DNA of 64,000 nt from Paracoccus sp. TOH. Lineage in GTDB: Bacteria > Pseudomonadota > Alphaproteobacteria > Rhodobacterales > Rhodobacteraceae. The position numbers and the translations under genes are program-made. The notes under the pieces were generated by a model that worked only from the letters and a program-made list of their open reading frames with translations, was not told the origin of the DNA and ran no database searches. Shown piece by piece: positions 1 to 64,000 of the stretch (position 1 is the first letter of the stretch; every line of letters starts with the position of its first letter). The stretch lies in assembly GCF_030388245.1 (NCBI RefSeq), contig NZ_CP098361.1:929001-993000 (forward strand), given 5' to 3'.

Positions 1-149
<149 letters not shown>

Positions 150-157
150 GGCCCGCC

Positions 158-346
158 ATGGACAGCTATTCCTTCCTGCGCGAACTGGCCGACAGCTGGG
201 TGCTGCTGCTGCTGGTGCTGTTTTTCCTGGGCACGGTCGTTTTCGCCTTCCGGCCCGGCTCGCGCCCGCTGCACCGCGACGCGGCGGAAAGCATCTTCCG
301 CAATGAGAAAACGCCCGCCGCCGCGCGCGAAAAGGAGGTCGAGTGA
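158..346 (+). CDS. ccoQ: cbb3-type cytochrome oxidase subunit CcoQ
   Basis: This is a 62-residue protein with one membrane helix (about residues 14-31, rich in L/V) followed by a charged cytoplasmic tail containing [12 protein letters not shown]. Length, topology and place between ccoO and ccoP match CcoQ, the small subunit thought to stabilise the cbb3 oxidase complex. It starts 8 bases after the ccoO stop, and its stop overlaps the ccoP start as TGATG. The sequence AAAGGAGG at 331-338, inside ccoQ, is the ribosome binding site of ccoP. Confidence 0.92.
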
Positions 347-1392
347 TGGCCGACACCGATGACGAGCACACCAGCCCCCAGAATCCCGACAACCGCATCG
401 AACTGGAGCGCCTGGCCGCGGATGCGAAGCACGAGGCCCAGATCCTGGCGCATCCGCCCAAGGGGCCCGAGGGTGAGCCGCTGCACAAGCCGATGCCGCG
501 CCCCGGCGCCACCCGCGTCGTGCGGGACCGCAAGGGCGCGCGCAAGGTGGTCGAGGTGCCCTCGACCGGCCATAGCTGGGACGGGATCGAGGAATATGAC
601 AACCCGCTGCCGCGCTGGTGGCTCTGGACCTTCTACGCCACCATCGTCTGGGGGCTGGCCTATGTCGTCGCCTATCCGGCGATTCCGCTGCTGACCGGCG
701 CCACTCAGGGCCTGCTGGGTCAGAACTACCGCGCCGACGTCGCGGTCGAGATCCAGCGCTTCAACGAAGCCAATGCCCCGATCCAGGCCAGGCTGGTCGA
801 GACCCCGCTGGAGGAGATCGCCGCCGATCCGGATCTGGCGAATTACACCGCCAATGCCGGCGCCGCGATCTTCCGGACCTGGTGCGCGCAATGCCACGGC
901 TCGGGTGCCGGCGGGGCTTCGGGCTATCCGACGCTGCTGGACAACGACTGGCTCTGGGGCGGCACGCTGGAGGAGATCCACACCACCATCCAGCACGGCA
1001 TCCGCGATCCCAAGGACGAGGAGACCCGCTATTCCGAGATGCCGCGCTTCGGCACCGACGAGTTGCTGGAGAACGCGCAGATCGGCCAGGTGGTGAACCA
1101 TGTTCTGGCACTGGGTGGCCTGCCGCATGACGCCGCGCTGGCGGCCGAGGGCGCGACGGTCTTTGCCGACAACTGCTCGTCCTGCCATGCCGAGGACGGC
1201 AGTGGCGACCGGGCCCAGGGCGCCCCGGACCTGACCGATGCGGTCTGGCTCTACGGTTCCGACCAGGCAACGATCTCCCGGATCGTGCATGACGGGCCTT
1301 ATGGCGTGATGCCGGCCTGGTCCGGCCGGCTGTCAGAGGCCGACATCCGCGCCGTGGCCTCCTATGTCCACAGCCTCGGCGGCGGCGAATAG
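346..1392 (+). CDS. ccoP: cbb3-type cytochrome c oxidase subunit III, di-haem cytochrome CcoP
   Basis: CcoP brings electrons from cytochrome c to the CcoN/CcoO core of the proton-pumping cbb3 oxidase, which has high oxygen affinity. The 348-residue protein has a charged cytoplasmic N-terminus, one membrane helix ([20 protein letters not shown], about residues 87-106) and two periplasmic cytochrome c domains with haem motifs CAQCH and CSSCH. Downstream methionines that could be axial ligands are visible in each domain (SEMPRF and GVMPAW). ATG at 346 is preferred to the GTG at 343 because of the AAAGGAGG 7 bases upstream and the TGATG overlap with ccoQ, a junction repeated at other gene borders here. 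Confidence 0.96.
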
Positions 1393-1446
1393 GCCGCCGA
1401 GGCGCAGAAATCCCGAGATCCGCGGCCGGGCGACCGGCCCCGGAGG

Positions 1447-1490
1447 CACCGGCCCCCCGTCCTGTTCGCGCGTTTCCAGGGGGGCCGGTG
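1447..1490 (+). terminator. Inverted repeat after ccoP, possible terminator
   Basis: A perfect 12-bp inverted repeat (CACCGGCCCCCC at 1447-1458 and its complement at 1479-1490) encloses a 20-base loop just downstream of the cco structural genes. No clear T-run follows, so termination or mRNA 3'-end protection are both possible. It separates ccoNOQP from the ccoG promoter region. Confidence 0.45.
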
Positions 1491-1614
1491 TTCCTATCAA
1501 AGGCCAGGGCAGGGTCCGGCACAAGCCGGCCCCCGCTTTTTTTGGCTGCGGGATGCGACAATGCGGCCCATGCCGCAGCGGTCTCGCCTTCGGTATAAGC
1601 CGACGCGCCCGCGC

Positions 1615-1628
1615 TTGACACAGATCAA
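1615..1628 (+). promoter_or_regulatory. FNR/FnrP box upstream of ccoG
   Basis: The sequence TTGACACAGATCAA matches the FNR consensus TTGAT-N4-ATCAA in all but one position and lies 52 bases before the ccoG start. FNR-type regulators (FnrP in Paracoccus) activate ccoGHIS under low oxygen in related bacteria. This places ccoGHIS under its own oxygen-responsive promoter, separate from ccoNOQP. Confidence 0.85.
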
Positions 1629-1680
1629 TGCGCCCGCACGGTCAGGTCCTATACCCGAGACACGCGAACAGGAGCCAACC

Positions 1681-3138
1681 ATGTCGAATCCCGACATCGA
1701 CCCGCCACGTCTGTATGCCGCCCGAGAGCCGATCTTCCCGCGCCGGGTCAAGGGCTGGTTTCGCAACCTGAAATGGATCATCATGGCGGTGACCCTGGCG
1801 ATCTATTACGTCACGCCCTGGATCCGCTGGGACCGCGGCCCCGGCATGCCCGACCAGGCGGTGCTGGTCGATCTGGCCAACCGCCGTTTCTATTTCTTCT
1901 GGATCGAGATCTGGCCGCATGAATTCTATTTCGTGGCCGGGCTGCTGGTCATGGCCGGGCTGGGGCTGTTCCTGTTCACGTCGGCGCTGGGGCGGGTCTG
2001 GTGCGGCTATGCCTGCCCGCAGACGGTCTGGACCGATCTGTTCATCCTGACCGAGCGCTGGGTCGAGGGCGACCGCAACGCCCGGCTGCGGCTGTGGAAC
2101 GCGCCCTGGGACGCGAAGAAGGCGCGGCTGCGGGTGACGAAATGGCTGATCTGGCTGCTGATCGCCCTGGCGACCGGCGGCGCCTGGATCTTCTATTTCA
2201 CCGATGCGCCGACGCTTCTGGGCAACCTGCTCGCCGGCCAGGCGCATCCGGCCGCCTACACCACCATGGCCATCCTGACCGCGACCACCTTCGTCTTCGG
2301 CGGCTTCGCGCGCGAGCAGATCTGCATCTATGCCTGCCCCTGGCCGCGCATCCAGGCCGCGATGATGGACGAGGACACGCTGACCGTCGCCTATCGCGAC
2401 TGGCGGGGCGAGCCGCGCGGCAAGCTGCACAAGGGCGAGGCGACGAAATCCGACGGCGGCGCCAAGGGCGACTGCATCGACTGCATGGCCTGCGTGAACG
2501 TCTGCCCGATGGGCATCGACATCCGCGACGGCCAGCAGATGGAATGCATCACCTGCGCGCTTTGCATCGACGCCTGCGACGAGGTGATGGACAAGATCGG
2601 CAAGCCGCGCGGGCTGATCGACTACATGGCGTTGAAGGACGAGACCGCCGAGCGCGCCGGCGCCGCGCCGAAGCCGTTGATGAAGCACATCCTGCGGCCG
2701 CGCACGGTGCTGTATTTCACCCTATGGGCCGGGATTGGCGTGGCGCTGGTGGTGGCGTTGTTCCTGCGCTCGCCCTTCGACCTGAACGTGACGCCGGTGC
2801 GCAACCCGCTTTACGTCACCATGGCCGATGGCGCGATCCGCAACACCTATGCCTTGCGGCTGCGCAACAAGCAGGGCGATGCGCGCGACTTCACCGTCTC
2901 GGTCACCGGCCCCGACGGCGCGGTGCCGCCGGGCGTCAGCCTGGTGTTGGAGGGTCTGCCGGGTGCCGCGGTCGGGGTGACGGCCGACAGCACCCACACC
3001 CAGCGGGTCTATATCACCGCCGAAAAGGCCTCGGCGCTGGCCGAGGGCGGCCAGGCAGAGTTGACGCTTTGGGTCGAGGATGCCACCGATGGGCAGCGCG
3101 CCCATGTCGATACCGTCTTCCACGGAAGGAGCGAATGA
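1681..3138 (+). CDS. ccoG: cbb3 oxidase accessory protein CcoG (polyferredoxin, RdxA/FixG family)
   Basis: CcoG is a membrane iron-sulfur protein needed for cbb3 oxidase biogenesis, where it is linked to copper reduction and delivery. The 485-residue product has several membrane helices in its first half, the paired cysteine motifs WCGYACPQTVW and CIYACPWPR, and two 4Fe-4S clusters (CIDCMACVNVCP near residues 264-275 and CITCALCIDACD near 289-300). A C-terminal Ig-like periplasmic domain follows the helix at about residues 345-365. The start at 1681 has AGGAG 6 bases upstream; an in-frame extension to 1561 would run through the FNR box and is rejected. It is the first gene of ccoGHIS. Confidence 0.95.
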   Translation: MSNPDIDPPRLYAAREPIFPRRVKGWFRNLKWIIMAVTLAIYYVTPWIRWDRGPGMPDQAVLVDLANRRFYFFWIEIWPHEFYFVAGLLVMAGLGLFLFTSALGRVWCGYACPQTVWTDLFILTERWVEGDRNARLRLWNAPWDAKKARLRVTKWLIWLLIALATGGAWIFYFTDAPTLLGNLLAGQAHPAAYTTMAILTATTFVFGGFAREQICIYACPWPRIQAAMMDEDTLTVAYRDWRGEPRGKLHKGEATKSDGGAKGDCIDCMACVNVCPMGIDIRDGQQMECITCALCIDACDEVMDKIGKPRGLIDYMALKDETAERAGAAPKPLMKHILRPRTVLYFTLWAGIGVALVVALFLRSPFDLNVTPVRNPLYVTMADGAIRNTYALRLRNKQGDARDFTVSVTGPDGAVPPGVSLVLEGLPGAAVGVTADSTHTQRVYITAEKASALAEGGQAELTLWVEDATDGQRAHVDTVFHGRSE

Positions 3139-3602
3139 TGTCCCGTGAACTCACCGGCCGCCACGTGCTGATGATCACGCTGGCCGCATTCGGCACCATC
3201 ATCGCGGTGAACCTGTTCATGGCGATCAAGGCGGTCGGCACCTTTCCGGGGCTCGAGGTCAAGAACAGCTATGTCGCCTCGCAAAGCTTCGACCGCGACC
3301 GCAACGCGCAGGCGGCGCTGAACTGGACGGTGACGCCGGATTACGACGGGCAGGAACTGGTGCTGGCGATCCGCGACGGCCAGGGCAACCCGGCCCCGGT
3401 TAGCACCCTTGAGGTGACAGTCGGCCGCCCGACCCATCTGCGCGAGGACCAGCGTCCGCAATTCACCTACCGGGGCGGGTTGTTCCATGCGCCGCTGGAA
3501 CTGGCACCGGGGTTGTGGAACATCCACCTGACCGCCACCGCGCCGGATGGCACCGTGTTTCGCCAGCGCATCGACCATTACCACGGCAACCGGGTGAACT
3601 GA
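3138..3602 (+). CDS. ccoH: cbb3 oxidase assembly protein CcoH (FixH family)
   Basis: This is a 154-residue protein with one N-terminal membrane helix (about residues 10-30, VLMITLAAFGTIIAVNLFMA) and a periplasmic domain ending in LWNIHLTATAPDGTVFRQRI, typical of FixH/CcoH. The family binds assembling CcoN/CcoP and stabilises the oxidase. Two adjacent ATG codons (3135 and 3138) are possible; 3138 gives a 6-base gap from the AGGAG and overlaps the ccoG stop by one base. It lies one base before ccoI. Confidence 0.92.
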   Translation: MSRELTGRHVLMITLAAFGTIIAVNLFMAIKAVGTFPGLEVKNSYVASQSFDRDRNAQAALNWTVTPDYDGQELVLAIRDGQGNPAPVSTLEVTVGRPTHLREDQRPQFTYRGGLFHAPLELAPGLWNIHLTATAPDGTVFRQRIDHYHGNRVN

Positions 3603-3603
3603 G

Positions 3604-5805
3604 ATGTCGGACGCCACGCTGCACGATCACGACGCCCGGCTTTCGGCCTGTCCGGCCTGCGATGCGGCGCCGCTGGCGCAGCGGATCGCCGCGGCCAAGG
3701 GCGGGCAGGGCGAGGTGATCCTGTCGCTGCCGACCATCCATTGCGCGACCTGCATCACCGATGTCGAACGGGTGCTGAACCGCCATCCCGGCGTCCGCGC
3801 CGCGCGGGTCAACCTGACGCTGCGCCGCGTCGCCGTGGATGCGCCCGGCCTGACCGCCGAGGAGCTGATCCCGGTGGTCGAAAGCATCGGCTATGAGGCG
3901 CATGAGCTCGACCCCGCCGCCTTGTCGGCCAGTGCCGCCGACCGCCAGGGCCGCGACATCCTGATGCGCATCGGCGTGTCGGGCTTTGCGATGATGAACA
4001 TCATGATCCTGTCGGTCGCGGTCTGGTCGGGGGCCGAGGCCGCGACGCGCGACATGTTCCACTGGATCTCCGGCGCCATCGCCCTGCCGACCGTGGCCTT
4101 CGCCGGCCGCCCCTTCTTCTCCAGCGCCTGGCGGGGGCTGCGGCACGGCCGGCTGGGCATGGACGTGCCGATCTCGCTGGCGCTGATCCTGGCCAGCGCC
4201 ATCTCGGTCTACGAGACGCTGCATTCCGGCCATCACGCCTATTTCGACGCGGCGGTGATGCTGTGCTTCTTCCTGCTGATCGGGCGCTATCTGGATTATC
4301 GCACCCGCGCCGTCGCCCGCTCTGCCGCCGAGGAACTGACCGCGCTGGAGGTGCCGCGCGCCTTCCGCGTCACCGCCGCGGGCGACGAGCCGGTGCCGGT
4401 GGCCGAGCTGAGCCCCGGCGACCTGATCCGCATCCGCCCCGGCGCCCGCATCCCTGCCGATGGCGAGATCGCCGAGGGCAGCAGCGAGATCGACCGCTCG
4501 CTTTTGACCGGCGAGAGCATTCCGGTTCCCGCCGGTCCCGGCCTCGCACTTTCGGCGGGCGAGGTGAACCTGACCGGACCGCTGGTCATGCGGGTGACCG
4601 CGGCCGGGCGCGACAGCTCGCTGGCGCGGCTGACGGCGCTGGTGGCGGCGGCGGAATCGGCGCGTGGCCATTACACCGGCCTCGCCGACCGCGCCTCGCG
4701 GCTCTATTCGCCGCTGGTGCATCTTCTGGCCTTCTGCAGTTTTCTCGGCTGGTATCTGACCACGCACGACCTGCGGCTGGCGGTGAACGTGGCGGCGGCG
4801 GTGTTGATCATCACCTGCCCCTGCGCCTTGGGACTGGCGGTGCCGGCGGTGATCACCGCGGCCTCGGGCCGGCTGTTCCGGCGCGGCATGCTGATCAAGG
4901 ACGGAACCGCGCTGGAGCGGCTGGCCGAGGTCGATGCCGTGGTCTTCGACAAGACCGGCACCCTGACCATGGGCGTGCCGCAACTGGTGTCGCTCGACCC
5001 GATCCCGATGGATGCCCGCCCCGCGGCGCTGGCCTTGGCGCAGGGCTCGGGGCATCCCTTGTCGCAGGCGCTGACGCAGGCGCTGCGCGAGGCCGGCACC
5101 GAGCCCGCCGCGCTGACCGATCTGCGCGAGGTGCCGGGTTATGGCATCGCCGGAACCTGGCAGGGGCGCGAGCTGCGGCTGGGCCGCGCCGACTGGATGG
5201 GGGCCGAGCATGGCGATGCGACGCTTTCGGCAAGCTGGCTGTCGCTTGGGCAAGAGGCGATGCCGATCCGGCTGGAATTCTCGGACCGGCTGCGGCCGGG
5301 CGCCGAGACCTGCGTGGCGCGGCTGCTTGCATCGGGCCGGCGGGTGATGCTGTTGTCGGGCGATGCGGCGCCGGTGGTTCGGGATCTGGCGCAGCGGCTG
5401 GGCATCGCGGATTGGCGGGCCGGCGTCACTCCGCTGGACAAGGCCGAGGCGCTGCGCGATCTCGACATGCAGGGGCTGCATGCGCTGATGGTCGGCGACG
5501 GGCTGAACGATACCGCCGCCCTGGCCGAGGCGCATGTCTCGATCTCGCCCGCTTCGGCGCTGGATGCGGCGCGCACCGCGTCGGATATCGTGCTGATGGG
5601 CAGCGATCTTGCTCCGGTTGCCGAGGCTCTCGATCTTGCGCGCAATGCCCGGCGGCGGATCAAGGAGAACTTCGCCATTTCGCTGGGCTACAATGTGGTG
5701 GCGGTGCCATTCGCCATCGCCGGTTTCGCGACCCCGTTGATGGCGGCGCTGGCCATGTCATTGAGTTCGATCAGCGTGACGCTGAACGCGCTGCGGCTGC
5801 GGTAA
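3604..5805 (+). CDS. ccoI: Copper-translocating P1B-type ATPase CcoI (FixI)
   Basis: CcoI moves copper across the membrane for the binuclear centre of cbb3 oxidase. The 733-residue protein has an N-terminal CPACD motif, a heavy-metal domain with HCATC near residue 44, and membrane helices. The intramembrane CPC motif (ITCPCALG) lies near residue 404, the phosphorylation motif DKTGTLT near 450 and the hinge GDGLNDT near 630. All key P1B-ATPase elements are intact. It follows ccoH directly and precedes ccoS, the normal order of the assembly operon. Confidence 0.95.
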   Translation: MSDATLHDHDARLSACPACDAAPLAQRIAAAKGGQGEVILSLPTIHCATCITDVERVLNRHPGVRAARVNLTLRRVAVDAPGLTAEELIPVVESIGYEAHELDPAALSASAADRQGRDILMRIGVSGFAMMNIMILSVAVWSGAEAATRDMFHWISGAIALPTVAFAGRPFFSSAWRGLRHGRLGMDVPISLALILASAISVYETLHSGHHAYFDAAVMLCFFLLIGRYLDYRTRAVARSAAEELTALEVPRAFRVTAAGDEPVPVAELSPGDLIRIRPGARIPADGEIAEGSSEIDRSLLTGESIPVPAGPGLALSAGEVNLTGPLVMRVTAAGRDSSLARLTALVAAAESARGHYTGLADRASRLYSPLVHLLAFCSFLGWYLTTHDLRLAVNVAAAVLIITCPCALGLAVPAVITAASGRLFRRGMLIKDGTALERLAEVDAVVFDKTGTLTMGVPQLVSLDPIPMDARPAALALAQGSGHPLSQALTQALREAGTEPAALTDLREVPGYGIAGTWQGRELRLGRADWMGAEHGDATLSASWLSLGQEAMPIRLEFSDRLRPGAETCVARLLASGRRVMLLSGDAAPVVRDLAQRLGIADWRAGVTPLDKAEALRDLDMQGLHALMVGDGLNDTAALAEAHVSISPASALDAARTASDIVLMGSDLAPVAEALDLARNARRRIKENFAISLGYNVVAVPFAIAGFATPLMAALAMSLSSISVTLNALRLR

Positions 5806-5818
5806 GGAAGGGAAGATC

Positions 5819-5977
5819 ATGCAGATCCTGGGCATCCTGATTCCGGTTTCGCTGGCCCTTGGCGGGCTTGGCCTGCTGGCCTTCATCTGGGCGCTGCGCG
5901 GCCGCCAATACGAGGATCCGAAGGGCGATTCGCAGCGGATCCTCAGTTCGGAATGGGACGACCATCCCAAGCCGTGA
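5819..5977 (+). CDS. ccoS: cbb3 oxidase maturation protein CcoS
   Basis: This small 52-residue gene is easy to miss. It starts with MQILGILIPVSLALGGLGLL, one membrane helix, followed by the diagnostic cytoplasmic motif GRQYEDPKGDSQRIL. The family is characterised by an N-terminal helix and a conserved QFDD/QYED-P-x-x-D pattern. The ribosome binding site GGAAGGGAAG lies just upstream, 13 bases after ccoI. CcoS is needed for insertion of the redox cofactors into CcoN. It is the last gene of ccoGHIS and is followed by a strong terminator. Confidence 0.93.
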   Translation: MQILGILIPVSLALGGLGLLAFIWALRGRQYEDPKGDSQRILSSEWDDHPKP

Positions 5978-6005
5978 CGCCGCGACCGTCCGGGCGGGAA
6001 AACGG

Positions 6006-6033
6006 AAAACCCCGGTCTTGCGGCCGGGGTTTT
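6006..6033. terminator. Bidirectional intrinsic terminator between ccoS and the carboxypeptidase gene
   Basis: A 10-bp stem AAAACCCCGG / CCGGGGTTTT with an 8-base loop lies between two convergent genes. A-run and T-run flanks make it usable in both directions. Confidence 0.85.
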
Positions 6034-6060
6034 CTGCAATTTGTCGGTGGCGGTGCAGGA

Positions 6061-7740
6061 TCAGGGTCCGATCACCCGGCAATCCTGCTGACGGGCGGCA
6101 ATGCGGTTGCAGGCCAGCTCGGCCGTTTCCTTGGACATGCCGACGAAATTCGCCTCGAAGCCGCGCTTGGTATTGGCGACCCGGCTGAGCGCGCTGCCCA
6201 GCGACGCGCTTTCCTGCAGGGCGGTCCTGAGCAGCAGCTGTTCGGCTTCGCGTTGCGAACGGAAGAGGCCCAGCGTCACGCCCCAATTCCCGCCGGTGCT
6301 GCCCTCGCGCGTGACGATTTCGGTCGTCTCGGGCTCGCTGCCGGCTTCGGGTTCCAATGAGGTCAGGATGATCGCGTCCGAGCGCGGCGCCGGTGCCGGC
6401 GCCTCGAACAGGGCCATGCTTTCCGGCTGCGGCGTGGCGGTCTGCACGAAAAGCGAGGGCGAGCCGGTCTCGGCGGGCGCGGCCAGGCTGGCGGAGCGGT
6501 CGTCGCGCGGCGCCGGGGCAGGGCGAGCCGCGTCGATCGCGCTTGCGCTGGGTTCAGAGGCATCGCCTTCCTCGGGCCGGGCTTCGGGACGGGCGGCGCG
6601 GGCCAGGACCTCGGGATCGACCGCGGCATTGGTGACGACCGCGCCGGTACCCGGCTTGCGGTTGGGCCGTGCGCTGGCCGCAAGTGTCGCGCCGCTGCTG
6701 CTGGCCTTGGGCGCCGCGGCGGCCTGAGCGCGCGAGATGGCGGCGGAAATCGCCGCGGGCGTGACCACGGCCACGGTCGACGCCCGCGCCACCGGGCGAT
6801 CCGAGGACGAGAGCCGCACGGTCGAGGCGCTGGATGCGGTTCTTGGCGCGACGCTGGCGACCTGCACGGTGCGGCGCACCTTCTTCTCGGCCACGAAGAC
6901 CGGCGGCGCGGGCTTTACCTCGCGCACACGGTTGGGGGCCTTTCCGAAGCCGGCGTCCAGCAACTGGACCATCGTGGCGTTGCGATGTGCGGTCGAGGTG
7001 CCGCCCAGCACGGTTGCGACGATGCGCTTCGAGCCGCGCTTGGCCGAGGCGGTCAGGTTGAAGCCGGCCGCCCGGGTGTAACCGGTCTTGATGCCGTCCG
7101 CGCCCTCGTAGCTGTCCAGAAAACGCCGGTTGGTGCTGGAGACGGTGGCGATGCCCGCATCCGCCGAGCGGCGCGAGAAGATCGAATAATACTGCGGGAA
7201 ATCATAGAACAGCCGGCGGCCAAGGATGGTCATGTCGCGGGCGGTCGAATAATGCCCCTCGGTCGTCAGGCCGTTGGCATTGCGGAAATGCGTGTTGCGC
7301 ATGCCGAGCGCCCTGGCCATCTGCGTCATCTGCGCGGCGAATTTTGGTTCGGACCCGGCCAGCCCCTCGCCGATCACGGTGGCGGCGTCATTGGCCGATT
7401 TCACCGCTGCGGCCCGGATCAGGTAGCGCAGCTCGATCCGCTGGCCGGCCTTGAGGCCAAGTCGCGACGGCGGCTGCGAGGCGGCGTGGCTGCTGACGAG
7501 AAACTTGCTGTCCAGCCGCACCTGACCGCGCTCGATGGCGTTGAACGCCAGGTAAAGCGTCATCATCTTGGTCAGCGAAGCCGGATGCAGACGCGTATCC
7601 GCGTTCCGGGCATAGATTTCCTGCCCGCTGCGCGCATCCATGACGAAGGCCGCGAAAGGCGCTGCGGCCACCGCCAGGGGCATGGCCCAGGCAATTAGGA
7701 TCATCAGTCCCAAGCGGACTTTCTTGGTGATTCTGCTCAC
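6061..7740 (-). CDS. D-alanyl-D-alanine carboxypeptidase (peptidase S11) with C-terminal SPOR domain
   Basis: This penicillin-binding protein trims the terminal D-Ala of peptidoglycan stem peptides in the periplasm. The chosen GTG start gives 559 residues beginning with a signal peptide (basic VSRITKKVR, then a hydrophobic core and AVAAAP). The catalytic motifs are S55-LTK58, S115-AN and KTG in DGIKTGYT. The middle is a long A/P/S-rich linker. The last 75 or so residues (GGNWGVTLGLFRSQREAEQ...) form a SPOR domain, which binds denuded glycan at the division site. An ATG at 7791 would add 17 residues before the signal peptide and lacks a ribosome binding site, so GTG is preferred, but the start is not certain. 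Confidence 0.88.
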   Translation of the reverse strand: MSRITKKVRLGLMILIAWAMPLAVAAAPFAAFVMDARSGQEIYARNADTRLHPASLTKMMTLYLAFNAIERGQVRLDSKFLVSSHAASQPPSRLGLKAGQRIELRYLIRAAAVKSANDAATVIGEGLAGSEPKFAAQMTQMARALGMRNTHFRNANGLTTEGHYSTARDMTILGRRLFYDFPQYYSIFSRRSADAGIATVSSTNRRFLDSYEGADGIKTGYTRAAGFNLTASAKRGSKRIVATVLGGTSTAHRNATMVQLLDAGFGKAPNRVREVKPAPPVFVAEKKVRRTVQVASVAPRTASSASTVRLSSSDRPVARASTVAVVTPAAISAAISRAQAAAAPKASSSGATLAASARPNRKPGTGAVVTNAAVDPEVLARAARPEARPEEGDASEPSASAIDAARPAPAPRDDRSASLAAPAETGSPSLFVQTATPQPESMALFEAPAPAPRSDAIILTSLEPEAGSEPETTEIVTREGSTGGNWGVTLGLFRSQREAEQLLLRTALQESASLGSALSRVANTKRGFEANFVGMSKETAELACNRIAARQQDCRVIGP

Positions 7741-7906
7741 GGTCCCGGTCTTTCTGCCTCTGAGGGCCCGTTCATTATGCGGACCCTTCATTAATAAAAG
7801 CACAATAACACGGCTTTCCTCGTACGGGAACTGTAAGTTTGCAGGGCTTCCCGCGCAATCTTCCTTGGGTTGCACGGCCTTTCGGCGGAGGCGGTGGGGG
7901 CAGGGC

Positions 7907-7935
7907 TTATCAAGGCCGACGAAAACCCCTATATT
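7907..7935 (+). promoter_or_regulatory. Possible promoter for clpS
   Basis: TTATCA at 7907-7912 and TATATT at 7930-7935 are separated by 17 bases and lie 51 bases before the clpS ATG. The -10 is good and the -35 weak. This is an inference from spacing and consensus only. Confidence 0.35.
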
Positions 7936-7985
7936 CGGTCGCAGAACGTCCACATCCTGTTGCAAGCGTCGTGACCAATCCGCTG

Positions 7986-8303
7986 ATGACCAACCGACCC
8001 GGAGACCGAGACGAGGTCGAACTGGGGGTGAAAACCCGCCCCCGCACGCAGCGGCCTCCGATGTACAAGGTCTTGCTGCTGAACGATGATTTCACGCCGA
8101 TGGAATTCGTCGTGCATGTGCTTGAGCGGCTGTTCAACATGAGCCACGCCCAGGCGATCGAGATCATGCTGACCGTTCATCGCAAGGGGGTGGCCGTCGT
8201 CGGCGTCTTCTCGCACGAGATCGCCGAAACCAAGGTGGCGCAAGTGATGGAACTTGCCCGCCGTCAGCAGCATCCGCTGCAATGCACCATGGAAAAAGAG
8301 TAG
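7986..8303 (+). CDS. clpS: ATP-dependent Clp protease adaptor ClpS
   Basis: ClpS delivers N-end-rule substrates to ClpA(P). The 105-residue protein has a variable N-terminal tail and the core [25 protein letters not shown], in which NDD-TPMEFV contacts the N-degron. The [11 protein letters not shown] segment contacts ClpA. ATG at 7986 is used; an in-frame GTG at 7971 would add five residues, and neither start has a strong ribosome binding site. clpA is not adjacent. The downstream methyltransferase starts 3 bases after the stop. Confidence 0.93.
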
Positions 8304-8306
8304 AAA

Positions 8307-9326
8307 TTGGCTGGATCACGGCTGGAACTTGTCTTTGGCGGCATGCCGCCCGAAGGGCGCTTGTTGCTTGTCGGCGCCGGCGCCTCGACCGATCTGGAGC
8401 CGTTCGACGCGGGCAGGACGCAGATCCTGCAGGGATTTTATCCCGACCACGCGGCCCTGCGCGCCCGCGGTTTCGACGTGGCGACCACGGCGACCGGAAC
8501 GTTCGACACGGCTGTGGTCTTCCTGCCGCGCGCGCGGGCGGCGGCGCGGGCCCGCCTCGCCGAGGCCGCCTCGCGGCTGGCGCCCGGCGCGGCGCTCTGG
8601 ATCGACGGGCAGAAGACCGACGGTATCGATGCGGTGCTGAAGGAGATGCGCGCGCTGGCGCCGGTGGATGAAGTCCATTCGCGCGCCCATGGCAAGATCT
8701 TCCGCGTGACCCTGCCGGCGGCCGGCTGGCTGCCTGCGGATTGGGTCGCAAGCGACCATGAGGCGGCGCCCGGCATGGTGACGCGGCCCGGGGTGTTCTC
8801 GGCCGACGGGCCGGACCCGGCCTCGCAGGCGCTGGCGGCGGCGCTGCCCGAGAAGCTGCCGACCCGCATCGTCGATCTGGGCGCGGGCTGGGGCTGGCTC
8901 TCGGCCGAGATCCTCAAGCATCCCGGCGTCGAGCTGCTGCACCTGGTCGAGGCGGATGCCGCCGCGCTGGATTGCGCGCGGCGCAACATCGCCGACCCGC
9001 GGGCCCGCTTTCACTGGGCGGATGCGCTGGACTTCCGGCTGCCCGAGCCGGTGAACGGCGTCATCATGAACCCGCCTTTCCACGAGGGGCGCGCGGCCGA
9101 TCCCCGGATCGGCGCCGGCTTCATCCGTGCCGCGGCGGGGCTGCTGACCGGGGCCGGGCGGTTGTGGATGGTCGCGAACCGGCACCTGCCTTACGAGCAG
9201 GCGCTGCGGGACTGTTTCGCCGACGTCACCGAGCTGGGCGGCGATTCCCGGTTCAAGATCCTGACCGCTTCGGGCGCGCGCCGCGACGCGGCCGGCCGGA
9301 CGCAGCCGAAAGGTGGAAGACGATGA
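8307..9326 (+). CDS. Class I SAM-dependent methyltransferase, RsmC-like (16S rRNA guanine-N2)
   Basis: The 339-residue protein resembles RsmC, which methylates G1207 of 16S rRNA. It has an N-terminal pseudo-methyltransferase half and a C-terminal catalytic half with the SAM-binding motif DLGAGWGWLS (about residues 191-200) and the catalytic motif NPPFHEG (about 255). The proposed TTG start gives LAGSRLELVF, aligning with the SRL-x-L-AL start of the family; an internal ATG at 8343 would cut this off. It lies 3 bases after clpS, and its stop overlaps the next start as ATGA. Specificity for G1207 is inferred. Confidence 0.8.
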   Translation: MAGSRLELVFGGMPPEGRLLLVGAGASTDLEPFDAGRTQILQGFYPDHAALRARGFDVATTATGTFDTAVVFLPRARAAARARLAEAASRLAPGAALWIDGQKTDGIDAVLKEMRALAPVDEVHSRAHGKIFRVTLPAAGWLPADWVASDHEAAPGMVTRPGVFSADGPDPASQALAAALPEKLPTRIVDLGAGWGWLSAEILKHPGVELLHLVEADAAALDCARRNIADPRARFHWADALDFRLPEPVNGVIMNPPFHEGRAADPRIGAGFIRAAAGLLTGAGRLWMVANRHLPYEQALRDCFADVTELGGDSRFKILTASGARRDAAGRTQPKGGRR

Positions 9327-10132
9327 GCCTGTCGATCCAGGGCAAGACCGCCATCGTGACCGGGGCCGCGCGCGGCATCGGCCTGGCCATCGCCCGGCAT
9401 TTCGAGGAGGCGGGCGCCAATGTCATGTTCGCCGACAGCGACGAGGCGGCGCTGGATGCCGAACTGGGCGCCGAAGCCGCCGGCGACGGGCCGATCCGCG
9501 CCTTTGCCGGCGACCTTGGCCAGAAGCTGACGCTGGCCAACCTGGTCTCGGCCACCATCGACGCCTTCGACCGGGTGGATATCCTGGTGAATGCGCATCG
9601 CATGGTGCAGGGCTGCGATCCTTTGGCGGTGAACGAGGACCAGCTGGCCGAGATGCTGCGGCAGAACATGGTCTCGGGGCTGCGCCTGTCGCAGATGGTC
9701 GCCAAGCGCATGATGACGCAGGCCGACGCCGAGGAGAGCGAGGCGATCCAGAACGGCGCCATCGTCAACCTGACCTCGCTGGCTGCCGACTGGCCGCAGC
9801 CGCAGATGCTGGCCTATTCCATCGCCAGCGCCGCGCAGGCGCAGGCGACGCGCTCGTTGGCCTCGGCCCTGGCGCCCAGGCGCATCCGCGTCAACGGCGT
9901 CGCCTTCGCCAGCATCATGTCGAACAACATGCAGCTGAAGCTGCGCGAGGATCCGGGCCTGCGCGACCGGATGATCGCGGCCACGCCGCTGGGCCGCATC
10001 GCCGGCGCGGACGAGCTGGCGGCGACGGTGCAGTTCCTGGCCAGCGACGCCTCGAGCTTCGTCACCGGGCAGATCCTGCGCGTCGATGGCGGGCGCAGCC
10101 TGGGCGACCCGCTGGCGCCGGGGGTCTACTAG
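9323..10132 (+). CDS. SDR-family protein lacking the catalytic lysine
   Basis: This 269-residue Rossmann-fold protein has the short-chain dehydrogenase nucleotide motif TGAARGIG (residues 13-20), an aspartate after the second strand, Asn115, Ser152 and Tyr165. The usual YxxxK is YSIAS, so the lysine at position 169 is serine. The NNAG motif is NAH (90-92). The 13-residue Ser-to-Tyr spacing is kept, so the alignment is clear. The protein may have altered chemistry or be a non-catalytic binding protein. It is translationally coupled to the upstream methyltransferase. The substrate is unknown. Confidence 0.85.
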   Translation: MSLSIQGKTAIVTGAARGIGLAIARHFEEAGANVMFADSDEAALDAELGAEAAGDGPIRAFAGDLGQKLTLANLVSATIDAFDRVDILVNAHRMVQGCDPLAVNEDQLAEMLRQNMVSGLRLSQMVAKRMMTQADAEESEAIQNGAIVNLTSLAADWPQPQMLAYSIASAAQAQATRSLASALAPRRIRVNGVAFASIMSNNMQLKLREDPGLRDRMIAATPLGRIAGADELAATVQFLASDASSFVTGQILRVDGGRSLGDPLAPGVY

Positions 10133-10545
10133 GACCGCTCCTCCTCCGGATAGGCCGTCTTGCAGGCCTGGACCGCGGCGCGGGCGGAAGGCGTCAGCGC
10201 CTGCTTGCGGGCCAGCAGGTTGTCGCGCTTGCGGGTCTCGGCCGCCGGGTCGATCGGCACCCGGTAGCGTTCGGTATCGGTCACGTCGCGCATGCAGGAA
10301 CGATAGAGGATGCGGGCATTGCCGTCCTTGTCGCGCACCACATAGGGGCAGTCGTCCCATTCCGTGCGGGTGACGCTGCGCTCCTCCCAGGCATAACCGC
10401 GCGCCAGGTTGCCTTCGACCTCGGCCAGCAGGCTCGAGATCGTGCGATACTCCCGGGTGTTGCGGCTGATGCATTGCTCTTGCGGCGTGCCGCAGGCTGC
10501 GACAACCAGGACAGGCATCAGGGCAAGCAGGATGTTGCGGGTCAT
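10129..10545 (-). CDS. Putative lipoprotein of unknown function
   Basis: The 138-residue product starts MTRNILLALMPVLVVAACGT, a lipoprotein signal peptide with lipobox VAAC. The mature part is hydrophilic, with four further cysteines (EQCIS, DDCPYV, YRSCMRD, VQACKTAY). This suggests a small disulfide-bonded periplasmic domain. No family is recognised with confidence. It converges on the SDR gene with a 4-base stop overlap and diverges from hemF. Confidence 0.7.
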   Translation of the reverse strand: MTRNILLALMPVLVVAACGTPQEQCISRNTREYRTISSLLAEVEGNLARGYAWEERSVTRTEWDDCPYVVRDKDGNARILYRSCMRDVTDTERYRVPIDPAAETRKRDNLLARKQALTPSARAAVQACKTAYPEEERS

Positions 10546-10625
10546 GGCCGGGATCTCTAGTTGTTTTGCCCGAAGCATAGGCCCGTCCCCCTGGCGGGGC
10601 AATTCACGAATCCGGAGGCAAGCCC

Positions 10626-11486
10626 ATGGAAATGCAGGACGAGCGACAGGAGGCCGCGGTCTGGTTCCGGGCCTTGCGCGACCGGATCGTCGCGGCCTTC
10701 GAGGCGCTGGAGGATCGCGGTCCCGGCTCCGTCCCGCCCGGCCGTTTCGAAATGCGCGAGACCAAGCGCGGCAAGGAGGGCGGCGGCGGCCTGATGTCGG
10801 TGATGCGCGGCGGCCGGGTCTTTGAGAAGGTGGGCGTGAACTGGTCGGCGGTGCATGGCGACCTGTCCGCCGCCGCCCGCCAGTCCATGGCGGCGCGCGG
10901 CGTGCCGGGGATCGAGACCGACCCGCGCTTCTGGGCCTCGGGCATCAGCCTGGTCGCGCATATGCAGAACCCGCATGCGCCGGCGGTGCATATGAACACC
11001 CGCATGTTCTGGACCCCCGGCGCCTGGTGGTTCGGCGGTGGCGCCGATCTGAACCCTTGCCTGGAAGTCGCCGAGGACACGGCGCATTTCCACGCCACCC
11101 TGCGCGACGCCTGCGCGGCCCATGGCGCCGATTACTACGACCGCTTCAAGGCCTGGGCGGACGAGTATTTCTTCATCCCGCATCGCGGCCGGGCGCGGGG
11201 CGTGGGCGGCATTTTCTACGACGACCTGAACAGCGGCGACTGGCGTGCCGATTTCGCCTTTACCCGGGCGGTGGGCGAGGCCTTCCTGCCCGCCTTCCTG
11301 CCCCTGGCCGAAAAGCGCATGGCCCAGCCCTGGGGCGAGGCCGAGAAGGATGCGCAGTTGGTCCATCGCGGCCTTTATGCCGAATACAACCTGGTCTATG
11401 ACCGCGGCACCAAGTTCGGCCTGGCCTCCGGCCACGACCCCGAGGCGGTGCTGATGAGCCTGCCGCCGCTGGCGAAATGGGTCTGA
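10626..11486 (+). CDS. hemF: Oxygen-dependent coproporphyrinogen-III oxidase HemF
   Basis: HemF converts coproporphyrinogen III to protoporphyrinogen IX with oxygen in haem synthesis. The 286-residue length and the conserved blocks HMNTRMF, WWFGGGADLNP, FFIPHRGRARGVGGIFYDDL and EYNLVYDRGTKFGL are classic HemF. The start has a GGAGGCAAGCCC ribosome binding region. A downstream histidine phosphatase gene starts on the TGA stop (TGATG). With the cbb3 genes nearby, this is the aerobic branch of the same haem-dependent physiology; the oxygen-independent HemN is not in the window. Confidence 0.97.
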   Translation: MEMQDERQEAAVWFRALRDRIVAAFEALEDRGPGSVPPGRFEMRETKRGKEGGGGLMSVMRGGRVFEKVGVNWSAVHGDLSAAARQSMAARGVPGIETDPRFWASGISLVAHMQNPHAPAVHMNTRMFWTPGAWWFGGGADLNPCLEVAEDTAHFHATLRDACAAHGADYYDRFKAWADEYFFIPHRGRARGVGGIFYDDLNSGDWRADFAFTRAVGEAFLPAFLPLAEKRMAQPWGEAEKDAQLVHRGLYAEYNLVYDRGTKFGLASGHDPEAVLMSLPPLAKWV

Positions 11487-12046
11487 TGCGGGACTGGCCC
11501 GACCTCTACCTGATGCGGCACGGCCAGACCGAATGGAACGTCCAGGGGCGGATGCAGGGCCGGCTGGATTCGCTGCTGACGCCGCTGGGCGTCATGCAGG
11601 CGCGGCGGCAGGGCTGGCTGGTGCGCGACCTGCGCGGCCTGACGCGCCATGCCAGCACCGCCGGGCGGGCGCAGCAGACGGCTCGGATCGTGTTCGCGGG
11701 GCAGGATTTCGTCAGCGACGAACGGCTGCACGAGATCGACATCGGCGACTTCACCGGCCGGCTTTGGCACGAGCTGCGCGCCGAGCGCCCCGAGCTCTTC
11801 GCGGGCGGCGGGCTGGACTGGTATGACCGGGCGCCGCAAGGCGAGCATTTCGCCGGGCTGGAGGCGCGCGTCCGGTCCTTTCTGCAGGATCTCACCGCCC
11901 CGGCGCTGATCGTGACCCACGGCATCACCCTGCGCATGATCCGGCTGGTGGCGATGGGGTTGCCGCGCGAACGGCTTGCCGAGATGCCGGTTGCGCAGGG
12001 CGCGCTGCATCTCGTCAGCCGCGGCCGGCACCGGATGTTCTTCTAG
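11486..12046 (+). CDS. Histidine phosphatase family protein (phosphoglycerate mutase-like)
   Basis: This 186-residue protein has the catalytic RHG motif in [10 protein letters not shown] near the N-terminus and a second histidine in [11 protein letters not shown], defining the histidine phosphatase superfamily. The family is broad (phosphoglycerate mutase, alpha-ribazole phosphatase and others), and no cobalamin genes are nearby, so the substrate cannot be named. The start at 11486 overlaps the hemF stop by one base; an ATG at 11477 is also possible. It overlaps the convergent acetyltransferase gene by 4 bases. Confidence 0.85.
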
Positions 12047-12591
12047 GCGCGGGGTGGCAGGGGGCGGGCCGGGTTTCCGACCACCGTGGCATTGGGCGGC
12101 ACATCCCGCGTCACCACCGCCCCGGCGCCGACGATGGCACCGTCGCCGATGGTCACGCCGGGCAGGACGACCGCGCCGCCGCCGACCCAGACATCGTCGC
12201 CGATGGTGATGGGCTTGCCCCATTCCAGACCCGCCGCGCGGCCGGCGGCGTCACGCGGCCGGTCCTCGGTCAGCAACTGCACGGCGGTGCCGAACTGGCA
12301 GCGCGCGCCGATCCTGATCTCGCAGATATCCATGAAGAAGCAGCCGTAATTGACAAAGCAGTCCGGCCCGAAATGGATGTGCTTGCCGTAATCGACATGA
12401 AAGGGCGTGCGGATCACCGTGCCGTTCCAGGTGCCCAGCAGCTGGGTCAGGGTGCGGGCGCGGGTCTTGTCGCCGATGATCGTGGCATTGTAGTCGCGCA
12501 TCAAGCCCTGTGCGACCTTGCGCATCGCCACCAACTCGCCGTCGCCCGGTTCATAGGGGCGGCCGGCCAGCATGTCCTCATGCGCCGTCAA
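12043..12591 (-). CDS. Maltose O-acetyltransferase-type sugar acetyltransferase (left-handed beta helix)
   Basis: The 182-residue protein shows hexapeptide repeats and the motif order of the maltose/galactoside acetyltransferase group: [16 protein letters not shown] at the N-terminus, [21 protein letters not shown] in the middle and [20 protein letters not shown] toward the end. A TTG start at 12591 is proposed because it reproduces the family N-terminus and overlaps the sufT stop as TTGA, implying coupled translation. An ATG start at 12573 would lose the first helix. The true acceptor sugar is unknown. Confidence 0.82.
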
Positions 12592-12947
12592 ATGAATCCA
12601 AGCTCCAGTCGGGCTTCGTCGGACATCATGTCCATGCCCCATTGTGGCTGAAAGGTCATCTCGACATCCACTTGCTTGACGCCGGGCAGGGGCTCGATGG
12701 CATCGGCAACCCAGCCAGGCATTTCGCCCGCGACGGGACAGCCCGGCGCGGTCAGGGTCATGACGATGCGTACGGCGTTTTCCTCGCTGATGTCAATGGT
12801 ATAGATCAGCCCGAGGTCGAAGATGTTCACCGGGATCTCGGGGTCGTAGACGGACTTGCAGGCCTCGACCACGCTTTCATACAGCGGGTGCTCGGTGGTT
12901 GACGGCGCGATCAGTGGATCGCCTTCCTTGAGGGTGTCTTCGGTCAT
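12588..12947 (-). CDS. sufT: SUF system Fe-S assembly protein SufT (MIP18/DUF59 family)
   Basis: The 119-residue protein carries the MIP18-family core [16 protein letters not shown] and the cysteine motif [13 protein letters not shown]. Such proteins assist Fe-S cluster maturation. In many relatives sufT sits inside the suf operon; here it lies about 43 kb from iscS-sufBCD-sufS, coupled to a sugar acetyltransferase. Upstream (12948-13014) a TATATA at 12977-12982 could be its -10 element. Confidence 0.85.
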
Positions 12948-13014
12948 GCGGCACGTCCTGTCAAAAGCCTGACGTGTATATAGGACCTGGACAGGGCAGG
13001 GTCCAGTGCGCTGC

Positions 13015-13749
13015 CTAGAAGCGGAAATTCAGCCGACGCGCCACGCCGATGCTGATCGAGGGCTGGTTGCGCGTCTCGACCAGCGGGCTGTCGCCGGCAT
13101 CGCCCAGCAGCCGGCCATAGGTCACGCGGCCCATCAGCGCGGTGTCGGGCAGGAATTCATAGCGGGCCTCGACGCTGAGCCGGGCGATATAGGCGCCGCC
13201 ATCGGGATCATAGGCGCGATGGCCGCTGGAAAGCGATTCGTCCGCGGTGACGCCGAAATAGGTGCCGGTGAAGTCGTCGCTGCCCATGCCCAACTCGGCC
13301 CCGGTCCACAGCGTCAACTTGTCGCTGGCCTCGAAGCGATATTTCGCGCCCAGCTCGCCCACCACGCCGTGATGGCCGCCGAAGCCCTTGCGGATGGCGC
13401 CATAGCTGGTCAGTTCGCCCATGCGATAGGACAGCTTCACCCCGATCTCGCCGGCATAGCCGATGTCGTCCATGCCGCGCAGGTCGTCGTAATCATCGGC
13501 GTCGCGCTTGCCGACATAGTTCAGCGACGGTAGGACCGAGAACCCGTCCGGCTTGTCGCGGTCGGCATCGGCATTGCGCAGGATGAACCAGGGCGAGGGG
13601 TCGAGATTGTCCGAGCCGATGAACTCGGGGCTGTATTTCACCCCCAGGCCGGCATCGAAGGAAAACTCACGTTCGCCCAGGGACTCTGCCATGACCGGCG
13701 TGCTCAGCGCGGTGGCAGAGAGCAGGGCGAACGCGATCATCCGGGTCAT
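13015..13749 (-). CDS. MipA/OmpV family outer membrane protein
   Basis: The 244-residue product has a signal peptide (MTRMIAFALLSATALSTPVMA) and a mature chain of alternating beta-strand pattern (PSLNYVGKRDADDYDDLRGM, YAGEIGVKLSYRMG, YRFEASDKLTLWTGAELG). It ends RRLNFRF with a terminal phenylalanine, as outer membrane barrels do. MipA is a scaffold for murein enzymes; OmpV-type members may be porins. The start at 13749 follows AAGGAT, and an in-frame upstream extension has no coding character. Confidence 0.85.
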   Translation of the reverse strand: MTRMIAFALLSATALSTPVMAESLGEREFSFDAGLGVKYSPEFIGSDNLDPSPWFILRNADADRDKPDGFSVLPSLNYVGKRDADDYDDLRGMDDIGYAGEIGVKLSYRMGELTSYGAIRKGFGGHHGVVGELGAKYRFEASDKLTLWTGAELGMGSDDFTGTYFGVTADESLSSGHRAYDPDGGAYIARLSVEARYEFLPDTALMGRVTYGRLLGDAGDSPLVETRNQPSISIGVARRLNFRF

Positions 13750-13852
13750 GGGCGAATCCTTATCGAAGGTGTCGAAACGCATTGAGCGAAACCGGCCAGC
13801 GGAGCAAGCCCGCAATGCGCCGCAAGGGGCGAAAAGCGGGAATGTGTGACAT

Positions 13853-15697
13853 TCAGGCGCGTTCCGCCGCCTCCAGCCGCTCCAAGGCCTCCATCCACAG
13901 CGACTCGGCGCGCAGCATGGCCTCGCTGGCCTCGGCATGCTTGCGGCCCCATTGCTCGGCCTTCTGCGCATCGTCATAGGTCGCCGGATCGGCCATGATG
14001 GCGTCCAGCTTCTCCAGCATGGCGGTCAGCTTCTCGACCCGCTCCTCGGCACGCCTGGCGTCGGCGCGCAGCTCCAGAACCTGGTCGCGCGAGGGGCGTT
14101 TCGTCGCCGGTTTCTCGGGTTTCGGGGCGGGCTTCTCCTCGCCGGAGAGCAGCATCCGGCGGTAATCGTCCAGATCGCCCTGCCACGGGCTGACCCCGCC
14201 CTGATCGACCAGCCACAGCCGGTCGGCCACCAGGTTCAGCAGGTGCATGTCGTGGCTGACCAGCACCACGGCGCCGGTATAGTCGTTCAGCGCCTCGGTC
14301 AGCGCCTCGCGGCTCTCGATGTCCAGGTGGTTGGTCGGTTCGTCGAGAATCAGCAGATGCGGCGCGTCGATGGTCGCGAGCAGCAAGGACAGCCGCGCCT
14401 TCTGCCCGCCCGAAAGCTGGCCGACGCGGGTCTCGGCTTGCGCCTCCATCAGCCCGAACCCGGCCAGCCGGGCGCGCAGCTTCGCCGGCGGTTCGTCCGG
14501 GCGCAACCGGCGGACATGGGCTATGGGGGTCTCGCCCAGGTCCAGCTCATCGACCTGGTGCTGGGCGAAATAACCGATGCGCAGCTTGCCCGAACGCGCG
14601 ATCCGCCCCTCCATCGCCTCCAGCCGCCCGGCCAGCAGCTTCGACAGCGTCGACTTGCCCTGGCCGTTGCGCCCCAGCAGCGCGATGCGGTCGTCCTGGT
14701 CGATGCGCAGCGCCAGCCGGCGCAGCACCGCCCGGCCGTCATAGCCGACCGTCACCCCGTCCAGCGAGACGATGGGCGGCGACAGCTGGTCGGGCTGCGG
14801 AAAGCCGAAGCGGTGGAACTTGGCTTCCTCGGGGGCGGTGATCGGCTCCATCCGTTCCAGCATCTTGATGCGGGCCTGCGCCTGCCGGGCCTTGGTGGCT
14901 TTGGCGCGGAAGCGGTCGACGAAACTTTGCAGATGCGCGCGGCGGGCGTCCTGCTTCTTCGCCTCGGCGGCCTGCAAGGCGCGCTTCTCGGCCCGGGTGC
15001 GTGCGAAGATGTCGTAGCCGCCCGAATAGAGCACCAGCTTGCGGTCCTCGAGATGCAGGATATGGCCCACGGCGCGGTTCAGCAGGTCGCGGTCGTGGCT
15101 GATGACGATGACGGTATGCGGATAGCGCTGCAGATAGCTTTCCAGCCACAGCGCGCCTTCCAGGTCCAGGTAGTTGGTCGGCTCGTCCAGCAGCAAGAGG
15201 TCGGGTTGCGAGAACAGCACCCCCGCCAGCGCCACCCGCGTCCGCCAGCCGCCGGAATAGTCGGCGGTCGGCCGGGCCTGGTCCTCGGTCGAAAAGCCCA
15301 GGCCGCGCAGGATGGTCGCCGCCCGCGCCTCGGCCGACCAGGCGTCGATATCGGCCAGCCGGGTCTGGATCTCGGCGATGCGATGGGCGTCGGTGGCGGT
15401 CGCCGCCTCGGCCATCAGCCCGGCGCGTTCCGTATCGGCCGCCAGCACCGTGTCCAGCACGCTGGTCGCGGTGCCGGGCGCCTCCTGCGCGACGCCGCCG
15501 ATGCGGGCACGCGGCGGCAGGGCGATGGCGCCGCCGTCAAGGCCCAGCTCGCCCCGGATCAGCCGGAACAGCGTGGTCTTGCCGGCGCCGTTCGGGCCGA
15601 CCAGGCCGACCTTGTGGCCGTCCGGGATGGTGGCCGAGGCGTGCTCGAACAGCGGCCGTCCGGCGATGGAATAGGATATGTCGTCGATGCGCAGCAT
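13853..15697 (-). CDS. ABC-F family ATPase (Uup/YheS-like)
   Basis: This 614-residue protein has two ABC cassettes and no membrane segment. Walker A motifs are GPNGAGKTT (about residue 34) and GRNGQGKST. The signature motifs are YSGGWRTRVALAG and LSGGQKARLSLLL, and Walker B reads LLLLDEPTNYLD and LLILDEPTNHLD. The C-terminal 80 or so residues are a charged coiled coil. ABC-F proteins act on the ribosome to relieve stalling or control early elongation. The start at 15697 (MLRIDDISYS) is chosen over an ATG 18 bases upstream. Confidence 0.92.
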   Translation of the reverse strand: MLRIDDISYSIAGRPLFEHASATIPDGHKVGLVGPNGAGKTTLFRLIRGELGLDGGAIALPPRARIGGVAQEAPGTATSVLDTVLAADTERAGLMAEAATATDAHRIAEIQTRLADIDAWSAEARAATILRGLGFSTEDQARPTADYSGGWRTRVALAGVLFSQPDLLLLDEPTNYLDLEGALWLESYLQRYPHTVIVISHDRDLLNRAVGHILHLEDRKLVLYSGGYDIFARTRAEKRALQAAEAKKQDARRAHLQSFVDRFRAKATKARQAQARIKMLERMEPITAPEEAKFHRFGFPQPDQLSPPIVSLDGVTVGYDGRAVLRRLALRIDQDDRIALLGRNGQGKSTLSKLLAGRLEAMEGRIARSGKLRIGYFAQHQVDELDLGETPIAHVRRLRPDEPPAKLRARLAGFGLMEAQAETRVGQLSGGQKARLSLLLATIDAPHLLILDEPTNHLDIESREALTEALNDYTGAVVLVSHDMHLLNLVADRLWLVDQGGVSPWQGDLDDYRRMLLSGEEKPAPKPEKPATKRPSRDQVLELRADARRAEERVEKLTAMLEKLDAIMADPATYDDAQKAEQWGRKHAEASEAMLRAESLWMEALERLEAAERA

Positions 15698-15861
15698 GCG
15701 CCCCGCATGGCGCAAGCGGCGGCGGGCGTCAATGCCGACATCAAAGGCCCGCGTCGGGGTGCGGGCCGGGGCCGCGCCGGCTTTTCAAGCGCCGCCGCCC
15801 ATGCTAACGGGGCGCGGATTTCCGGGCCATCGCGGCCGGAACAAGGAAAAGGACGACCCCC

Positions 15862-16284
15862 ATGGCCATCGAACGCACGCTCTCGATCATCAAACCCGAC
15901 GCCACCAAGCGCAACCTGACCGGCAAGATCAACGCCAAGTTCGAGGATGCCGGCCTGCGCATCGTCGCGCAGAAGCGCATCCACCTGTCGCCCGCCCAGG
16001 CCGGCCAGTTCTACATCGTCCACAAGGACCGCCCCTTCTACGGCGAGCTGGTCGAGTTCATGGCCTCGGGCCCGGTCGTGGCGCAGGTGCTGGAAGGCGA
16101 GAACGCCATCGCCAAGAACCGCGAAGTGATGGGCGCCACCAACCCGGCCAATGCCGACGAAGGCACCATCCGCAAGGAATTCGCCCTCTCGGTCGGCGAG
16201 AACTCGGTCCACGGTTCGGACGCGCCGGAAACCGCGAAAGAGGAAATCGCCTTCTTCTTCTCGGGCCTCGAACTGGTCGGCTGA
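15862..16284 (+). CDS. ndk: Nucleoside diphosphate kinase
   Basis: Ndk transfers the gamma phosphate of ATP to NDPs by way of a phosphohistidine. The 140-residue protein matches bacterial Ndk end to end: [19 protein letters not shown], the Kpn-loop region, and the active site H117 in ENSVHGSD. The ribosome binding site is the AAGGAAAAGGA stretch just upstream. It is divergent from the ABC-F gene and ends in a strong terminator. Confidence 0.98.
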
Positions 16285-16318
16285 GCCCCGGGGTCTTCGA
16301 TCCCCACCCCCTCAACGG

Positions 16319-16345
16319 AAAGGCCGCCCATCGAGGCGGCCTTTT
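16319..16345. terminator. Bidirectional terminator between ndk and the b561-YceI gene
   Basis: AAAGGCCGCC / GGCGGCCTTT forms a 10-bp stem with a 6-base loop and T-run on the plus strand (A-run on the other side), between convergent genes. Confidence 0.85.
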
Positions 16346-16403
16346 GCATCGCGCTTTCACCGTTTCCCAAATACCCGGAAAAGGCGCCCGCCGGGGCGGG
16401 CGT

Positions 16404-17612
16404 CTATCGCCGTTTCGCGGTCAGCTCGAAGCCGATCTCGACGCCGAAACCGACGGTGCTTTCATCGGCATAGCCGGCGCCGATGCCGAAATCGCGGCGA
16501 TCGACGCGCATCTGCCCCTTCGCCTGGGCCACATCGCCCTGAAGCGTCAGCGCGAAGGGCAGGTCGGCCTCGACGGTCTGGCCGGCAATGGCCAGCCGGC
16601 CCTGCGCGACATGCGGCTGGCCCTCGGCCGGGGGCGGCAGGATCTCGGCCTCGAAACGCGCGGCGGGATGGGCGGCGGCGTTCAGGAAATCCGGGCCCTT
16701 GGCCGCGTCGCTGACAGCGCCCAGCGTCAGCGAGGCGATGTCGACATCGACCGTCACCCGCCCGGTCTGGGTTTCCGGGTTATAGGCGATGTCGGCCTGC
16801 CATTGCCCGAACTGCCCCGTGACCGCGTTCCCGGCCTGGGTGACCTCGATCTCCAGCTTGCCTTGCTCCACGACCCAATCGGATCCGGCGGTGGCCGCGG
16901 GGGCGGATGCGGCGGCTGGCGCTTCCTGCGCCTCCGGGGTGGCGGCGGGAATGAAGGCCGGCGTGATCCAGATCGCCAGCCCCACCAGGGCGGCCAGGAC
17001 ATGCGGCAGGAGGCCGGGCTGCGCGGCCGGGGGCTCGGGCGCGCGCTCGGGATTGCCGGCCATGCGGCGCATGGTGCCGTCGCGGTCGAGGATCGCGTGC
17101 TTCAGCGCCCCCGCGACATGCAGCAGGATCAGCCCGGCCAGCAGCCACCAGCCGAATTCGTGGAAGGCTGCGAAACGTTCCGACAGCGCTGCGTTCTCGG
17201 GGACGAAGGGCAGGCGCTGGCCGAAGGGCCAGAGGATGCGGGCAAAGCCGCCCGGCGCGGCCGAGTGCAGAAGCCAGCCCGACAACGGCATGACGACCAT
17301 GCCGAGCCATAGCGCCCAATGCACCGCCTCGGCGCCGAAGCTCTCCAGCCGCCGCTCGGGGTGCAGCGGGCGCGGCTTCGGCTGGGTCAGCGCCCACAGG
17401 ATGCGCAGCGCGGCCAAGGCCAGCGCCGCCATGCCCACGGTCTTGTGCACGGAATAGGCGGTGAAGATCGCCTGCAGCTGCGATTCCCCGCCCTCGGGCA
17501 GGGTGTCGGCGTAAAGCCCGATGGCGATGGCGGCCAGGATCAGCACGGCGACCGTCCAGTGGAACATGCGGGCGACCCAGCCATAGGCGCGGGCGGTGTT
17601 GCTGGCTTTCAT
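16404..17612 (-). CDS. Cytochrome b561 - YceI fusion protein
   Basis: The 402-residue protein joins two families. Residues 1 to about 185 are a four-helix cytochrome b561 domain with candidate haem ligands in MFHW, YSVHKTVG, FHEFGWW and LLHVAGALKH. A further helix (about 205-225, LLPHVLAALVGLAIWITPAF) and an A/P-rich linker lead to a YceI-like beta-barrel domain (about 245-402) with DIASLTLGAVSDAAKGPDFL and the terminal MRVDRRDFGIGAGYADEST. b561 proteins move electrons, and YceI proteins bind isoprenoid quinones or other lipids in the periplasm. The gene overlaps tdk by ATGA. Confidence 0.85.
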   Translation of the reverse strand: MKASNTARAYGWVARMFHWTVAVLILAAIAIGLYADTLPEGGESQLQAIFTAYSVHKTVGMAALALAALRILWALTQPKPRPLHPERRLESFGAEAVHWALWLGMVVMPLSGWLLHSAAPGGFARILWPFGQRLPFVPENAALSERFAAFHEFGWWLLAGLILLHVAGALKHAILDRDGTMRRMAGNPERAPEPPAAQPGLLPHVLAALVGLAIWITPAFIPAATPEAQEAPAAASAPAATAGSDWVVEQGKLEIEVTQAGNAVTGQFGQWQADIAYNPETQTGRVTVDVDIASLTLGAVSDAAKGPDFLNAAAHPAARFEAEILPPPAEGQPHVAQGRLAIAGQTVEADLPFALTLQGDVAQAKGQMRVDRRDFGIGAGYADESTVGFGVEIGFELTAKRR

Positions 17613-18187
17613 CGGATTTCCCCCATCGCTTCGCGCCAATGCCGCCGGCAAAGCGAGACATAGGTTTCATTGCCGCCGATCTGCACCTGCGCGCCCTCGC
17701 GCAGCGCGCGGCCCTGTTCGTCCTGGCGCACGACCATGGTGGCCTTGCGGCCGCAATGGCAGATGGTGCGCACCTCGCGCAGGTCGTCGGCCAGCGCCAA
17801 AAGCGCCGCCGAGCCGGGAAACAGCCGGCCGCGGAAATCGACCCGCAGCCCGTAGCACATCACCGGCTGGCCAAGGTCGTCGGCGACGCGGGCCAGTTGC
17901 CAGACCTGCTGCTCGGTCAGGAACTGCGCCTCGTCGACGAAAATGCAGGCGACATCGCGGCCTTCGGCCTGGATCAGAGAGAAAAGGTCGGCATCGGGGG
18001 TGAAACCCAGCGCCGATTCGGCGATGCCGATGCGGCTGGCGATGCGCCCCGGGCCGGCCCGATCGTCCAGCGCCGCGGTCAGCAGCAGCGTCGCCATGCC
18101 GCGTTCGCGGTAATTGTAGGACGCCTGCAGCAACAGCGTGCTCTTGCCGGCATTCATCGTGGAATAATGAAAATAAAGCTTGGCCAT
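17609..18187 (-). CDS. tdk: Thymidine kinase (type II)
   Basis: This enzyme phosphorylates thymidine for salvage. The 192-residue protein has the P-loop MNAGKST (residues 11-17), the DEAQF Walker B motif (FVDEAQFLTEQQV), the lasso region YGLRVDFRGRLFPGS, and zinc-binding cysteines in ICHCGRKA and SLCRRHW. Type II kinases of this size are typical of bacteria. The start ATG at 18187 begins MAKLYFHYS. The downstream b561-YceI gene starts on the stop codon. Confidence 0.95.
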   Translation of the reverse strand: MAKLYFHYSTMNAGKSTLLLQASYNYRERGMATLLLTAALDDRAGPGRIASRIGIAESALGFTPDADLFSLIQAEGRDVACIFVDEAQFLTEQQVWQLARVADDLGQPVMCYGLRVDFRGRLFPGSAALLALADDLREVRTICHCGRKATMVVRQDEQGRALREGAQVQIGGNETYVSLCRRHWREAMGEIR

Positions 18188-18270
18188 GCCGGCAGATAGC
18201 CGCGCCGGGCCGGAGGTCGCAAGCCGCCGTGCGATGACGGCGGCTCACGTTTGCGCGCATCCCGGCGGGA

Positions 18271-19674
18271 TCAGGCCCGCGGCGCCGATTTCGGCGCGCG
18301 CGAGGGCCGGCGGGCCGGGCGCTTGCGCGCCGCGCCCTGGGCCGGGCGACCGGCCGGGCCGCCGCGTTCGCGGATCTTGGCCGCCTCGAAGGGCTCCTCG
18401 CCGCCGACCACGGCGATCTTGGCCTTCATCGCCTTCTCGATGGCGCGCAGCTCGCCGATCTCGGCCGGGGCGCAGAAGGCGATGGCGCGGCCGTCGCGGC
18501 CGGCGCGGGCGGTGCGGCCGATGCGGTGCACGTAGTTTTCCGGCACGTTGGGCAGGTCGTAGTTATAGACATGCGCCACCTCGGGGATATCGAGGCCGCG
18601 CGCCGCCACGTCGGTCGCGACCAGCACCTTGGTGTCGCCGGCGCGGAAGCCGGCCAGGGCGCGCTCGCGCTGGCCCTGGCTCTTGTTGCCGTGGATCGCC
18701 GCGACCTTGTAGCCCCATTTCTCCAAAAGTTTCGACAGCTTTTCCGAACCGTGCTTGGTGCGGCCGAAGACGATGGCCAGCTCGTCCACATGCTTGGACA
18801 GGTATTCCGCCAGCAGCGTCGCCTTGTCGCCCTGATTGACGAAATGCACGCCCTGGTCGATCTTGGCCGCCGCCTGGCCGGGCGGGTTCACCGCCACGCG
18901 CAGGGGATCGTTCAGGTAGCTGTCGGCCAGCTCCTCCATCAGCTTCGGCATGGTGGCCGAGAACAGCAGCGTCTGGCGCTCGCGCGGCAGCATCTTGGCG
19001 ATGCGGCGCAGCGCGTGGATGAAGCCGATGTCCAGCATCTGGTCGGCCTCGTCCAGCACCAGGTATTTGGTCTGCGACAGGTCCACGGCGCCGCGCTCGA
19101 TCAGGTCGATCAGCCGGCCGGGGGTGGCGATCAGCACGTCGACGCCGCGCTCCAGCCGCTGGGTCTGCACGTTGATCGAGGCGCCACCGACGACGCGGAA
19201 CTGCCGGATCGGCGTGCCGATGGCATAGTTGTCGATGTTCTCGGCGATCTGGGTCGCCAGCTCGCGGGTCGGCGCCAGGATCAGCGCGCGGCAGGTCCGG
19301 GGCTCGGGCTTGCGGCCGATGTTCAGCAGTCGGGTCAGCATCGGCAGGCCGAAGGCGGCCGTCTTGCCGGTGCCGGTCTGGGCCAGGCCCAGCAGGTCGC
19401 GGCCCTCGACGATGCCGGGGATGGATTTTTCCTGGATGGGCGAGGGGGTCTCGATCCCCAGGCCCGGCAGGTTGATCGCCACGCGCGGGTCGATGCCCAT
19501 GCGGGTGAAGGGGGTGTCGATCTCGGGGATGGCGCGGCGGATGAATTTCTCTTCCGGCTCGGCGCGGTGTCGGCGGTGGTTGGTGTTGGGCTTGTCGTTG
19601 CGGACACGCGGCTTGCCGCCCTGCTGGGGGCGGGGATTGCCCGAACGGTTCGGACGGGTGGTCTCGTTGGTCAT
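18271..19674 (-). CDS. DEAD-box ATP-dependent RNA helicase (RhlE-like)
   Basis: The 467-residue helicase has all core motifs in order: Q motif region TPSPIQEKSIP, AQTGTGKT, PTRELA, TPGRLID, DEAD, SAT, then ARGLDIP and HRIGRTARAG in the second RecA domain. Basic low-complexity tails at both ends (N-terminal NRSGNPRPQQGGKPRVRNDK, C-terminal RKRPARRPSRAPKSAPRA) suit RNA binding, as in RhlE/CsdA types. Such helicases assist ribosome assembly or RNA turnover. The start at 19674 follows a GAAAGACG stretch; an upstream in-frame ATG at 19713 cannot be excluded. Confidence 0.9.
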   Translation of the reverse strand: MTNETTRPNRSGNPRPQQGGKPRVRNDKPNTNHRRHRAEPEEKFIRRAIPEIDTPFTRMGIDPRVAINLPGLGIETPSPIQEKSIPGIVEGRDLLGLAQTGTGKTAAFGLPMLTRLLNIGRKPEPRTCRALILAPTRELATQIAENIDNYAIGTPIRQFRVVGGASINVQTQRLERGVDVLIATPGRLIDLIERGAVDLSQTKYLVLDEADQMLDIGFIHALRRIAKMLPRERQTLLFSATMPKLMEELADSYLNDPLRVAVNPPGQAAAKIDQGVHFVNQGDKATLLAEYLSKHVDELAIVFGRTKHGSEKLSKLLEKWGYKVAAIHGNKSQGQRERALAGFRAGDTKVLVATDVAARGLDIPEVAHVYNYDLPNVPENYVHRIGRTARAGRDGRAIAFCAPAEIGELRAIEKAMKAKIAVVGGEEPFEAAKIRERGGPAGRPAQGAARKRPARRPSRAPKSAPRA

Positions 19675-19895
19675 GTCGTCTTTCGGCCAGGTCGCCCGCG
19701 TATCGGCGCGCATGGCTGGGACCGTGCGAAGCGCACGGCTGGTTGCGAGGGGCGGGCGTGGATACGGTGATGCCCGCAGCCTCCCCGCGTGAATGGGAAA
19801 CTGGAAAATCGGTGCCGACCTTGGCGCAGGGGCGCCGGCTACTCACGCGGCAGCGGGCGGCAACGTGTCGCAAATGAGGGTTCGGACGGCGAAAG

Positions 19896-20345
19896 TCAAG
19901 CGCGGTCTGCGGAATCCATCCAGATCGTCACCGGGCCGTCATTGACCAGCGACACTTTCATGTCGGCGCCGAAGGATCCGGTTTCGACCGCCAGGCCCAG
20001 ATCGCGCAACGCCTCGGCAAAGCGCCGATACAGCGCCTCGCCGCGCTCGGGTGCCTCGGCCGAGGAAAAGCCGGGCCGGTTGCCGGTGCGGGTGTCGGCG
20101 GCCAGGGTGAACTGGCTCACCACCAGCACCGCGCCGCCGATATCCTGGACCGAGCGGTTCATCTTGCCGGCGTCGTCGCGGAAGATGCGCAGCTTGGCGA
20201 TGCGTGCGGCCAGCTTCGCGGCGGCGTCGTCCGGGTCGCCCTGCATGGCGCAGACCAGCACCATGAGGCCCGGCCCGATGCGGCCGATGCTGCGGCCCTC
20301 GACCGCGACCTCGGCTTCCGAGACCCTCTGGATCAGCGCCCGCAT
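19896..20345 (-). CDS. dtd: D-aminoacyl-tRNA deacylase
   Basis: Dtd hydrolyses D-amino acids, and glycine, mischarged on tRNA. The 149-residue protein begins [13 protein letters not shown] and has the two diagnostic motifs: SQFTLAADT (residues 77-85) and the Gly-cisPro motif in [11 protein letters not shown] near the C-terminus. It starts one base after the stop of a small membrane protein gene, so the two form an operon. Confidence 0.95.
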
Positions 20346-20346
20346 G

Positions 20347-20574
20347 TCACTTGCCCAGCATGATGCCAAGGACGACCAGCATCAGCCCCAGGACCGAGGC
20401 CGCCAGCGCCGCCATGTTCACCGCCACGACCTTGCGCATGGCGGCGCGCATTCCGGCATCGTCGCGGATCCGCGCCTTGGCCCGCGCCGCGGTCAGGATG
20501 CACCAGGCCAGCGCGACCAGCCCGATCGCCGTCAGCGCGGTTCCGCCCCAGATCAGCCCGTCCCAGATCGTCAT
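20347..20574 (-). CDS. Small two-helix membrane protein, unknown function
   Basis: The 75-residue protein has two membrane helices (about residues 5-27, and 51-73 rich in A/L/V) joined by a basic loop ([21 protein letters not shown]). A clear GGAGG lies 7 bases before the ATG at 20574. It is transcribed with dtd. I recognise no named family with confidence. Confidence 0.75.
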
Positions 20575-20667
20575 GTTTTCGCCTCCGTCTGCCGCTGACG
20601 GCCTAGCGGCGATTGCACCCGCCCGCAAGACCGCCTAGACCCGCGCCAAAACCCGAAGGAGCGGAAC

Positions 20668-20919
20668 ATGCAGGACGAGAATGCCTATGGCATCGCCGCC
20701 GGCGAGCTGCGTCAGTTCATCGAGCAATACGAGCAGCTCGAGGCGGAAAAGAAGGACGTGACCGAGCAGCAGAAGGAGTTGATGGCCGAGGCCAAGGCGC
20801 GCGGCTACGACACCAAGGTCATGCGCAAGGTCATCGCGCTGCGCAAGCGCGACAAGGACGACATCGCCGAGGAAGAGGCGATCCTGGAAATGTACAAGGC
20901 CGCGCTCGGCATGGCCTGA
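20668..20919 (+). CDS. gapR: GapR-family (DUF2312) nucleoid-associated DNA-binding protein
   Basis: The 83-residue, almost wholly helical, highly charged protein has the family core ELRQFIEQYEQLEAEKKDV and KARGYDTKVMRKVIALRKRD. In Caulobacter, GapR (DUF2312) binds overtwisted AT-rich DNA ahead of replication forks and transcription. The length fits the family. The ribosome binding site is GGAGCGGAAC. It is monocistronic, divergent from the dtd pair and convergent with the next gene. Confidence 0.85.
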   Translation: MQDENAYGIAAGELRQFIEQYEQLEAEKKDVTEQQKELMAEAKARGYDTKVMRKVIALRKRDKDDIAEEEAILEMYKAALGMA

Positions 20920-20987
20920 CGCCGCGAAGGGCGCTTGCAGGCGGGGTCGGGCGACCGGCCCTTTTTCATGCGCGGGTTTTCATGCGC

Positions 20988-21863
20988 TCAGGGGGTGATG
21001 AACTCGATCCCCGGCAGGGCGGCGATCTCGGCCATGTCGGCGTCATAGGCGGCGGTGATGCGGTCGACCAGCTCCTGCGTCCAGCCCGGCAGGTTCAGCT
21101 GCACCTCGATCTGTTCGGGCAGGGCGTGCTTTTGCAGCGCGGCCGAGAAGATCCGCCGCCGGCTCTCGATGGTCAGGCGCTGTTCCTGGGCCAGGGCGTC
21201 GCGGATCATCTTGATCCCGTCCGGATGCAGGATATCGCCCAGGATCTGCAATCCCGCCTTCAGCGGCACATCGCTGGGCATGGTCGAGATGCGGCGCACC
21301 ACCTCGGGCCAGATCAGCGAGGTGTCCTCGTGGCACCAGACCACGATGCGGCGGCCGGGCAGCGCGGCCAGGATGCGGCGCATGGCCGGGGCCCAACGCA
21401 GGCTCATCGGGTCGATGCCGCCCATCACCTCGGCATAGGTGCCGCTGCCTTCCTGCGCCAGCACGAAGGGGATCAGCGTGGCGGGGTTCTTCAGCGCCAT
21501 GAAGAACTCGATCTCGGCGCTGGGAAACAGGTTCGCCAGCGCCGCCATCTTCTCGCCGGCATTGGCATAGAGCCCGTCGGACGAGATGGCCCGCTCGGCC
21601 TTGCCGAGGAAGGTGGGCGTGCTGCAGATGATTCGGTGCGGATCGTCCGATTCCAGGATCGCGTCCAGCATCACCTGTTCCATGTCATCCGTGGCCTGCG
21701 AGCCGTTCAGGGCGCTCAGCGCCTCGCCGAAGACCTCGCGGTGACGGTTCGGCGTGACCGGCTCGATGCCGTTGCGCAGCAGCCAGTCGCGGTTCTGCAA
21801 CAAGGTCTTGACCATGCGGTAGAGATCGGTGCCGTGAACTCCGCAATGAAAGACGACCTGCAT
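20988..21863 (-). CDS. Conserved hypothetical protein, possibly sulfotransferase-like fold
   Basis: The 291-residue soluble protein starts MQVVFHCGVHGTDLYRMVKTLLQNRDWLLRNGIEPV. This resembles the first strand and helix of sulfotransferase-type proteins (HIGxHKTGTT), but the phosphate-binding loop is missing. Further blocks are ICSTPTFLGKAERAI and RIVVWCHEDTSLIWPEVVRRI. I cannot assign a function. The start at 21863 has AGGAG 11 bases upstream; a GTG at 21875 is an alternative. Confidence 0.6.
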   Translation of the reverse strand: MQVVFHCGVHGTDLYRMVKTLLQNRDWLLRNGIEPVTPNRHREVFGEALSALNGSQATDDMEQVMLDAILESDDPHRIICSTPTFLGKAERAISSDGLYANAGEKMAALANLFPSAEIEFFMALKNPATLIPFVLAQEGSGTYAEVMGGIDPMSLRWAPAMRRILAALPGRRIVVWCHEDTSLIWPEVVRRISTMPSDVPLKAGLQILGDILHPDGIKMIRDALAQEQRLTIESRRRIFSAALQKHALPEQIEVQLNLPGWTQELVDRITAAYDADMAEIAALPGIEFITP

Positions 21864-22175
21864 GCTGCCCGCCACTCCTGACTCGTTTTCGGCGGCACAG
21901 TAACCAGCAATGCCGGCCAGGAAAACCTCCTGGTTGAAACTCGGGACGCAAACACCAGATCCGCTGCCGATTGCCGCGAGGTCAAGCGCGCCTTTCGGGA
22001 ATTTTTGCGGATTTTCAATTGTATTGTGTTTCTATCACGCTGTAGTTACCCCGGCGTCAATCGAAAGATCCGCGGCGGGATTGCATGCTGCGGGATATTC
22101 GAAAATATTATTTCAATCATTGCAGGCCACCAGCAATTTATACGAACGCATTTCGACGACCGGGGCAGGGGGAAA
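21864..22175. other. AT-rich divergent intergenic region upstream of luxR
   Basis: About 310 bases without a supported gene. The part from about 22000 to 22145 is clearly richer in A+T than its surroundings (for example TATTCGAAAATATTATTTCA at 22099-22118). It probably holds the promoters of the luxR gene and its divergent neighbour. No lux box or strong palindrome is evident beyond the imperfect GAAAATATTATTTC. Confidence 0.5.
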
Positions 22176-23054
22176 ATGCTGAATGACATACAGACCATCC
22201 TGGCCGCGCGTTCGGCCGAGGCTGTCTGGCGGCACTATGTCGGGCGGCTGGCCGGGCTGGGCTTTCCGCATGTCTCCTATTACGGCGCCCGGCTTCTTGA
22301 AGCCTCGGGCGAGCGGATGATCGACGACAGCATCTTCCTGTCCAGCTATTCGCCGCGGCTGTTCCAGGAAATCCTCGCGCAGGGCGGGTTCGAAAGCGTG
22401 CCGATGTATCGCTGGATGACCCAGAGCACCGGCAGCGAAAGCTGGGCCTGGATGCACCGGCGGCGGCTTGCCGGCCGCCTGACCCGGCTGGAAGAGCGGA
22501 TCATGGACCTGTTCGCCCGGCACGGCCATGCCTCGGGCTATGCGGTCAGCCTCAGCGACAGCGTGCAGCGGGTGCGGGCGGGGGTGCTGCTGAGCGGCGC
22601 GATCGGCATGCGCCAGGACGGGCTGGACGCGGTCTGGCGCCGTTGCGGGCAGGAGGTTGAGGCCCTGACCGGGCTGATGCATCTGCGCCTCTCGACCCTG
22701 CCCTATACGCCGCCCGAGACCATGCTGACCCTGCGCCAGCGCGAAGTGCTCGAACATATCGCCGCCGGCCGCACCACGCCCGAGATCGCCGAGATGCTGG
22801 ACCTGACCCCGGCCACGGTCGAGAAGCACCTGCGGCTGGCGCGCAAGGCGCTGGGGGCCCGGACCACCGCGCAGGCGATCCTGCATGCCGCCTATCGCCG
22901 GCAGATCTTCATCGACCCGGGCGAACCCTGCAACCAGGCGGAAGGCGGCGCCCAGTCCGCCAGATCCGGCGCCGAGCCCTGGCGCTTCCTGTCCTTTGCC
23001 GAGGCGCTGCCCAGGGATCGGGTGGTGCTGGACGCCGGCGAGGGGGAGATCTGA
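22176..23054 (+). CDS. LuxR-family transcriptional regulator (solo), autoinducer-type N-domain
   Basis: The 292-residue protein has an N-terminal domain of the size and place of an autoinducer-binding domain (residues 1 to about 165). A LuxR-type helix-turn-helix follows (LTLRQREVLEHIAAGRTTPEIAEMLDLTPATVEKHLRLARKAL in essence, about 183-226). A 50-residue tail of unknown role ends the protein. The usual W-Y-DP residues of acyl-homoserine-lactone binding are not evident, and there is no luxI in the window, so it is a solo whose ligand is unknown. The start at 22176 has AGGGGGA upstream. Confidence 0.82.
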   Translation: MLNDIQTILAARSAEAVWRHYVGRLAGLGFPHVSYYGARLLEASGERMIDDSIFLSSYSPRLFQEILAQGGFESVPMYRWMTQSTGSESWAWMHRRRLAGRLTRLEERIMDLFARHGHASGYAVSLSDSVQRVRAGVLLSGAIGMRQDGLDAVWRRCGQEVEALTGLMHLRLSTLPYTPPETMLTLRQREVLEHIAAGRTTPEIAEMLDLTPATVEKHLRLARKALGARTTAQAILHAAYRRQIFIDPGEPCNQAEGGAQSARSGAEPWRFLSFAEALPRDRVVLDAGEGEI

Positions 23055-23265
23055 AAACCGGCGGCGCAGGCCGTGCACCCTGCGTACACCGGGCGTACAC
23101 GATCATACGCATGGGAAAGCCCGGCCCGCGCCGGTCCGGCGCAGGGACCGCAGGGGCCGCCGGCCGCATCGCATCCGCCAACCGGACTGCACCGCGAAGC
23201 CTGTCGGGCGCCGATCCGGCGCGACCTCTGGCAATGACGCGGCGATGGGCGAGGAAGGGACAGCC

Positions 23266-23305
23266 GGGACGAACGCGGCGCAAGCGGGACGAACGCGGCG
23301 CGAGC
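23266..23305. repeat. Two-copy 20-bp tandem repeat
   Basis: GGGACGAACGCGGCGCAAGC is followed at once by a second copy differing at one base (A to G near the end). It lies in noncoding DNA just beyond the tsf terminator. Confidence 0.85.
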
Positions 23306-23324
23306 GCCAGGGCCCCGACATGAA

Positions 23325-23349
23325 AACGCCGGCCGCGAGGGCCGGCGTT
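23325..23349 (-). terminator. Intrinsic terminator of rpsB-tsf
   Basis: On the minus strand, AACGCCGGCC and GGCCGGCGTT form a 10-bp stem with a 5-base loop, followed by TTTTC. It lies 24 bases past the tsf stop. Confidence 0.85.
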
Positions 23350-23372
23350 CGTCAGTGCATGGCCCGGAAGGA

Positions 23373-24284
23373 TCAGGCGCCGGCGCGGGTCTTGGCGACC
23401 TCGGCGGCGAAGTCCTCTTCCTTCTTCTCGATGCCTTCGCCGACCATCACCCGGGCATAGCCGGTGATCTCGACGCCGGCTTCTTTCGCGGCCTGCTCGA
23501 CGGTCAGGTCGGGATTGACCACGAAGGGCTGGCCCAGCAGCGTGTTCTCGGCCACGAATTTCTTCATCCGGCCGGGAATGATGTTGTTCTGGATCACGGC
23601 CTCGGGCTTCGGCTTGGCCGAGGCGGCGTTCTCCTCGAGGGCCTTGGCGGTCTGCACTTCCAGCTCGCGCGCCAGCAGCGCCGGGTCCAGCGTGGCTTCC
23701 GACAGCGAGACCGGGTTGGTCGCGGCGATATGCATGGCGAACTGCTTGCCGATGGCCTGCGCCTTCTCGGCGTCGCCCTTCAGCGCGACCAGCACGCCGA
23801 TCTTGCCCAGGCCATCGGCCGCGGCGTTGTGGACGTAGGAGACGACGGTATCGCCTTCCAGCAGGTGCATCCGGCGCAGGGTCATGTTCTCGCCGATGCG
23901 GGCGATGGCGTCGGTCAGCACGTCGGCGACCGGCTTGCCGTTCAGATGCGTGGCGCGCAGCACCTCGACATCGGTGGCGGTTTCCAGCGCGACCTGGGTG
24001 ATCTCGCGCACCAGCTGCTGGAAATCGGCGTTCTTGGCGACGAAGTCGGTTTCCGAGTTGATCTCGACCGCGACGCCGCGGCCGGCATTCACCTGCACCC
24101 CGACCAGACCCTCGGCGGCGACGCGGTCGGCTTTCTTGGCGGCTTTCGCCAGGCCCTTGGTGCGCAGCCAGTCGATGGCGGCTTCCATGTTGCCGTCGGT
24201 CTCGGTCAGCGCCTTCTTGGCGTCCATCATGCCTGCGCCGGTCGTTTCGCGCAGCTCTTTCACCATCGCAGCGGTGATAGCCAT
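23373..24284 (-). CDS. tsf: Translation elongation factor Ts
   Basis: EF-Ts exchanges nucleotide on EF-Tu. The 303-residue protein begins with the UBA-like domain [26 protein letters not shown]. It then has the TDFVAKN motif ([15 protein letters not shown]), both of which contact EF-Tu. The length is normal for alphaproteobacteria. It follows rpsB by 109 bases in the conserved rpsB-tsf operon and is closed by an intrinsic terminator. Confidence 0.98.
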
Positions 24285-24393
24285 CCGGGTGTCTCCTTGC
24301 TTTTCAATGCGTCAGGCGGGGCTTATCCCCGCCTGATGACTGTTCCGTAAATCCCCGCAGGGGGTGGCGGGCCCGTGGCGCGGGCCCCGCCGA

Positions 24394-25173
24394 TCAGGCT
24401 TCGGCGGCTTCTTCGGTGGCCTCGCCGGCCAGCTCTTCCTCGACGCCGGCTTCCAGCGCGCCCAGGTCCACGCCGGCAGCGCCCATCTGCGCGGTCATGC
24501 CGTCCAGCGCGGCGCGCGAGGCCAGGTCGCAATACAGCGCGATGGCGCGGGCGGCGTCGTCGTTGCCCGGGATGATGTAGTCAACGCCCTTGGGCGAGCA
24601 GTTGGTGTCGACCACGGCGACGACCGGGATGCCCAGCTTCTTGGCTTCCAGGATGGCCAGGTCTTCCTTGTTCACGTCGATGACGAACAGCAGGTCGGGC
24701 AGGCCGCCCATCTCGCGGATGCCGCCCAGCGAGGCCTGCAGCTTGGCCTGCTCGCGTTCCATCTGCAGCCGTTCTTTCTTGGTCAGGCCCTCGGCGCCCG
24801 AGGACAGCGTCTCGTCGAGCGCTTTCAGGCGCTGGATCGACTGCGAGACGGTCTTCCAGTTGGTCAGCGTGCCGCCCAGCCAGCGGTGGTTCATGTAATA
24901 CTGGGCCGATTTTTCGGCGGCTTCGGCGATGGCCTTCTGGGCCTGACGCTTGGTGCCGACGAACAGGACGCGGCCGCCCTTGGCGACGGTGTCGCGCACG
25001 ATCTGCAGCGCCGCGTCCAGCATCGGCACGGTCTGGGTCAGGTCGAAAATGTGAATGCCGTTGCGTTCACCATAGATGAACTCGGCCATGCGGGGGTTCC
25101 AGCGCTGGGTCTGGTGGCCGTAATGAACGCCAGCTTCAAGCAGCTGACGCATGGAGAAATCGGGAAGCGCCAT
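24394..25173 (-). CDS. rpsB: 30S ribosomal protein S2
   Basis: S2 is a late-binding protein of the small ribosomal subunit. The 259-residue protein shows the family signature [22 protein letters not shown], then [17 protein letters not shown] and the segment [27 protein letters not shown]. The acidic alanine-rich tail ([15 protein letters not shown]) is usual in Rhodobacterales. GGAAAGGAC precedes the ATG. The leader from the likely promoter is about 105 bases long, where autoregulation by S2 would be expected from other bacteria. Confidence 0.98.
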
Positions 25174-25527
25174 GTCATGTCCTTTCCGGTTTGCGCCTTG
25201 GCGGGGCTTTCAGGGGCTTACCCCAACCGGTGGACCGTCGAAGGATGTCTCCCTCCGGGGCCCGACCCCGCCTGTGAAGTGCGCGCGACATAGTCCCTTC
25301 CGGCAGAGAATGCAAGCACTTTGGCGCGAAGGCCGCCGCGGCGCCCGGCCCGCGCCGGGCAGGGTCGGACGGAAACCGGAATCCGTTGCCCGTCAACCTG
25401 GCCTTAACCTCTCTGCGCCATGCTGGCGCCGGAACGGGGGATACCAGCCGGAGATATGCCGCATGAGTGCAGGAAGATCCAGAGACAAGCGCCGGATTCG
25501 CGGCCCGAGGCACGGGCCGGGGCGGAC
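25174..25527. other. Divergent region between rpsB and the receiver-domain gene
   Basis: No supported gene. It holds the rpsB leader (25174 to about 25280) and its likely promoter (25287-25315). Further on, a TTAACC at 25404-25409 and a possible GGAG at 25447-25450 belong to the rightward side. A 38-codon arginine/tryptophan-rich frame starting at 25463 is made largely by the 12-bp repeats and is not called. Confidence 0.5.
25287..25315 (-). promoter_or_regulatory. Likely promoter of rpsB-tsf
   Basis: On the minus strand, TTGCAT and TATGTC are separated by 17 bases, about 115 bases before the rpsB start. The TTG of the -35 and TAT of the -10 fit Rhodobacterales housekeeping promoters. Confidence 0.5.
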
Positions 25528-25569
25528 GTGGACGCGGACGTGGACGCGGGCGTGGACGCGGGCGCGGGC
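25528..25569. repeat. 12-bp tandem repeat (three and a half copies)
   Basis: Units GTGGACGCGGAC, GTGGACGCGGGC, GTGGACGCGGGC and a half unit GCGGGC run directly into the ATG at 25570. In the frame of the receiver gene they encode VDAD/VDAG repeats. Confidence 0.9.
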
Positions 25570-25935
25570 ATGGCGCTGACGGTGCTGGTCCTGCATGCCA
25601 GCGCCGATCTGCGCGAACGCACCGCGGGGGCGCTGCGCCAGGCGGGCATGGCGGTCGCGCTTTCCGGCGACGGCAGCGAGGGGCTGGCGCTGCTGCAGGA
25701 CCGCCGGGTCGATGCGATCATCACCGGGATCGCCTTGCCCGGGCTGGACGGCTTCGGCTTCATCGAGGCGGTGCGGCGGCAGGAGCGATTGCGGGCGGTG
25801 CCGATTCTGGTGCTTTCGACGGCGACGCTGCCGGAGCTGAAAAGCCGGGCGCGCAATGCCGGCGCCGCCGGCTGGCTGCCGCAGCCTTTCGACGCGCGCC
25901 AGCTGGTGGCGAGCGTCCGGGCGGTCACCGGATGA
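25570..25935 (+). CDS. Degenerate (pseudo-) response regulator receiver domain protein
   Basis: From the ATG at 25570 the product is 121 residues, exactly one CheY-like domain. The fold is plain: VLVLHASADLRERTAGALRQ, ITGIALPGLDGFGFIEAVRR, PILVLSTAT, GAAGWLPQPFDARQLVASVR. However, the phosphoacceptor aspartate is Gly53 (TGIALPGLDG), the N-terminal acid pair is His9-Ala10, and the conserved lysine is Gln105. Phosphorylation is therefore unlikely. In-frame starts at 25420 or 25456 would add a repeat-derived tail of up to 50 residues, and none has a convincing ribosome binding site. The partner is unknown. Confidence 0.75.
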   Translation: MALTVLVLHASADLRERTAGALRQAGMAVALSGDGSEGLALLQDRRVDAIITGIALPGLDGFGFIEAVRRQERLRAVPILVLSTATLPELKSRARNAGAAGWLPQPFDARQLVASVRAVTG

Positions 25936-25994
25936 GGGCGGCGGCCAGCCCGCGCTTGCGCCCGCCCGCTCCAGAGGCTATCGGAATGGAAAAG

Positions 25995-26070
25995 GCCGGT
26001 TTAGCTCAGCTGGTAGAGCAGCTGATTTGTAATCAGAAGGTCGCGGGTTCGATTCCTGCAACCGGCACCA
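25995..26070 (+). tRNA. tRNA-Thr (anticodon TGT)
   Basis: The sequence folds as a full cloverleaf: acceptor GCCGGTT/AACCGGC, D-arm TAGCTCAGCTGGTAGAGCA, anticodon loop TTTGTAA with TGT, T-arm GCGGGTTCGATTCCTGC. The CCA end is encoded at 26068-26070. Confidence 0.97.
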
Positions 26071-26218
26071 TGATCCAGCAAGGCGGGCCGTCGTCCGGGG
26101 CTGGCAGCCGGCATCGCTTCCGGCCCGCGACGATCCGGGCCGCAAGGGCCTGCCGGGCCGGTGCCGCCCAAGTCGAAATCGCCCGAGTCGAAAACGCCCG
26201 CGCCGAAATCGAGGACCC

Positions 26219-26803
26219 ATGCCCTTCACCATCGCCATCGACGGACCCGCGGCTTCGGGCAAGGGCACCATCGCCCGGGCGCTGGCCCGGCAGTTCGGCT
26301 TTGCCCATCTCGATACCGGGCTGCTTTACCGCGCCGTCGGTGCCAAGCGCGGCGATCCCGTGGCCGCGGCCCGCAGCCTGGCGCCCGAGGATCTGGCCCG
26401 CGACGACCTGCGCAGCGCCGAGGCCGGACAGGCCGCCAGCCGCGTCGCCGCCATCCCCGAGGTGCGGGCCGCGCTGGTCGAGTTCCAGCGCCGCTTCGCC
26501 CGCTCCGAGCCGGGGGCGGTGCTGGACGGGCGCGACATCGGCACGGTGATCTGCCCCGGGGCCGAGCTGAAGCTCTACGTCACCGCCAGCGACGAGATCC
26601 GCGCCCGCCGCCGGGCGCTGGAACTGGGCGCCGACGAGGCGCGCATCCTGGCCGAGCTGCGCGAGCGCGACGCCCGCGACGCCGCCCGCGACGTGGCGCC
26701 GATGCGTCCGGCCGCGGATGCGCTGCTGTTCGACACCAGCGAAATGAGCATCGAGGAAGCGGTGGCCCGCGCCATCGCCTGCGCCAGGGAGGCAGGGGCA
26801 TGA
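26219..26803 (+). CDS. cmk: (d)CMP kinase
   Basis: Cytidylate kinase phosphorylates CMP and dCMP. The 194-residue protein has the P-loop in [17 protein letters not shown], the substrate motif [25 protein letters not shown] and the lid [16 protein letters not shown]. It is slightly shorter than E. coli Cmk (about 227), as usual in alphaproteobacteria. GAGGA lies 4 bases before the ATG. Its usual neighbour aroA is absent; a tRNA-Thr lies upstream. Its stop overlaps the next start (ATGA), while rpsA comes one gene later, so the common cmk-rpsA order is interrupted. Confidence 0.94.
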
Positions 26804-27879
26804 AGAGCGTTTTTCAGTTTTCCGATCTGCGGGTGCCGGTGATCCAGGCGCCGATGGCCGGCACCGCGACGCCGCGTCTGGCCGCCGAGGTCAGCCGGGC
26901 CGGGGGCATGGGCTCGATCGGCCTCGCTGCCGCTAATCCCGCCCAGGCCGCGGCGATGATGGCCGAGACGCGCGAGCGGCTGGGCTCGGACCGCTATGGC
27001 GTCAACCTGTTCTGCCATCGCCCCGCCCAGGCCGATCCGGCGCGCGAGGCCGGCTGGCTCGACTATCTGGCGCCCGAGTTCCGTCGTTACGGCGCCGAGC
27101 CCCCGGCCCGCATCGAGGAGATCTATCGCAGCTTCCTCGACCATGACGAGATGCTGCGCGCGGTGCTGGCGGCGCGGCCGGTGCTGGTCACCTTCCATTT
27201 CGGCCTGCCCGCGGCCGAGCGCATCGCCGCGCTGCGCGGCAGCGGCGCCATGCTGGGCGCCTCTGCCACCTCGCGCGCCGAGGCGCTGGCGATCCGCGAC
27301 GCCGGGCTCGACCTGATCATCGCCCAGGGCTACGAGGCCGGCGGGCATCGCGGCATCTTCGAGCCCGACGGTCCCGACGCGCGGCTGTCGACCGAGGCGC
27401 TGATGCGCGACCTGCTGGAGCTGGGCCTGCCGGTGGTCGCGGCCGGCGGCATCATGGACGGCGCCGATGCCGCGCGCTTCCTGCGGGCCGGGGCGGCGGC
27501 GGTGCAGATGGGCACGGCCTTCGTCGCCTGCCCGGAATCGGCGGCGAACGACGCCTATCGCACCCGGCTGGCGGCGGCCCGGCCCGGCGACACGGTGATG
27601 ACCCGCGCCATCTCGGGTCGGCCGGCGCGCGGGCTTGCCAACCGGCTGACCGCATTGGGCGAGGCCGAGGCCGCGCCGCCGCTGCCGGACTACCCGATCA
27701 CCTATGATGCCGCGAAGCGCCTGCAGGCGGTGGCGGGCGGCTCGGATTACGCGGCGCAATGGTGCGGGACCGGGGCGCCGCGTGCCCGCGCCATGCCGGC
27801 GGCCGCGCTGGTGGCCCTGCTGGCGCAGGAGATCCGGGCGCATTTCCCCGGCCTCGGCGCTTGCCAGAGCGGCGAATGA
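26800..27879 (+). CDS. Nitronate monooxygenase family flavoprotein (NMO/2-nitropropane dioxygenase)
   Basis: This is a 359-residue FMN-binding TIM barrel. Motifs are [28 protein letters not shown] at the N-terminus, [19 protein letters not shown] (with the catalytic-type histidine after AGG), [31 protein letters not shown] and [11 protein letters not shown]. Family members oxidise propionate 3-nitronate or other alkyl nitronates, but many are only related oxidoreductases. The start ATG overlaps the cmk stop, so the two are cotranscribed, with no obvious functional link. Confidence 0.85.
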
Positions 27880-27889
27880 AGGCTATATC
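27861..27889 (+). promoter_or_regulatory. Likely promoter of rpsA
   Basis: TTGCCA (27861-27866) and TATATC (27884-27889) have the ideal 17-base spacing. The -35 lies inside the end of the preceding gene, and transcription would start near 27896, leaving a leader of about 145 bases before rpsA. Confidence 0.6.
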
Positions 27890-28042
27890 GCGCCCGTCAG
27901 GGTAAGCGATGGGGCCAGAACAGGCCGCTTCACACAGGGTCGGGCGCATGCCGCGACCCTTTGCGCTTATCCCGGCGCCTACAAAGAGACCGGCGGAGCC
28001 AACCGCATGGCCAGAAATAATCGAAAAGGAAACTGGATCTAT

Positions 28043-29722
28043 ATGTGCGCTAAAGCGACCATGGAGGAGTTCGAGGCCCTCCTGAACGAAAGCCTCGCCA
28101 TCGACACGCCCGACGAGGGCTCGGTGGTCAAGGGCAAGGTCATCGCCATCGAGGCGGGCCAGGCCATCATCGACGTCGGCTACAAGATGGAAGGCCGCGT
28201 CGATCTGAAAGAATTCGCAAATCCCGGCGAAGCCCCCGCCATCGCCGTCGGCGATGAGGTCGAGGTCTATCTGGACCGCGTCGAGAACGCCCGCGGCGAG
28301 GCTTCGATCTCGCGCGAGAAGGCCCGCCGCGAAGAAGCCTGGGATCGCCTGGAAAAAGCCTATGCCGCCGAAGAGCGCGTCGAAGGCGCCATCTTCGGCC
28401 GCGTCAAGGGCGGCTTCACGGTCGATCTGGGCGGCGCTGTCGCGTTCCTGCCCGGCTCGCAAGTCGACGTCCGCCCGGTGCGCGACGCAGGCCCGCTGAT
28501 GGGGCTGAAGCAGCCGTTCCAGATCCTGAAAATGGACCGCCGCCGCGGCAACATCGTCGTGTCGCGCCGCGCCATCCTGGAAGAAAGCCGCGCCGAACAG
28601 CGCGCCGAAGTCATCGCCAACCTGACCGAAGGTCAGACGGTCGAGGGCGTGGTCAAGAACATCACCGAATACGGTGCGTTCGTCGATCTGGGCGGTGTTG
28701 ACGGCCTGCTGCACGTCACCGACATGGCCTGGCGCCGCGTCAACCACCCGTCCGAGATCCTGTCGATCGGCGAGACCGTGAAGGTCCAGGTCGTCAAGAT
28801 CAACAAGGAAACCCACCGCATCAGCCTGGGCATGAAGCAGCTGCAGGCCGATCCGTGGGATACCGTCGGCTCGAAGTTCCCGATCGGCTCGGTCCATACC
28901 GGCCGCGTGACCAACATCACCGATTACGGCGCCTTCGTGGAGCTGGAAGCCGGTGTCGAGGGTCTGGTCCACGTCTCGGAAATGAGCTGGACCAAAAAGA
29001 ACGTCCATCCCGGCAAGATCGTTTCGACCTCGCAGGAAGTCGACGTCATGGTGCTGGAAATCGACGAAGCCAAGCGCCGCGTGTCGCTGGGTCTCAAGCA
29101 GACCATGCGCAACCCGTGGGAAGTCTTTGCCGAAACCCACCCGGCCGGCACCGTCATCGAGGGCGAAGTCAAGAACATCACCGAATTCGGTCTGTTCGTC
29201 GGCCTCGAAGGCGATATCGACGGCATGGTTCACCTGTCGGACATCTCGTGGGATGCCCGCGGCGAAGACGCGATCCAGGATTTCCGCAAGGGCGATGTGG
29301 TGAAAGCCGTCGTTCAGGAAGTGGATGTCGACAAGGAACGCATCTCGCTGTCGATCAAGGCGCTGGAAAACGACCAGATGGCCGAAGCCGTCGAAGGCGT
29401 GAAGCGTGGTTCGGTCATCACCGTCACCGTGACGGCGATCGAGGATGGCGGCATCGAGGTCGAATACAACGGCATGAAGTCCTTCATCCGTCGTTCGGAC
29501 CTGGCTCGCGACCGTCAGGACCAGCGCCCCGAGCGCTTCCAGGTCGGTGACCATGTCGACGTCCGCGTCACCAATATCGACACCAAGACCCGCCGTCTGG
29601 GCCTGTCGATCAAGGCCCGCGAGATCGCCGAAGAGAAGGAAGCGATCGACCAGTATGGCAGCTCGGATTCGGGCGCTTCGCTGGGCGACATCCTTGGCGC
29701 CGCGCTGAAGGGCCGCGGCTGA
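28043..29722 (+). CDS. rpsA: 30S ribosomal protein S1
   Basis: S1 unwinds mRNA and docks it on the ribosome. The 559-residue protein contains six S1 (OB-fold) repeats, recognisable as GSVVKGKVIAIE, GAIFGRVKGGFTVDLG, GVVKNITEYGAFVDLGGVDGLLH, GRVTNITDYGAFVELEAGVEGLVH, GEVKNITEFGLFVGLEGDIDGMVH and the last near residue 470. ATG at 28043 (MCAKATMEEFEALL) gives the usual alphaproteobacterial length. An in-frame ATG at 28007 with a GGAG 9 bases upstream would add 12 residues and is a real alternative. Codon use is more biased than in the neighbours, as expected for a highly expressed gene. Confidence 0.97.
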   Translation: MCAKATMEEFEALLNESLAIDTPDEGSVVKGKVIAIEAGQAIIDVGYKMEGRVDLKEFANPGEAPAIAVGDEVEVYLDRVENARGEASISREKARREEAWDRLEKAYAAEERVEGAIFGRVKGGFTVDLGGAVAFLPGSQVDVRPVRDAGPLMGLKQPFQILKMDRRRGNIVVSRRAILEESRAEQRAEVIANLTEGQTVEGVVKNITEYGAFVDLGGVDGLLHVTDMAWRRVNHPSEILSIGETVKVQVVKINKETHRISLGMKQLQADPWDTVGSKFPIGSVHTGRVTNITDYGAFVELEAGVEGLVHVSEMSWTKKNVHPGKIVSTSQEVDVMVLEIDEAKRRVSLGLKQTMRNPWEVFAETHPAGTVIEGEVKNITEFGLFVGLEGDIDGMVHLSDISWDARGEDAIQDFRKGDVVKAVVQEVDVDKERISLSIKALENDQMAEAVEGVKRGSVITVTVTAIEDGGIEVEYNGMKSFIRRSDLARDRQDQRPERFQVGDHVDVRVTNIDTKTRRLGLSIKAREIAEEKEAIDQYGSSDSGASLGDILGAALKGRG

Positions 29723-29768
29723 GGCCGCGCGCCCGGACCGGGGCAAGGCGCCCCGTCGGCTGATCCTT

Positions 29769-29798
29769 GCGCCCCCGGGTCGTCCCGGGGGCGCTTTT
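29769..29798 (+). terminator. Strong intrinsic terminator of rpsA
   Basis: A perfect 11-bp stem GCGCCCCCGGG / CCCGGGGGCGC with loop TCGT is followed by TTTT. Confidence 0.95.
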
Positions 29799-29875
29799 CA
29801 TTGCGGATTTCCGCGTATTGCCCCATAAAGGCTTGAAAAGCACGGCAACCAAACCCGCCGCCGCGCGTTCTCGGA

Positions 29876-29903
29876 TTGATTGCCACAACGCCCGACCTAT
29901 GAT
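29876..29903 (+). promoter_or_regulatory. Likely promoter of ihfB
   Basis: TTGATT (29876-29881) and TATGAT (29898-29903) with 16-base spacing lie about 43 bases before the ihfB start. Confidence 0.6.
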
Positions 29904-29945
29904 CGGGGGCAGGAATTCGTTGGAACACCAGATTCAGGAAACGCA

Positions 29946-30233
29946 ATGATCCGATCCGAACTGATCCAGAAAATCTCCGAAGAGAACCCGCACCTGTTCC
30001 AGCGCGATGTCGAGCGGATCGTGAACACCGTCTTCGAGGAGATCATCGACGCCATGGCACGCGGCGACCGGGTGGAGCTGCGCGGCTTCGGCGCCTTCTC
30101 GGTCAAGAAGCGCGACGCGCGCCAGGGCCGCAACCCCCGCACCGGCGAGGCGGTCAGCGTCGACGAAAAGCATGTGCCCTTCTTCAAGACCGGCAAGCTC
30201 TTGCGCGAGCGGTTGAACGGCGAGGCCGAATAG
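29946..30233 (+). CDS. ihfB: Integration host factor subunit beta
   Basis: This subunit of the IHF heterodimer bends DNA at specific sites. The 95-residue protein has the HU/IHF fold: [45 protein letters not shown] (the DNA-inserting arm with the N-P intercalating tip) and [21 protein letters not shown] precedes the ATG. The gene follows rpsA in the conserved alphaproteobacterial rpsA-ihfB order but has its own promoter, and lapA and trpF follow. Confidence 0.97.
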
Positions 30234-30269
30234 GCCAGATTGTCCGCGACCCATTCAGCGGAGTAAGCC

Positions 30270-30671
30270 ATGCGCGCGATCCGGATCTTCTTCCTTGTCA
30301 TTCTGGCCATCGTGCTGATTCTGCTGGCGGTGGCGAATCGCGACCTCGTCACCGTCAGCCTGCTGCCCGAGGCCTTCGCGCCCTTTGCCGGCGGGCAATG
30401 GTCGCTGACCATGCCGGCCTTTGTGGCGCTGTTCCTGGCCATGGTCTTCGGCGTGCTGGTCGGGCTGGTCTGGGAATGGCTGCGCGAGTCGCATCTGCGC
30501 GCCGAATCGAACCGCCGCGCCCAGCACCTTGCCGATCTGCAGCGCGAGGTGGGGCACCTGCGCAAGACCCATGCCGCGCCGCGCGACGAGGTTCTGGCCA
30601 TCCTGGACGAGGCGCCGGCCCGCAAGCCGGCGGCGCAGCCCGCCGGCGCGAACCTGCCGGCGACCCGCTGA
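30270..30671 (+). CDS. LapA-family (DUF1049) inner membrane protein
   Basis: The 133-residue protein has two membrane helices (about residues 4-21 and 48-70) and a cytoplasmic coiled-coil-like tail ([30 protein letters not shown]). This is the LapA/LPS assembly protein A family. In E. coli LapA works with LapB in control of LpxC and LPS. Here it lies in the ihfB-lapA-trpF run, a common alphaproteobacterial arrangement, with GGAG before the start. Confidence 0.85.
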
Positions 30672-30675
30672 GCCG

Positions 30676-31323
30676 ATGACTGTTTCCGTCAAGATCTGCG
30701 GCCTGACCGAGGCCGCCGGCCTCGCGGCGGCGGTCGAGGCCGGGGCGCGCTATGTCGGCTTCGTCTTCTTCCCGAAATCGCCGCGCCATGTCTCGCCCGA
30801 AACGGCGGCCGAGCTCGCCGCGCAGGTGCCGCTGGGCGTGGCCAAGGTGGGGCTGTTCGTGGATCCCGACGATGCGGCGCTGGATGCGGTGCTGGCGCGG
30901 GTGCCGCTGGACCTGATCCAGCTGCACGGCGCCGAGACGCCGGCCCGGGTGGCCGAGGTCAAGGCGCGCAGCGGCCTGCCGGTGATGAAGGCGGTGGGCC
31001 TGGCCGAGCCGCAGGATCTGGATGCGCTCTGGGATTACGGCCTCGTGGCCGACATGCTGCTGATCGACGCCAAGCCGCCCAGGGATGCCGTGCTGCCCGG
31101 CGGCAACGGCCTCGCGTTCGACTGGCGGCTGCTGGCCGGGCGGCAGATCCTCAAACCCTGGCTGCTGGCCGGCGGCCTGACCCCCGAGAACGTGGCCGAG
31201 GCGCTGCGCCTGACCCGCGCGCCGGGGGTCGATGTCTCCTCGGGCGTCGAAAGCGCGCCGGGCGTCAAGGATCCCGAACGCATCCGCCGCTTCATCGCCC
31301 GCGCCACGGCGCCGATCCTGTGA
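30676..31323 (+). CDS. trpF: Phosphoribosylanthranilate isomerase
   Basis: TrpF catalyses the Amadori rearrangement in tryptophan synthesis. The 215-residue TIM barrel has the catalytic cysteine in VKICGLTE, the motif [17 protein letters not shown], the LIQLHGAE strand, the catalytic aspartate in LLIDAKPP, and the phosphate-binding [10 protein letters not shown] and [16 protein letters not shown]. It starts 4 bases after lapA and lies three genes before trpB (with the GNAT gene between); trpA is not in the window. Confidence 0.96.
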
Positions 31324-31772
31324 GCCCCGCCGTCACTTTCCGCGCGGCGCGGCGCGACGAGGTGGCCGCGGTGGTCGCCCTGCTGCGCGACGACATGCTG
31401 GGTCGGGCGCGCGAGCGCGATGACCTCGGCCCCTATCTCGCCGCCTTCGACGCCATGCAGGCCGAACCCGCGAACCAGTTGATCGTCGGCGCAATCGGCG
31501 GCGAGCTGGCCGCCTGCTACCAGATCACCTTCATCTCCGGCCTGTCGCTTTCCGCCGCCCGCCGCGCCCAGATCGAGGGCGTGCGGGTCCGCCCCGACCT
31601 GCGCGGCCAGCGGATCGGCGAGGCGCTGATCGGCGACGCCGAGGCCCGCGCCCGCGCCGCCGGCTGCCGCCTGCTGCAGTTCACCACCAACCGCAGCCGC
31701 GGCGACGCGCATCGCTTCTACGACAGGCTCGGCTTTACCCCTTCGCATATCGGATATAAGAAATCCCTCTGA
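31320..31772 (+). CDS. GNAT-family N-acetyltransferase
   Basis: The 150-residue protein has a GNAT fold with the acetyl-CoA motif [25 protein letters not shown] and the C-terminal [25 protein letters not shown]. It starts with GTG overlapping the trpF stop (GTGA). Its place between trpF and trpB suggests cotranscription, not a role in tryptophan synthesis. The substrate is unknown. Confidence 0.85.
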
Positions 31773-31841
31773 CGGGCTATCCCTCCGACGGGCTTTCACC
31801 GTTTCCCAAATACCCATTCCGACCGCGCCGCGAGGAGAGCC

Positions 31842-33074
<1,233 letters not shown>

Positions 33075-33091
33075 GGCGAAAGGCGCGCGCT

Positions 33092-33721
33092 CTATTTCGC
33101 GGCGCGCGCCTCGGCCACCAGCTCGGCCAGTTCGGCCTTGCTCAGATAGCCGAACACCGCCCGGTCGCCGGCGATGAAGCTGGGCGTGCCGACCAACCCG
33201 ATCTCGTCCGCCAGTTCCAGCGACCGCTCGATCCGCTGGGTGATCTCGGGCGCCTGCATGTCGCGTTGCAGCCGCGCCACGTCCAGCCCGACCTCGCGCG
33301 CGACGCGCAGCACCGAGGCCTGCTCGGCCTTGCCCTGCATCGCCATCAGGGCGCGGTGAAACTCGGGATACTTGCCCTGCGCCTGCGCGGCCAGCGCCGC
33401 CATGGCGGCATAGCGCGAGCCCTCGCCGAAGATCGGGATCTCGTGCACCACCAGCTTCAACCCGGGATCCGATTCCAGCAGCGCCGCCACCTGCGGCGCG
33501 TTTTTCCGGCAAAAGCCGCAATTGTAATCCGAGAACTCGACCAGCACCGCATCGCCCTGGGCATTGCCCATCGCCGGCAGGTCGGGACTGCCGAACACCG
33601 CCTGCTTGATCGCCGCGATCTCGGCCGCGCTGTGATCCTGGGCCTGGGCCTGGGCCTGGGCTGGCGCCAGCGGCAGGGCGCAAAGCAGCGCCAAGGCGAT
33701 TGCGGCAAGGGGACGGGGCAT
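33092..33721 (-). CDS. DsbA-family periplasmic thiol-disulfide oxidoreductase
   Basis: The 209-residue protein has a signal peptide ending in a QAQAQAQ stretch that comes from a CCTGGG hexamer repeat (33637-33660). The active site is C68-GFC71 in DYNCGFCRKN, and the cis-proline loop is VGTPSFI. This is the DsbA/Com1-like group (as in BdbD and ScsC). The N-terminal extension SAAEIAAIKQAVFG may mediate oligomerisation, as in ScsC, though this is inference. It converges on trpB and is divergent from alkB. Confidence 0.9.
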   Translation of the reverse strand: MPRPLAAIALALLCALPLAPAQAQAQAQDHSAAEIAAIKQAVFGSPDLPAMGNAQGDAVLVEFSDYNCGFCRKNAPQVAALLESDPGLKLVVHEIPIFGEGSRYAAMAALAAQAQGKYPEFHRALMAMQGKAEQASVLRVAREVGLDVARLQRDMQAPEITQRIERSLELADEIGLVGTPSFIAGDRAVFGYLSKAELAELVAEARAAK

Positions 33722-33812
33722 GGCATCAGTCCTTTGCTGTGGCCCAACCTGAAAGCCACTGCCGGGCGCGTGGGTCAAGGGCCGTGGCATGACAATAGCG
33801 TGGGAGGGCAGC

Positions 33813-34445
33813 ATGGAGCCAGACCTGTTCGGAACCCGCCGCGACGAACCCATCGGTCCCGGCGCCGTGATCCTGCGCGGCTTCGCGCTTGACCCCGCGA
33901 TGCTCGATGAGGTCGCGCGCATCGCCGGCCTTTCGCCCTTTCGCCACATGCAGACCCCGGGCGGGCGGCGGATCGGCGTCGAGATGACGAATTGCGGCGC
34001 GCTTGGCTGGGTCAGCGACCGCCGCGGCTATCGCTACGAACCGCGCGACCCGCTGACCGGCCAGCTTTGGCCCGAGATGCCGCCGCGCTTCCGGCAGTTG
34101 GCCGAGACGGCCGCGGCGCTTGCGGGCTTTCCCGGCTTCCGGCCCGATGCCTGCCTGATCAACCGCTATGTGCCGGGGGTGAAGATGGGCCTGCACCAGG
34201 ATCGCGACGAGGCGGGATTCGACGCGCCCATCGTCTCGGTCTCGCTGGGCCTGCCGGCGACGTTCCAGTTCGGCGGGCCGGAACGCGGCGATCCGGTGGC
34301 GAAGCACAGGCTGAACCACGGCGACGCGGTGGTCTGGGGCGGGCCGGCGCGGCTGAACTGGCACGGCATCCTGACGCTGCGGCGGGGCGAACATCCGCTG
34401 ACCGGCGCCTGCCGCATCAACCTGACCTTCCGCCGGGCGGGCTAG
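33813..34445 (+). CDS. alkB: AlkB-type 2-oxoglutarate/Fe(II) dioxygenase (alkylated DNA/RNA repair)
   Basis: AlkB oxidatively removes methyl groups from 1-methyladenine and 3-methylcytosine. The 210-residue protein has the iron ligands H128 and D130 (GLHQDRDE) and H184 (NWHG), with the 2-oxoglutarate arginines in RINLTFRR. Substrate-loop elements such as INRYVPGVKMGLHQD match E. coli AlkB. ATG at 33813 has GGAGGGCAGC upstream and is preferred over the ATG at 33789. No ada gene or Ada box is apparent. Confidence 0.93.
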   Translation: MEPDLFGTRRDEPIGPGAVILRGFALDPAMLDEVARIAGLSPFRHMQTPGGRRIGVEMTNCGALGWVSDRRGYRYEPRDPLTGQLWPEMPPRFRQLAETAAALAGFPGFRPDACLINRYVPGVKMGLHQDRDEAGFDAPIVSVSLGLPATFQFGGPERGDPVAKHRLNHGDAVVWGGPARLNWHGILTLRRGEHPLTGACRINLTFRRAG

Positions 34446-34512
34446 GGTCCGGGGGACGCAACGCAAAAGGGCCCGCCGCCAGGCGAGCCCCGTTTTCAGG
34501 CCAAAGCGCCGC

Positions 34513-35877
34513 TTATTCCATGAAGAAGGCGAAGCGGATCACGAACAGCGCGGCCACCACCCAGGTCGCGGCATGCACCTCGCGCGCGCGGCCGGTCAGC
34601 AGCTTGATCACCGCGTAGCTGACGAAGCCGAAGGCCAGGCCGTTGGCGATGGAATAGGTGAAGGGCATCATCAGCGCCGTCAGCACCGCCGGGGCGGATT
34701 CGGTGACGTCGGCCCATTCGATTTCCTCGAACTCGCGCACCATCAGGCAGGCGACGTAAAGCAGCGCCGGCGCCGTGGCATAGGCCGGAACCGAGCCCGC
34801 CAGCGGCGCGAAGAACATCGCCAGCAGGAACAGCACCGCCACCACCAGCGCGGTCAGCCCGGTGCGCCCGCCCGCCTGCACGCCCGAGGCGCTTTCGACA
34901 TAGGCGGTGGTCGAGCTGGTGCCCAGCATCGAGCCGGCCAGAATCGCGGTGGAATCCGCCATCAGCGCCCGGCTCAGCCCGGTATTGGTATGGGCCGGCC
35001 CCTCGGTCAGCAGCCCGGCGCGCTTGGCCACGCCGATCAGCGTGCCGGTGGCGTCGAAGACCTCGACCAGCACCATGACCAGGATGACGTGGAAGATGCC
35101 GACGGTCAGCGCCCCCGCCACGTCGAGCTGCAGGAAGGTCGGCGCGATCGAGGGCGGCATCGAGACCACCCCGGCGAACGGGCTGGCGCCAAGCGCGATC
35201 GAGACCACGGTGATGACCAGGATGCCGATCAGGATCGAGCCGCGCACCTTCAGCGCGTCCAGGGCCGCGATGATGAAGAAGCCCAGCACCGCCAGCAGCG
35301 TGCCGGTCTGGGTCAGGTCGCCCAGCCCGACGAAGGTCGCCGGATTGTCCACCACGATGCCGGAATTCTTCAGCGCGATCAGCCCCAGGAACATGCCGAT
35401 GCCGGCGGCGATGGCGCTGCGCATGGATGCGGGAATGCCGGCGATCAGCCAGCGCCGGATGCCGGTCACCGACAGGAACAGGAACACCAGGCCCGAGATG
35501 AACACCGCCCCCAGCGCCTGCTGCCAGGTGAATCCCAGCGCGCCGACCACGGTGAAGGCGAAGAAGGCGTTCAGCCCCATGCCCGGCGCCATGCCGATGG
35601 GCCAGTTCGCCCACAGCGCCATGATCGCCGATCCCAGCGCCGCCGCCAGGCAGGTGGCGACGAAGACCGCGTTGCGGTCCATGCCGGTCGAGGACAGGAT
35701 GTCGGGGTTCACGAAGATGATATAGGCCATGGTCAGGAAGGTGGTGATCCCCGCGATCACCTCGGTCCTGATGCTGGTGCCATGGGCCGTCAGGCCGAAT
35801 TGCTTGTCTAGCACTGTTCCTCCCGTTGGACTGATGCTGGCGCCGCTGGCCGTCAGGCCCGATTGCTTGTCTGGCAT
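34513..35877 (-). CDS. AzgA-type (NCS2 superfamily) purine permease
   Basis: The product (454 residues from ATG 35877, or 433 from GTG 35814) has about 12-14 membrane helices. Its hallmarks are EVIAGITTFLTMAYIIFVNPDIL, GMGLNAFFAFTVV, FFIIAALDALKVRGS, LVEVFDATGTLIGVAKRAG and SSTTAYVESASGVQAGGRTGL, as in hypoxanthine/guanine/adenine permeases (AdeP, GhxP, PbuG). The first 21 codons are a tandem duplication that includes the ribosome binding site, so two starts are possible. It is divergent from the ureide genes, which suggests uptake of purines for degradation. Confidence 0.93.
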   Translation of the reverse strand: MPDKQSGLTASGASISPTGGTVLDKQFGLTAHGTSIRTEVIAGITTFLTMAYIIFVNPDILSSTGMDRNAVFVATCLAAALGSAIMALWANWPIGMAPGMGLNAFFAFTVVGALGFTWQQALGAVFISGLVFLFLSVTGIRRWLIAGIPASMRSAIAAGIGMFLGLIALKNSGIVVDNPATFVGLGDLTQTGTLLAVLGFFIIAALDALKVRGSILIGILVITVVSIALGASPFAGVVSMPPSIAPTFLQLDVAGALTVGIFHVILVMVLVEVFDATGTLIGVAKRAGLLTEGPAHTNTGLSRALMADSTAILAGSMLGTSSTTAYVESASGVQAGGRTGLTALVVAVLFLLAMFFAPLAGSVPAYATAPALLYVACLMVREFEEIEWADVTESAPAVLTALMMPFTYSIANGLAFGFVSYAVIKLLTGRAREVHAATWVVAALFVIRFAFFME

Positions 35878-35893
35878 GATTCCTCCCATTGGC
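35768..35893. repeat. 63-bp tandem duplication carrying ribosome binding site and start codon
   Basis: Copies at 35768-35830 and 35831-35893 match at about 51 of 63 positions. Read on the minus strand each contains GGGAGGA, a start codon (ATG at 35877, GTG at 35814) and codons for (P/L)DKQ-x-GLTA-x-G-x-SI. Confidence 0.9.
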
Positions 35894-35975
35894 GGATCCC
35901 CGCCATGGTGGCCAGATTATGCCCGGCGATCTTCAACGACCATGCAGGGTCTAGCGACAGAGTTTCAACAGAGAG

Positions 35976-36017
35976 TTTATAAACCACATTTTCAAGGAAA
36001 ACTTGGTTCTGTTTATA
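35976..36017. promoter_or_regulatory. Imperfect palindrome in the divergent purine-gene promoter region
   Basis: TATAAAC (35978-35984) and GTTTATA (36011-36017) are exact inverted halves, with AACCA and TGGTT also mirrored inside. It lies in an AT-rich patch between the permease and puuE starts, followed by TTGACA at 36034-36039 on the puuE side. An operator for a purine regulator is a fair inference, and the regulator is unknown. Confidence 0.4.
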
Positions 36018-36093
36018 GAAATTCTCGGGTTGCTTGACAGGCCGGCAGGGTGATGAGTGCTAGTCAGCCAGAAAAGGGAAAAGGAAGCAAGCG

Positions 36094-37506
36094 ATGCGAT
36101 ACAGCCGCGACATGATCGGTTACGGGGCCCGGACGCCGGACCCGCAATGGCCCGGAAACGCCCGGATCGCGGTACAGATCGTCATCAATTACGAGGAGGG
36201 CGGCGAGAACAGCATCGAGCATGGCGACGCCGCCTCGGAAGCCTTCCTGTCCGAGATCATCGGCTGCCAGCCCTGGCCGGGCCAGCGGCACTGGAACATG
36301 GAATCGATCTACGACTATGGTGCGCGCGCGGGCTTCTGGCGCCTGCATCGCCTGCTCCAGGACGTGCCGGTTACGGTTTACGGCGTCGCCACCGCGCTGG
36401 AGCGCGCGCCCGAACAGGTCGCCGCCATGCAGGAGGCCGGCTGGGAGATCGCCACCCACGGCTATAAATGGATCGACTACCGCGACATCCCGCGCGAGGT
36501 CGAGGCCGAGCATATCGCCCGCGCTGTCGAGTTGCACACCCGCGTCACCGGCGAGCGGCCGCGCGGCTTCTACCAGGGCCGCACCTCGATGAACACCGTG
36601 GGCTTGGGATGCGAGGAGGGCGGCTTCGAATACCTGGCCGACACCATCGCCGACGACCTGCCCTATTGGCATGTCCACAACGGCAAACCGCAGCTGATGG
36701 TGCCCTATACCATGGACGCCAACGACATGCGGTTCTCCTCGGGCCAGGGGTTTGGCACCGGGGTCGAGTTCTTCGACTACCTGCGCGACAGTTTCGACGT
36801 GCTTTATGCCGAGGGCGAGGCCGGGGCGCCGAAGATGATGTCGATCGGCCTGCATTGCCGCCTGGCCGGCCGGCCGGGCCGGGCCATGGCGGTCAAGCGC
36901 TTCCTGGACCATGCCCGCAACCACGAGGGGGTCTGGTTCGCCACCCGGCTGGACATCGCGCGGCACTGGGCCGGGACGCATCCCTGGCAGCCCCGACCGC
37001 GCCCCTCGCAGATGGAGCGCGCGGCGTTCGTCGAGACATTCGGCGGCATCTACGAGCATTCGCCCTGGATCGCCGAGCGGGTCTGGGACGGCGAGATGGG
37101 CGCCATCCACGACACCGCCGCCGGGCTGGCGGCGCGCATGGCGCAGGTGTTCCGCAGCGCCTCGGACGAGGAGCGGCTGGCCGTGCTGCTGGCGCACCCG
37201 GACCTGGCCGGCAAGCTGGCCGCGGCCAAGCGCCTGACCGCCGACAGCACCGCCGAACAGGCCAGCGCCGGGCTGGACAGCCTGACCGATGCCGAGCGGG
37301 CCGAGTTCGACCGCCTGAACACCGCCTATGTGGAAAAGCACGGCTTCCCCTTCATCATCGCGGTGCGCGACCACGACAAGCCGGGGATCATGGCCGCCAT
37401 GCGCCGGCGCATCAACAACGACACCGCCACCGAGCGCGTCGAGGCCGAGCGCCAGGTCAGCCGCATCGGCGCGCTGCGCCTGCAGCAGATGCTGGGCAGC
37501 AACTGA
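36094..37506 (+). CDS. puuE: Bifunctional allantoinase (PuuE) - OHCU decarboxylase (UraD) fusion
   Basis: The 470-residue protein joins a metal-independent, polysaccharide-deacetylase-type allantoinase (residues 1 to about 305; QIVINYEEGGENSI, YDYGARAGFWRL, WEIATHGYKWIDY, GFYQGRTSMNT) to an OHCU decarboxylase domain (about 310-470). The latter carries the active site in YEHSPWIAERVW and the C-terminal motif HGFPFIIAVRDHDKPGI. Together they make S-allantoin from OHCU and open it to allantoate. AAAAGGAAGCAAGCG precedes the start. allE follows 85 bases on. Confidence 0.94.
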   Translation: MRYSRDMIGYGARTPDPQWPGNARIAVQIVINYEEGGENSIEHGDAASEAFLSEIIGCQPWPGQRHWNMESIYDYGARAGFWRLHRLLQDVPVTVYGVATALERAPEQVAAMQEAGWEIATHGYKWIDYRDIPREVEAEHIARAVELHTRVTGERPRGFYQGRTSMNTVGLGCEEGGFEYLADTIADDLPYWHVHNGKPQLMVPYTMDANDMRFSSGQGFGTGVEFFDYLRDSFDVLYAEGEAGAPKMMSIGLHCRLAGRPGRAMAVKRFLDHARNHEGVWFATRLDIARHWAGTHPWQPRPRPSQMERAAFVETFGGIYEHSPWIAERVWDGEMGAIHDTAAGLAARMAQVFRSASDEERLAVLLAHPDLAGKLAAAKRLTADSTAEQASAGLDSLTDAERAEFDRLNTAYVEKHGFPFIIAVRDHDKPGIMAAMRRRINNDTATERVEAERQVSRIGALRLQQMLGSN

Positions 37507-37591
37507 GCCCGACCCCGGCCGCCGCCATGGCGGGCCGGGACCGCCACAGACGGACCGGGGCAAAGCGATCCCGGCGCAACGGAGACCTGAG

Positions 37592-38419
37592 ATGACCGCC
37601 AAGACCCCGACCTATGCCGGGCCTTTCGCCGGCCTGCCGCCGCAGACCGACCTGACCACGGACACCGCCACCTTCACCGAGGCCTATGCCGTCATCCCCG
37701 CCAGCACGATGCGCGACATCGTCACCAGCTTCCTGCCGGGCTGGACGGGGATGCGGATGTGGATGATCGCCCGGCCGCTCTCGGGCTTCGCCGAGACCTT
37801 CAGCCAGTATATCGTCGAATTGCAGCCGCAGGGCGGCTCGGACCGGCCCGAGGACGATGCGGGCGTGCAGGCGGCGATCTTCGTCACCGAAGGCGCCATC
37901 ACGCTGACCATCGACGGCCAGGCGCATGAGCTGCAGCCCGGCGGCTTCGCCTATATCCCGGCCGGCCTGGCCTGGTCGGTCAGGAACGGCGCCGAGACCG
38001 CGCGCTTCCACTGGTGGCGCAAGCGCTGGCAGGCCGTCGAGGGGCTGGAGAAGCCCGACGTCATCGTCGCCAACGAACGCGACATCGCCCCGATCCCGAT
38101 GCCCGATACCCATGACAGCTGGGCCACCACCCGCTTCATGGACCCGACCGATATGCGCCACGACATGCATATCACCATCGTGACCTTCAAGCCGGGCGGC
38201 TCGATCCCCTTTGCCGAGACGCATGTGATGGAGCACGGGCTGTTCGTGATCGAGGGCAAGGCGGTCTATCGCCTGAACCGCGACTGGGTCGAGGTCGGGC
38301 CCGGCGATTTCATGTGGCTGCGCGCCTTCTGCCCGCAATGCTGCTATGCCGGCGGGCCGGGGAATTTCCGCTATCTGCTTTACAAGGACGTGAACCGCCA
38401 CGCGCCGATCTGGAAGTGA
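37592..38419 (+). CDS. allE: (S)-ureidoglycine aminohydrolase (bicupin)
   Basis: This enzyme releases ammonia from S-ureidoglycine, the step after allantoate hydrolysis. The 275-residue protein has two cupin folds; the C-terminal one carries the metal motif in FAETHVMEHGLFVIEGKAVYRLN with a glutamine later (FCPQCCYAGG). The N-terminal cupin has VTEGAITLTIDGQAHELQPGGFAYIPAG. GGAG precedes the start. With puuE-uraD and the permease it forms a purine ureide degradation island; allantoate amidohydrolase and uricase are not in the window. Confidence 0.93.
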   Translation: MTAKTPTYAGPFAGLPPQTDLTTDTATFTEAYAVIPASTMRDIVTSFLPGWTGMRMWMIARPLSGFAETFSQYIVELQPQGGSDRPEDDAGVQAAIFVTEGAITLTIDGQAHELQPGGFAYIPAGLAWSVRNGAETARFHWWRKRWQAVEGLEKPDVIVANERDIAPIPMPDTHDSWATTRFMDPTDMRHDMHITIVTFKPGGSIPFAETHVMEHGLFVIEGKAVYRLNRDWVEVGPGDFMWLRAFCPQCCYAGGPGNFRYLLYKDVNRHAPIWK

Positions 38420-38428
38420 TGCTCCGAC

Positions 38429-38467
38429 GCAGCCGGTATGATGCTCATGCCGGCTGCCGCTTTTTTT
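38429..38467 (+). terminator. Strong intrinsic terminator after allE
   Basis: GCAGCCGG and CCGGCTGC plus an inner ATGA/TCAT extension make a 13-bp stem (one G-T pair) with a 3-base loop, followed by CGC and seven Ts. Confidence 0.93.
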
Positions 38468-38583
38468 CCTGCCAGCGCGTGAGCCGGGGCGCGCGTCCGC
38501 ACCGCCGAAGCTCCGGCCGTGCTACGGCCGGCTGCGGGACGCGCCGCTTGGCGCGATTTACCGGAACGATTCAGAGGGGGGAT

Positions 38584-38667
38584 TGGTGCGGGTGGTCGGA
38601 CTCGAACCGACATGCCTTGCGGCGGCGCATTTTGAGTGCGCTGCGTCTACCATTCCACCACACCCGC
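38584..38667 (-). tRNA. tRNA-Leu (anticodon CAA)
   Basis: On the minus strand the acceptor GCGGGTG pairs with CACCCGC. The anticodon stem GCGCA/TGCGC holds loop CTCAAAA with CAA. A long variable arm (GCCGCCGCAAGGCAT region) marks a class II tRNA, and CCA is encoded. Confidence 0.96.
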
Positions 38668-38750
38668 AACGATCCTCTACAAATCACAAATCCGGACCCC
38701 CCTCAAGGCCAATCTCCGCGGCTCGCGGCGGCGGAATTGCCGGGTGGCTC

Positions 38751-38918
38751 CTAGCGGGAATGATGGTCGCGCATGGTCAGATGCGCGATGCCCGCCGCCG
38801 CCAGCGCCAGCAATCCGATGGCCAGCAGCGGAACGCCCGCGGCGCTTGCCGCCCAGATCGTCAGCCCCGCAGCCAGGACCACGGCAAGGATCAGGATCAG
38901 GAAATGCGGCAACGGCAT
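38751..38918 (-). CDS. Small two-helix membrane protein, unknown function
   Basis: The 55-residue product is nearly all hydrophobic (two helices, residues 6-25 and 29-48) and ends LTMRDHHSR. GGAGGGTGCC directly before the ATG supports real translation. No family is recognised. Confidence 0.6.
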   Translation of the reverse strand: MPLPHFLILILAVVLAAGLTIWAASAAGVPLLAIGLLALAAAGIAHLTMRDHHSR

Positions 38919-39045
38919 GGCACCCTCCATTCTTCTCAATATGGGTGGCAAATGCCCCGGCGAAAAGCCCCGTGCCGCAACCGGCGCGGCAGTTGGGCCT
39001 GCTTCGGCCGATTCCGGGCGGGGATGCGTGCCGGCGCTGGAAAAT

Positions 39046-39060
39046 GTTCGCTAAATGTTC
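39046..39060 (+). promoter_or_regulatory. LexA (SOS) box, alphaproteobacterial GTTC-N7-GTTC type
   Basis: GTTC (39046-39049), seven bases GCTAAAT, then GTTC (39057-39060) lie 12 bases before the radical SAM gene. This direct repeat is the established LexA operator form in alphaproteobacteria. The position over the likely start of transcription fits repression. Confidence 0.75.
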
Positions 39061-39072
39061 TAGTGTGGCGGC

Positions 39073-40155
39073 ATGACCCTGCCACCCCGCAACCCCGACG
39101 AGATCCTGCGCGCCCGCGGCGCCGACTCGCGCCCCGCCGGCCGCTTCGAGCCCTATCAGGCCGAGCGCCAGCATGACGGCTGGGACATCCCCGAGGAACA
39201 GGCCCTGCTGCGCACCGAGGTCGCGCAGGAGCGGGCGCGCTCGATCATCACTCGCAACACCTCGCCCGACATCCCCTTCGACCGCTCGATCAACCCCTAT
39301 CGCGGCTGCGAGCATGGCTGCATCTATTGCTTTGCCCGGCCGAGCCACGCCTATCTGGGCCTGTCGCCGGGGCTGGATTTCGAGACGCGCATCACCGCCA
39401 AGCCCAATGCCCCCGAACTGCTGGAAGCCGAGATCGGCCGGCGCGGCTATGCGGTGGCGCCCATCGCCTTCGGCACCAATACCGACCCCTACCAGCCCGT
39501 CGAGGCGAAGCTGGGCATCATGCGCGGTTGCCTGCAGGTCCTGCATGACTGGAACCATCCGCTGAGCCTGGTGACGCGCGGCGCCACGGTGATGCGCGAC
39601 CTTGACCTGCTGGGGGCGATGGCGGCCAAGGGACAGGTGATGGCCGGCGTCTCGATCACCACGCTGGACGCGGAGCTGGCGCGGCAGATGGAGCCGCGGG
39701 CCCCGGCGCCCTCGACCCGGCTGCGGATGATCCGCGGCCTGGCCGAGGCGGGCGTGCCGGTGCGGGTCATGGTGGCGCCGGTGATCCCGGTGCTGACCGA
39801 GCACGAGATGGAGCGCATCATGCAGGCCGCCCGCGATGCCGGGGCCAGCGCCGCCAGCATGATCCAGGTCCGGCTGCCGCTGGAGGTGGCGCCGCTGTTC
39901 CGCGACTGGCTGGACCGTCACCATCCCGGCAAGGCGGCGCATGTCATGGCGCGGGTGCAGGCGATGCGCGGCGGGCGCGACAACGATCCGCGTTTCGGCA
40001 GCCGGATGCGGGGCGAGGGGGTCGAGGCGGAACTCCTGCGCCAGCGTTTCCGGCTGGCCCGTAAGCGGCTGGGGCTGGTGCGCGAAGCCGAGGTGCTGGA
40101 TTGCAGCCGCTTCGGCCCGCCGCCCCGGCCGGGGGACCAGTTGCCGCTGTTCTGA
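39073..40155 (+). CDS. PA0069-family radical SAM protein (SplB-related)
   Basis: The 360-residue protein binds a 4Fe-4S cluster through C79-x3-C83-x2-C86 (RGCEHGCIYCFARP) and has further radical SAM features (FGTNTDPYQPVE, SLVTRGATVMRDLDLL, GVSITTLD). It belongs to the PA0069 group, related to spore photoproduct lyase, with no proven reaction. An SOS-type LexA box precedes it, and PA0069 itself is known as a LexA-controlled gene in Pseudomonas aeruginosa, so a role in DNA damage response is likely. The product ends QLPLF, reminiscent of beta-clamp-binding motifs of the QLxLF kind. Confidence 0.88.
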   Translation: MTLPPRNPDEILRARGADSRPAGRFEPYQAERQHDGWDIPEEQALLRTEVAQERARSIITRNTSPDIPFDRSINPYRGCEHGCIYCFARPSHAYLGLSPGLDFETRITAKPNAPELLEAEIGRRGYAVAPIAFGTNTDPYQPVEAKLGIMRGCLQVLHDWNHPLSLVTRGATVMRDLDLLGAMAAKGQVMAGVSITTLDAELARQMEPRAPAPSTRLRMIRGLAEAGVPVRVMVAPVIPVLTEHEMERIMQAARDAGASAASMIQVRLPLEVAPLFRDWLDRHHPGKAAHVMARVQAMRGGRDNDPRFGSRMRGEGVEAELLRQRFRLARKRLGLVREAEVLDCSRFGPPPRPGDQLPLF

Positions 40156-41115
40156 CTATTCGCCCGGTCCCATGGCTTCGGCGATGCGGGCCGAGATCGC
40201 ATCGGGGGTGGGGCGCGGTCCGCGCGGCGCCTCGACCAGCGCGTCGCGCATGGCGGCCAGATGTGCGGGCGTGGTGCCGCAGCAGCCGCCGACGATGCGG
40301 ATGCCCATGTCGCGGGCCAGCACGGCGAATTCCGCCATGACCTCGGGCGTCGCGTCATAGATCAGCCCGCCGTCCTGATAGCGCGGCACGCCGGCATTGG
40401 GCTTGGCGATCAGCGGCCGCTCGTTGCCCGAGGCGGCGAAGCCCGCCACCGCCAGCAGCAGCTCGGCCGGGCCGGTGCCGCAATTCGCGCCATAGGCCAG
40501 CGGCGGATAGGGCAGCCGGTCGATCAGCGCGGCGAGCTGCGGCGGCGTCACCCCCATCATGCTGCGCCCGCCCGGCTCGAAGCTCATCATGCCGCACCAG
40601 GGCATGCGCACGACCTGCGCGGCCCTGGCGGCGGCGCGCATCTCCTCGGCGGCGCTGATCGTCTCGATCCACAGCACATCGGCGCCGCCTTCCTTCAGCG
40701 CCTGCGCCTGTTCGGTGAACATGGTGGTGGCCTCGGCCTCGGTCAGCCGGCCCATCGGCGCCATGATCTCGCCGATCGGACCCATCGAGCCGGCGACGAG
40801 CACCGCGCGACCGGCCTCGGCCACCGCCTCGCGCGCCAGCCGGGCGGCGGCGCGGTTCAACGCACCGACCCGGGCCTCGGCCTTGGCCAGCCGCAGCCGG
40901 CTGGCATTGGCGCCGAAGCTGTTGGTCAGGATGATGTCGGCACCCGAGGCGATCATCTGCCGGTGCAGTTCGCGCACCTTGTCGGGATGGGTTTCGCACC
41001 ACAGGTCCGGCGCCTGTCCCGGCGCCAGCCCCATGTTGTAGAGATTGGTCCCGGTCGCCCCGTCGGCCAGAAGCCAGGGGTGTTCGCCGAGCATCCTCGA
41101 CAGCAGGTCAGGCAT
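40156..41115 (-). CDS. Homocysteine S-methyltransferase family protein (betaine-homocysteine type)
   Basis: The 319-residue Hcy-binding TIM barrel has the N-terminal LLADGATGTNLYNMGL, ILTNSFGAN, AGSMGPIGEIM and the three zinc cysteines in YGANCGTG and VGGCCGTTP. It would transfer a methyl group, probably from betaine, dimethylsulfoniopropionate or S-methylmethionine, to homocysteine. Single-domain proteins like this are common in Rhodobacterales. It starts at 41115 with GGGAAAGACC upstream and converges end to end on the radical SAM gene. Confidence 0.88.
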   Translation of the reverse strand: MPDLLSRMLGEHPWLLADGATGTNLYNMGLAPGQAPDLWCETHPDKVRELHRQMIASGADIILTNSFGANASRLRLAKAEARVGALNRAAARLAREAVAEAGRAVLVAGSMGPIGEIMAPMGRLTEAEATTMFTEQAQALKEGGADVLWIETISAAEEMRAAARAAQVVRMPWCGMMSFEPGGRSMMGVTPPQLAALIDRLPYPPLAYGANCGTGPAELLLAVAGFAASGNERPLIAKPNAGVPRYQDGGLIYDATPEVMAEFAVLARDMGIRIVGGCCGTTPAHLAAMRDALVEAPRGPRPTPDAISARIAEAMGPGE

Positions 41116-41193
41116 GGTCTTTCCCGTTTTGCGGCAGGATGAGGGGAATCATAGCCCATCCTGCCGGGAAGTCATTGGAACATTTGCGGGCGC

Positions 41194-42213
41194 TCAGCGC
41201 GAGCGGATCATGCCCATGATGTCCTTGGCGCGCGCGACGATCGGCTCGGCGATGGCCTGCGCCTGACCGGCGCCGCGGCCGAGGATGCGGTCGATCTCGG
41301 CCGGGTCGGCCATGAACTCGGTCATCCGCCGGGTGATCGGCGCCAGCACCTCGACCGCGATCTCGGCCAGGGCGGGCTTGAAGCTGCCGAAGCCCTGGCC
41401 TTCGAACCGCGCCAGCACCTGGTCGCCGGTCTCGCCCGAAAGCGCGGCGTAGATGTTGACGAGGTTCTTCGCCTCGGGCCGGTCCTTCAGGCCTTCCATC
41501 GCCCCGGGCAGCGGGTCGGCATCGGTGCGGGCCTTGCGGATCTTCTGCGCGATGGCGTCGGCATCGTCGGTCAGGTTGATGCGGCTGGCATCCGAGGGAT
41601 CGGATTTCGACATCTTCTTGCCGCCGTCGCGCAAGCTCATGACGCGGGTCGCCGTGCCCTCGATCAGGGGCTCGGTGATCGGGAAGAAATCGACCCCGTA
41701 ATCGTGGTTGAACTTGGCGGCGATGTCGCGGGTCAGCTCCAGGTGCTGCTTCTGGTCCTCGCCCACCGGCACGGCGGTGGCGTGATAGGCCAGGATGTCG
41801 GCGGCCATCAGCGAGGGATAGGCCAGAAGGCCCAGCGACGAGTTCTCGCTGTTCTTGCCGGCCTTGTCCTTGAACTGGGTCATGCGATACATCCAGCCGA
41901 CCCGCGCCACGGTGTTGAAAAGCCATGCCAGTTCCGCGTGCTGGGAAACCTGGCTCTGGTTGAACAGGATCGAGACCTCGGGGTCGACGCCCGAAGCCAT
42001 GAAGGCCGCCGCCACCTCGCGGGTGTTGTGCCTCAGCTTCTCGGGCTCCTGCCAGACGGTGATCGCATGCAGGTCGACGACGCAATAGATCGTCTCGGCC
42101 CCCTTGCCCTGATAATCCGCAAAGCGTTTCAGCGCGCCCAGATAGTTCCCCAGCGTCAGCCCGCCCGAGGGCTGGATGCCGGAGAAAATGCGCTTGGCGA
42201 AGCTCGTGGTCAT
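41194..42213 (-). CDS. trpS: Tryptophanyl-tRNA synthetase
   Basis: The 339-residue class I synthetase has the HIGH-like region [19 protein letters not shown] near the N-terminus and KMSKS in [11 protein letters not shown] (about residue 200). It also has the tryptophan-binding and dimer regions typical of bacterial TrpRS. The start at 42213 ([12 protein letters not shown]) is chosen; a longer in-frame start at 42273 adds unlike sequence. In many alphaproteobacteria trpS is next to murJ; here a rhomboid-like gene, divergent from trpS, lies between. Confidence 0.96.
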
Positions 42214-42296
42214 GGCACTACCTGCTTGGAAAATCCCGGGGGCTGGCTTACCTCTTGCCCCGTCCGGGCGCAACAGCCCACTGGAAAGGAGCCTAG

Positions 42297-43010
42297 ATGC
42301 GACCCGGTTACGATGAATCGCCGCTGAATCCCGTGCCCGCCGTGGTCTGGATGATCGCCCTGCCGATGATCGCCAGCGAGGCGGTGTTCGGGCTGGGCCA
42401 GCTTGGCTTCGTCGGCGGCGGCGGGCAGGGGGCCGGCCTCGCCATGCGCCAGATCGCCGTCGAGCGCACCGCCTATATCCCGGAATTCGTGCTGCGGCTG
42501 TGGCAGATGAAGCTGTTCCTGCTGGACCAGAGCTGGCGCATCCTGACCTATCCCTTCGTGCATCTGTCGCTGACCCATGCGCTGTTCGTGATCGTCTTCA
42601 CCCTGGCGCTGGGGAACCTGATCGCGAGCCAGTTCCGCGCCTGGGCGGTGCTGGCGCTGTTCTTCGGCTCGGCCATCGGCGGGGCGCTGGTCTATACGCT
42701 GGCCGCGGGGCTTTTGCCGCAATTCCGCTTTCAGCCACTGATCGGCGGCTATCCGGCGGTCTACGGCTTCGTCGGCGCCTTCACCTTCCTGCTTTGGACC
42801 CGGCTGGGGCAGGAAAACGCCAACCGCCTGCGCGCCTTCACGCTGATCGGCATGCTGCTGGCCTTCCAGCTGGTCTTCGGCATCCTGTTTCAGGATGGCA
42901 GCCTGACCTGGATCGCCGAGATCGCCGGCTTCTGCTGCGGCTTCCTTCTGTCGTTCCTGGTGGTGCCGGGCGGGATCGGGCGCGTGATGCGCCAGATCCG
43001 TCAGCGCTGA
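42297..43010 (+). CDS. Rhomboid-family membrane protein lacking the catalytic Ser and His
   Basis: The 237-residue protein has six membrane helices and the rhomboid layout, including [17 protein letters not shown]. The catalytic GxSG is replaced by GGYPAVYG (150-157; Ser to Tyr152), and the last-helix histidine in AH-x-GG is Glu208 (AEIAGF). The Asn after the His in the second helix is also missing. It should therefore be proteolytically inactive, a bacterial counterpart of iRhom/derlin-like pseudoproteases. It is divergent from trpS and overlaps the murJ 3' end by 10 bases. Confidence 0.82.
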
Positions 43011-44545
43011 CGGCGGAAGCCCGCGCGCAGGTCCGAGGGCCGGAAGGCGCCCAGCACCAGCGCCGCGGCGCCATAGGTCGCCATGCCGGTCAGCACCAGC
43101 GCGGCCAACGCCAGATAGCGGGTTCCGGACTGCTCCAATGCGTCGCCCAACGCCAGCATCAGCCCCCAGATCACCGCGCCCATCACCGCGGATGCGGCGC
43201 AGATGCGGGGCAGGCGGTGGCGGAAGCGGTCGTCGAACTCGGCCGCCTCGCCAAAGGCTTTCGTGCCGCGCCAAAGCTGCGCCGCCATGGTCCAGCCGGC
43301 GATGGTGGTGCCCCAGGCGGCGGCGGAAAAACCGATGAAGGGCGCCAGCCCCAGCGCCGCCACCGCATTCACCACCATGGACCAGACCGCGAAGCGGAAC
43401 GGGGTGCGGGTATCCTCGCGGGCGAAATACAGCGGCTGCAGCACCTTTTGCAGCACGAAGGCCGGCAGGCCCAGGCCGTAGATCGCCAGCGCCACGGCGG
43501 TCGGCCCGACATCGGCGGTCAGGAAGGCGCCGCGCCGGAACAGCACCGAGATCAGCGGATAGGCCATCACCACCAGCGCCACGGCGGCCGGAACGGTCAG
43601 GAACAGCGCGAATTCGGCGGCGCGGTTATAGGCATGGCGGCCGCCGCCGGTATCGTCGTTCTTGAGCCGGCGCGAGATGTCGGGCAGCAGCACGATGCCG
43701 ATGGCGATGCCCACCACGCCCAGCGGCAGCTGATACAGCCGGTCGGCATTGGTCAGCCAGGCGATGGCGCCGTCGAAGAACGAGCCGACCTGCCGCCCGA
43801 CCAGCAGGTTGACCTGCACCACGCCGCCGGCCAGCACCGCCGGCGCGGCGACGGCCAGCAGCCGCCGCATGTCCGGTGTCAGCCGCGGCCGGCGCAGGCG
43901 CAGCGGGAAGCCCATGCGCTTCGCCGCCCACCAGACGGTGAAAAGCTGCGCGATGCCCGAGATGGGCGTGGACCAGGCCATGGCCAGCCCCATGTCCCAG
44001 CCCCGCCAATCGGCCAGCAGCATGGCGGCGATCAGCACGAAATTCATCAGCACCGGCGCGGCGGCGGCGGCCATGAAGCGGCCGCCGGCGTTCAGCAGCC
44101 CCGAAAGCAGCGCCGTCAGCGAGATGAACAGGATATAGGGAAAGCAGATGCGGCCATAGATCACCGCAAGCTCGAAACGCTCGTCGCCCTGAAAGCCCGC
44201 CGCCTGCAGCAGCACCAGCCAGGGCATGACCAGATGCGCGACCAGCGAGACGATCAGCACCACCGAGAACAGCCCCGAAAAGGCCTCTTCGGCAAAGCCG
44301 CGCGGGTTCTCGTCGCTTTCCAGCCGCTTGGCGAACATCGGCACGAAGGCGGTGTTGAAGGCACCCTCGGCGAAGAAGCGGCGGAACATGTTGGGCAGGG
44401 TGAAGGCGACGATATAGGCCTGCGCCACCGGGCCGGTGCCCAGATAGGCCGCGATCATCACGTCGCGGACGAAGCCCACGACGCGGCTGCCCAGCGTCCA
44501 CGCCCCCACCGAGAGGAAGCCCCGGATTAGTCTGATCGGTTGCAT
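43001..44545 (-). CDS. murJ: Lipid II flippase MurJ
   Basis: MurJ flips lipid-linked peptidoglycan precursor across the inner membrane. The 514-residue protein has about 14 helices and the family motifs SRVVGFVRDVMIAAYLGTG, FTLPNMFRRFFAEGAFNTAFVPMF, LLNAGGRFMAAA and LYQLPLGVVGIAIGIVLLPDISR. GAGGGA lies 7 bases before the start. glnD ends 10 bases upstream, so glnD-murJ form an operon, a pairing often seen in alphaproteobacteria. Confidence 0.96.
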   Translation of the reverse strand: MQPIRLIRGFLSVGAWTLGSRVVGFVRDVMIAAYLGTGPVAQAYIVAFTLPNMFRRFFAEGAFNTAFVPMFAKRLESDENPRGFAEEAFSGLFSVVLIVSLVAHLVMPWLVLLQAAGFQGDERFELAVIYGRICFPYILFISLTALLSGLLNAGGRFMAAAAAPVLMNFVLIAAMLLADWRGWDMGLAMAWSTPISGIAQLFTVWWAAKRMGFPLRLRRPRLTPDMRRLLAVAAPAVLAGGVVQVNLLVGRQVGSFFDGAIAWLTNADRLYQLPLGVVGIAIGIVLLPDISRRLKNDDTGGGRHAYNRAAEFALFLTVPAAVALVVMAYPLISVLFRRGAFLTADVGPTAVALAIYGLGLPAFVLQKVLQPLYFAREDTRTPFRFAVWSMVVNAVAALGLAPFIGFSAAAWGTTIAGWTMAAQLWRGTKAFGEAAEFDDRFRHRLPRICAASAVMGAVIWGLMLALGDALEQSGTRYLALAALVLTGMATYGAAALVLGAFRPSDLRAGFRRQR

Positions 44546-44555
44546 CTTTGGTCCC

Positions 44556-47366
44556 TCAGAACGTCCCGCCCAGCGGTCGCTCGGCCTTTTCGGCCCGTTC
44601 GGCGCCGTCCTTGATCGCCTGGCGCAGCTTCTTTTCCAGCGACTCGCGGCGGCCGGCCTGGTGCAGCTTCAGTCCGAACATGTCCTTGACATAGAAGGTG
44701 TCCACCACCTGCGCCCCGAAGGTGGCGATCACCGCGCTGGCGATCTGGATATGGTTGTCGGCCAGGGTCCGCGTCAGGTCGTAAAGCAGCCCGGGGCGGT
44801 CGCGGGTATCGACCTCGATGACGGTGTAGACGTCGCTGCCCTCGTTGTCGAAGGTGATATGGGTCGGGAAGCGGAAGGCGGCCTCGCGCTTCCTGGGCTT
44901 GTCGCGGCCGGCCAGCGCCTCGCGCGCGACGATCTCGCCCTTCAGGGTGCGCTGGATCATGGCGCGCAGCCGCGGCAGCCGGTCGGTGGCATAGGGATGG
45001 CCATCGGCATCCTGCAGCCAGAACACCGCCGTGGCGAAACCGTCCTTGGTGGTATAGGTGCGGGCATCGACGATATTCGCCCCGACCAGCGCCAGCGCCC
45101 CGGCCATGCGCGAGAAGATGCCGGGATGGTCGGCCAGCACGAAGGCGGCGCGGGTCGCGTCGCGGTCGGTGTCGGGATGCAGGTCGGTGCGGATCTCGTC
45201 ATCGCCCAGATCCTTCAGCATCTCGGCAAAGACGTAATGCGTGTCGGTCGGCAGGCCCGGCCAGTAGTTGTCGTAATGCCGGCCCAGTTCCGCCTTGATC
45301 GCCCGGGGCTCCCAGCCCTTGGCGGTCAGCAGGTGCCGCAGCGAGCGCTTGGCCTCGCCGGTGCGCTTGTCGCGGTTCAGCTCTTCAAGACCGTTCTCCA
45401 GCGCCGCCGTGGTTTCCTGGTGCAGCTTGCGCAGCAGCATCGACTTCCAGTTGTTCCAGGTGCCGGGGCCGACGCCGCGGATGTCGCAGACCGTCAGCAC
45501 CAGCAGCATGTCGAGCCGCCGGATCGTCTTCACCGCCTTGGCGAAGTCGCGCAGCGTGCGCGGATCGGCGATGTCGCGTTTCTGCGCCACGTCCGACATC
45601 AGCAGGTGGTTGCGGATCAGCCATTCGATGGTCTCGATCTCGTCCGCCGGCAGGCCGAAGCGGGTGCAGATGCGCCGCGCCAGCCGGGCGCCCAGGATCG
45701 AATGGTCCTCGGCCCGGCCCTTGCCGATGTCGTGCAGCAGCACGGCAAGGTAGATCACCCGCCGGTTCATCTTGCCCCGCATGATCTTGCTGACCACCGG
45801 CAGATCCTCGGCATCCTCGCCGCGCTCGATGGCGGCCAGGGCGGCGACGCATTGGATCAGGTGCTCGTCCACGGTGTAATGGTGATAGACGTTGAACTGC
45901 ATCATCGCCACCACCGGCGCGAATTCCGGGATGAAGGCCGCAAGCACCCCAAGCTCGTTCATCCGTCTGAGCGAGCGTTCCGGGTTGCCGTGCTTTAGCA
46001 GCAGGTCCAGAAAGAGCCGCACCGCCTCGGGGTCCGAGCGCATGCGGTCGTCGATCGTCTCGAGATTCGCCGCCACGGCGCGCATGGCGTCGGGATGGAT
46101 CAGGATGCCGGTGCGCAGCGCCTCCTCGAACAGCCGCAGGATGTTCAGCGGGTCGGACAGGAACTGCTTTTCGTCGACATAGGTCAGCCGGCCGCGATCC
46201 ACGCGGAACCCGGCGCGGACCCGGCGGCGGCGCTGGAACAGCAGGTTCATGATCGGCGCCTTGTAGAGGTGCCGCGCCTCCAGCGCGACCAGAAAGACGC
46301 GGGTCAGTTCGCCCACCTTGGTGGCATGCAGGAAATAGTCCTGCATGAAGATCTCGACCGCGCGGCGGCCTCCCAGGTCGCGATAGCCCATGCGCTTGGC
46401 CACCTCGACCTGCATGTCGAAGGTCAACTGGTCCTGCGGCCGGCCGGCGATCAGGTGCAGGTGGCAGCGCACCGCCCAAAGGAAATCCTCGGCCTGCCAG
46501 AAGGTCAGGTGCTCCTCGCGGGTGAAGAAGCCCAGATCGACCAGTTCCACGGCGCGGTCGACGCGATGGATGTATTTCGCGATCCAGTAGAGGGTCTGCA
46601 GGTCGCGCAACCCCCCCTTGCCCTCCTTGACATTGGGTTCCAGCACATAGCGCTGACCGCCTTGGCGGCGGTGGCGCTCGGCGCGTTCGGCGAGCTTCGC
46701 CTCGATGAATTCGGGGACGGTGTTGTCGAACAGATCGGCCCACAGCCGGTCGCGCAGGGTCTCGGCGGTGGCGGCATGGCCGCAGACCAGCCTGTGCTCC
46801 AGCAGGCTGGTGCGGATGGTGATGTCGCCGGCCCCCAGCCGCAGACAGTCATCGACCGAGCGCGTGGCCTGGCCGATCTTCATCTTCAGGTCCCAGAGCA
46901 TGTAGAGCATGGATTCCACCACGCTCTCGACCCAGCCCGAGATTTTCCACGGCGTCAGGAACAACAGGTCCACGTCGGATTGCGGCGCCATCTCGGCGCG
47001 GCCGTAGCCGCCGATGGCCAGCACCGCCAGCCGCTCGGCATCGGTGGGGGTGGTCACCGGATGCAGGATGGTGGTGGCGACGTGATGCACGGCGGCGACC
47101 GTGGCGTCGGTCAGGCTGGCGATGGCGCGCACCGTCTCGCGCGCCGCGCGGGGGTGGGACATGAAGCCCGCGGCGATGTCGGCCATGGCGGCGGCGCGGG
47201 CCGCGGCCAGGATTGCCACCGTCCGGGCGCGGATCTCGCGCGGCTCCGCGACGTCGGCCAGCGCCTCGGACAGCGCGGGCAGGAAGCTTTCAGGGCTGAA
47301 CAGCGAATGCGCCCCGGGCAGGGCCGGGGCGCTTTGCGGCAGGGCGTCGGTATCCTTGGCGCTCAA
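44556..47366 (-). CDS. glnD: [Protein-PII] uridylyltransferase / uridylyl-removing enzyme
   Basis: GlnD senses glutamine and modifies PII proteins. The 936-residue protein has the nucleotidyltransferase motif GGYGRAEMAPQSDVDLLFL, a helical GlnD-specific region (NVKEGKGGLRDLQTLYWIAK), an HD hydrolase domain (LLHDIGKGRAEDHS, about residue 548) and two C-terminal ACT domains. A TTG start at 47366, two bases after the preceding stop, is assumed; no ribosome binding site is seen, so translation may depend on coupling. It lies in the order lppC-type gene, glnD, murJ. Confidence 0.95.
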   Translation of the reverse strand: MSAKDTDALPQSAPALPGAHSLFSPESFLPALSEALADVAEPREIRARTVAILAAARAAAMADIAAGFMSHPRAARETVRAIASLTDATVAAVHHVATTILHPVTTPTDAERLAVLAIGGYGRAEMAPQSDVDLLFLTPWKISGWVESVVESMLYMLWDLKMKIGQATRSVDDCLRLGAGDITIRTSLLEHRLVCGHAATAETLRDRLWADLFDNTVPEFIEAKLAERAERHRRQGGQRYVLEPNVKEGKGGLRDLQTLYWIAKYIHRVDRAVELVDLGFFTREEHLTFWQAEDFLWAVRCHLHLIAGRPQDQLTFDMQVEVAKRMGYRDLGGRRAVEIFMQDYFLHATKVGELTRVFLVALEARHLYKAPIMNLLFQRRRRVRAGFRVDRGRLTYVDEKQFLSDPLNILRLFEEALRTGILIHPDAMRAVAANLETIDDRMRSDPEAVRLFLDLLLKHGNPERSLRRMNELGVLAAFIPEFAPVVAMMQFNVYHHYTVDEHLIQCVAALAAIERGEDAEDLPVVSKIMRGKMNRRVIYLAVLLHDIGKGRAEDHSILGARLARRICTRFGLPADEIETIEWLIRNHLLMSDVAQKRDIADPRTLRDFAKAVKTIRRLDMLLVLTVCDIRGVGPGTWNNWKSMLLRKLHQETTAALENGLEELNRDKRTGEAKRSLRHLLTAKGWEPRAIKAELGRHYDNYWPGLPTDTHYVFAEMLKDLGDDEIRTDLHPDTDRDATRAAFVLADHPGIFSRMAGALALVGANIVDARTYTTKDGFATAVFWLQDADGHPYATDRLPRLRAMIQRTLKGEIVAREALAGRDKPRKREAAFRFPTHITFDNEGSDVYTVIEVDTRDRPGLLYDLTRTLADNHIQIASAVIATFGAQVVDTFYVKDMFGLKLHQAGRRESLEKKLRQAIKDGAERAEKAERPLGGTF

Positions 47367-47368
47367 GA

Positions 47369-48571
47369 TCAGAAACCGAAGCCGCCGAAGCTGCGCGGTG
47401 CCGGATCCAGCACCACCACCTGATTGTTGCGCACGGTGGCCACAGCCAGCGCCCGCTCGTTGGTGCCGTCGCGCTTCAGGCGGAACGCGCCCGAGATCCC
47501 GGCGAAGCCCGAATTCTGCGTCAGCCCCGAGGTGGTCAGCGCATTGCGCTTGCCGGCGCGCACCAGGGCGGCGATGGCCGAGACGCCGTCATAGGCCAGC
47601 GAGCCCAGCTCATGCGGGGCCTCGCCATGGGCGGCGCGATAGCGCTGGTCGAACTGCGCCTTCATGGTGGTGTCGGGAATGGCGAACCAGCCGCCCTGCA
47701 CGCCGCGCAGCTGCAGCCGGGCCGAGGGCTGGTCCCAGCGCGTCAGCCCCATCATCTGCACCGTGGCCGAGCTGACGCCGGCCTTGACCAGCTGGTCGGT
47801 CAGATAGGGCAGCACCGCGCCCTGGTTCGCGGTCAGGAACACCGCATCGACATTGCCCGACAGCGCCGCCGAGGCGACGTTCGGCACGATGCCGTCGATG
47901 CCCTGCTTGGACAGCGGATGCACCGCCGTACCGGCCAGGGTGGCGCCGTTCTTCTGAACGGCGCGCTGGATGGCGCGGGCGCCGACCTGACCGGCGGCAT
48001 CGTCCTCGGCCACCATCAGGATGCGGCGCTTGCCGTTCCTGACGCCGTATTTCACCAGCCGGTCGGCGACATTGTCGAAGGTATTGCCCAGCACGAAGAC
48101 ATTGCCGCCGGCGATGTCGGTATTGTTCGAGAAGGACAGCACGTTCACGCCGCGCGGCGCCATGGCATTGCCGACGGCATTGGCGCTGTCGGCGAAAAGC
48201 GGGCCCAGGATGATCTTGGCGCCCTCGTCCGCGGCGCGGTTGGCCATGGCGACGGCGGCGCCGGGCTCGGAGCCGGCGTCATAGACCCGCAGGTCGATGG
48301 TCGCGCCGCGCGCATCGGCTGCCGCCATCTTGGCCGAATTGGCCAGCGACCGCGCCAGCCAGTCCAGATCCGCGCTGCCGGTGCCGCCCGGCACCAGAAG
48401 CGCCACCGGGACCGGCTGCGACGGGTCGATGTTCTGGCCGGTCTGCGGGCCCGAGGCCCCCATCTCGATGGGCTGGCAGGCGGCAAGCGTCACGGCGGCA
48501 AGGACAGCTCCGACGCGCGCCAGCGGACGGCGCAGGTCGAAGGCGCCGCGGATCGTTTTCAGGACGGTCAT
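47369..48571 (-). CDS. LppC/LpoA-like lipoprotein, penicillin-binding protein activator family
   Basis: The 400-residue product has a lipoprotein signal (VGAVLAAVTLAACQP, lipobox LAAC) and a periplasmic-binding-protein type I fold: VALLVPGGTGSADLDWLARSL, KIILGPLFADSANAV, RILMVAEDDAAGQ. The related E. coli LpoA activates PBP1A, while many alphaproteobacterial members resemble branched amino acid binding proteins. Adjacent murJ and the SPOR carboxypeptidase in the window make a wall role plausible. The start at 48571 is chosen because the signal peptide begins there. Confidence 0.85.
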   Translation of the reverse strand: MTVLKTIRGAFDLRRPLARVGAVLAAVTLAACQPIEMGASGPQTGQNIDPSQPVPVALLVPGGTGSADLDWLARSLANSAKMAAADARGATIDLRVYDAGSEPGAAVAMANRAADEGAKIILGPLFADSANAVGNAMAPRGVNVLSFSNNTDIAGGNVFVLGNTFDNVADRLVKYGVRNGKRRILMVAEDDAAGQVGARAIQRAVQKNGATLAGTAVHPLSKQGIDGIVPNVASAALSGNVDAVFLTANQGAVLPYLTDQLVKAGVSSATVQMMGLTRWDQPSARLQLRGVQGGWFAIPDTTMKAQFDQRYRAAHGEAPHELGSLAYDGVSAIAALVRAGKRNALTTSGLTQNSGFAGISGAFRLKRDGTNERALAVATVRNNQVVVLDPAPRSFGGFGF

Positions 48572-48674
48572 GGCGTGATTCCCTGTTGGATCGAGGCTGG
48601 GGGTTTGATGAGGGCAGGTTATTGGCATATTCCGGACATGGCAACTTGCCCCGGCAGAGAGAAAGGGATCCGCG

Positions 48675-49583
48675 ATGGAGGATGGCGCCAGCACAACCGG
48701 GACGGGCGCACGACCGGTTTCCCTGACCGTCTCGGCCGTCCCGCCCGAGCCGGGTCTCTACCTGGTCGCGACCCCGATCGGGGCGGCGCGCGACATCACG
48801 CTCCGGGCGCTCGACGTGCTGAACACGGCCGATATGCTGGCCGCCGAGGATACCCGCAACCTCCGGCACCTGCTGGATATTCACGGCATTCCGGTCCGGG
48901 GCCGGCGCCTCGTCGCCTATCACGACCACAATGCCGACCGGGCGCGGCCGGCGATCCTTGCGGCGCTGGGCGAGGGGAAATCGGTGGCCTATGCCTCGGA
49001 TGCCGGCACGCCGCTGGTCGCCGATCCCGGCTACCGGCTTGCGCGGGATGCTGCCGAGGCAGGATTTGTCGTCAGGGCGCTGCCCGGACCTTCGGCGGCG
49101 CTGGCGGCGCTGTCGGTCTCGGGCCTGCCCAGCGACCGTTTCCTGTTCGTGGGCTTTCCGCCGGCAGCGGCAGGCGCGCGTCGAAAATGGATCGCGAGCT
49201 GGCAAAAGATCGATGCGACGGTGATCGTCTTCGAAAGCCCAAGACGCGTTAAGCAATTGTTGGAAAACCTGTGCGAGAGTGAGGCGAATCGGACTACGGT
49301 GATCTGCAGGGAGCTGACGAAGAAATTCGAAGAGGTGATGCGGGGCAGTGCGGCCGAGCTGGCCGAAAGAATCCCTGAGGAAGGATTGCGTGGCGAGGTT
49401 GTGATGCTGTTCGGGCGTCCCGAACCCGTTGTCGCGGACGAGGGCAGCTTGCGTGCGGCGCTGGAAGGGTTGCTGGGCGCATTGCCCGTGAAGGCGGCGG
49501 CGGCAGAGGTCGCCGCGCGGTTCGGTTTGCCCCGGCGCGAGGTCTATGCGCTGGCGGTCGAGATGAAGAGGGAACGGGAATGA
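48675..49583 (+). CDS. rsmI: 16S rRNA (cytidine-2'-O) methyltransferase RsmI
   Basis: RsmI methylates the ribose of C1402 in 16S rRNA. The 302-residue protein has the tetrapyrrole-methylase fold: LYLVATPIGAARDITLRALDVL, AEDTRNLRHLL, YASDAGTPLVADPGYRL, ALPGPSAALAALSVSGLP. AAGGGA precedes the ATG. Divergent from the LppC-type gene, it overlaps yraN by ATGA, an order (lppC / rsmI-yraN) widely conserved in proteobacteria. gshB follows. Confidence 0.96.
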   Translation: MEDGASTTGTGARPVSLTVSAVPPEPGLYLVATPIGAARDITLRALDVLNTADMLAAEDTRNLRHLLDIHGIPVRGRRLVAYHDHNADRARPAILAALGEGKSVAYASDAGTPLVADPGYRLARDAAEAGFVVRALPGPSAALAALSVSGLPSDRFLFVGFPPAAAGARRKWIASWQKIDATVIVFESPRRVKQLLENLCESEANRTTVICRELTKKFEEVMRGSAAELAERIPEEGLRGEVVMLFGRPEPVVADEGSLRAALEGLLGALPVKAAAAEVAARFGLPRREVYALAVEMKRERE

Positions 49584-49993
49584 AGTTCGAAAGAATCTCC
49601 GAGGGAACCCCTGTCTCGGCCACGGGCATCCGGGCACGACGCGGGGCCGTCGCCTGGTCGGCTGGCCGGTTCGCCGAGGAATCGGTGGCGCGGGAATATC
49701 GCCGGCGCGGCTATGAAGTTCTGGCCGAGCGCTGGCACGGCCGGGGCGGCGAAATCGACCTCATCCTGCGCAAGGACGAGGAATATGCCTTTGTCGAGGT
49801 CAAGACATCGCGTTGTCATGCCCGCGCGGCCGAGCGGATCAGCGGCCGGCAGATCGCCCGGATCTGCCAGGCTGCGCTGGAATATTGCGGGCGCCTGCCG
49901 GCCGGGCTGCTGACCGTGATGCGGTTCGATGCCGCACTGGTCGATCAACTCGGCCGGGTCGAGATCATCGAGAATGCCTTTGGCATGAACTGA
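49580..49993 (+). CDS. YraN-family (UPF0102) endonuclease-like protein
   Basis: The 137-residue protein has the restriction-endonuclease-like core [39 protein letters not shown] then FVEVKTSR. The E-x-D...E-x-K pattern of the PD-(D/E)XK nucleases is complete. The cellular role is not settled. It overlaps the rsmI stop (ATGA), so it is coupled to rsmI. Confidence 0.92.
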
Positions 49994-50061
49994 CCGCGGC
50001 GGCTTGCAAACCCGGCCCGCGCGCGCGACAAGATCGCTCGAAACAGGCTGGGGATGATGAC

Positions 50062-51012
50062 ATGAGTCTTTATGTGGCCCTGCAGATGGACCCGATCGAG
50101 CAGGTCTCGATCGACGGTGACAGCACTTTCCGGCTGGGGCTGGAGGCCGAGGCCCGCGGCCACAGGCTGTTCCAGTACACCGCCGACCGGCTGAGCTATT
50201 GCGAGGGAAGGGTCACGGCCCGCGGCCGTCCCGTTGCGTTGCGGCGCGAGCAGGGCAACCATGTGACGTTCGGCGACTGGGCCGAGGTCGACCTGTCGGA
50301 ATTCGACGTGGTCTGGCTGCGGCAGGATCCGCCCTTCGACATGGGTTACATCACCACCACGCATTTGCTGGAGCGGGTGCATCCTGCGACCTATGTGGTC
50401 AACGATCCGTTCTGGGTACGCAACAGCCCGGAGAAGCTTCTGGTGCTGGATTTCCCCGAGCTGACGCCGCCGACGCTGATCACCCGCGATCTGGCACAAA
50501 TCCGCGCCTTTCGAGAGCGGCATGGCGATTTCATCCTCAAGCCGCTTTACGGCAATGGCGGGGTCGGCATCTTTCACATGCGGCCCGACGATCCGAACCT
50601 GTCCTCGCTGGTCGAGACCTTTCTTGCCAACAGTCGCGAGCCGATCATCGCGCAGAAATACCTGCCCGCGGTGGTCAGGGGCGACAAGCGCATCATTCTG
50701 GTCGATGGCGAGCCCGTCGGCGCCATCAACCGTGTGCCGGCGGCGGGCGAGGCGCGCTCTAATATGCATGTCGGCGGGCGGCCGGAGAAGATCGGCCTCA
50801 CCGAGCGCGAATACGAGATCTGCGCCCGCATCGGCCCGGTTCTGCGCGAAAAGGGGCTGCTGTTCACCGGTATCGACGTGATCGACGGCTGGCTGACCGA
50901 GATCAATGTCACCTCGCCCACCGGCATCCAGGAACTCGAGCGGTTCGATGGCATCAACGCAGCGGCGCTGATCTGGGAGGCGATCGAGCGGCGGTTGGCT
51001 GAGCGAGGCTGA
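50062..51012 (+). CDS. gshB: Glutathione synthase
   Basis: GshB ligates glycine to gamma-glutamylcysteine. The 316-residue ATP-grasp enzyme starts [20 protein letters not shown] and has the motifs [59 protein letters not shown] and [13 protein letters not shown], all standard for the bacterial type. The ribosome binding site is weak (CTGGGGATG). It ends the rsmI-yraN-gshB run and is followed by a long gene-free stretch. Confidence 0.96.
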
Positions 51013-52186
51013 CGGCCGGGTTCGTCCGGACCGACACACGGCGTGCGGCGGACAGGACTATCGGGCAGGTGAAGTCTCGATTGCGAATGGTTCCGTGGCT
51101 GGACGTCGTCTTGCAGCATTCCCAGCACCCTGCGGGGGCGCTGATATTTGCCGGTTGAAGGATGGCGAGCCTGCAGCACCGGTTGGCAATATGCGGGTGC
51201 GGATCAGAGCCGGGCTGTCAGATCATCCGGAAATGGCGGCCGGTTTCGCACCGGTGGCGACATCCGGTCCGTATCGCGGTGCTTCCGGCATTTTGCACAA
51301 CGAAGGAGACCGCACCCGGTTCGCCGGAGGCTGATTGACGCTGGTTCCGCGACCATGGCGCCGGTTTCCGTCGAGGTGGGTTTCGATTGGCGGGATGTCC
51401 CGATCGCTCGAGCAGACGGCCGCTGTTGAACCCACCCGCCTCTTCCGGCGTGCGGTGCTTCACCGCGATGACCCTGCGCCACGTCCCGCGCGCGGGGCGA
51501 CCTCGGCCTTGGACGCGGACGTTCGTCGGCCAAGGCTTTGTGATCGCTGTTGTCGGCGCTGCCGACTGGGGACTCGATGCTCGCTGCGGGCAGGCGTTCG
51601 GTGCATATCGACAGATGCTGTCTGATGCGACAGCCTTTGGTGCCCATGCCCATGCCCATGCCCATGCTCTTGCCCGGTCGGCGGTGAACCGCCTCTTTAG
51701 GGCATCGGGCGCAAAGCCGGCATGTGCCGAGGTGCCGGCATGGCGGCCGGCAATCGTCCGGGCATCGGCGGCGATGACGGGCCAGAACCGGCCCGCCACA
51801 GGTTCGAGGGCTGCCTCCGGACGGGCAGGGAACCTTCCGAGTTTCGACAGGTGAAGCCGCTGCATGAGTCGCGTCGATGACCGGCTTCATCACCTCGACC
51901 GGCGGCCGAGCCTCGCCATGGCAAGGTCGATCCCCGCACGCCGTTGGCGCAAGGGGCGTGATCGAGGTCGGCGCCGCGCGAAGACTCTCGTTTCCCTGGC
52001 GCTGTTCTGGGCTCTCATGAAGGCATCCTGCGCAGGGATCTGGGTTCCGCGCCCCTCCGCAGGCGCGGGAAGCCGTCGAGCTCCAGCGCAAGGCGGCCAT
52101 AACGCCGGCAAGGCAAGACGTCGCCTGAACCCAGCCCAAAGACGCGCGGCCTCTGACCTGCCGCCGACGCACCGGCGGGCACGCCC
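51013..52186. other. 1.2 kb gene-free region between gshB and comM
   Basis: I find no gene that I can support here in a genome where gaps are normally under 150 bases. The open frames on both strands are rich in R, P, A and S and show no domain. A four-copy CCCATG repeat (51643-51666) lies inside. It could be a decayed gene or element, a long 3' UTR or a regulatory RNA locus. No inverted-repeat ends or transposase motifs are visible. Confidence 0.5.
51643..51666. repeat. CCCATG hexanucleotide tandem repeat, four copies
   Basis: Four perfect CCCATG units in noncoding DNA, flanked by near copies (CTCTTG after). Confidence 0.9.
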
Positions 52187-53701
52187 TCAATCCGGCCGGC
52201 CGAAGGGCAAGCGGTAGGACAGCGCCTCGGCCAGGTGCGGCTGGCGGATGACCGGGGAGCCGTCCAGGTCGGCGATGGTACGGGCGCTGCGCAGGATGCG
52301 GTGATAGCCGCGCGGTGTCAGGCCCAGCCGCTCGGCCGCCAGCACCAGCAGCGTCCGGCATTCGCTGTCGAGCGGCGCGATCTCCTCGAGCAGCCGGCCC
52401 GAGGCGTCGGCATTCACCCGTGCCGCCGGGTGGCCGGCGAAGCGCCGGGCCTGCACGGCGCGCGCCTCGGCGACGCGGGCCGCAACGCTGGCCGAGCTTT
52501 CGCCGGTCGCCGGCAGGCCCAGATCCTCGATGGCGACCTGCGGCACCTCGATGCGCAGGTCGAAGCGGTCCATCATCGGCCCCGAGATCCGCCCCAGGTA
52601 GTCGGACCCGCAGCGCGGCGCCTTGGAACAGGCACGGGCGGCGTCGGCGATCTCGCCGCAGCGGCAGGGATTGGCGGCGGCAACCAGCAGGAAACGCGCC
52701 GGGTAGCGGATATGGGCGTTGGCGCGCGAGACATGGATCTCGCCCGTCTCGATGGGTTCGCGCAGGGCGTCGATGACCCGGCGCTCGAATTCCGGCAGTT
52801 CGTCGAGGAAGAGCACGCCGTTATGCGCGAGGCTCGCCTGGCCGGGCCGGGCGTTGCGGCCGCCGCCGACCATCGCCGCCATCGAGGCGGTGTGATGCGG
52901 CTGGCGGAAGGGAGCCATGCGCGAGATGCCGCCCTCGGCCAAGAGCCCGGCGACGGAATGGATGATCGAGGTCTCCAGCGCCTCGGGCGGGGTCAGCGGC
53001 GGCAGGATGCCGGGCAGGCGGGTCGCCAGCATCGACTTGCTGGCGCCGGGCGGGCCGACCATCAGCAGGTGATGCCGGCCGGCGGCGGCGATTTCCAGCG
53101 CGCGGCGGGCGCGTTCCTGGCCCTTGACCTCGGAAAGGTCGGCCTCGAACACGGTTTCGGCCAGTTCGCCTGGCGCGGCGCGGGCCAGGGGCGCGCGGTC
53201 GGTCAGGTGGTCGACCGCCTCGCGCAGGGTGCGCGGCGCAAAGACCGGCACCGCGCCGACCCAGGCCGCCTCGGCCCCGCAGGCGCGCGGCACCAGCAAC
53301 GCCCGGCCGTCCTCGGCGGCGGCCATGGCGGCGGGCAGGGCGCCTGCCACCGGCGAGAGCCGGCCGTCCAGCGCCAGTTCTCCCAGCGCCACCACCCGCT
53401 CCAGCGCCTCGGCCGGCACGATCTCCAGCGCGGCCAGCACGGCAAGCGCGATGGGCAGATCGAAATGCGAGCCCTCCTTGGGCAGATCGGCTGGGGACAT
53501 GTTCACCGTCACCCGCCGCGACGGCATGGCGATGGAAAGCGCCCCGAAGGCGGCCTTGACTCGTTCGCGCGCTTCGCTGACCGACTTGTCGGGCAGGCCG
53601 ACGATGCCGAATCCCGGCAGGCCCGGCGAGACCGAACATTGCACCTCGACCAGCCGCGCCTCGACCCCGTCGAAGGCCACGGTATAGGCAATCGCCGCCA
53701 T
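52187..53701 (-). CDS. comM: ComM/YifB-family Mg-chelatase-like AAA+ ATPase
   Basis: ComM is a hexameric helicase that promotes branch migration during natural transformation. The 504-residue protein has the N-terminal Lon-like domain (SPGLPGFGIVGLPDKSVSEARERV), the ATPase domain with GPPGASKS (216-223), Walker B GVLFLDELPEF, the zinc-type cysteines CRCG...CSKAPRCG, and the C-terminal RGYHRILRSARTIADL. The Walker A motif has serine where glycine is expected before the lysine. A CtrA box lies 46 bases upstream of the start at 53701. Confidence 0.93.
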   Translation of the reverse strand: MAAIAYTVAFDGVEARLVEVQCSVSPGLPGFGIVGLPDKSVSEARERVKAAFGALSIAMPSRRVTVNMSPADLPKEGSHFDLPIALAVLAALEIVPAEALERVVALGELALDGRLSPVAGALPAAMAAAEDGRALLVPRACGAEAAWVGAVPVFAPRTLREAVDHLTDRAPLARAAPGELAETVFEADLSEVKGQERARRALEIAAAGRHHLLMVGPPGASKSMLATRLPGILPPLTPPEALETSIIHSVAGLLAEGGISRMAPFRQPHHTASMAAMVGGGRNARPGQASLAHNGVLFLDELPEFERRVIDALREPIETGEIHVSRANAHIRYPARFLLVAAANPCRCGEIADAARACSKAPRCGSDYLGRISGPMMDRFDLRIEVPQVAIEDLGLPATGESSASVAARVAEARAVQARRFAGHPAARVNADASGRLLEEIAPLDSECRTLLVLAAERLGLTPRGYHRILRSARTIADLDGSPVIRQPHLAEALSYRLPFGRPD

Positions 53702-53746
53702 CACCTCTCTCCACGTCACACCGGGTTCTGGTTAACCCGCGGTTGC

Positions 53747-53762
53747 TTAAAGATCGGTTAAC
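53747..53762. promoter_or_regulatory. CtrA binding site between comM and coaBC
   Basis: TTAAAGATCGGTTAAC matches the full CtrA consensus TTAA-N7-TTAAC. A further TTAACC lies at 53732-53737 in GGTTAACC. The site is 46 bases from the comM start and 73 from the coaBC start, in GC-rich DNA where TTAA is rare. Confidence 0.7.
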
Positions 53763-53835
53763 GGGTGCAGCTTGCTTGTTCCGCGGCCCGCTTCCGCCTA
53801 TGTGCAGGACGAGCGTCACGGCAGAGGAAGCGACC

Positions 53836-55107
53836 ATGCAAGGCAGCCGCATATTGCTGATCGTCGGCGGTGGCATCGCCGCCTTCAAGATCCCCGAGCT
53901 GATCCGCATGATCCGGCGCGAGGGCGGCGCGGTCGTGCCGGTTCTGACGCGGGCGGGGGGGCAATTCGTCACACCGCTGACGCTGTCGGCGCTGGCCGAG
54001 GCGCCCTGCCATACCGAACTGTTCGACCTGACCCGCGAATCCGAGATGGGGCATATCCAGCTGTCGCGCGCCGCCGATCTGGTGGTGGTTGCGCCGGCGA
54101 CCGCCGACCTGCTGGCGCGGATGGCGGCGGGGATGGCGGACGACCTGGCCTCGACCCTGCTTTTGGCGACCGACAAGCCGGTGTTGGCGGCGCCGGCGAT
54201 GAACGTGCGCATGTGGCAGCACCCGGCGACGCAGCGCAACCTGGACATGCTGGAAAACGACGGCATCCGCTTCGTCGGCCCGGACGATGGCGACATGGCC
54301 TGCGGCGAATATGGCCCCGGCCGCATGGCCGAACCCGGGGCGATCCTGCAGGCGATCCGCGCGGCGCTGGGACGGGACAAGCCGCTGCGCCTGCCGCCCG
54401 AGGCGGTGGTCTCGCTGCCTGCGCGGGTGCTGAGCGGGCGGCATGTCATCGTGACCTCGGGCCCGACGCATGAGCCGATCGACCCGGTGCGCTATATCGC
54501 CAACCGCTCCAGCGGGGCGCAGGGCGCGGCCATTGCCGCGGCGCTGCGCGATCTGGGCGCGCGGGTCAGTTTCATTACCGGCCCGGCCGAGGTGCCGCCG
54601 CCCGATGGCGTCGCGGTGGTCGCCGTCGAGACCGCGCGCGAGATGCGCGCTGCGGTCGAGGCCGCCTTACCTGCCGATGCCGCGGTGATGGCGGCGGCGG
54701 TCGCCGACTGGCATGTCGCCAATGCCCGGCCGGGCAAGATCAAGAAGGACGGCTCGGGCGCGCTGCCCGAGCTGCAATTCGCCGAGAATCCCGATATTCT
54801 GGCCTGGATCAGCCAGCTTGGCCGCGAGCGTCCGTCGCTGGTGGTGGGCTTCGCCGCCGAGACCGACGACGTGCTGGACAACGCCGCCCGCAAGCGCAAG
54901 CGCAAGGGCTGCGACTGGATCGTCGCCAATGACGTCAGTCCGGCGACCGGCATCATGGGCGGGACCGAGAACGCGGTGACGCTGATTTCCGAGGCCGGTG
55001 CGGAAAGCTGGCCGCGACTCTCCAAGGACGAGGTGGCGCACCGGCTGGCCGCGCGCATCGCCGATGCGCTGAACGCCGGCGACGGCATGGCGGAGGGCTT
55101 GGCATGA
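53836..55107 (+). CDS. coaBC: Bifunctional phosphopantothenoylcysteine decarboxylase / phosphopantothenate-cysteine ligase
   Basis: CoaBC makes 4'-phosphopantetheine from phosphopantothenate and cysteine for coenzyme A. The 423-residue protein has the FMN-dependent decarboxylase half (active H73 in MGHIQLSRAAD, PAMN motif in AAPAMNVRMW, Cys156 in MACGEYGPGRM). The ligase half follows from about residue 200 (VTSGPTHEPIDPVRYIANRSSG, KIKKDGS). GAGGAAG precedes the start. It overlaps iscS by ATGA, so CoA synthesis is coupled to the Fe-S operon. Both use cysteine. Confidence 0.95.
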   Translation: MQGSRILLIVGGGIAAFKIPELIRMIRREGGAVVPVLTRAGGQFVTPLTLSALAEAPCHTELFDLTRESEMGHIQLSRAADLVVVAPATADLLARMAAGMADDLASTLLLATDKPVLAAPAMNVRMWQHPATQRNLDMLENDGIRFVGPDDGDMACGEYGPGRMAEPGAILQAIRAALGRDKPLRLPPEAVVSLPARVLSGRHVIVTSGPTHEPIDPVRYIANRSSGAQGAAIAAALRDLGARVSFITGPAEVPPPDGVAVVAVETAREMRAAVEAALPADAAVMAAAVADWHVANARPGKIKKDGSGALPELQFAENPDILAWISQLGRERPSLVVGFAAETDDVLDNAARKRKRKGCDWIVANDVSPATGIMGGTENAVTLISEAGAESWPRLSKDEVAHRLAARIADALNAGDGMAEGLA

Positions 55108-56171
55108 ACCGGGTCTATCTGGACTGGAACGCCACCGCGCCGTTGCGCCCCGAGGCGCGCGAGGCGATGCTGGCCGCGACCGAGATCGTCGGCAACCCGT
55201 CTTCGGTCCATGCCGAGGGGCGGGCGGCGAAATCCGCACTCGAGCGGGCGCGCGAGGAGATCGCCTCGGCCCTGGGCGCCGAGGGGGCGGACGTGATTTT
55301 CACTTCGGGCGCCACCGAGGCGGCGGCGCTGGTGTTGCAGGGCCGCGGGCTGGCCTGCGCGGCGGTGGAACATGCCGCGGTAACGGCCTGGTGCGACAAT
55401 TCGCTGCAGACCGAGCCCTCGGGCCGCGTGATTGTCCCCGATCCGGCCCGCGCGGCGCTGCAACTGGCCAATTCCGAGACCGGCGTCATCCAGGATCTGC
55501 CCCAGGGGCTGGCAGCGAGCGACCTGACCCAGGCCTTCGGCAAGATCGCCTTCGCCTTCAACTGGCTGGGGATCGAGGCCGGTTTCGTCTCGGCCCACAA
55601 GCTCGGCGGACCACGCGGCATCGGCGCGCTGGTGGTCCAGCGCGGCACCGAGGTCGAGGCGCGTATCCGGGGCGGCGGGCAGGAACAGGGCCGCCGGGCC
55701 GGGACCGAGAACCTGATCGGCATCATGGGCTTTGCGGCGGCGGCGAAAGCGGCGCAGAATGATCTGGATCAAGGAATCGGGGAAAAAGTGTCGGAAATCC
55801 GCGATTCCCTGATGGCCGCTCTGGAATCCGGGGCGGAAATGGTTACATTCCCGGGGCGCGAATCCCGCCGCCTGCCGAATACATTGTCGATCCTGACGCC
55901 GGGATGGCGCGGAGAGACGCAGGTGATGCAGATGGACCTCGCCGGATTTGCCGTATCGGCAGGCTCGGCCTGTTCCTCGGGCAAGGTCCGGCCAAGCTCT
56001 GTCCTGACGGCTATGGGAATCGCGCCGGAACGGGCGGGCGATGCGATCCGCGTCTCGATCGGGCCGACCACGGACCCCCGGGACGTGCAGCGTTTCGCGG
56101 ATGCCTGGCTGGCGGCGCGCGACCGCTGGCGGCAAAGGAATGATCAGCGGGCGACCGCGGGAAGGGTGTGA
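55104..56171 (+). CDS. Cysteine desulfurase (IscS/NifS-like, short)
   Basis: This PLP enzyme takes sulfur from cysteine as a persulfide. The 355-residue protein has [30 protein letters not shown], the PLP lysine K166 in [28 protein letters not shown] and the active cysteine C290 in GSACSSGK. It is about 50 residues shorter than E. coli IscS, mainly in the middle. It begins the suf genes; the iscR regulator usually found before it in Rhodobacterales is absent, with coaBC in that place. Confidence 0.92.
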
Positions 56172-56172
56172 G

Positions 56173-57699
56173 ATGTCTGTTGAGACCGGCGAGGCCATCG
56201 AAGTCCGCGAGGGGGTAGACCGCGAGACTGTCGAGACCGTTCAAAGCATGGGGTCCTACAAATACGGCTGGGACACCGAGATCGAGATGGAATACGCCCC
56301 CAAGGGCGTGAACGAGGACATCGTCCGGCTGATCTCGAAGAAGAACGAGGAACCGGAATGGATGACCGAGTGGCGGCTGCAGGCCTTCCGCCGCTGGCAG
56401 ACCATGACCGAGCCGAAATGGGCGATGCTGCATTATCCCGAGATCGACTATCAGGAGCAGTATTACTACGCCCGGCCGAAAAGCATGCAGGTCAAGCCGA
56501 AATCGCTGGACGAGGTCGATCCCAAGCTGCTGGCCACCTATGAGAAACTGGGCATCCCGCTGAAGGAGCAGATGATCCTGGCCGGGATCGAGGGTGCCGA
56601 GGGCGCGCCGGCCGAAGGCCGCAAGGTCGCGGTCGATGCGGTCTTCGACAGTGTCAGCGTCGGCACCACCTTCAAGGACGAGCTGGCCAAGGCCGGGGTG
56701 ATCTTCTGCTCGATCTCGGAGGCGATCCGCGAGCATCCCGAGCTGGTGAAGAAATACCTGGGCTCGGTCGTGCCGCAATCGGACAACTTCTTCGCCACGC
56801 TGAACTCGGCGGTCTTTTCGGACGGAAGTTTCGTCTATGTCCCGCCCGGGGTGCGCTGCCCGATGGAGCTGTCGACCTATTTCCGCATCAATGCCGAGAA
56901 TACCGGCCAGTTCGAGCGCACGCTGATCATTGCCGACAAGGGTTCTTACGTCAGCTACCTGGAGGGCTGCACCGCGCCCAAGCGCGACGTGGCCCAGCTT
57001 CACGCCGCCGTGGTGGAAATCGTCATCCTTGAGGATGCCGAGGTGAAATATTCGACCGTGCAGAACTGGTTCCCCGGCGACGAGGAAGGCAAGGGCGGCA
57101 TCTACAACTTCGTCACCAAGCGCGCCGATTGCCGCGAGGCCCGGGCCAAGGTGATGTGGACCCAGGTCGAGACCGGCTCGGCCATCACCTGGAAATACCC
57201 GTCCTGCATCCTGCGCGGCGACGAGAGCCAGGGCGAGTTCTATTCCATCGCCATCGCCAACAACCACCAGCAGGCGGATACCGGGACCAAGATGATCCAT
57301 CTTGGCAAGAACACCCGCTCGCGCATTGTTTCCAAAGGCATTTCCGCTGGTCAGGCGCAGAACACCTATCGCGGCCTGGTGTCGATGCACCCGCGCGCCA
57401 AGAACAGCCGCAACTATACGCAATGCGACAGCCTGCTGATCGGCGACAAATGCGGCGCCCATACCGTGCCCTATATCGAGGTGAAGAACACCTCTTCGCG
57501 GGTCGAGCACGAAGCGACGACCAGCAAGGTGGACGACGACCAGCTCTTCTATTGCCGCCAGCGCGGCATGGATGAGGAGGAGGCGGTGGCGCTGGTGGTG
57601 AACGGCTTCTGCCGCGAGGTCCTGCAGGCCTTGCCGATGGAATTCGCCATGGAGGCGCAGTCGCTGGTCGCCATCTCGCTGGAAGGGTCGGTCGGATGA
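56173..57699 (+). CDS. sufB: Fe-S cluster assembly scaffold SufB
   Basis: SufB, with SufC and SufD, forms the scaffold on which Fe-S clusters are built. The 508-residue protein has the beta-helix core with [72 protein letters not shown] and the terminal [18 protein letters not shown]. The start at 56173 follows the iscS stop by one base. ybjQ follows with an ATGA overlap. Confidence 0.98.
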
Positions 57700-58007
57700 T
57701 CGTCACCACCACCCCCGGCATCGAGGGCCGCCGCATCAGCGCCTATCACGGCGTGGTGACGGGCGAGACCATCATCGGCGCCAACATCTTCCGCGACATT
57801 TTCGCCGGGATCCGCGACATCGTGGGCGGCCGCTCGGGCGCCTATGAATCCGCGCTGGCCTCGGCCCGCGAAACCGCCTTGTCCGAGATGCAGGACCGCG
57901 CGACCGCCCTGGGCGGCAATGCCGTGGTCGGCGTCGATCTGGACTATGAAGTCATCAACAACATGCTGATGGTGTCGGCCTCCGGCACCGCCGTGACCGT
58001 CGAATAG
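57696..58007 (+). CDS. YbjQ-family (UPF0145) heavy-metal-binding-like protein
   Basis: The 103-residue protein matches the YbjQ/UPF0145 fold: [50 protein letters not shown] then [19 protein letters not shown]. Family members form pentamers, and a metal-binding label is based on structure only. Its location between sufB and sufC with ATGA coupling to sufB is notable. No cysteines are present, so direct Fe-S ligation is unlikely. Confidence 0.9.
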
Positions 58008-58016
58008 GAACCGAAC

Positions 58017-58771
<755 letters not shown>

Positions 58772-58772
<1 letters not shown>

Positions 58773-60133
58773 TGGCGGACACCGCTGTTCTTGCCGCGCA
58801 GATCCCCGCGGTCGAGGGCAAGGCCCGTCCCGGCGAGGCCGCCCTGGCGATGCGCCTGGATGCGCTGGACCTGCCGCATGGCGGCTTTACCCGCGCCGCG
58901 CGCGAGGATGCGGCGCGGCGGCTGCAGGCCATGGGCCTGCCCGGCGCCCGCGACGAATACTGGCGCTATACCGATCCTGCGCCCTTCAACGCCGCCCGGC
59001 CGCAGCCGCTTGAACTGGCTGCCGATGCCACGACCCTGTTCACCGGCATCGACCGGCTGAACATCGTCTTCGTGGACGGGCGTTTCGACGCCGCCGCCTC
59101 GGACGCGCTGGAAGCCGAGGGGGTCGAGATCGAAAGTCTCGCCGCCGCCGAGGCGCGGGCCGATCACTGGGCGACCGGGGTTTATGGCCGGTTGGAAGCT
59201 GCCGGGCAGGTGCCGGTCAAGCGTCCCTTCGCGACGCTGAACACGCTGGCCGCCGCCGAGGGGGTGCTGATCCGCGTCACCGGCAAGCCGTCGCGGCCGG
59301 TGCACATCACCTATCGCCGCTCGGCGGCCGATGCGGATGTCCTTCTGCATCACGTCGTCAAGCTCGAGGCCGGGGCCGAACTGATGCTGCTGGAAACCGG
59401 CGCGATCGGCGCGCGCTCGAACGTGGTGATCGAGGCCGATCTGGGCCAGGGCGCCCGCTTCCACCATATCAGCGCCAAGCGCGCCAATGATCCCAAGCTG
59501 GGGTTGGGCCATATCTTCGCCCGCGTTGCCGCCGAGGCGCTGTTCAAGTCCTTCACCCTGTCGGTCAACGGGTCGGTGATGCGCAACGAAGCGGTGATCG
59601 AGATCGCCGGCGACGACGCCGTGGCGCATATCGCCGCCGCGGTGCTGGGCGACGGCGATATCGGCCGCTTCCACCATGACGACACCGTCTTCATCATCCA
59701 TGCCGCCGAGCGGTGCGAAAGCCGGCAGGTGTTCAAGAAGGTGCTGAAGAACGGTGCCGAGGGCATCTTCCAGGGCAAGATCCTGGTCAAGCCCGGGGCG
59801 CAGAAGACCGACGGCTACCAGATCAGCCAGGGGCTGCTTCTGGACGAGGGCAGCCAGTTTCTCGCCAAGCCGGAACTGGAAATCTATGCCGACGACGTGA
59901 AATGCTCGCACGGCTCGACGACCGGTGCGCTGGACGAGACGGCGCTGTTCTACCTGCGCTCGCGCGGGGTGCCGAAAGAGCGCGCCGTCGTGCTGCTGGT
60001 GCTGTCCTTCCTCGCCGACGCGCTGGACGAGATCGAGGACCAGCGGCTGCGTGACGACATCCTCGGCCGGCTGGAAGACTGGCTGACGGCCCGCGCGGGC
60101 AATCCGGGCAAGGCGGATCCGGGCAAGGCATGA
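58772..60133 (+). CDS. sufD: Fe-S cluster assembly protein SufD
   Basis: SufD is the SufB paralogue of the scaffold complex. The 453-residue protein has the beta-helix repeats and the conserved C-terminal blocks FQGKILVKPGAQKTDGYQISQGLLLDE, FLAKPELEIYADDVKCSHGSTTGALDETALFYLRSRG and GLEDWL-like end. The key histidine in CSHGSTTG is present. The start overlaps the sufC stop. Two membrane protein genes follow before sufS. Confidence 0.96.
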
Positions 60134-60618
60134 GCCGGGCCGGCATCGTCCCGCGCATCCTGGAAAGCTGGTGGGCGCCGGGCAGGGTGGTCCGATCCCT
60201 GCGCGGCATGCCCGACCGGGCGCTGATCGTCGTGCTGATGGCGGCGATGCTGGTGTTTCTGATCGCGCAGGCCCCGGGCCATGCCCGGGACGCGCAATTG
60301 CAGCCCGAGGTGCCCCTGGGCGCGCGCATGGGCGGGGCGCTGCTGGCGGTGATGTTCATGATGCCGCTGCTGGCCTATGCGGTGGCGGCGCTGGTCGCGG
60401 CCCTGTCGCGGCTGACCTCCCGGCCCGTGGCGCCGCAGGATTCGCGGCTGGCGCTGTTCTGGGCGCTTCTGGCGGTGGCGCCGGCGATGCTGCTGGCCGG
60501 GCTGACCGCCGGGCTGGTCGGCCCCGGTCCGGCGCTTGGCCTGACGCGGGCGGTGGCGGGTCTGGGCTTTCTCGTGATATGGGGCGCGGGATTGCGCGCA
60601 TTGGCGGGGAACAGATGA
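60130..60618 (+). CDS. Polytopic membrane protein in the suf operon (YIP1-like)
   Basis: The 162-residue protein has about four membrane helices (for example ALIVVLMAAMLVFLIAQ and ALLAVMFMMPLLAYAVAALVAAL) and an N-terminal ILESWWAPGRVVRSLRGMPDR that looks like the start of Yip1-domain proteins. Its start overlaps the sufD stop (ATGA), and its stop overlaps the next gene (ATGA). No function is known to me. Confidence 0.75.
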   Translation: MSRAGIVPRILESWWAPGRVVRSLRGMPDRALIVVLMAAMLVFLIAQAPGHARDAQLQPEVPLGARMGGALLAVMFMMPLLAYAVAALVAALSRLTSRPVAPQDSRLALFWALLAVAPAMLLAGLTAGLVGPGPALGLTRAVAGLGFLVIWGAGLRALAGNR

Positions 60619-61202
60619 AACTGGGCGATCTTGGCGACCTGACGGTCCTGACCCTGCGCGACCCCGAGGCGGCGCTTGGGGCGTTGCGCGGCCTGGACCT
60701 GCCGATGGTGGCGCGCTGGATGGTGCTCTTGCTGGCCGTGACCCTGTCCACGCTGTTGGCCGGGTTGTCGCTGCTGCTGTTTCCCATCGAGGTGGACAAC
60801 CCCGTCTCGCGCATGCTCTCCGAGCCGATGACGCTGGCCGGCATCCAGCTGGCCGCCATGGTGCTGTCGGCGCTTTGCGTGGCGCAGATCGGCCGCTGGT
60901 TCGGCGGCCATGGCAGCTTTGCCGACGCGTTGCTGGTCGTCGGCTGGGTCGAGCTGATCCTGGTCGGGCTGCAGGCGGTGCAGGTGGTGATGATGGCGCT
61001 GTTCCCGGCCACGGCCACGCTGCTGTCCATGCTGGCCTTTGGCCTTTTCCTTTATCTTGCCGTGACCATGACCAAGGCGCTGCACGGCTTCACCAGCACC
61101 GGCAAGGTGGTGCTGGGCCTGATCGGCAGCATCTTCGTGCTTGGCTTCCTGCTGTCGCTGATCGCGGCGGCATTCGGCATCGTCCCCGAGGTGACACCAT
61201 GA
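60615..61202 (+). CDS. YIP1-family membrane protein in the suf operon
   Basis: The 195-residue protein has about five helices and Yip1-type features: VLTLRDPEAALGALRGLDLP at the start, and LVVGWVELILVGLQAVQVVMMAL in the middle. It is coupled on both sides by ATGA overlaps, to the similar gene before it and to sufS after it. Yip1 proteins are poorly understood in bacteria. A role tied to Fe-S assembly is suggested only by the tight coupling. Confidence 0.8.
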   Translation: MKLGDLGDLTVLTLRDPEAALGALRGLDLPMVARWMVLLLAVTLSTLLAGLSLLLFPIEVDNPVSRMLSEPMTLAGIQLAAMVLSALCVAQIGRWFGGHGSFADALLVVGWVELILVGLQAVQVVMMALFPATATLLSMLAFGLFLYLAVTMTKALHGFTSTGKVVLGLIGSIFVLGFLLSLIAAAFGIVPEVTP

Positions 61203-62410
61203 GTTTCGACGTCGAAAAGGTCCGCGCCGATTTCCCGATCCTGTCGCGGCAGGTGAACGGCCGGCCGCTGGTCTATCTGGACAATGGCGCCTCGGCGCAA
61301 AAGCCCCGCGCGGTGATCGACGCCATCACCCGTGCCTATGAGGCGGAATATGCCAATGTCCATCGCGGGCTGCATTTCCTCTCCAATCTCGCGACCGAGA
61401 ATTACGAGCGCGTCCGCGCCATCATCGCCCGCTTCCTGAACGCCCCGCGCGAGGATGAGGTGATCTTCACATCGGGCGCCACCGAGGGCATCAACCTGGT
61501 CTCCTACGGCTGGGCCGGGCCGCGCCTGCAGGCGGGCGACGAGATCGTGCTGTCGGTGCTGGAGCATCACGCCAATATCGTGCCCTGGCATTTCCTGCGC
61601 GAGCGCCAGGGTGTGGTGCTGAAATGGGTCGAGCCCGAGCCCGACGGCAGCCTGCCGCCGGAAAAGGTTCTGGCGGCGGTGGGGCCGAAGACAAAGCTGA
61701 TCGCCGTCACCCATATGTCGAACGTGACTGGCACCGTGGTCGATGTCGGCGCCATCGCGCGGGGGACCGACGTGCCGGTGCTGGCCGATGGCAGCCAGGC
61801 CGCCGTGCACATGCCGGTGGACCTGTCAGCGCTTGGCGTCGATTTCTACTGCATCACCGGGCACAAGCTCTATGGCCCCTCGGGGTCGGGCGCGATCTGG
61901 ATCCGGGCCGAGCGCCAGGCCGAGATGCGCCCCTTCATGGGCGGCGGCGACATGATCCGCACCGTCACCCGCGACAGCGTCGATTATGCCGACCCGCCGC
62001 TGCGCTTCGAGGCCGGCACCCCCGGCATCGCCAACCAGATCGGTCTGGGCGCGGCGCTGGAATATCTGATGGCGCTCGGCATGGAGAACATCGCCGCGCA
62101 TGAGCGCGACCTGCGCGACTATGCCCGCGACCGGCTGCGCAGCCTGAACTGGCTGTCGGTGCAGGGCGATGCGGCTGATAAGGGCGCGATCTTTTCCCTG
62201 ACCATGCAGGGCGCGCATGCGCATGACATTTCGACCATCCTCGACAAGCGCGGCGTCGCCGTGCGGGCGGGGACGCATTGCGCCATGCCGCTGCTGGATT
62301 TCCTCGGCGTCACGGCCACGGCGCGGGCCAGCTTCGCCATGTACAACACCCGCGCCGAGGTCGATGCGCTGGTCGACGGGCTGACCTTCTGCCGCGAGCT
62401 TTTTGCCTGA
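61199..62410 (+). CDS. sufS: Cysteine desulfurase SufS
   Basis: SufS provides persulfide sulfur for the SUF scaffold. The 403-residue group II enzyme has VYLDNGASAQKPRAVIDAI, NVHRGLHFLSNLATENYE, FTSGATEGINLV, LEHHANIVPWHFL, PLP lysine K223 in ITGHKLYGPSG, and the active cysteine C361 in RAGTHCAMP. It is the last gene of the operon; no sufE, sufU or sufA follows, and a tRNA-Arg comes next. The operon thus carries two desulfurases, one at each end. Confidence 0.97.
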   Translation: MSFDVEKVRADFPILSRQVNGRPLVYLDNGASAQKPRAVIDAITRAYEAEYANVHRGLHFLSNLATENYERVRAIIARFLNAPREDEVIFTSGATEGINLVSYGWAGPRLQAGDEIVLSVLEHHANIVPWHFLRERQGVVLKWVEPEPDGSLPPEKVLAAVGPKTKLIAVTHMSNVTGTVVDVGAIARGTDVPVLADGSQAAVHMPVDLSALGVDFYCITGHKLYGPSGSGAIWIRAERQAEMRPFMGGGDMIRTVTRDSVDYADPPLRFEAGTPGIANQIGLGAALEYLMALGMENIAAHERDLRDYARDRLRSLNWLSVQGDAADKGAIFSLTMQGAHAHDISTILDKRGVAVRAGTHCAMPLLDFLGVTATARASFAMYNTRAEVDALVDGLTFCRELFA

Positions 62411-62457
62411 ACCCCATTGCAGAGCCACGCGTTTGCGGGTAATCAACGGGGGCTTGC

Positions 62458-62534
62458 GGTCCCATAGCTCAGCTGGATAGAGCGCTACCCTCCGAAGGTA
62501 GAGGCCACACGTTCGAATCGTGTTGGGACCGCCA
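62458..62534 (+). tRNA. tRNA-Arg (anticodon CCG)
   Basis: Acceptor GGTCCCA pairs with TGGGACC, with D-arm TAGCTCAGCTGGATAGAGC. The anticodon stem CTACC/GGTAG has loop CTCCGAA holding CCG, and T-arm is ACACGTTCGAATCGTGT. Discriminator G and encoded CCA are present. Confidence 0.97.
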
Positions 62535-62600
62535 TTCTTCCATTCTCGCCATCGACAGACGACACCCCGCGTTATCGCCGGGGCCGGAACGCTATAAGAA

Positions 62601-62626
62601 AACCCCGCTCTGGCAGGAGCGGGGTT
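62601..62626 (-). terminator. Intrinsic terminator downstream of purL
   Basis: On the minus strand AACCCCGCTC and GAGCGGGGTT make a 10-bp stem with a 6-base loop, followed by TTCTTA. The stem itself ends in TT, so the T-run reads TTTTCTT. The plus-strand side lacks a T-run. Confidence 0.85.
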
Positions 62627-62710
62627 CGAGCGGCGGCGGGAGGAGGATTGGGGAGGAAATTCCGCTGCCCTGGATGACTGAGAACGCTTCGATCTTTACA
62701 GAACAGATCT
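62601..62710 (-). ncRNA. Candidate small RNA with anti-Shine-Dalgarno loop (CcsR/cuckoo-like), purL 3' region
   Basis: Read on the minus strand, this segment has three parts. First is a small hairpin GATCT-N9-AGATC. Then comes a large loop closed by AGCGG/CCGCT that exposes CCTCCCC and CCTCCTCCC (complement of 62650-62656 and 62638-62646). Last is a 10-bp intrinsic terminator. CCUCCUCCC loops followed by a terminator are the mark of a class of alphaproteobacterial stress sRNAs. No clear promoter is seen, so processing from the purL transcript is possible. The ends are approximate. Confidence 0.45.
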
Positions 62711-62849
62711 AGGCGTCGCCCCGCTGGCGATAAATGGGCGTGTTTGCCTATGACGCGGGGTCAACATCGCCGATCTGCCCGGCCGCGGCTGGAGGAAGCC
62801 CGGCAAGGCGCCGTGGCGCGGTTGCCGGGTATCCGGTGCCGGTCAGGCT

Positions 62850-64000
62850 TCAGGCCAGTTCCAGGCTCAGCTGCTTCTCGAAGGCGCCGCGATAGAGCTG
62901 CGACAGTTCGGCCAGCGCCGCCGAGTCGCTGCCAAGGGACACGGTTGCGCCGCCGAAGCGCCCGACCTCGGCCAGCGGCACGCCCGCCGCCTGCGCCGCC
63001 TCGGTCAGTTTCGCGGCGCTCTCGGCGCTGCAGGCGACCAGATAGCGGGCCTGATCCTCGCCGAAAAGCTGGGCGATCTCGGCGCTGTCCAGCGTGACGC
63101 CCAGGCCGGCTGCCTCGGCCAGCTCGAAGGCGGCCAGCGCCAGCCCGCCATCCGCCAGGTCGGTCGCAGAGCTGAGCAGCTTGCCCTGCGCGCGCAGGAA
63201 CTCGCCGTTGCGGCGCTCGGCCGCCAGGTCGACATGCGGCGCGTCGCCCGCCTCGATGCCGAAAGCCTCGGCCGCCAGCGCGGACTGGCCGAGATGGCCG
63301 CGGGTCTCGCCGATGACCAACGCCACGTCGCCCTCGGCCGGCAGCCCGGCGATGAGGTCGGCAAGGTCGGCGATCAGGCCGACGCCGCCGATGGTCGGGG
63401 TGGGCAGGATGCCTTTGCCGTCAGTCTCGTTGTAAAGCGAGACGTTGCCCGAGACGATGGGGAAGTCGAGCGCCGCGCAGGCCTCGCCGATGCCCTTGAT
63501 GGCGCCGACGAACTGACCCATGATCTCGGGCTTTTCGGGGTTGCCGAAGTTCAGGTTGTCGGTGGTGGCCAGCGGCAGGGCGCCGCAGGCGGTCAGGTTG
63601 CGATAGGCCTCGGCCACCGCCTGTTTGCCGCCCTCATAGGGGTTGGCCTTGACGTAGCGCGGCGTCACGTCGCTGGTGAAGGCCAGCGCCTTCCGGGTGC
63701 CATGCACGCGCACGACGCCGGCGCCAAGGCCGGGGCGGCGGATGGTGTCGGCGCCGACCTGGGTGTCGTACTGTTCCCAGACCCAGCCCTTGTGGGCGTG
63801 GTTCGGGCTGCCGATCAGCGATTTCAGCGCTGCGATGGGGGTGATGGCGGGCAGGGCGGGCATCTTGGCCGCTGCCGGGGTCTCGACCCAAGGCCGGTCG
63901 TATTCCGGGGCGTTGGAGCTGAGCTTGGACAGCGGCAGGTCGGCCTTGACCTCGTTGCCATGGACGATCAGGAAACGGTCCTCGGCTATGGTCTCGCCGA
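62850..64000 (-). CDS. purL: Phosphoribosylformylglycinamidine synthase subunit PurL, C-terminal part (partial)
   Basis: The frame runs off the right edge of the window; about 382 C-terminal residues are present. PurL makes FGAM from FGAR in purine synthesis. Visible blocks are [54 protein letters not shown] and [27 protein letters not shown], all typical of the synthetase domain. The residues before an internal methionine at 63863 ([21 protein letters not shown]) are plainly PurL as well, so the gene does not start there. Leftward transcription would end at the terminator at 62601-62626. Confidence 0.96.

Follow-up and report, generated by a model that had tools for sequence, protein, structure and literature searches.

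The closest described systems are radical SAM genes named splB or assigned to COG1533, and an SOS link for such genes has been in print since 2012, when LexA sites were described ahead of splB in alpha- and beta-Proteobacteria and an SOS function was argued from the two divergent LexA motifs at this gene (PMC3323433). Paracoccus denitrificans occurs in the legend of the alpha figure of that paper, in the passages available as an entry in the species set only. In 2021 the COG1533 protein SplB was reported as SOS-regulated in several species, with a P. aeruginosa SOS study among the works cited, and the passages concerned do not name PA0069 (PMC8565304). A radical SAM protein was assigned to the LexA regulons of Gram-positive bacteria and Balneolaeota in 2020 (PMC7739468), SplB-like proteins were tied to SOS operons (PMC3765255), and the radical SAM protein vnz_31145 was given values of 19.97 and 1.31, taken here as its mitomycin RNA-seq change and its LexA ChIP enrichment (PMC9380542). 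For a Streptomyces protein of the Rv2578c family the link to repair was called speculative, and its reported inactivation in one strain speaks against an essential role (PMC12924846, excerpts). The gene analyzed here resembles the splB/COG1533 genes in gene family, as far as naming tells, and in predicted LexA control. Its product was a photoreactivation enzyme in the 2012 account, a DNA repair SplB in that of 2021 and merely a radical SAM protein in that of 2020; the passages of these papers contain no clamp motif, whereas a putative one is present in the protein described below.

The literature searched, which lacks most subscription journals, yielded no paper that joins PA0069 or Rv2578c with LexA, none that combines a radical SAM protein with the sliding clamp and LexA, and no phenotype report. 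Papers joining the family to the sliding clamp were likewise not found among the papers listed there, in a search that partly covered titles or the starts of abstracts. Pol II, Pol IV and Pol V are polymerases linked to DNA damage. They are recruited through a Q-phi-x-L-F motif, which in some of them lies at the extreme C-terminus (PMC11139829, in part), whereas the protein described here is a radical SAM enzyme.

The gene (39073..40155, plus strand, within the window, i.e. the whole 64-kb stretch of DNA that was analyzed) encodes a protein of 360 aa with a predicted leaderless start. Its assignment to the PA0069 family by the sequence-only reading was confirmed by the profile NF033668 (rSAM_PA0069), which scored 480.7 bits, well above its cut-off at 360. 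PF04055 (57.6 bits) was the sole Pfam family found. The profile of the Rv2578c family, NF038135, stayed below its cut-off of 430 with 240.3 bits, the homology spanning residues 39-286, and the spore photoproduct lyase profile TIGR04070 reached 10.1 bits, far below its cut-off of 400. The nearest named relatives among the matches listed were Paracoccus proteins of at most 92% identity, and the top database match had 95% identity. The 4Fe-4S cluster motif CxxxCxxC (39307..39330, plus strand; C79, C83 and C86) was invariant in all 100 sequences of a MAFFT alignment made up of this protein and 99 of 247 parsed loci chosen for diversity, an invariance that is partly by construction, because members were located through such a motif. 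Among these were 24 actinobacterial-type sequences with 31-39% identity to the protein.

The AlphaFold2 model of the protein had a mean pLDDT of 92.9 and showed the overall spore photoproduct lyase fold. Structure comparison of the model identified spore photoproduct lyase (4FHC and related entries) as the closest solved fold, and six lyase entries stood ∼4 Z units above all others among the matches listed. The two proteins are further alike in the CxxxCxxC motif and in the tyrosine that precedes the last cluster cysteine: Tyr85 was invariant (100/100) and aligned with the corresponding tyrosine of the lyase-like protein L366. They differ at the catalytic site. The solved lyase has the hydrogen donor C140, whereas three MAFFT modes agreed in placing T135 (39475..39477, plus strand) at this position, and no cysteine occurred at the donor position, as mapped by sequence alignment, in either 34 or 100 aligned members. 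Apart from the three cluster cysteines, just two of the alignment columns occupied in this protein had cysteine in 20/100 members or more (20 and 25). The next lyase tyrosine corresponds to F87, this position being F in 81/100 and Y in 19/100 members, and the last residues of the solved lyase chain are QYFT, in contrast to the clamp-type QLPLF found here. The earlier description of the protein as photolyase-like thus held for the fold but not for the donor cysteine or the lyase profile, and membership in the spore photoproduct lyase family was rejected on the profile score and the missing cysteine. A profile comparison with L366 aligned residues 185-305 alone. A PDB sequence search with the single protein as query gave no match up to E 1, and a PDB profile search gave partial matches only, the best being NifB (0.00074) and spore photoproduct lyase (0.023). 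A search for a second lyase with TIGR03886 in 61 family genomes gave two weak matches, none over the cut-off and none in this genome.

Upstream of the gene, the window sequence confirmed the exact GTTC-N7-GTTC repeat that had been read as a LexA operator 12 bases before the start codon. This predicted operator, GTTCGCTAAATGTTC, occupies 39046..39060 on the plus strand and is separated from the ATG at 39073 by positions 39061-39072. The window contained two exact matches to the pattern, compared with 1.05 expected, and 27 of 100 shuffled windows also reached at least two, so that significance of the box from a single window match was rejected. The second exact match (3766-3780, minus strand), whose spacer is G/C-rich, probably arose by chance. 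In the whole genome, exact GTTC-N7-GTTC sites numbered 129, compared with 68 for the reversed pattern, and the form GTTCNNNWWNTGTTC, in which the spacer is A/T-rich and the second GTTC follows a T, matched 11 times against 0 in reverse. The box before the PA0069-family gene lies far above chance because it is conserved in orthologues.

For this comparison, the stretch from 560 to 150 bases ahead of the CxxxC codon was scanned. The family search gave matches over the cut-off in 77/81 genus, 139/198 family and 144/299 Pseudomonadota genomes; two of the 81 genus genomes were without a match, and two with fragmentary matches (G001 and G031) were left out. From the 139 family genomes 43 loci were taken (30 best-scoring and 13 low-scoring), together with five from the Pseudomonadota search, and two loci without a parsable gene (L242 and L249) were dropped ahead of the counts. 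The actinobacterial-type set (L250-L329) comprised 80 loci from 116 stretches found by motif pattern; four were short of upstream sequence, 12 were cut before the stop codon, and two (L283 and L322) are titled as other groups. Orthologues inside one clade are not independent.

Of the 200 alphaproteobacterial orthologue loci, 192 had an exact GTTC-N7-GTTC upstream, and spacers of 5, 6, 8 and 9 bases in the same loci gave 2, 5, 7 and 8 matches. Conservation across Paracoccus had been set beforehand as a refutation test of the SOS reading; the box was exact in 76/77 genus loci, which include the present one and were assigned to Paracoccus by names (30/30 in the first set and 46/47 in the later set). 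The failing genus locus, L413, has one mismatch in the box. The counts were 34/35 and 13/13 for the first and later family sets and 69/75 for other alphaproteobacteria, and four of the six failing loci of the alphaproteobacterial class had one mismatch. In the 48 loci from other Pseudomonadota GTTC-N7-GTTC was absent (0/48), and CTGT-N8-ACAG was present in 33, with no match for the N7 and N9 controls. Two further loci of this group carried TTAG-N6-TACTA (N5 and N7 controls 0), which we take to be the Xanthomonas LexA type. The actinobacterial-type loci had GAAC-N4-GTTC in 49/76, against 1, 0, 7 and 0 for spacers of 2, 3, 5 and 6 bases and 1 for the inverted pattern. The exact clade box was absent from 15/48 non-alpha Pseudomonadota loci, including the two with the TTAG type, and from 27/76 actinobacterial-type loci. 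The CTGT, GTTC-N7 and GAAC-N4 operators are described as such in PMC3323433 (in the passages available). The proposal that distant lineages place the same gene under different LexA operators was therefore supported, each clade having its own operator; the two-motif argument was already printed in 2012 (PMC3323433), and the SOS reasoning is therefore not new. As regards its predicted control, the gene adds one more example to a known case.

The box is located within the 17-base spacer between a predicted -35 element (TGGAAA, 39038..39043, plus strand) and a predicted -10 element (TAGTGT, 39061..39066, plus strand). When the upstream regions of the orthologues were aligned, as the sequence-only reading had proposed, per-position information was concentrated in two GTTC islands, mostly preceded by T, and the flanks were poorly conserved. 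At fixed distances from the box, T[TG]G occurred exactly at -8 in 20/30 and 36/46 genus and 20/34 and 8/13 family loci, TAnnnT at +15 in 18/30 and 34/46 genus and 16/34 and 10/13 family loci, and ATG at +27 in 21/30 and 36/46 genus and 19/34 and 11/13 family loci. Among the remaining offsets listed for the first sets, none accounted for more than five loci. In other alphaproteobacteria the -8, +15 and +27 offsets were found in 4, 3 and 7 of 68 loci. Since the ATG lies where transcription should begin, a leaderless message starting at 39073 is predicted from the promoter layout. Many alphaproteobacteria outside the family (L120-L149) have a box reading GTTCTTGATTTGTTC or similar, which may itself hold the -35 element (TTGATT), and TAnnnT occurred at +26 or +27 in 18/68 loci outside the family.

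A whole-genome scan for GTTC-N7-GTTC, likewise suggested earlier, placed the PA0069-family gene in one genome with lexA, recA and uvrA, all of which share the box of the alphaproteobacterial LexA regulon. An exact box lies close upstream of lexA (L010; TIGR00498), 108 bases ahead of the profile match of recA and 81 bases upstream of uvrA. Boxes were also found at an SRAP gene and a divergent ImuA/ImuB-type operon (L041; the ImuA match, at 67.6 bits, is under its cut-off of 150), at a second operon with an ImuB-type protein matching PF00817 (L031; the ImuA label of the neighboring ORF was given by eye, without a family match), and at two Y-family polymerase genes (L037 and L038). When the seven spacer positions were scored, with a model trained on seven known sites of which each was omitted from its own score, the PA0069-family site ranked 9th among 101 distinct sequences, above recA, lexA and uvrA; this ranking took 105 of the 129 genome sites, 24 being left out.

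Several other boxes of this genome were recorded. The two Y-family polymerase genes at L037 and L038 are similar, lie on the same 226-kb contig (contig 4) and have a strong box each. High-scoring boxes GTTCTCGTAATGTTC and GTTCTCGTTATGTTC (L036 1501-1515 and L039 1501-1515, on contigs 3 and 5) lie near an HTH protein and one unassigned ORF. An EAL-domain gene has, ∼50 bases upstream, a box whose spacer is A/T-rich (L009 1501-1515); in Dinoroseobacter, a LexA site was predicted ahead of pde2, which encodes a c-di-GMP hydrolase (PMC6473078, in part). The lon gene has a box upstream in the orientation reverse to the gene (L001 1501-1515). Across 30 genus lon loci (L368-L397), GAAC-N7-GAAC was found at most 400 bases ahead of the LPLRD codon in 14, eight near -155, five overlapping the ATGAAC start and one at -177, and a GTTC-oriented box in 0. 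It is possible that some members of the genus have lon under LexA control.

The protein ends in QLPLF (residues 356-360; 40138..40152, plus strand), a putative clamp-binding motif at the extreme C-terminus. The likeness of this tail to a sliding-clamp motif proved stronger than first stated: a looser clamp-type pattern (Q..[LMI][FLW] or Q[LMIV].L.[FLVM] in the last 11 residues) was found at the C-terminus of 288/316 orthologues, compared with 4/416 other predicted proteins from the window, from stretches of its genome and from the actinobacterial-type loci. One of these four is a truncated member of the PA0069-type family. The tail was present in 30/30 genus, 32/35 family and 70/75 other alphaproteobacterial proteins, in 47/48 from other Pseudomonadota, in 51/68 of actinobacterial type (17 without it), and in 46/47 genus and 12/13 family proteins of the later sets; its absence from L444 is not real, because this locus stops at a contig edge. 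Shuffled 20-residue tails gave at most seven pentapeptide matches per group. The published motif is Q-phi-x-[L/M]-[F/L] or Q-phi-x-[L/M]-x-[F/L], with a position 2 that tolerates substitution (PMC11139829, in part). With phi, the aliphatic second residue, set here as A, V, L, I or M, this strict form was found in 171/256 orthologues, and QLPLF itself has it. It occurred in 30/30 genus, 32/35 family, 59/75 other alphaproteobacterial, 26/48 other Pseudomonadota and 24/68 actinobacterial-type proteins; in the distant groups G, Q or P was frequent at tail position 2. The hexapeptide form was seen in 11/256 proteins.

Within the 100-sequence alignment, Q356 was conserved in 96, L359 in 99 and F or L at 360 in 87 sequences, and residues 351-353 and 355 were variable; MAFFT may have pulled these tails into register, and the count of 288/316 is independent of the alignment. 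The last ten residues of the AlphaFold2 model had a pLDDT of 73 and, as judged from sequences and model, the tail is loose and carries a candidate short linear motif. The putatively Rv2578c-like actinobacterial-type proteins have both their clade LexA box and the tail in part of the loci: 34 had both, 8 the box only, 13 the tail only and 9 neither, a weak co-occurrence (Fisher p 0.078). A scan for Q[LMF]x[LM][FLW] found no match in the two Y-family polymerases of contig 4, and clamp motifs are therefore not seen in every SOS protein here. The conserved clamp-type tail is new relative to the literature searched, which lacks most subscription journals.

On balance, we consider it probable that the gene encodes an SOS-induced, clamp-tethered radical SAM enzyme that processes a lesion at replication forks. 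The part of this reading that concerns SOS control is supported by the genomic sequence comparisons. A box that arose by chance, with the gene outside LexA control, is hardly credible: having just eight fixed bases, the pattern matches at 129 sites in the genome, and two per 64 kb are not unusual, but 192/200 alphaproteobacterial loci keep the box while most flanking positions vary, and before lon the GTTC-oriented box occurs in none of 30 genus loci, though 14 have the reverse one. Chance was rejected on the conservation among orthologues. Doubt attaches more to what the induced enzyme does. A genuine spore-photoproduct-type lyase that reverses UV thymine photoproducts in vegetative cells, as assumed in 2012 with the name splB (PMC3323433), would agree with the nearest solved fold, with the invariant Tyr85 and with the tyrosine kept at the F87 position by 19/100 members. 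We regard it as quite unlikely, given the TIGR04070 score of 10.1 bits, the donor position without cysteine in 100/100 members and the lack, outside the cluster motif, of any column occupied in this protein with cysteine in more than 25 members; moreover, L366 scored 274.6 bits with TIGR04070 (under the cut-off of 400) and just 19.8 with NF033668, and L366 is therefore of a separate family.

The enzyme might also be SOS-induced and act on a protein, an RNA or a nucleotide, for example in a replication checkpoint, the tail bringing it to the clamp so that a part of the replisome is modified. Radical SAM folds of many functions do appear further down the structure lists, but the distance of the six lyase entries from these makes such a substrate unlikely. 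A last alternative concerns the tail itself. Conserved short stretches at a C-terminus can act in cluster delivery, degradation or folding, and QLxLF might be a signal of this kind in place of a clamp ligand. This is very unlikely in our view, as the Q in first place, the L at position 4, the F or L at position 5 and the free middle correspond to the clamp motif described in PMC11139829 (in part), and the hexapeptide form is also represented.

In the favored reading of a clamp-tethered repair enzyme, LexA would bind the GTTC-N7-GTTC box between the -35 and -10 elements and would block RNA polymerase directly. Upon DNA damage LexA would be cleaved, and a leaderless mRNA would be made from the ATG. 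The product would be a 4Fe-4S radical SAM enzyme with the spore photoproduct lyase fold, whose flexible C-terminal QLxLF tail would dock on the DnaN sliding clamp and so place the enzyme at replication forks or gaps. There its radical chemistry would reverse or process a base lesion in DNA. Because the donor cysteine is absent, this lesion is probably something other than the spore photoproduct, or else the last hydrogen transfer takes a different route. We infer a DNA repair role for the PA0069-family protein from these features. To a broader proposal we give an even chance. Under it, the members of the PA0069/Rv2578c superfamily would form a widespread class of DNA repair enzymes of the radical SAM type that are tethered to the replisome and differ from spore photoproduct lyase. 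They would be induced in the SOS response via at least four operator types and docked on the clamp, and their radical chemistry would mend a lesion directly where forks stall, which would make them an error-free counterpart to translesion polymerases.

Together, the clamp-type tail and the lack of the donor cysteine point to a concrete site at which the enzyme may act, and they speak against a mechanism simply copied from the spore lyase. If this is true, radical repair at the fork would belong to the regular SOS response of two phyla, and the substrate of the enzyme would become a short, testable question.
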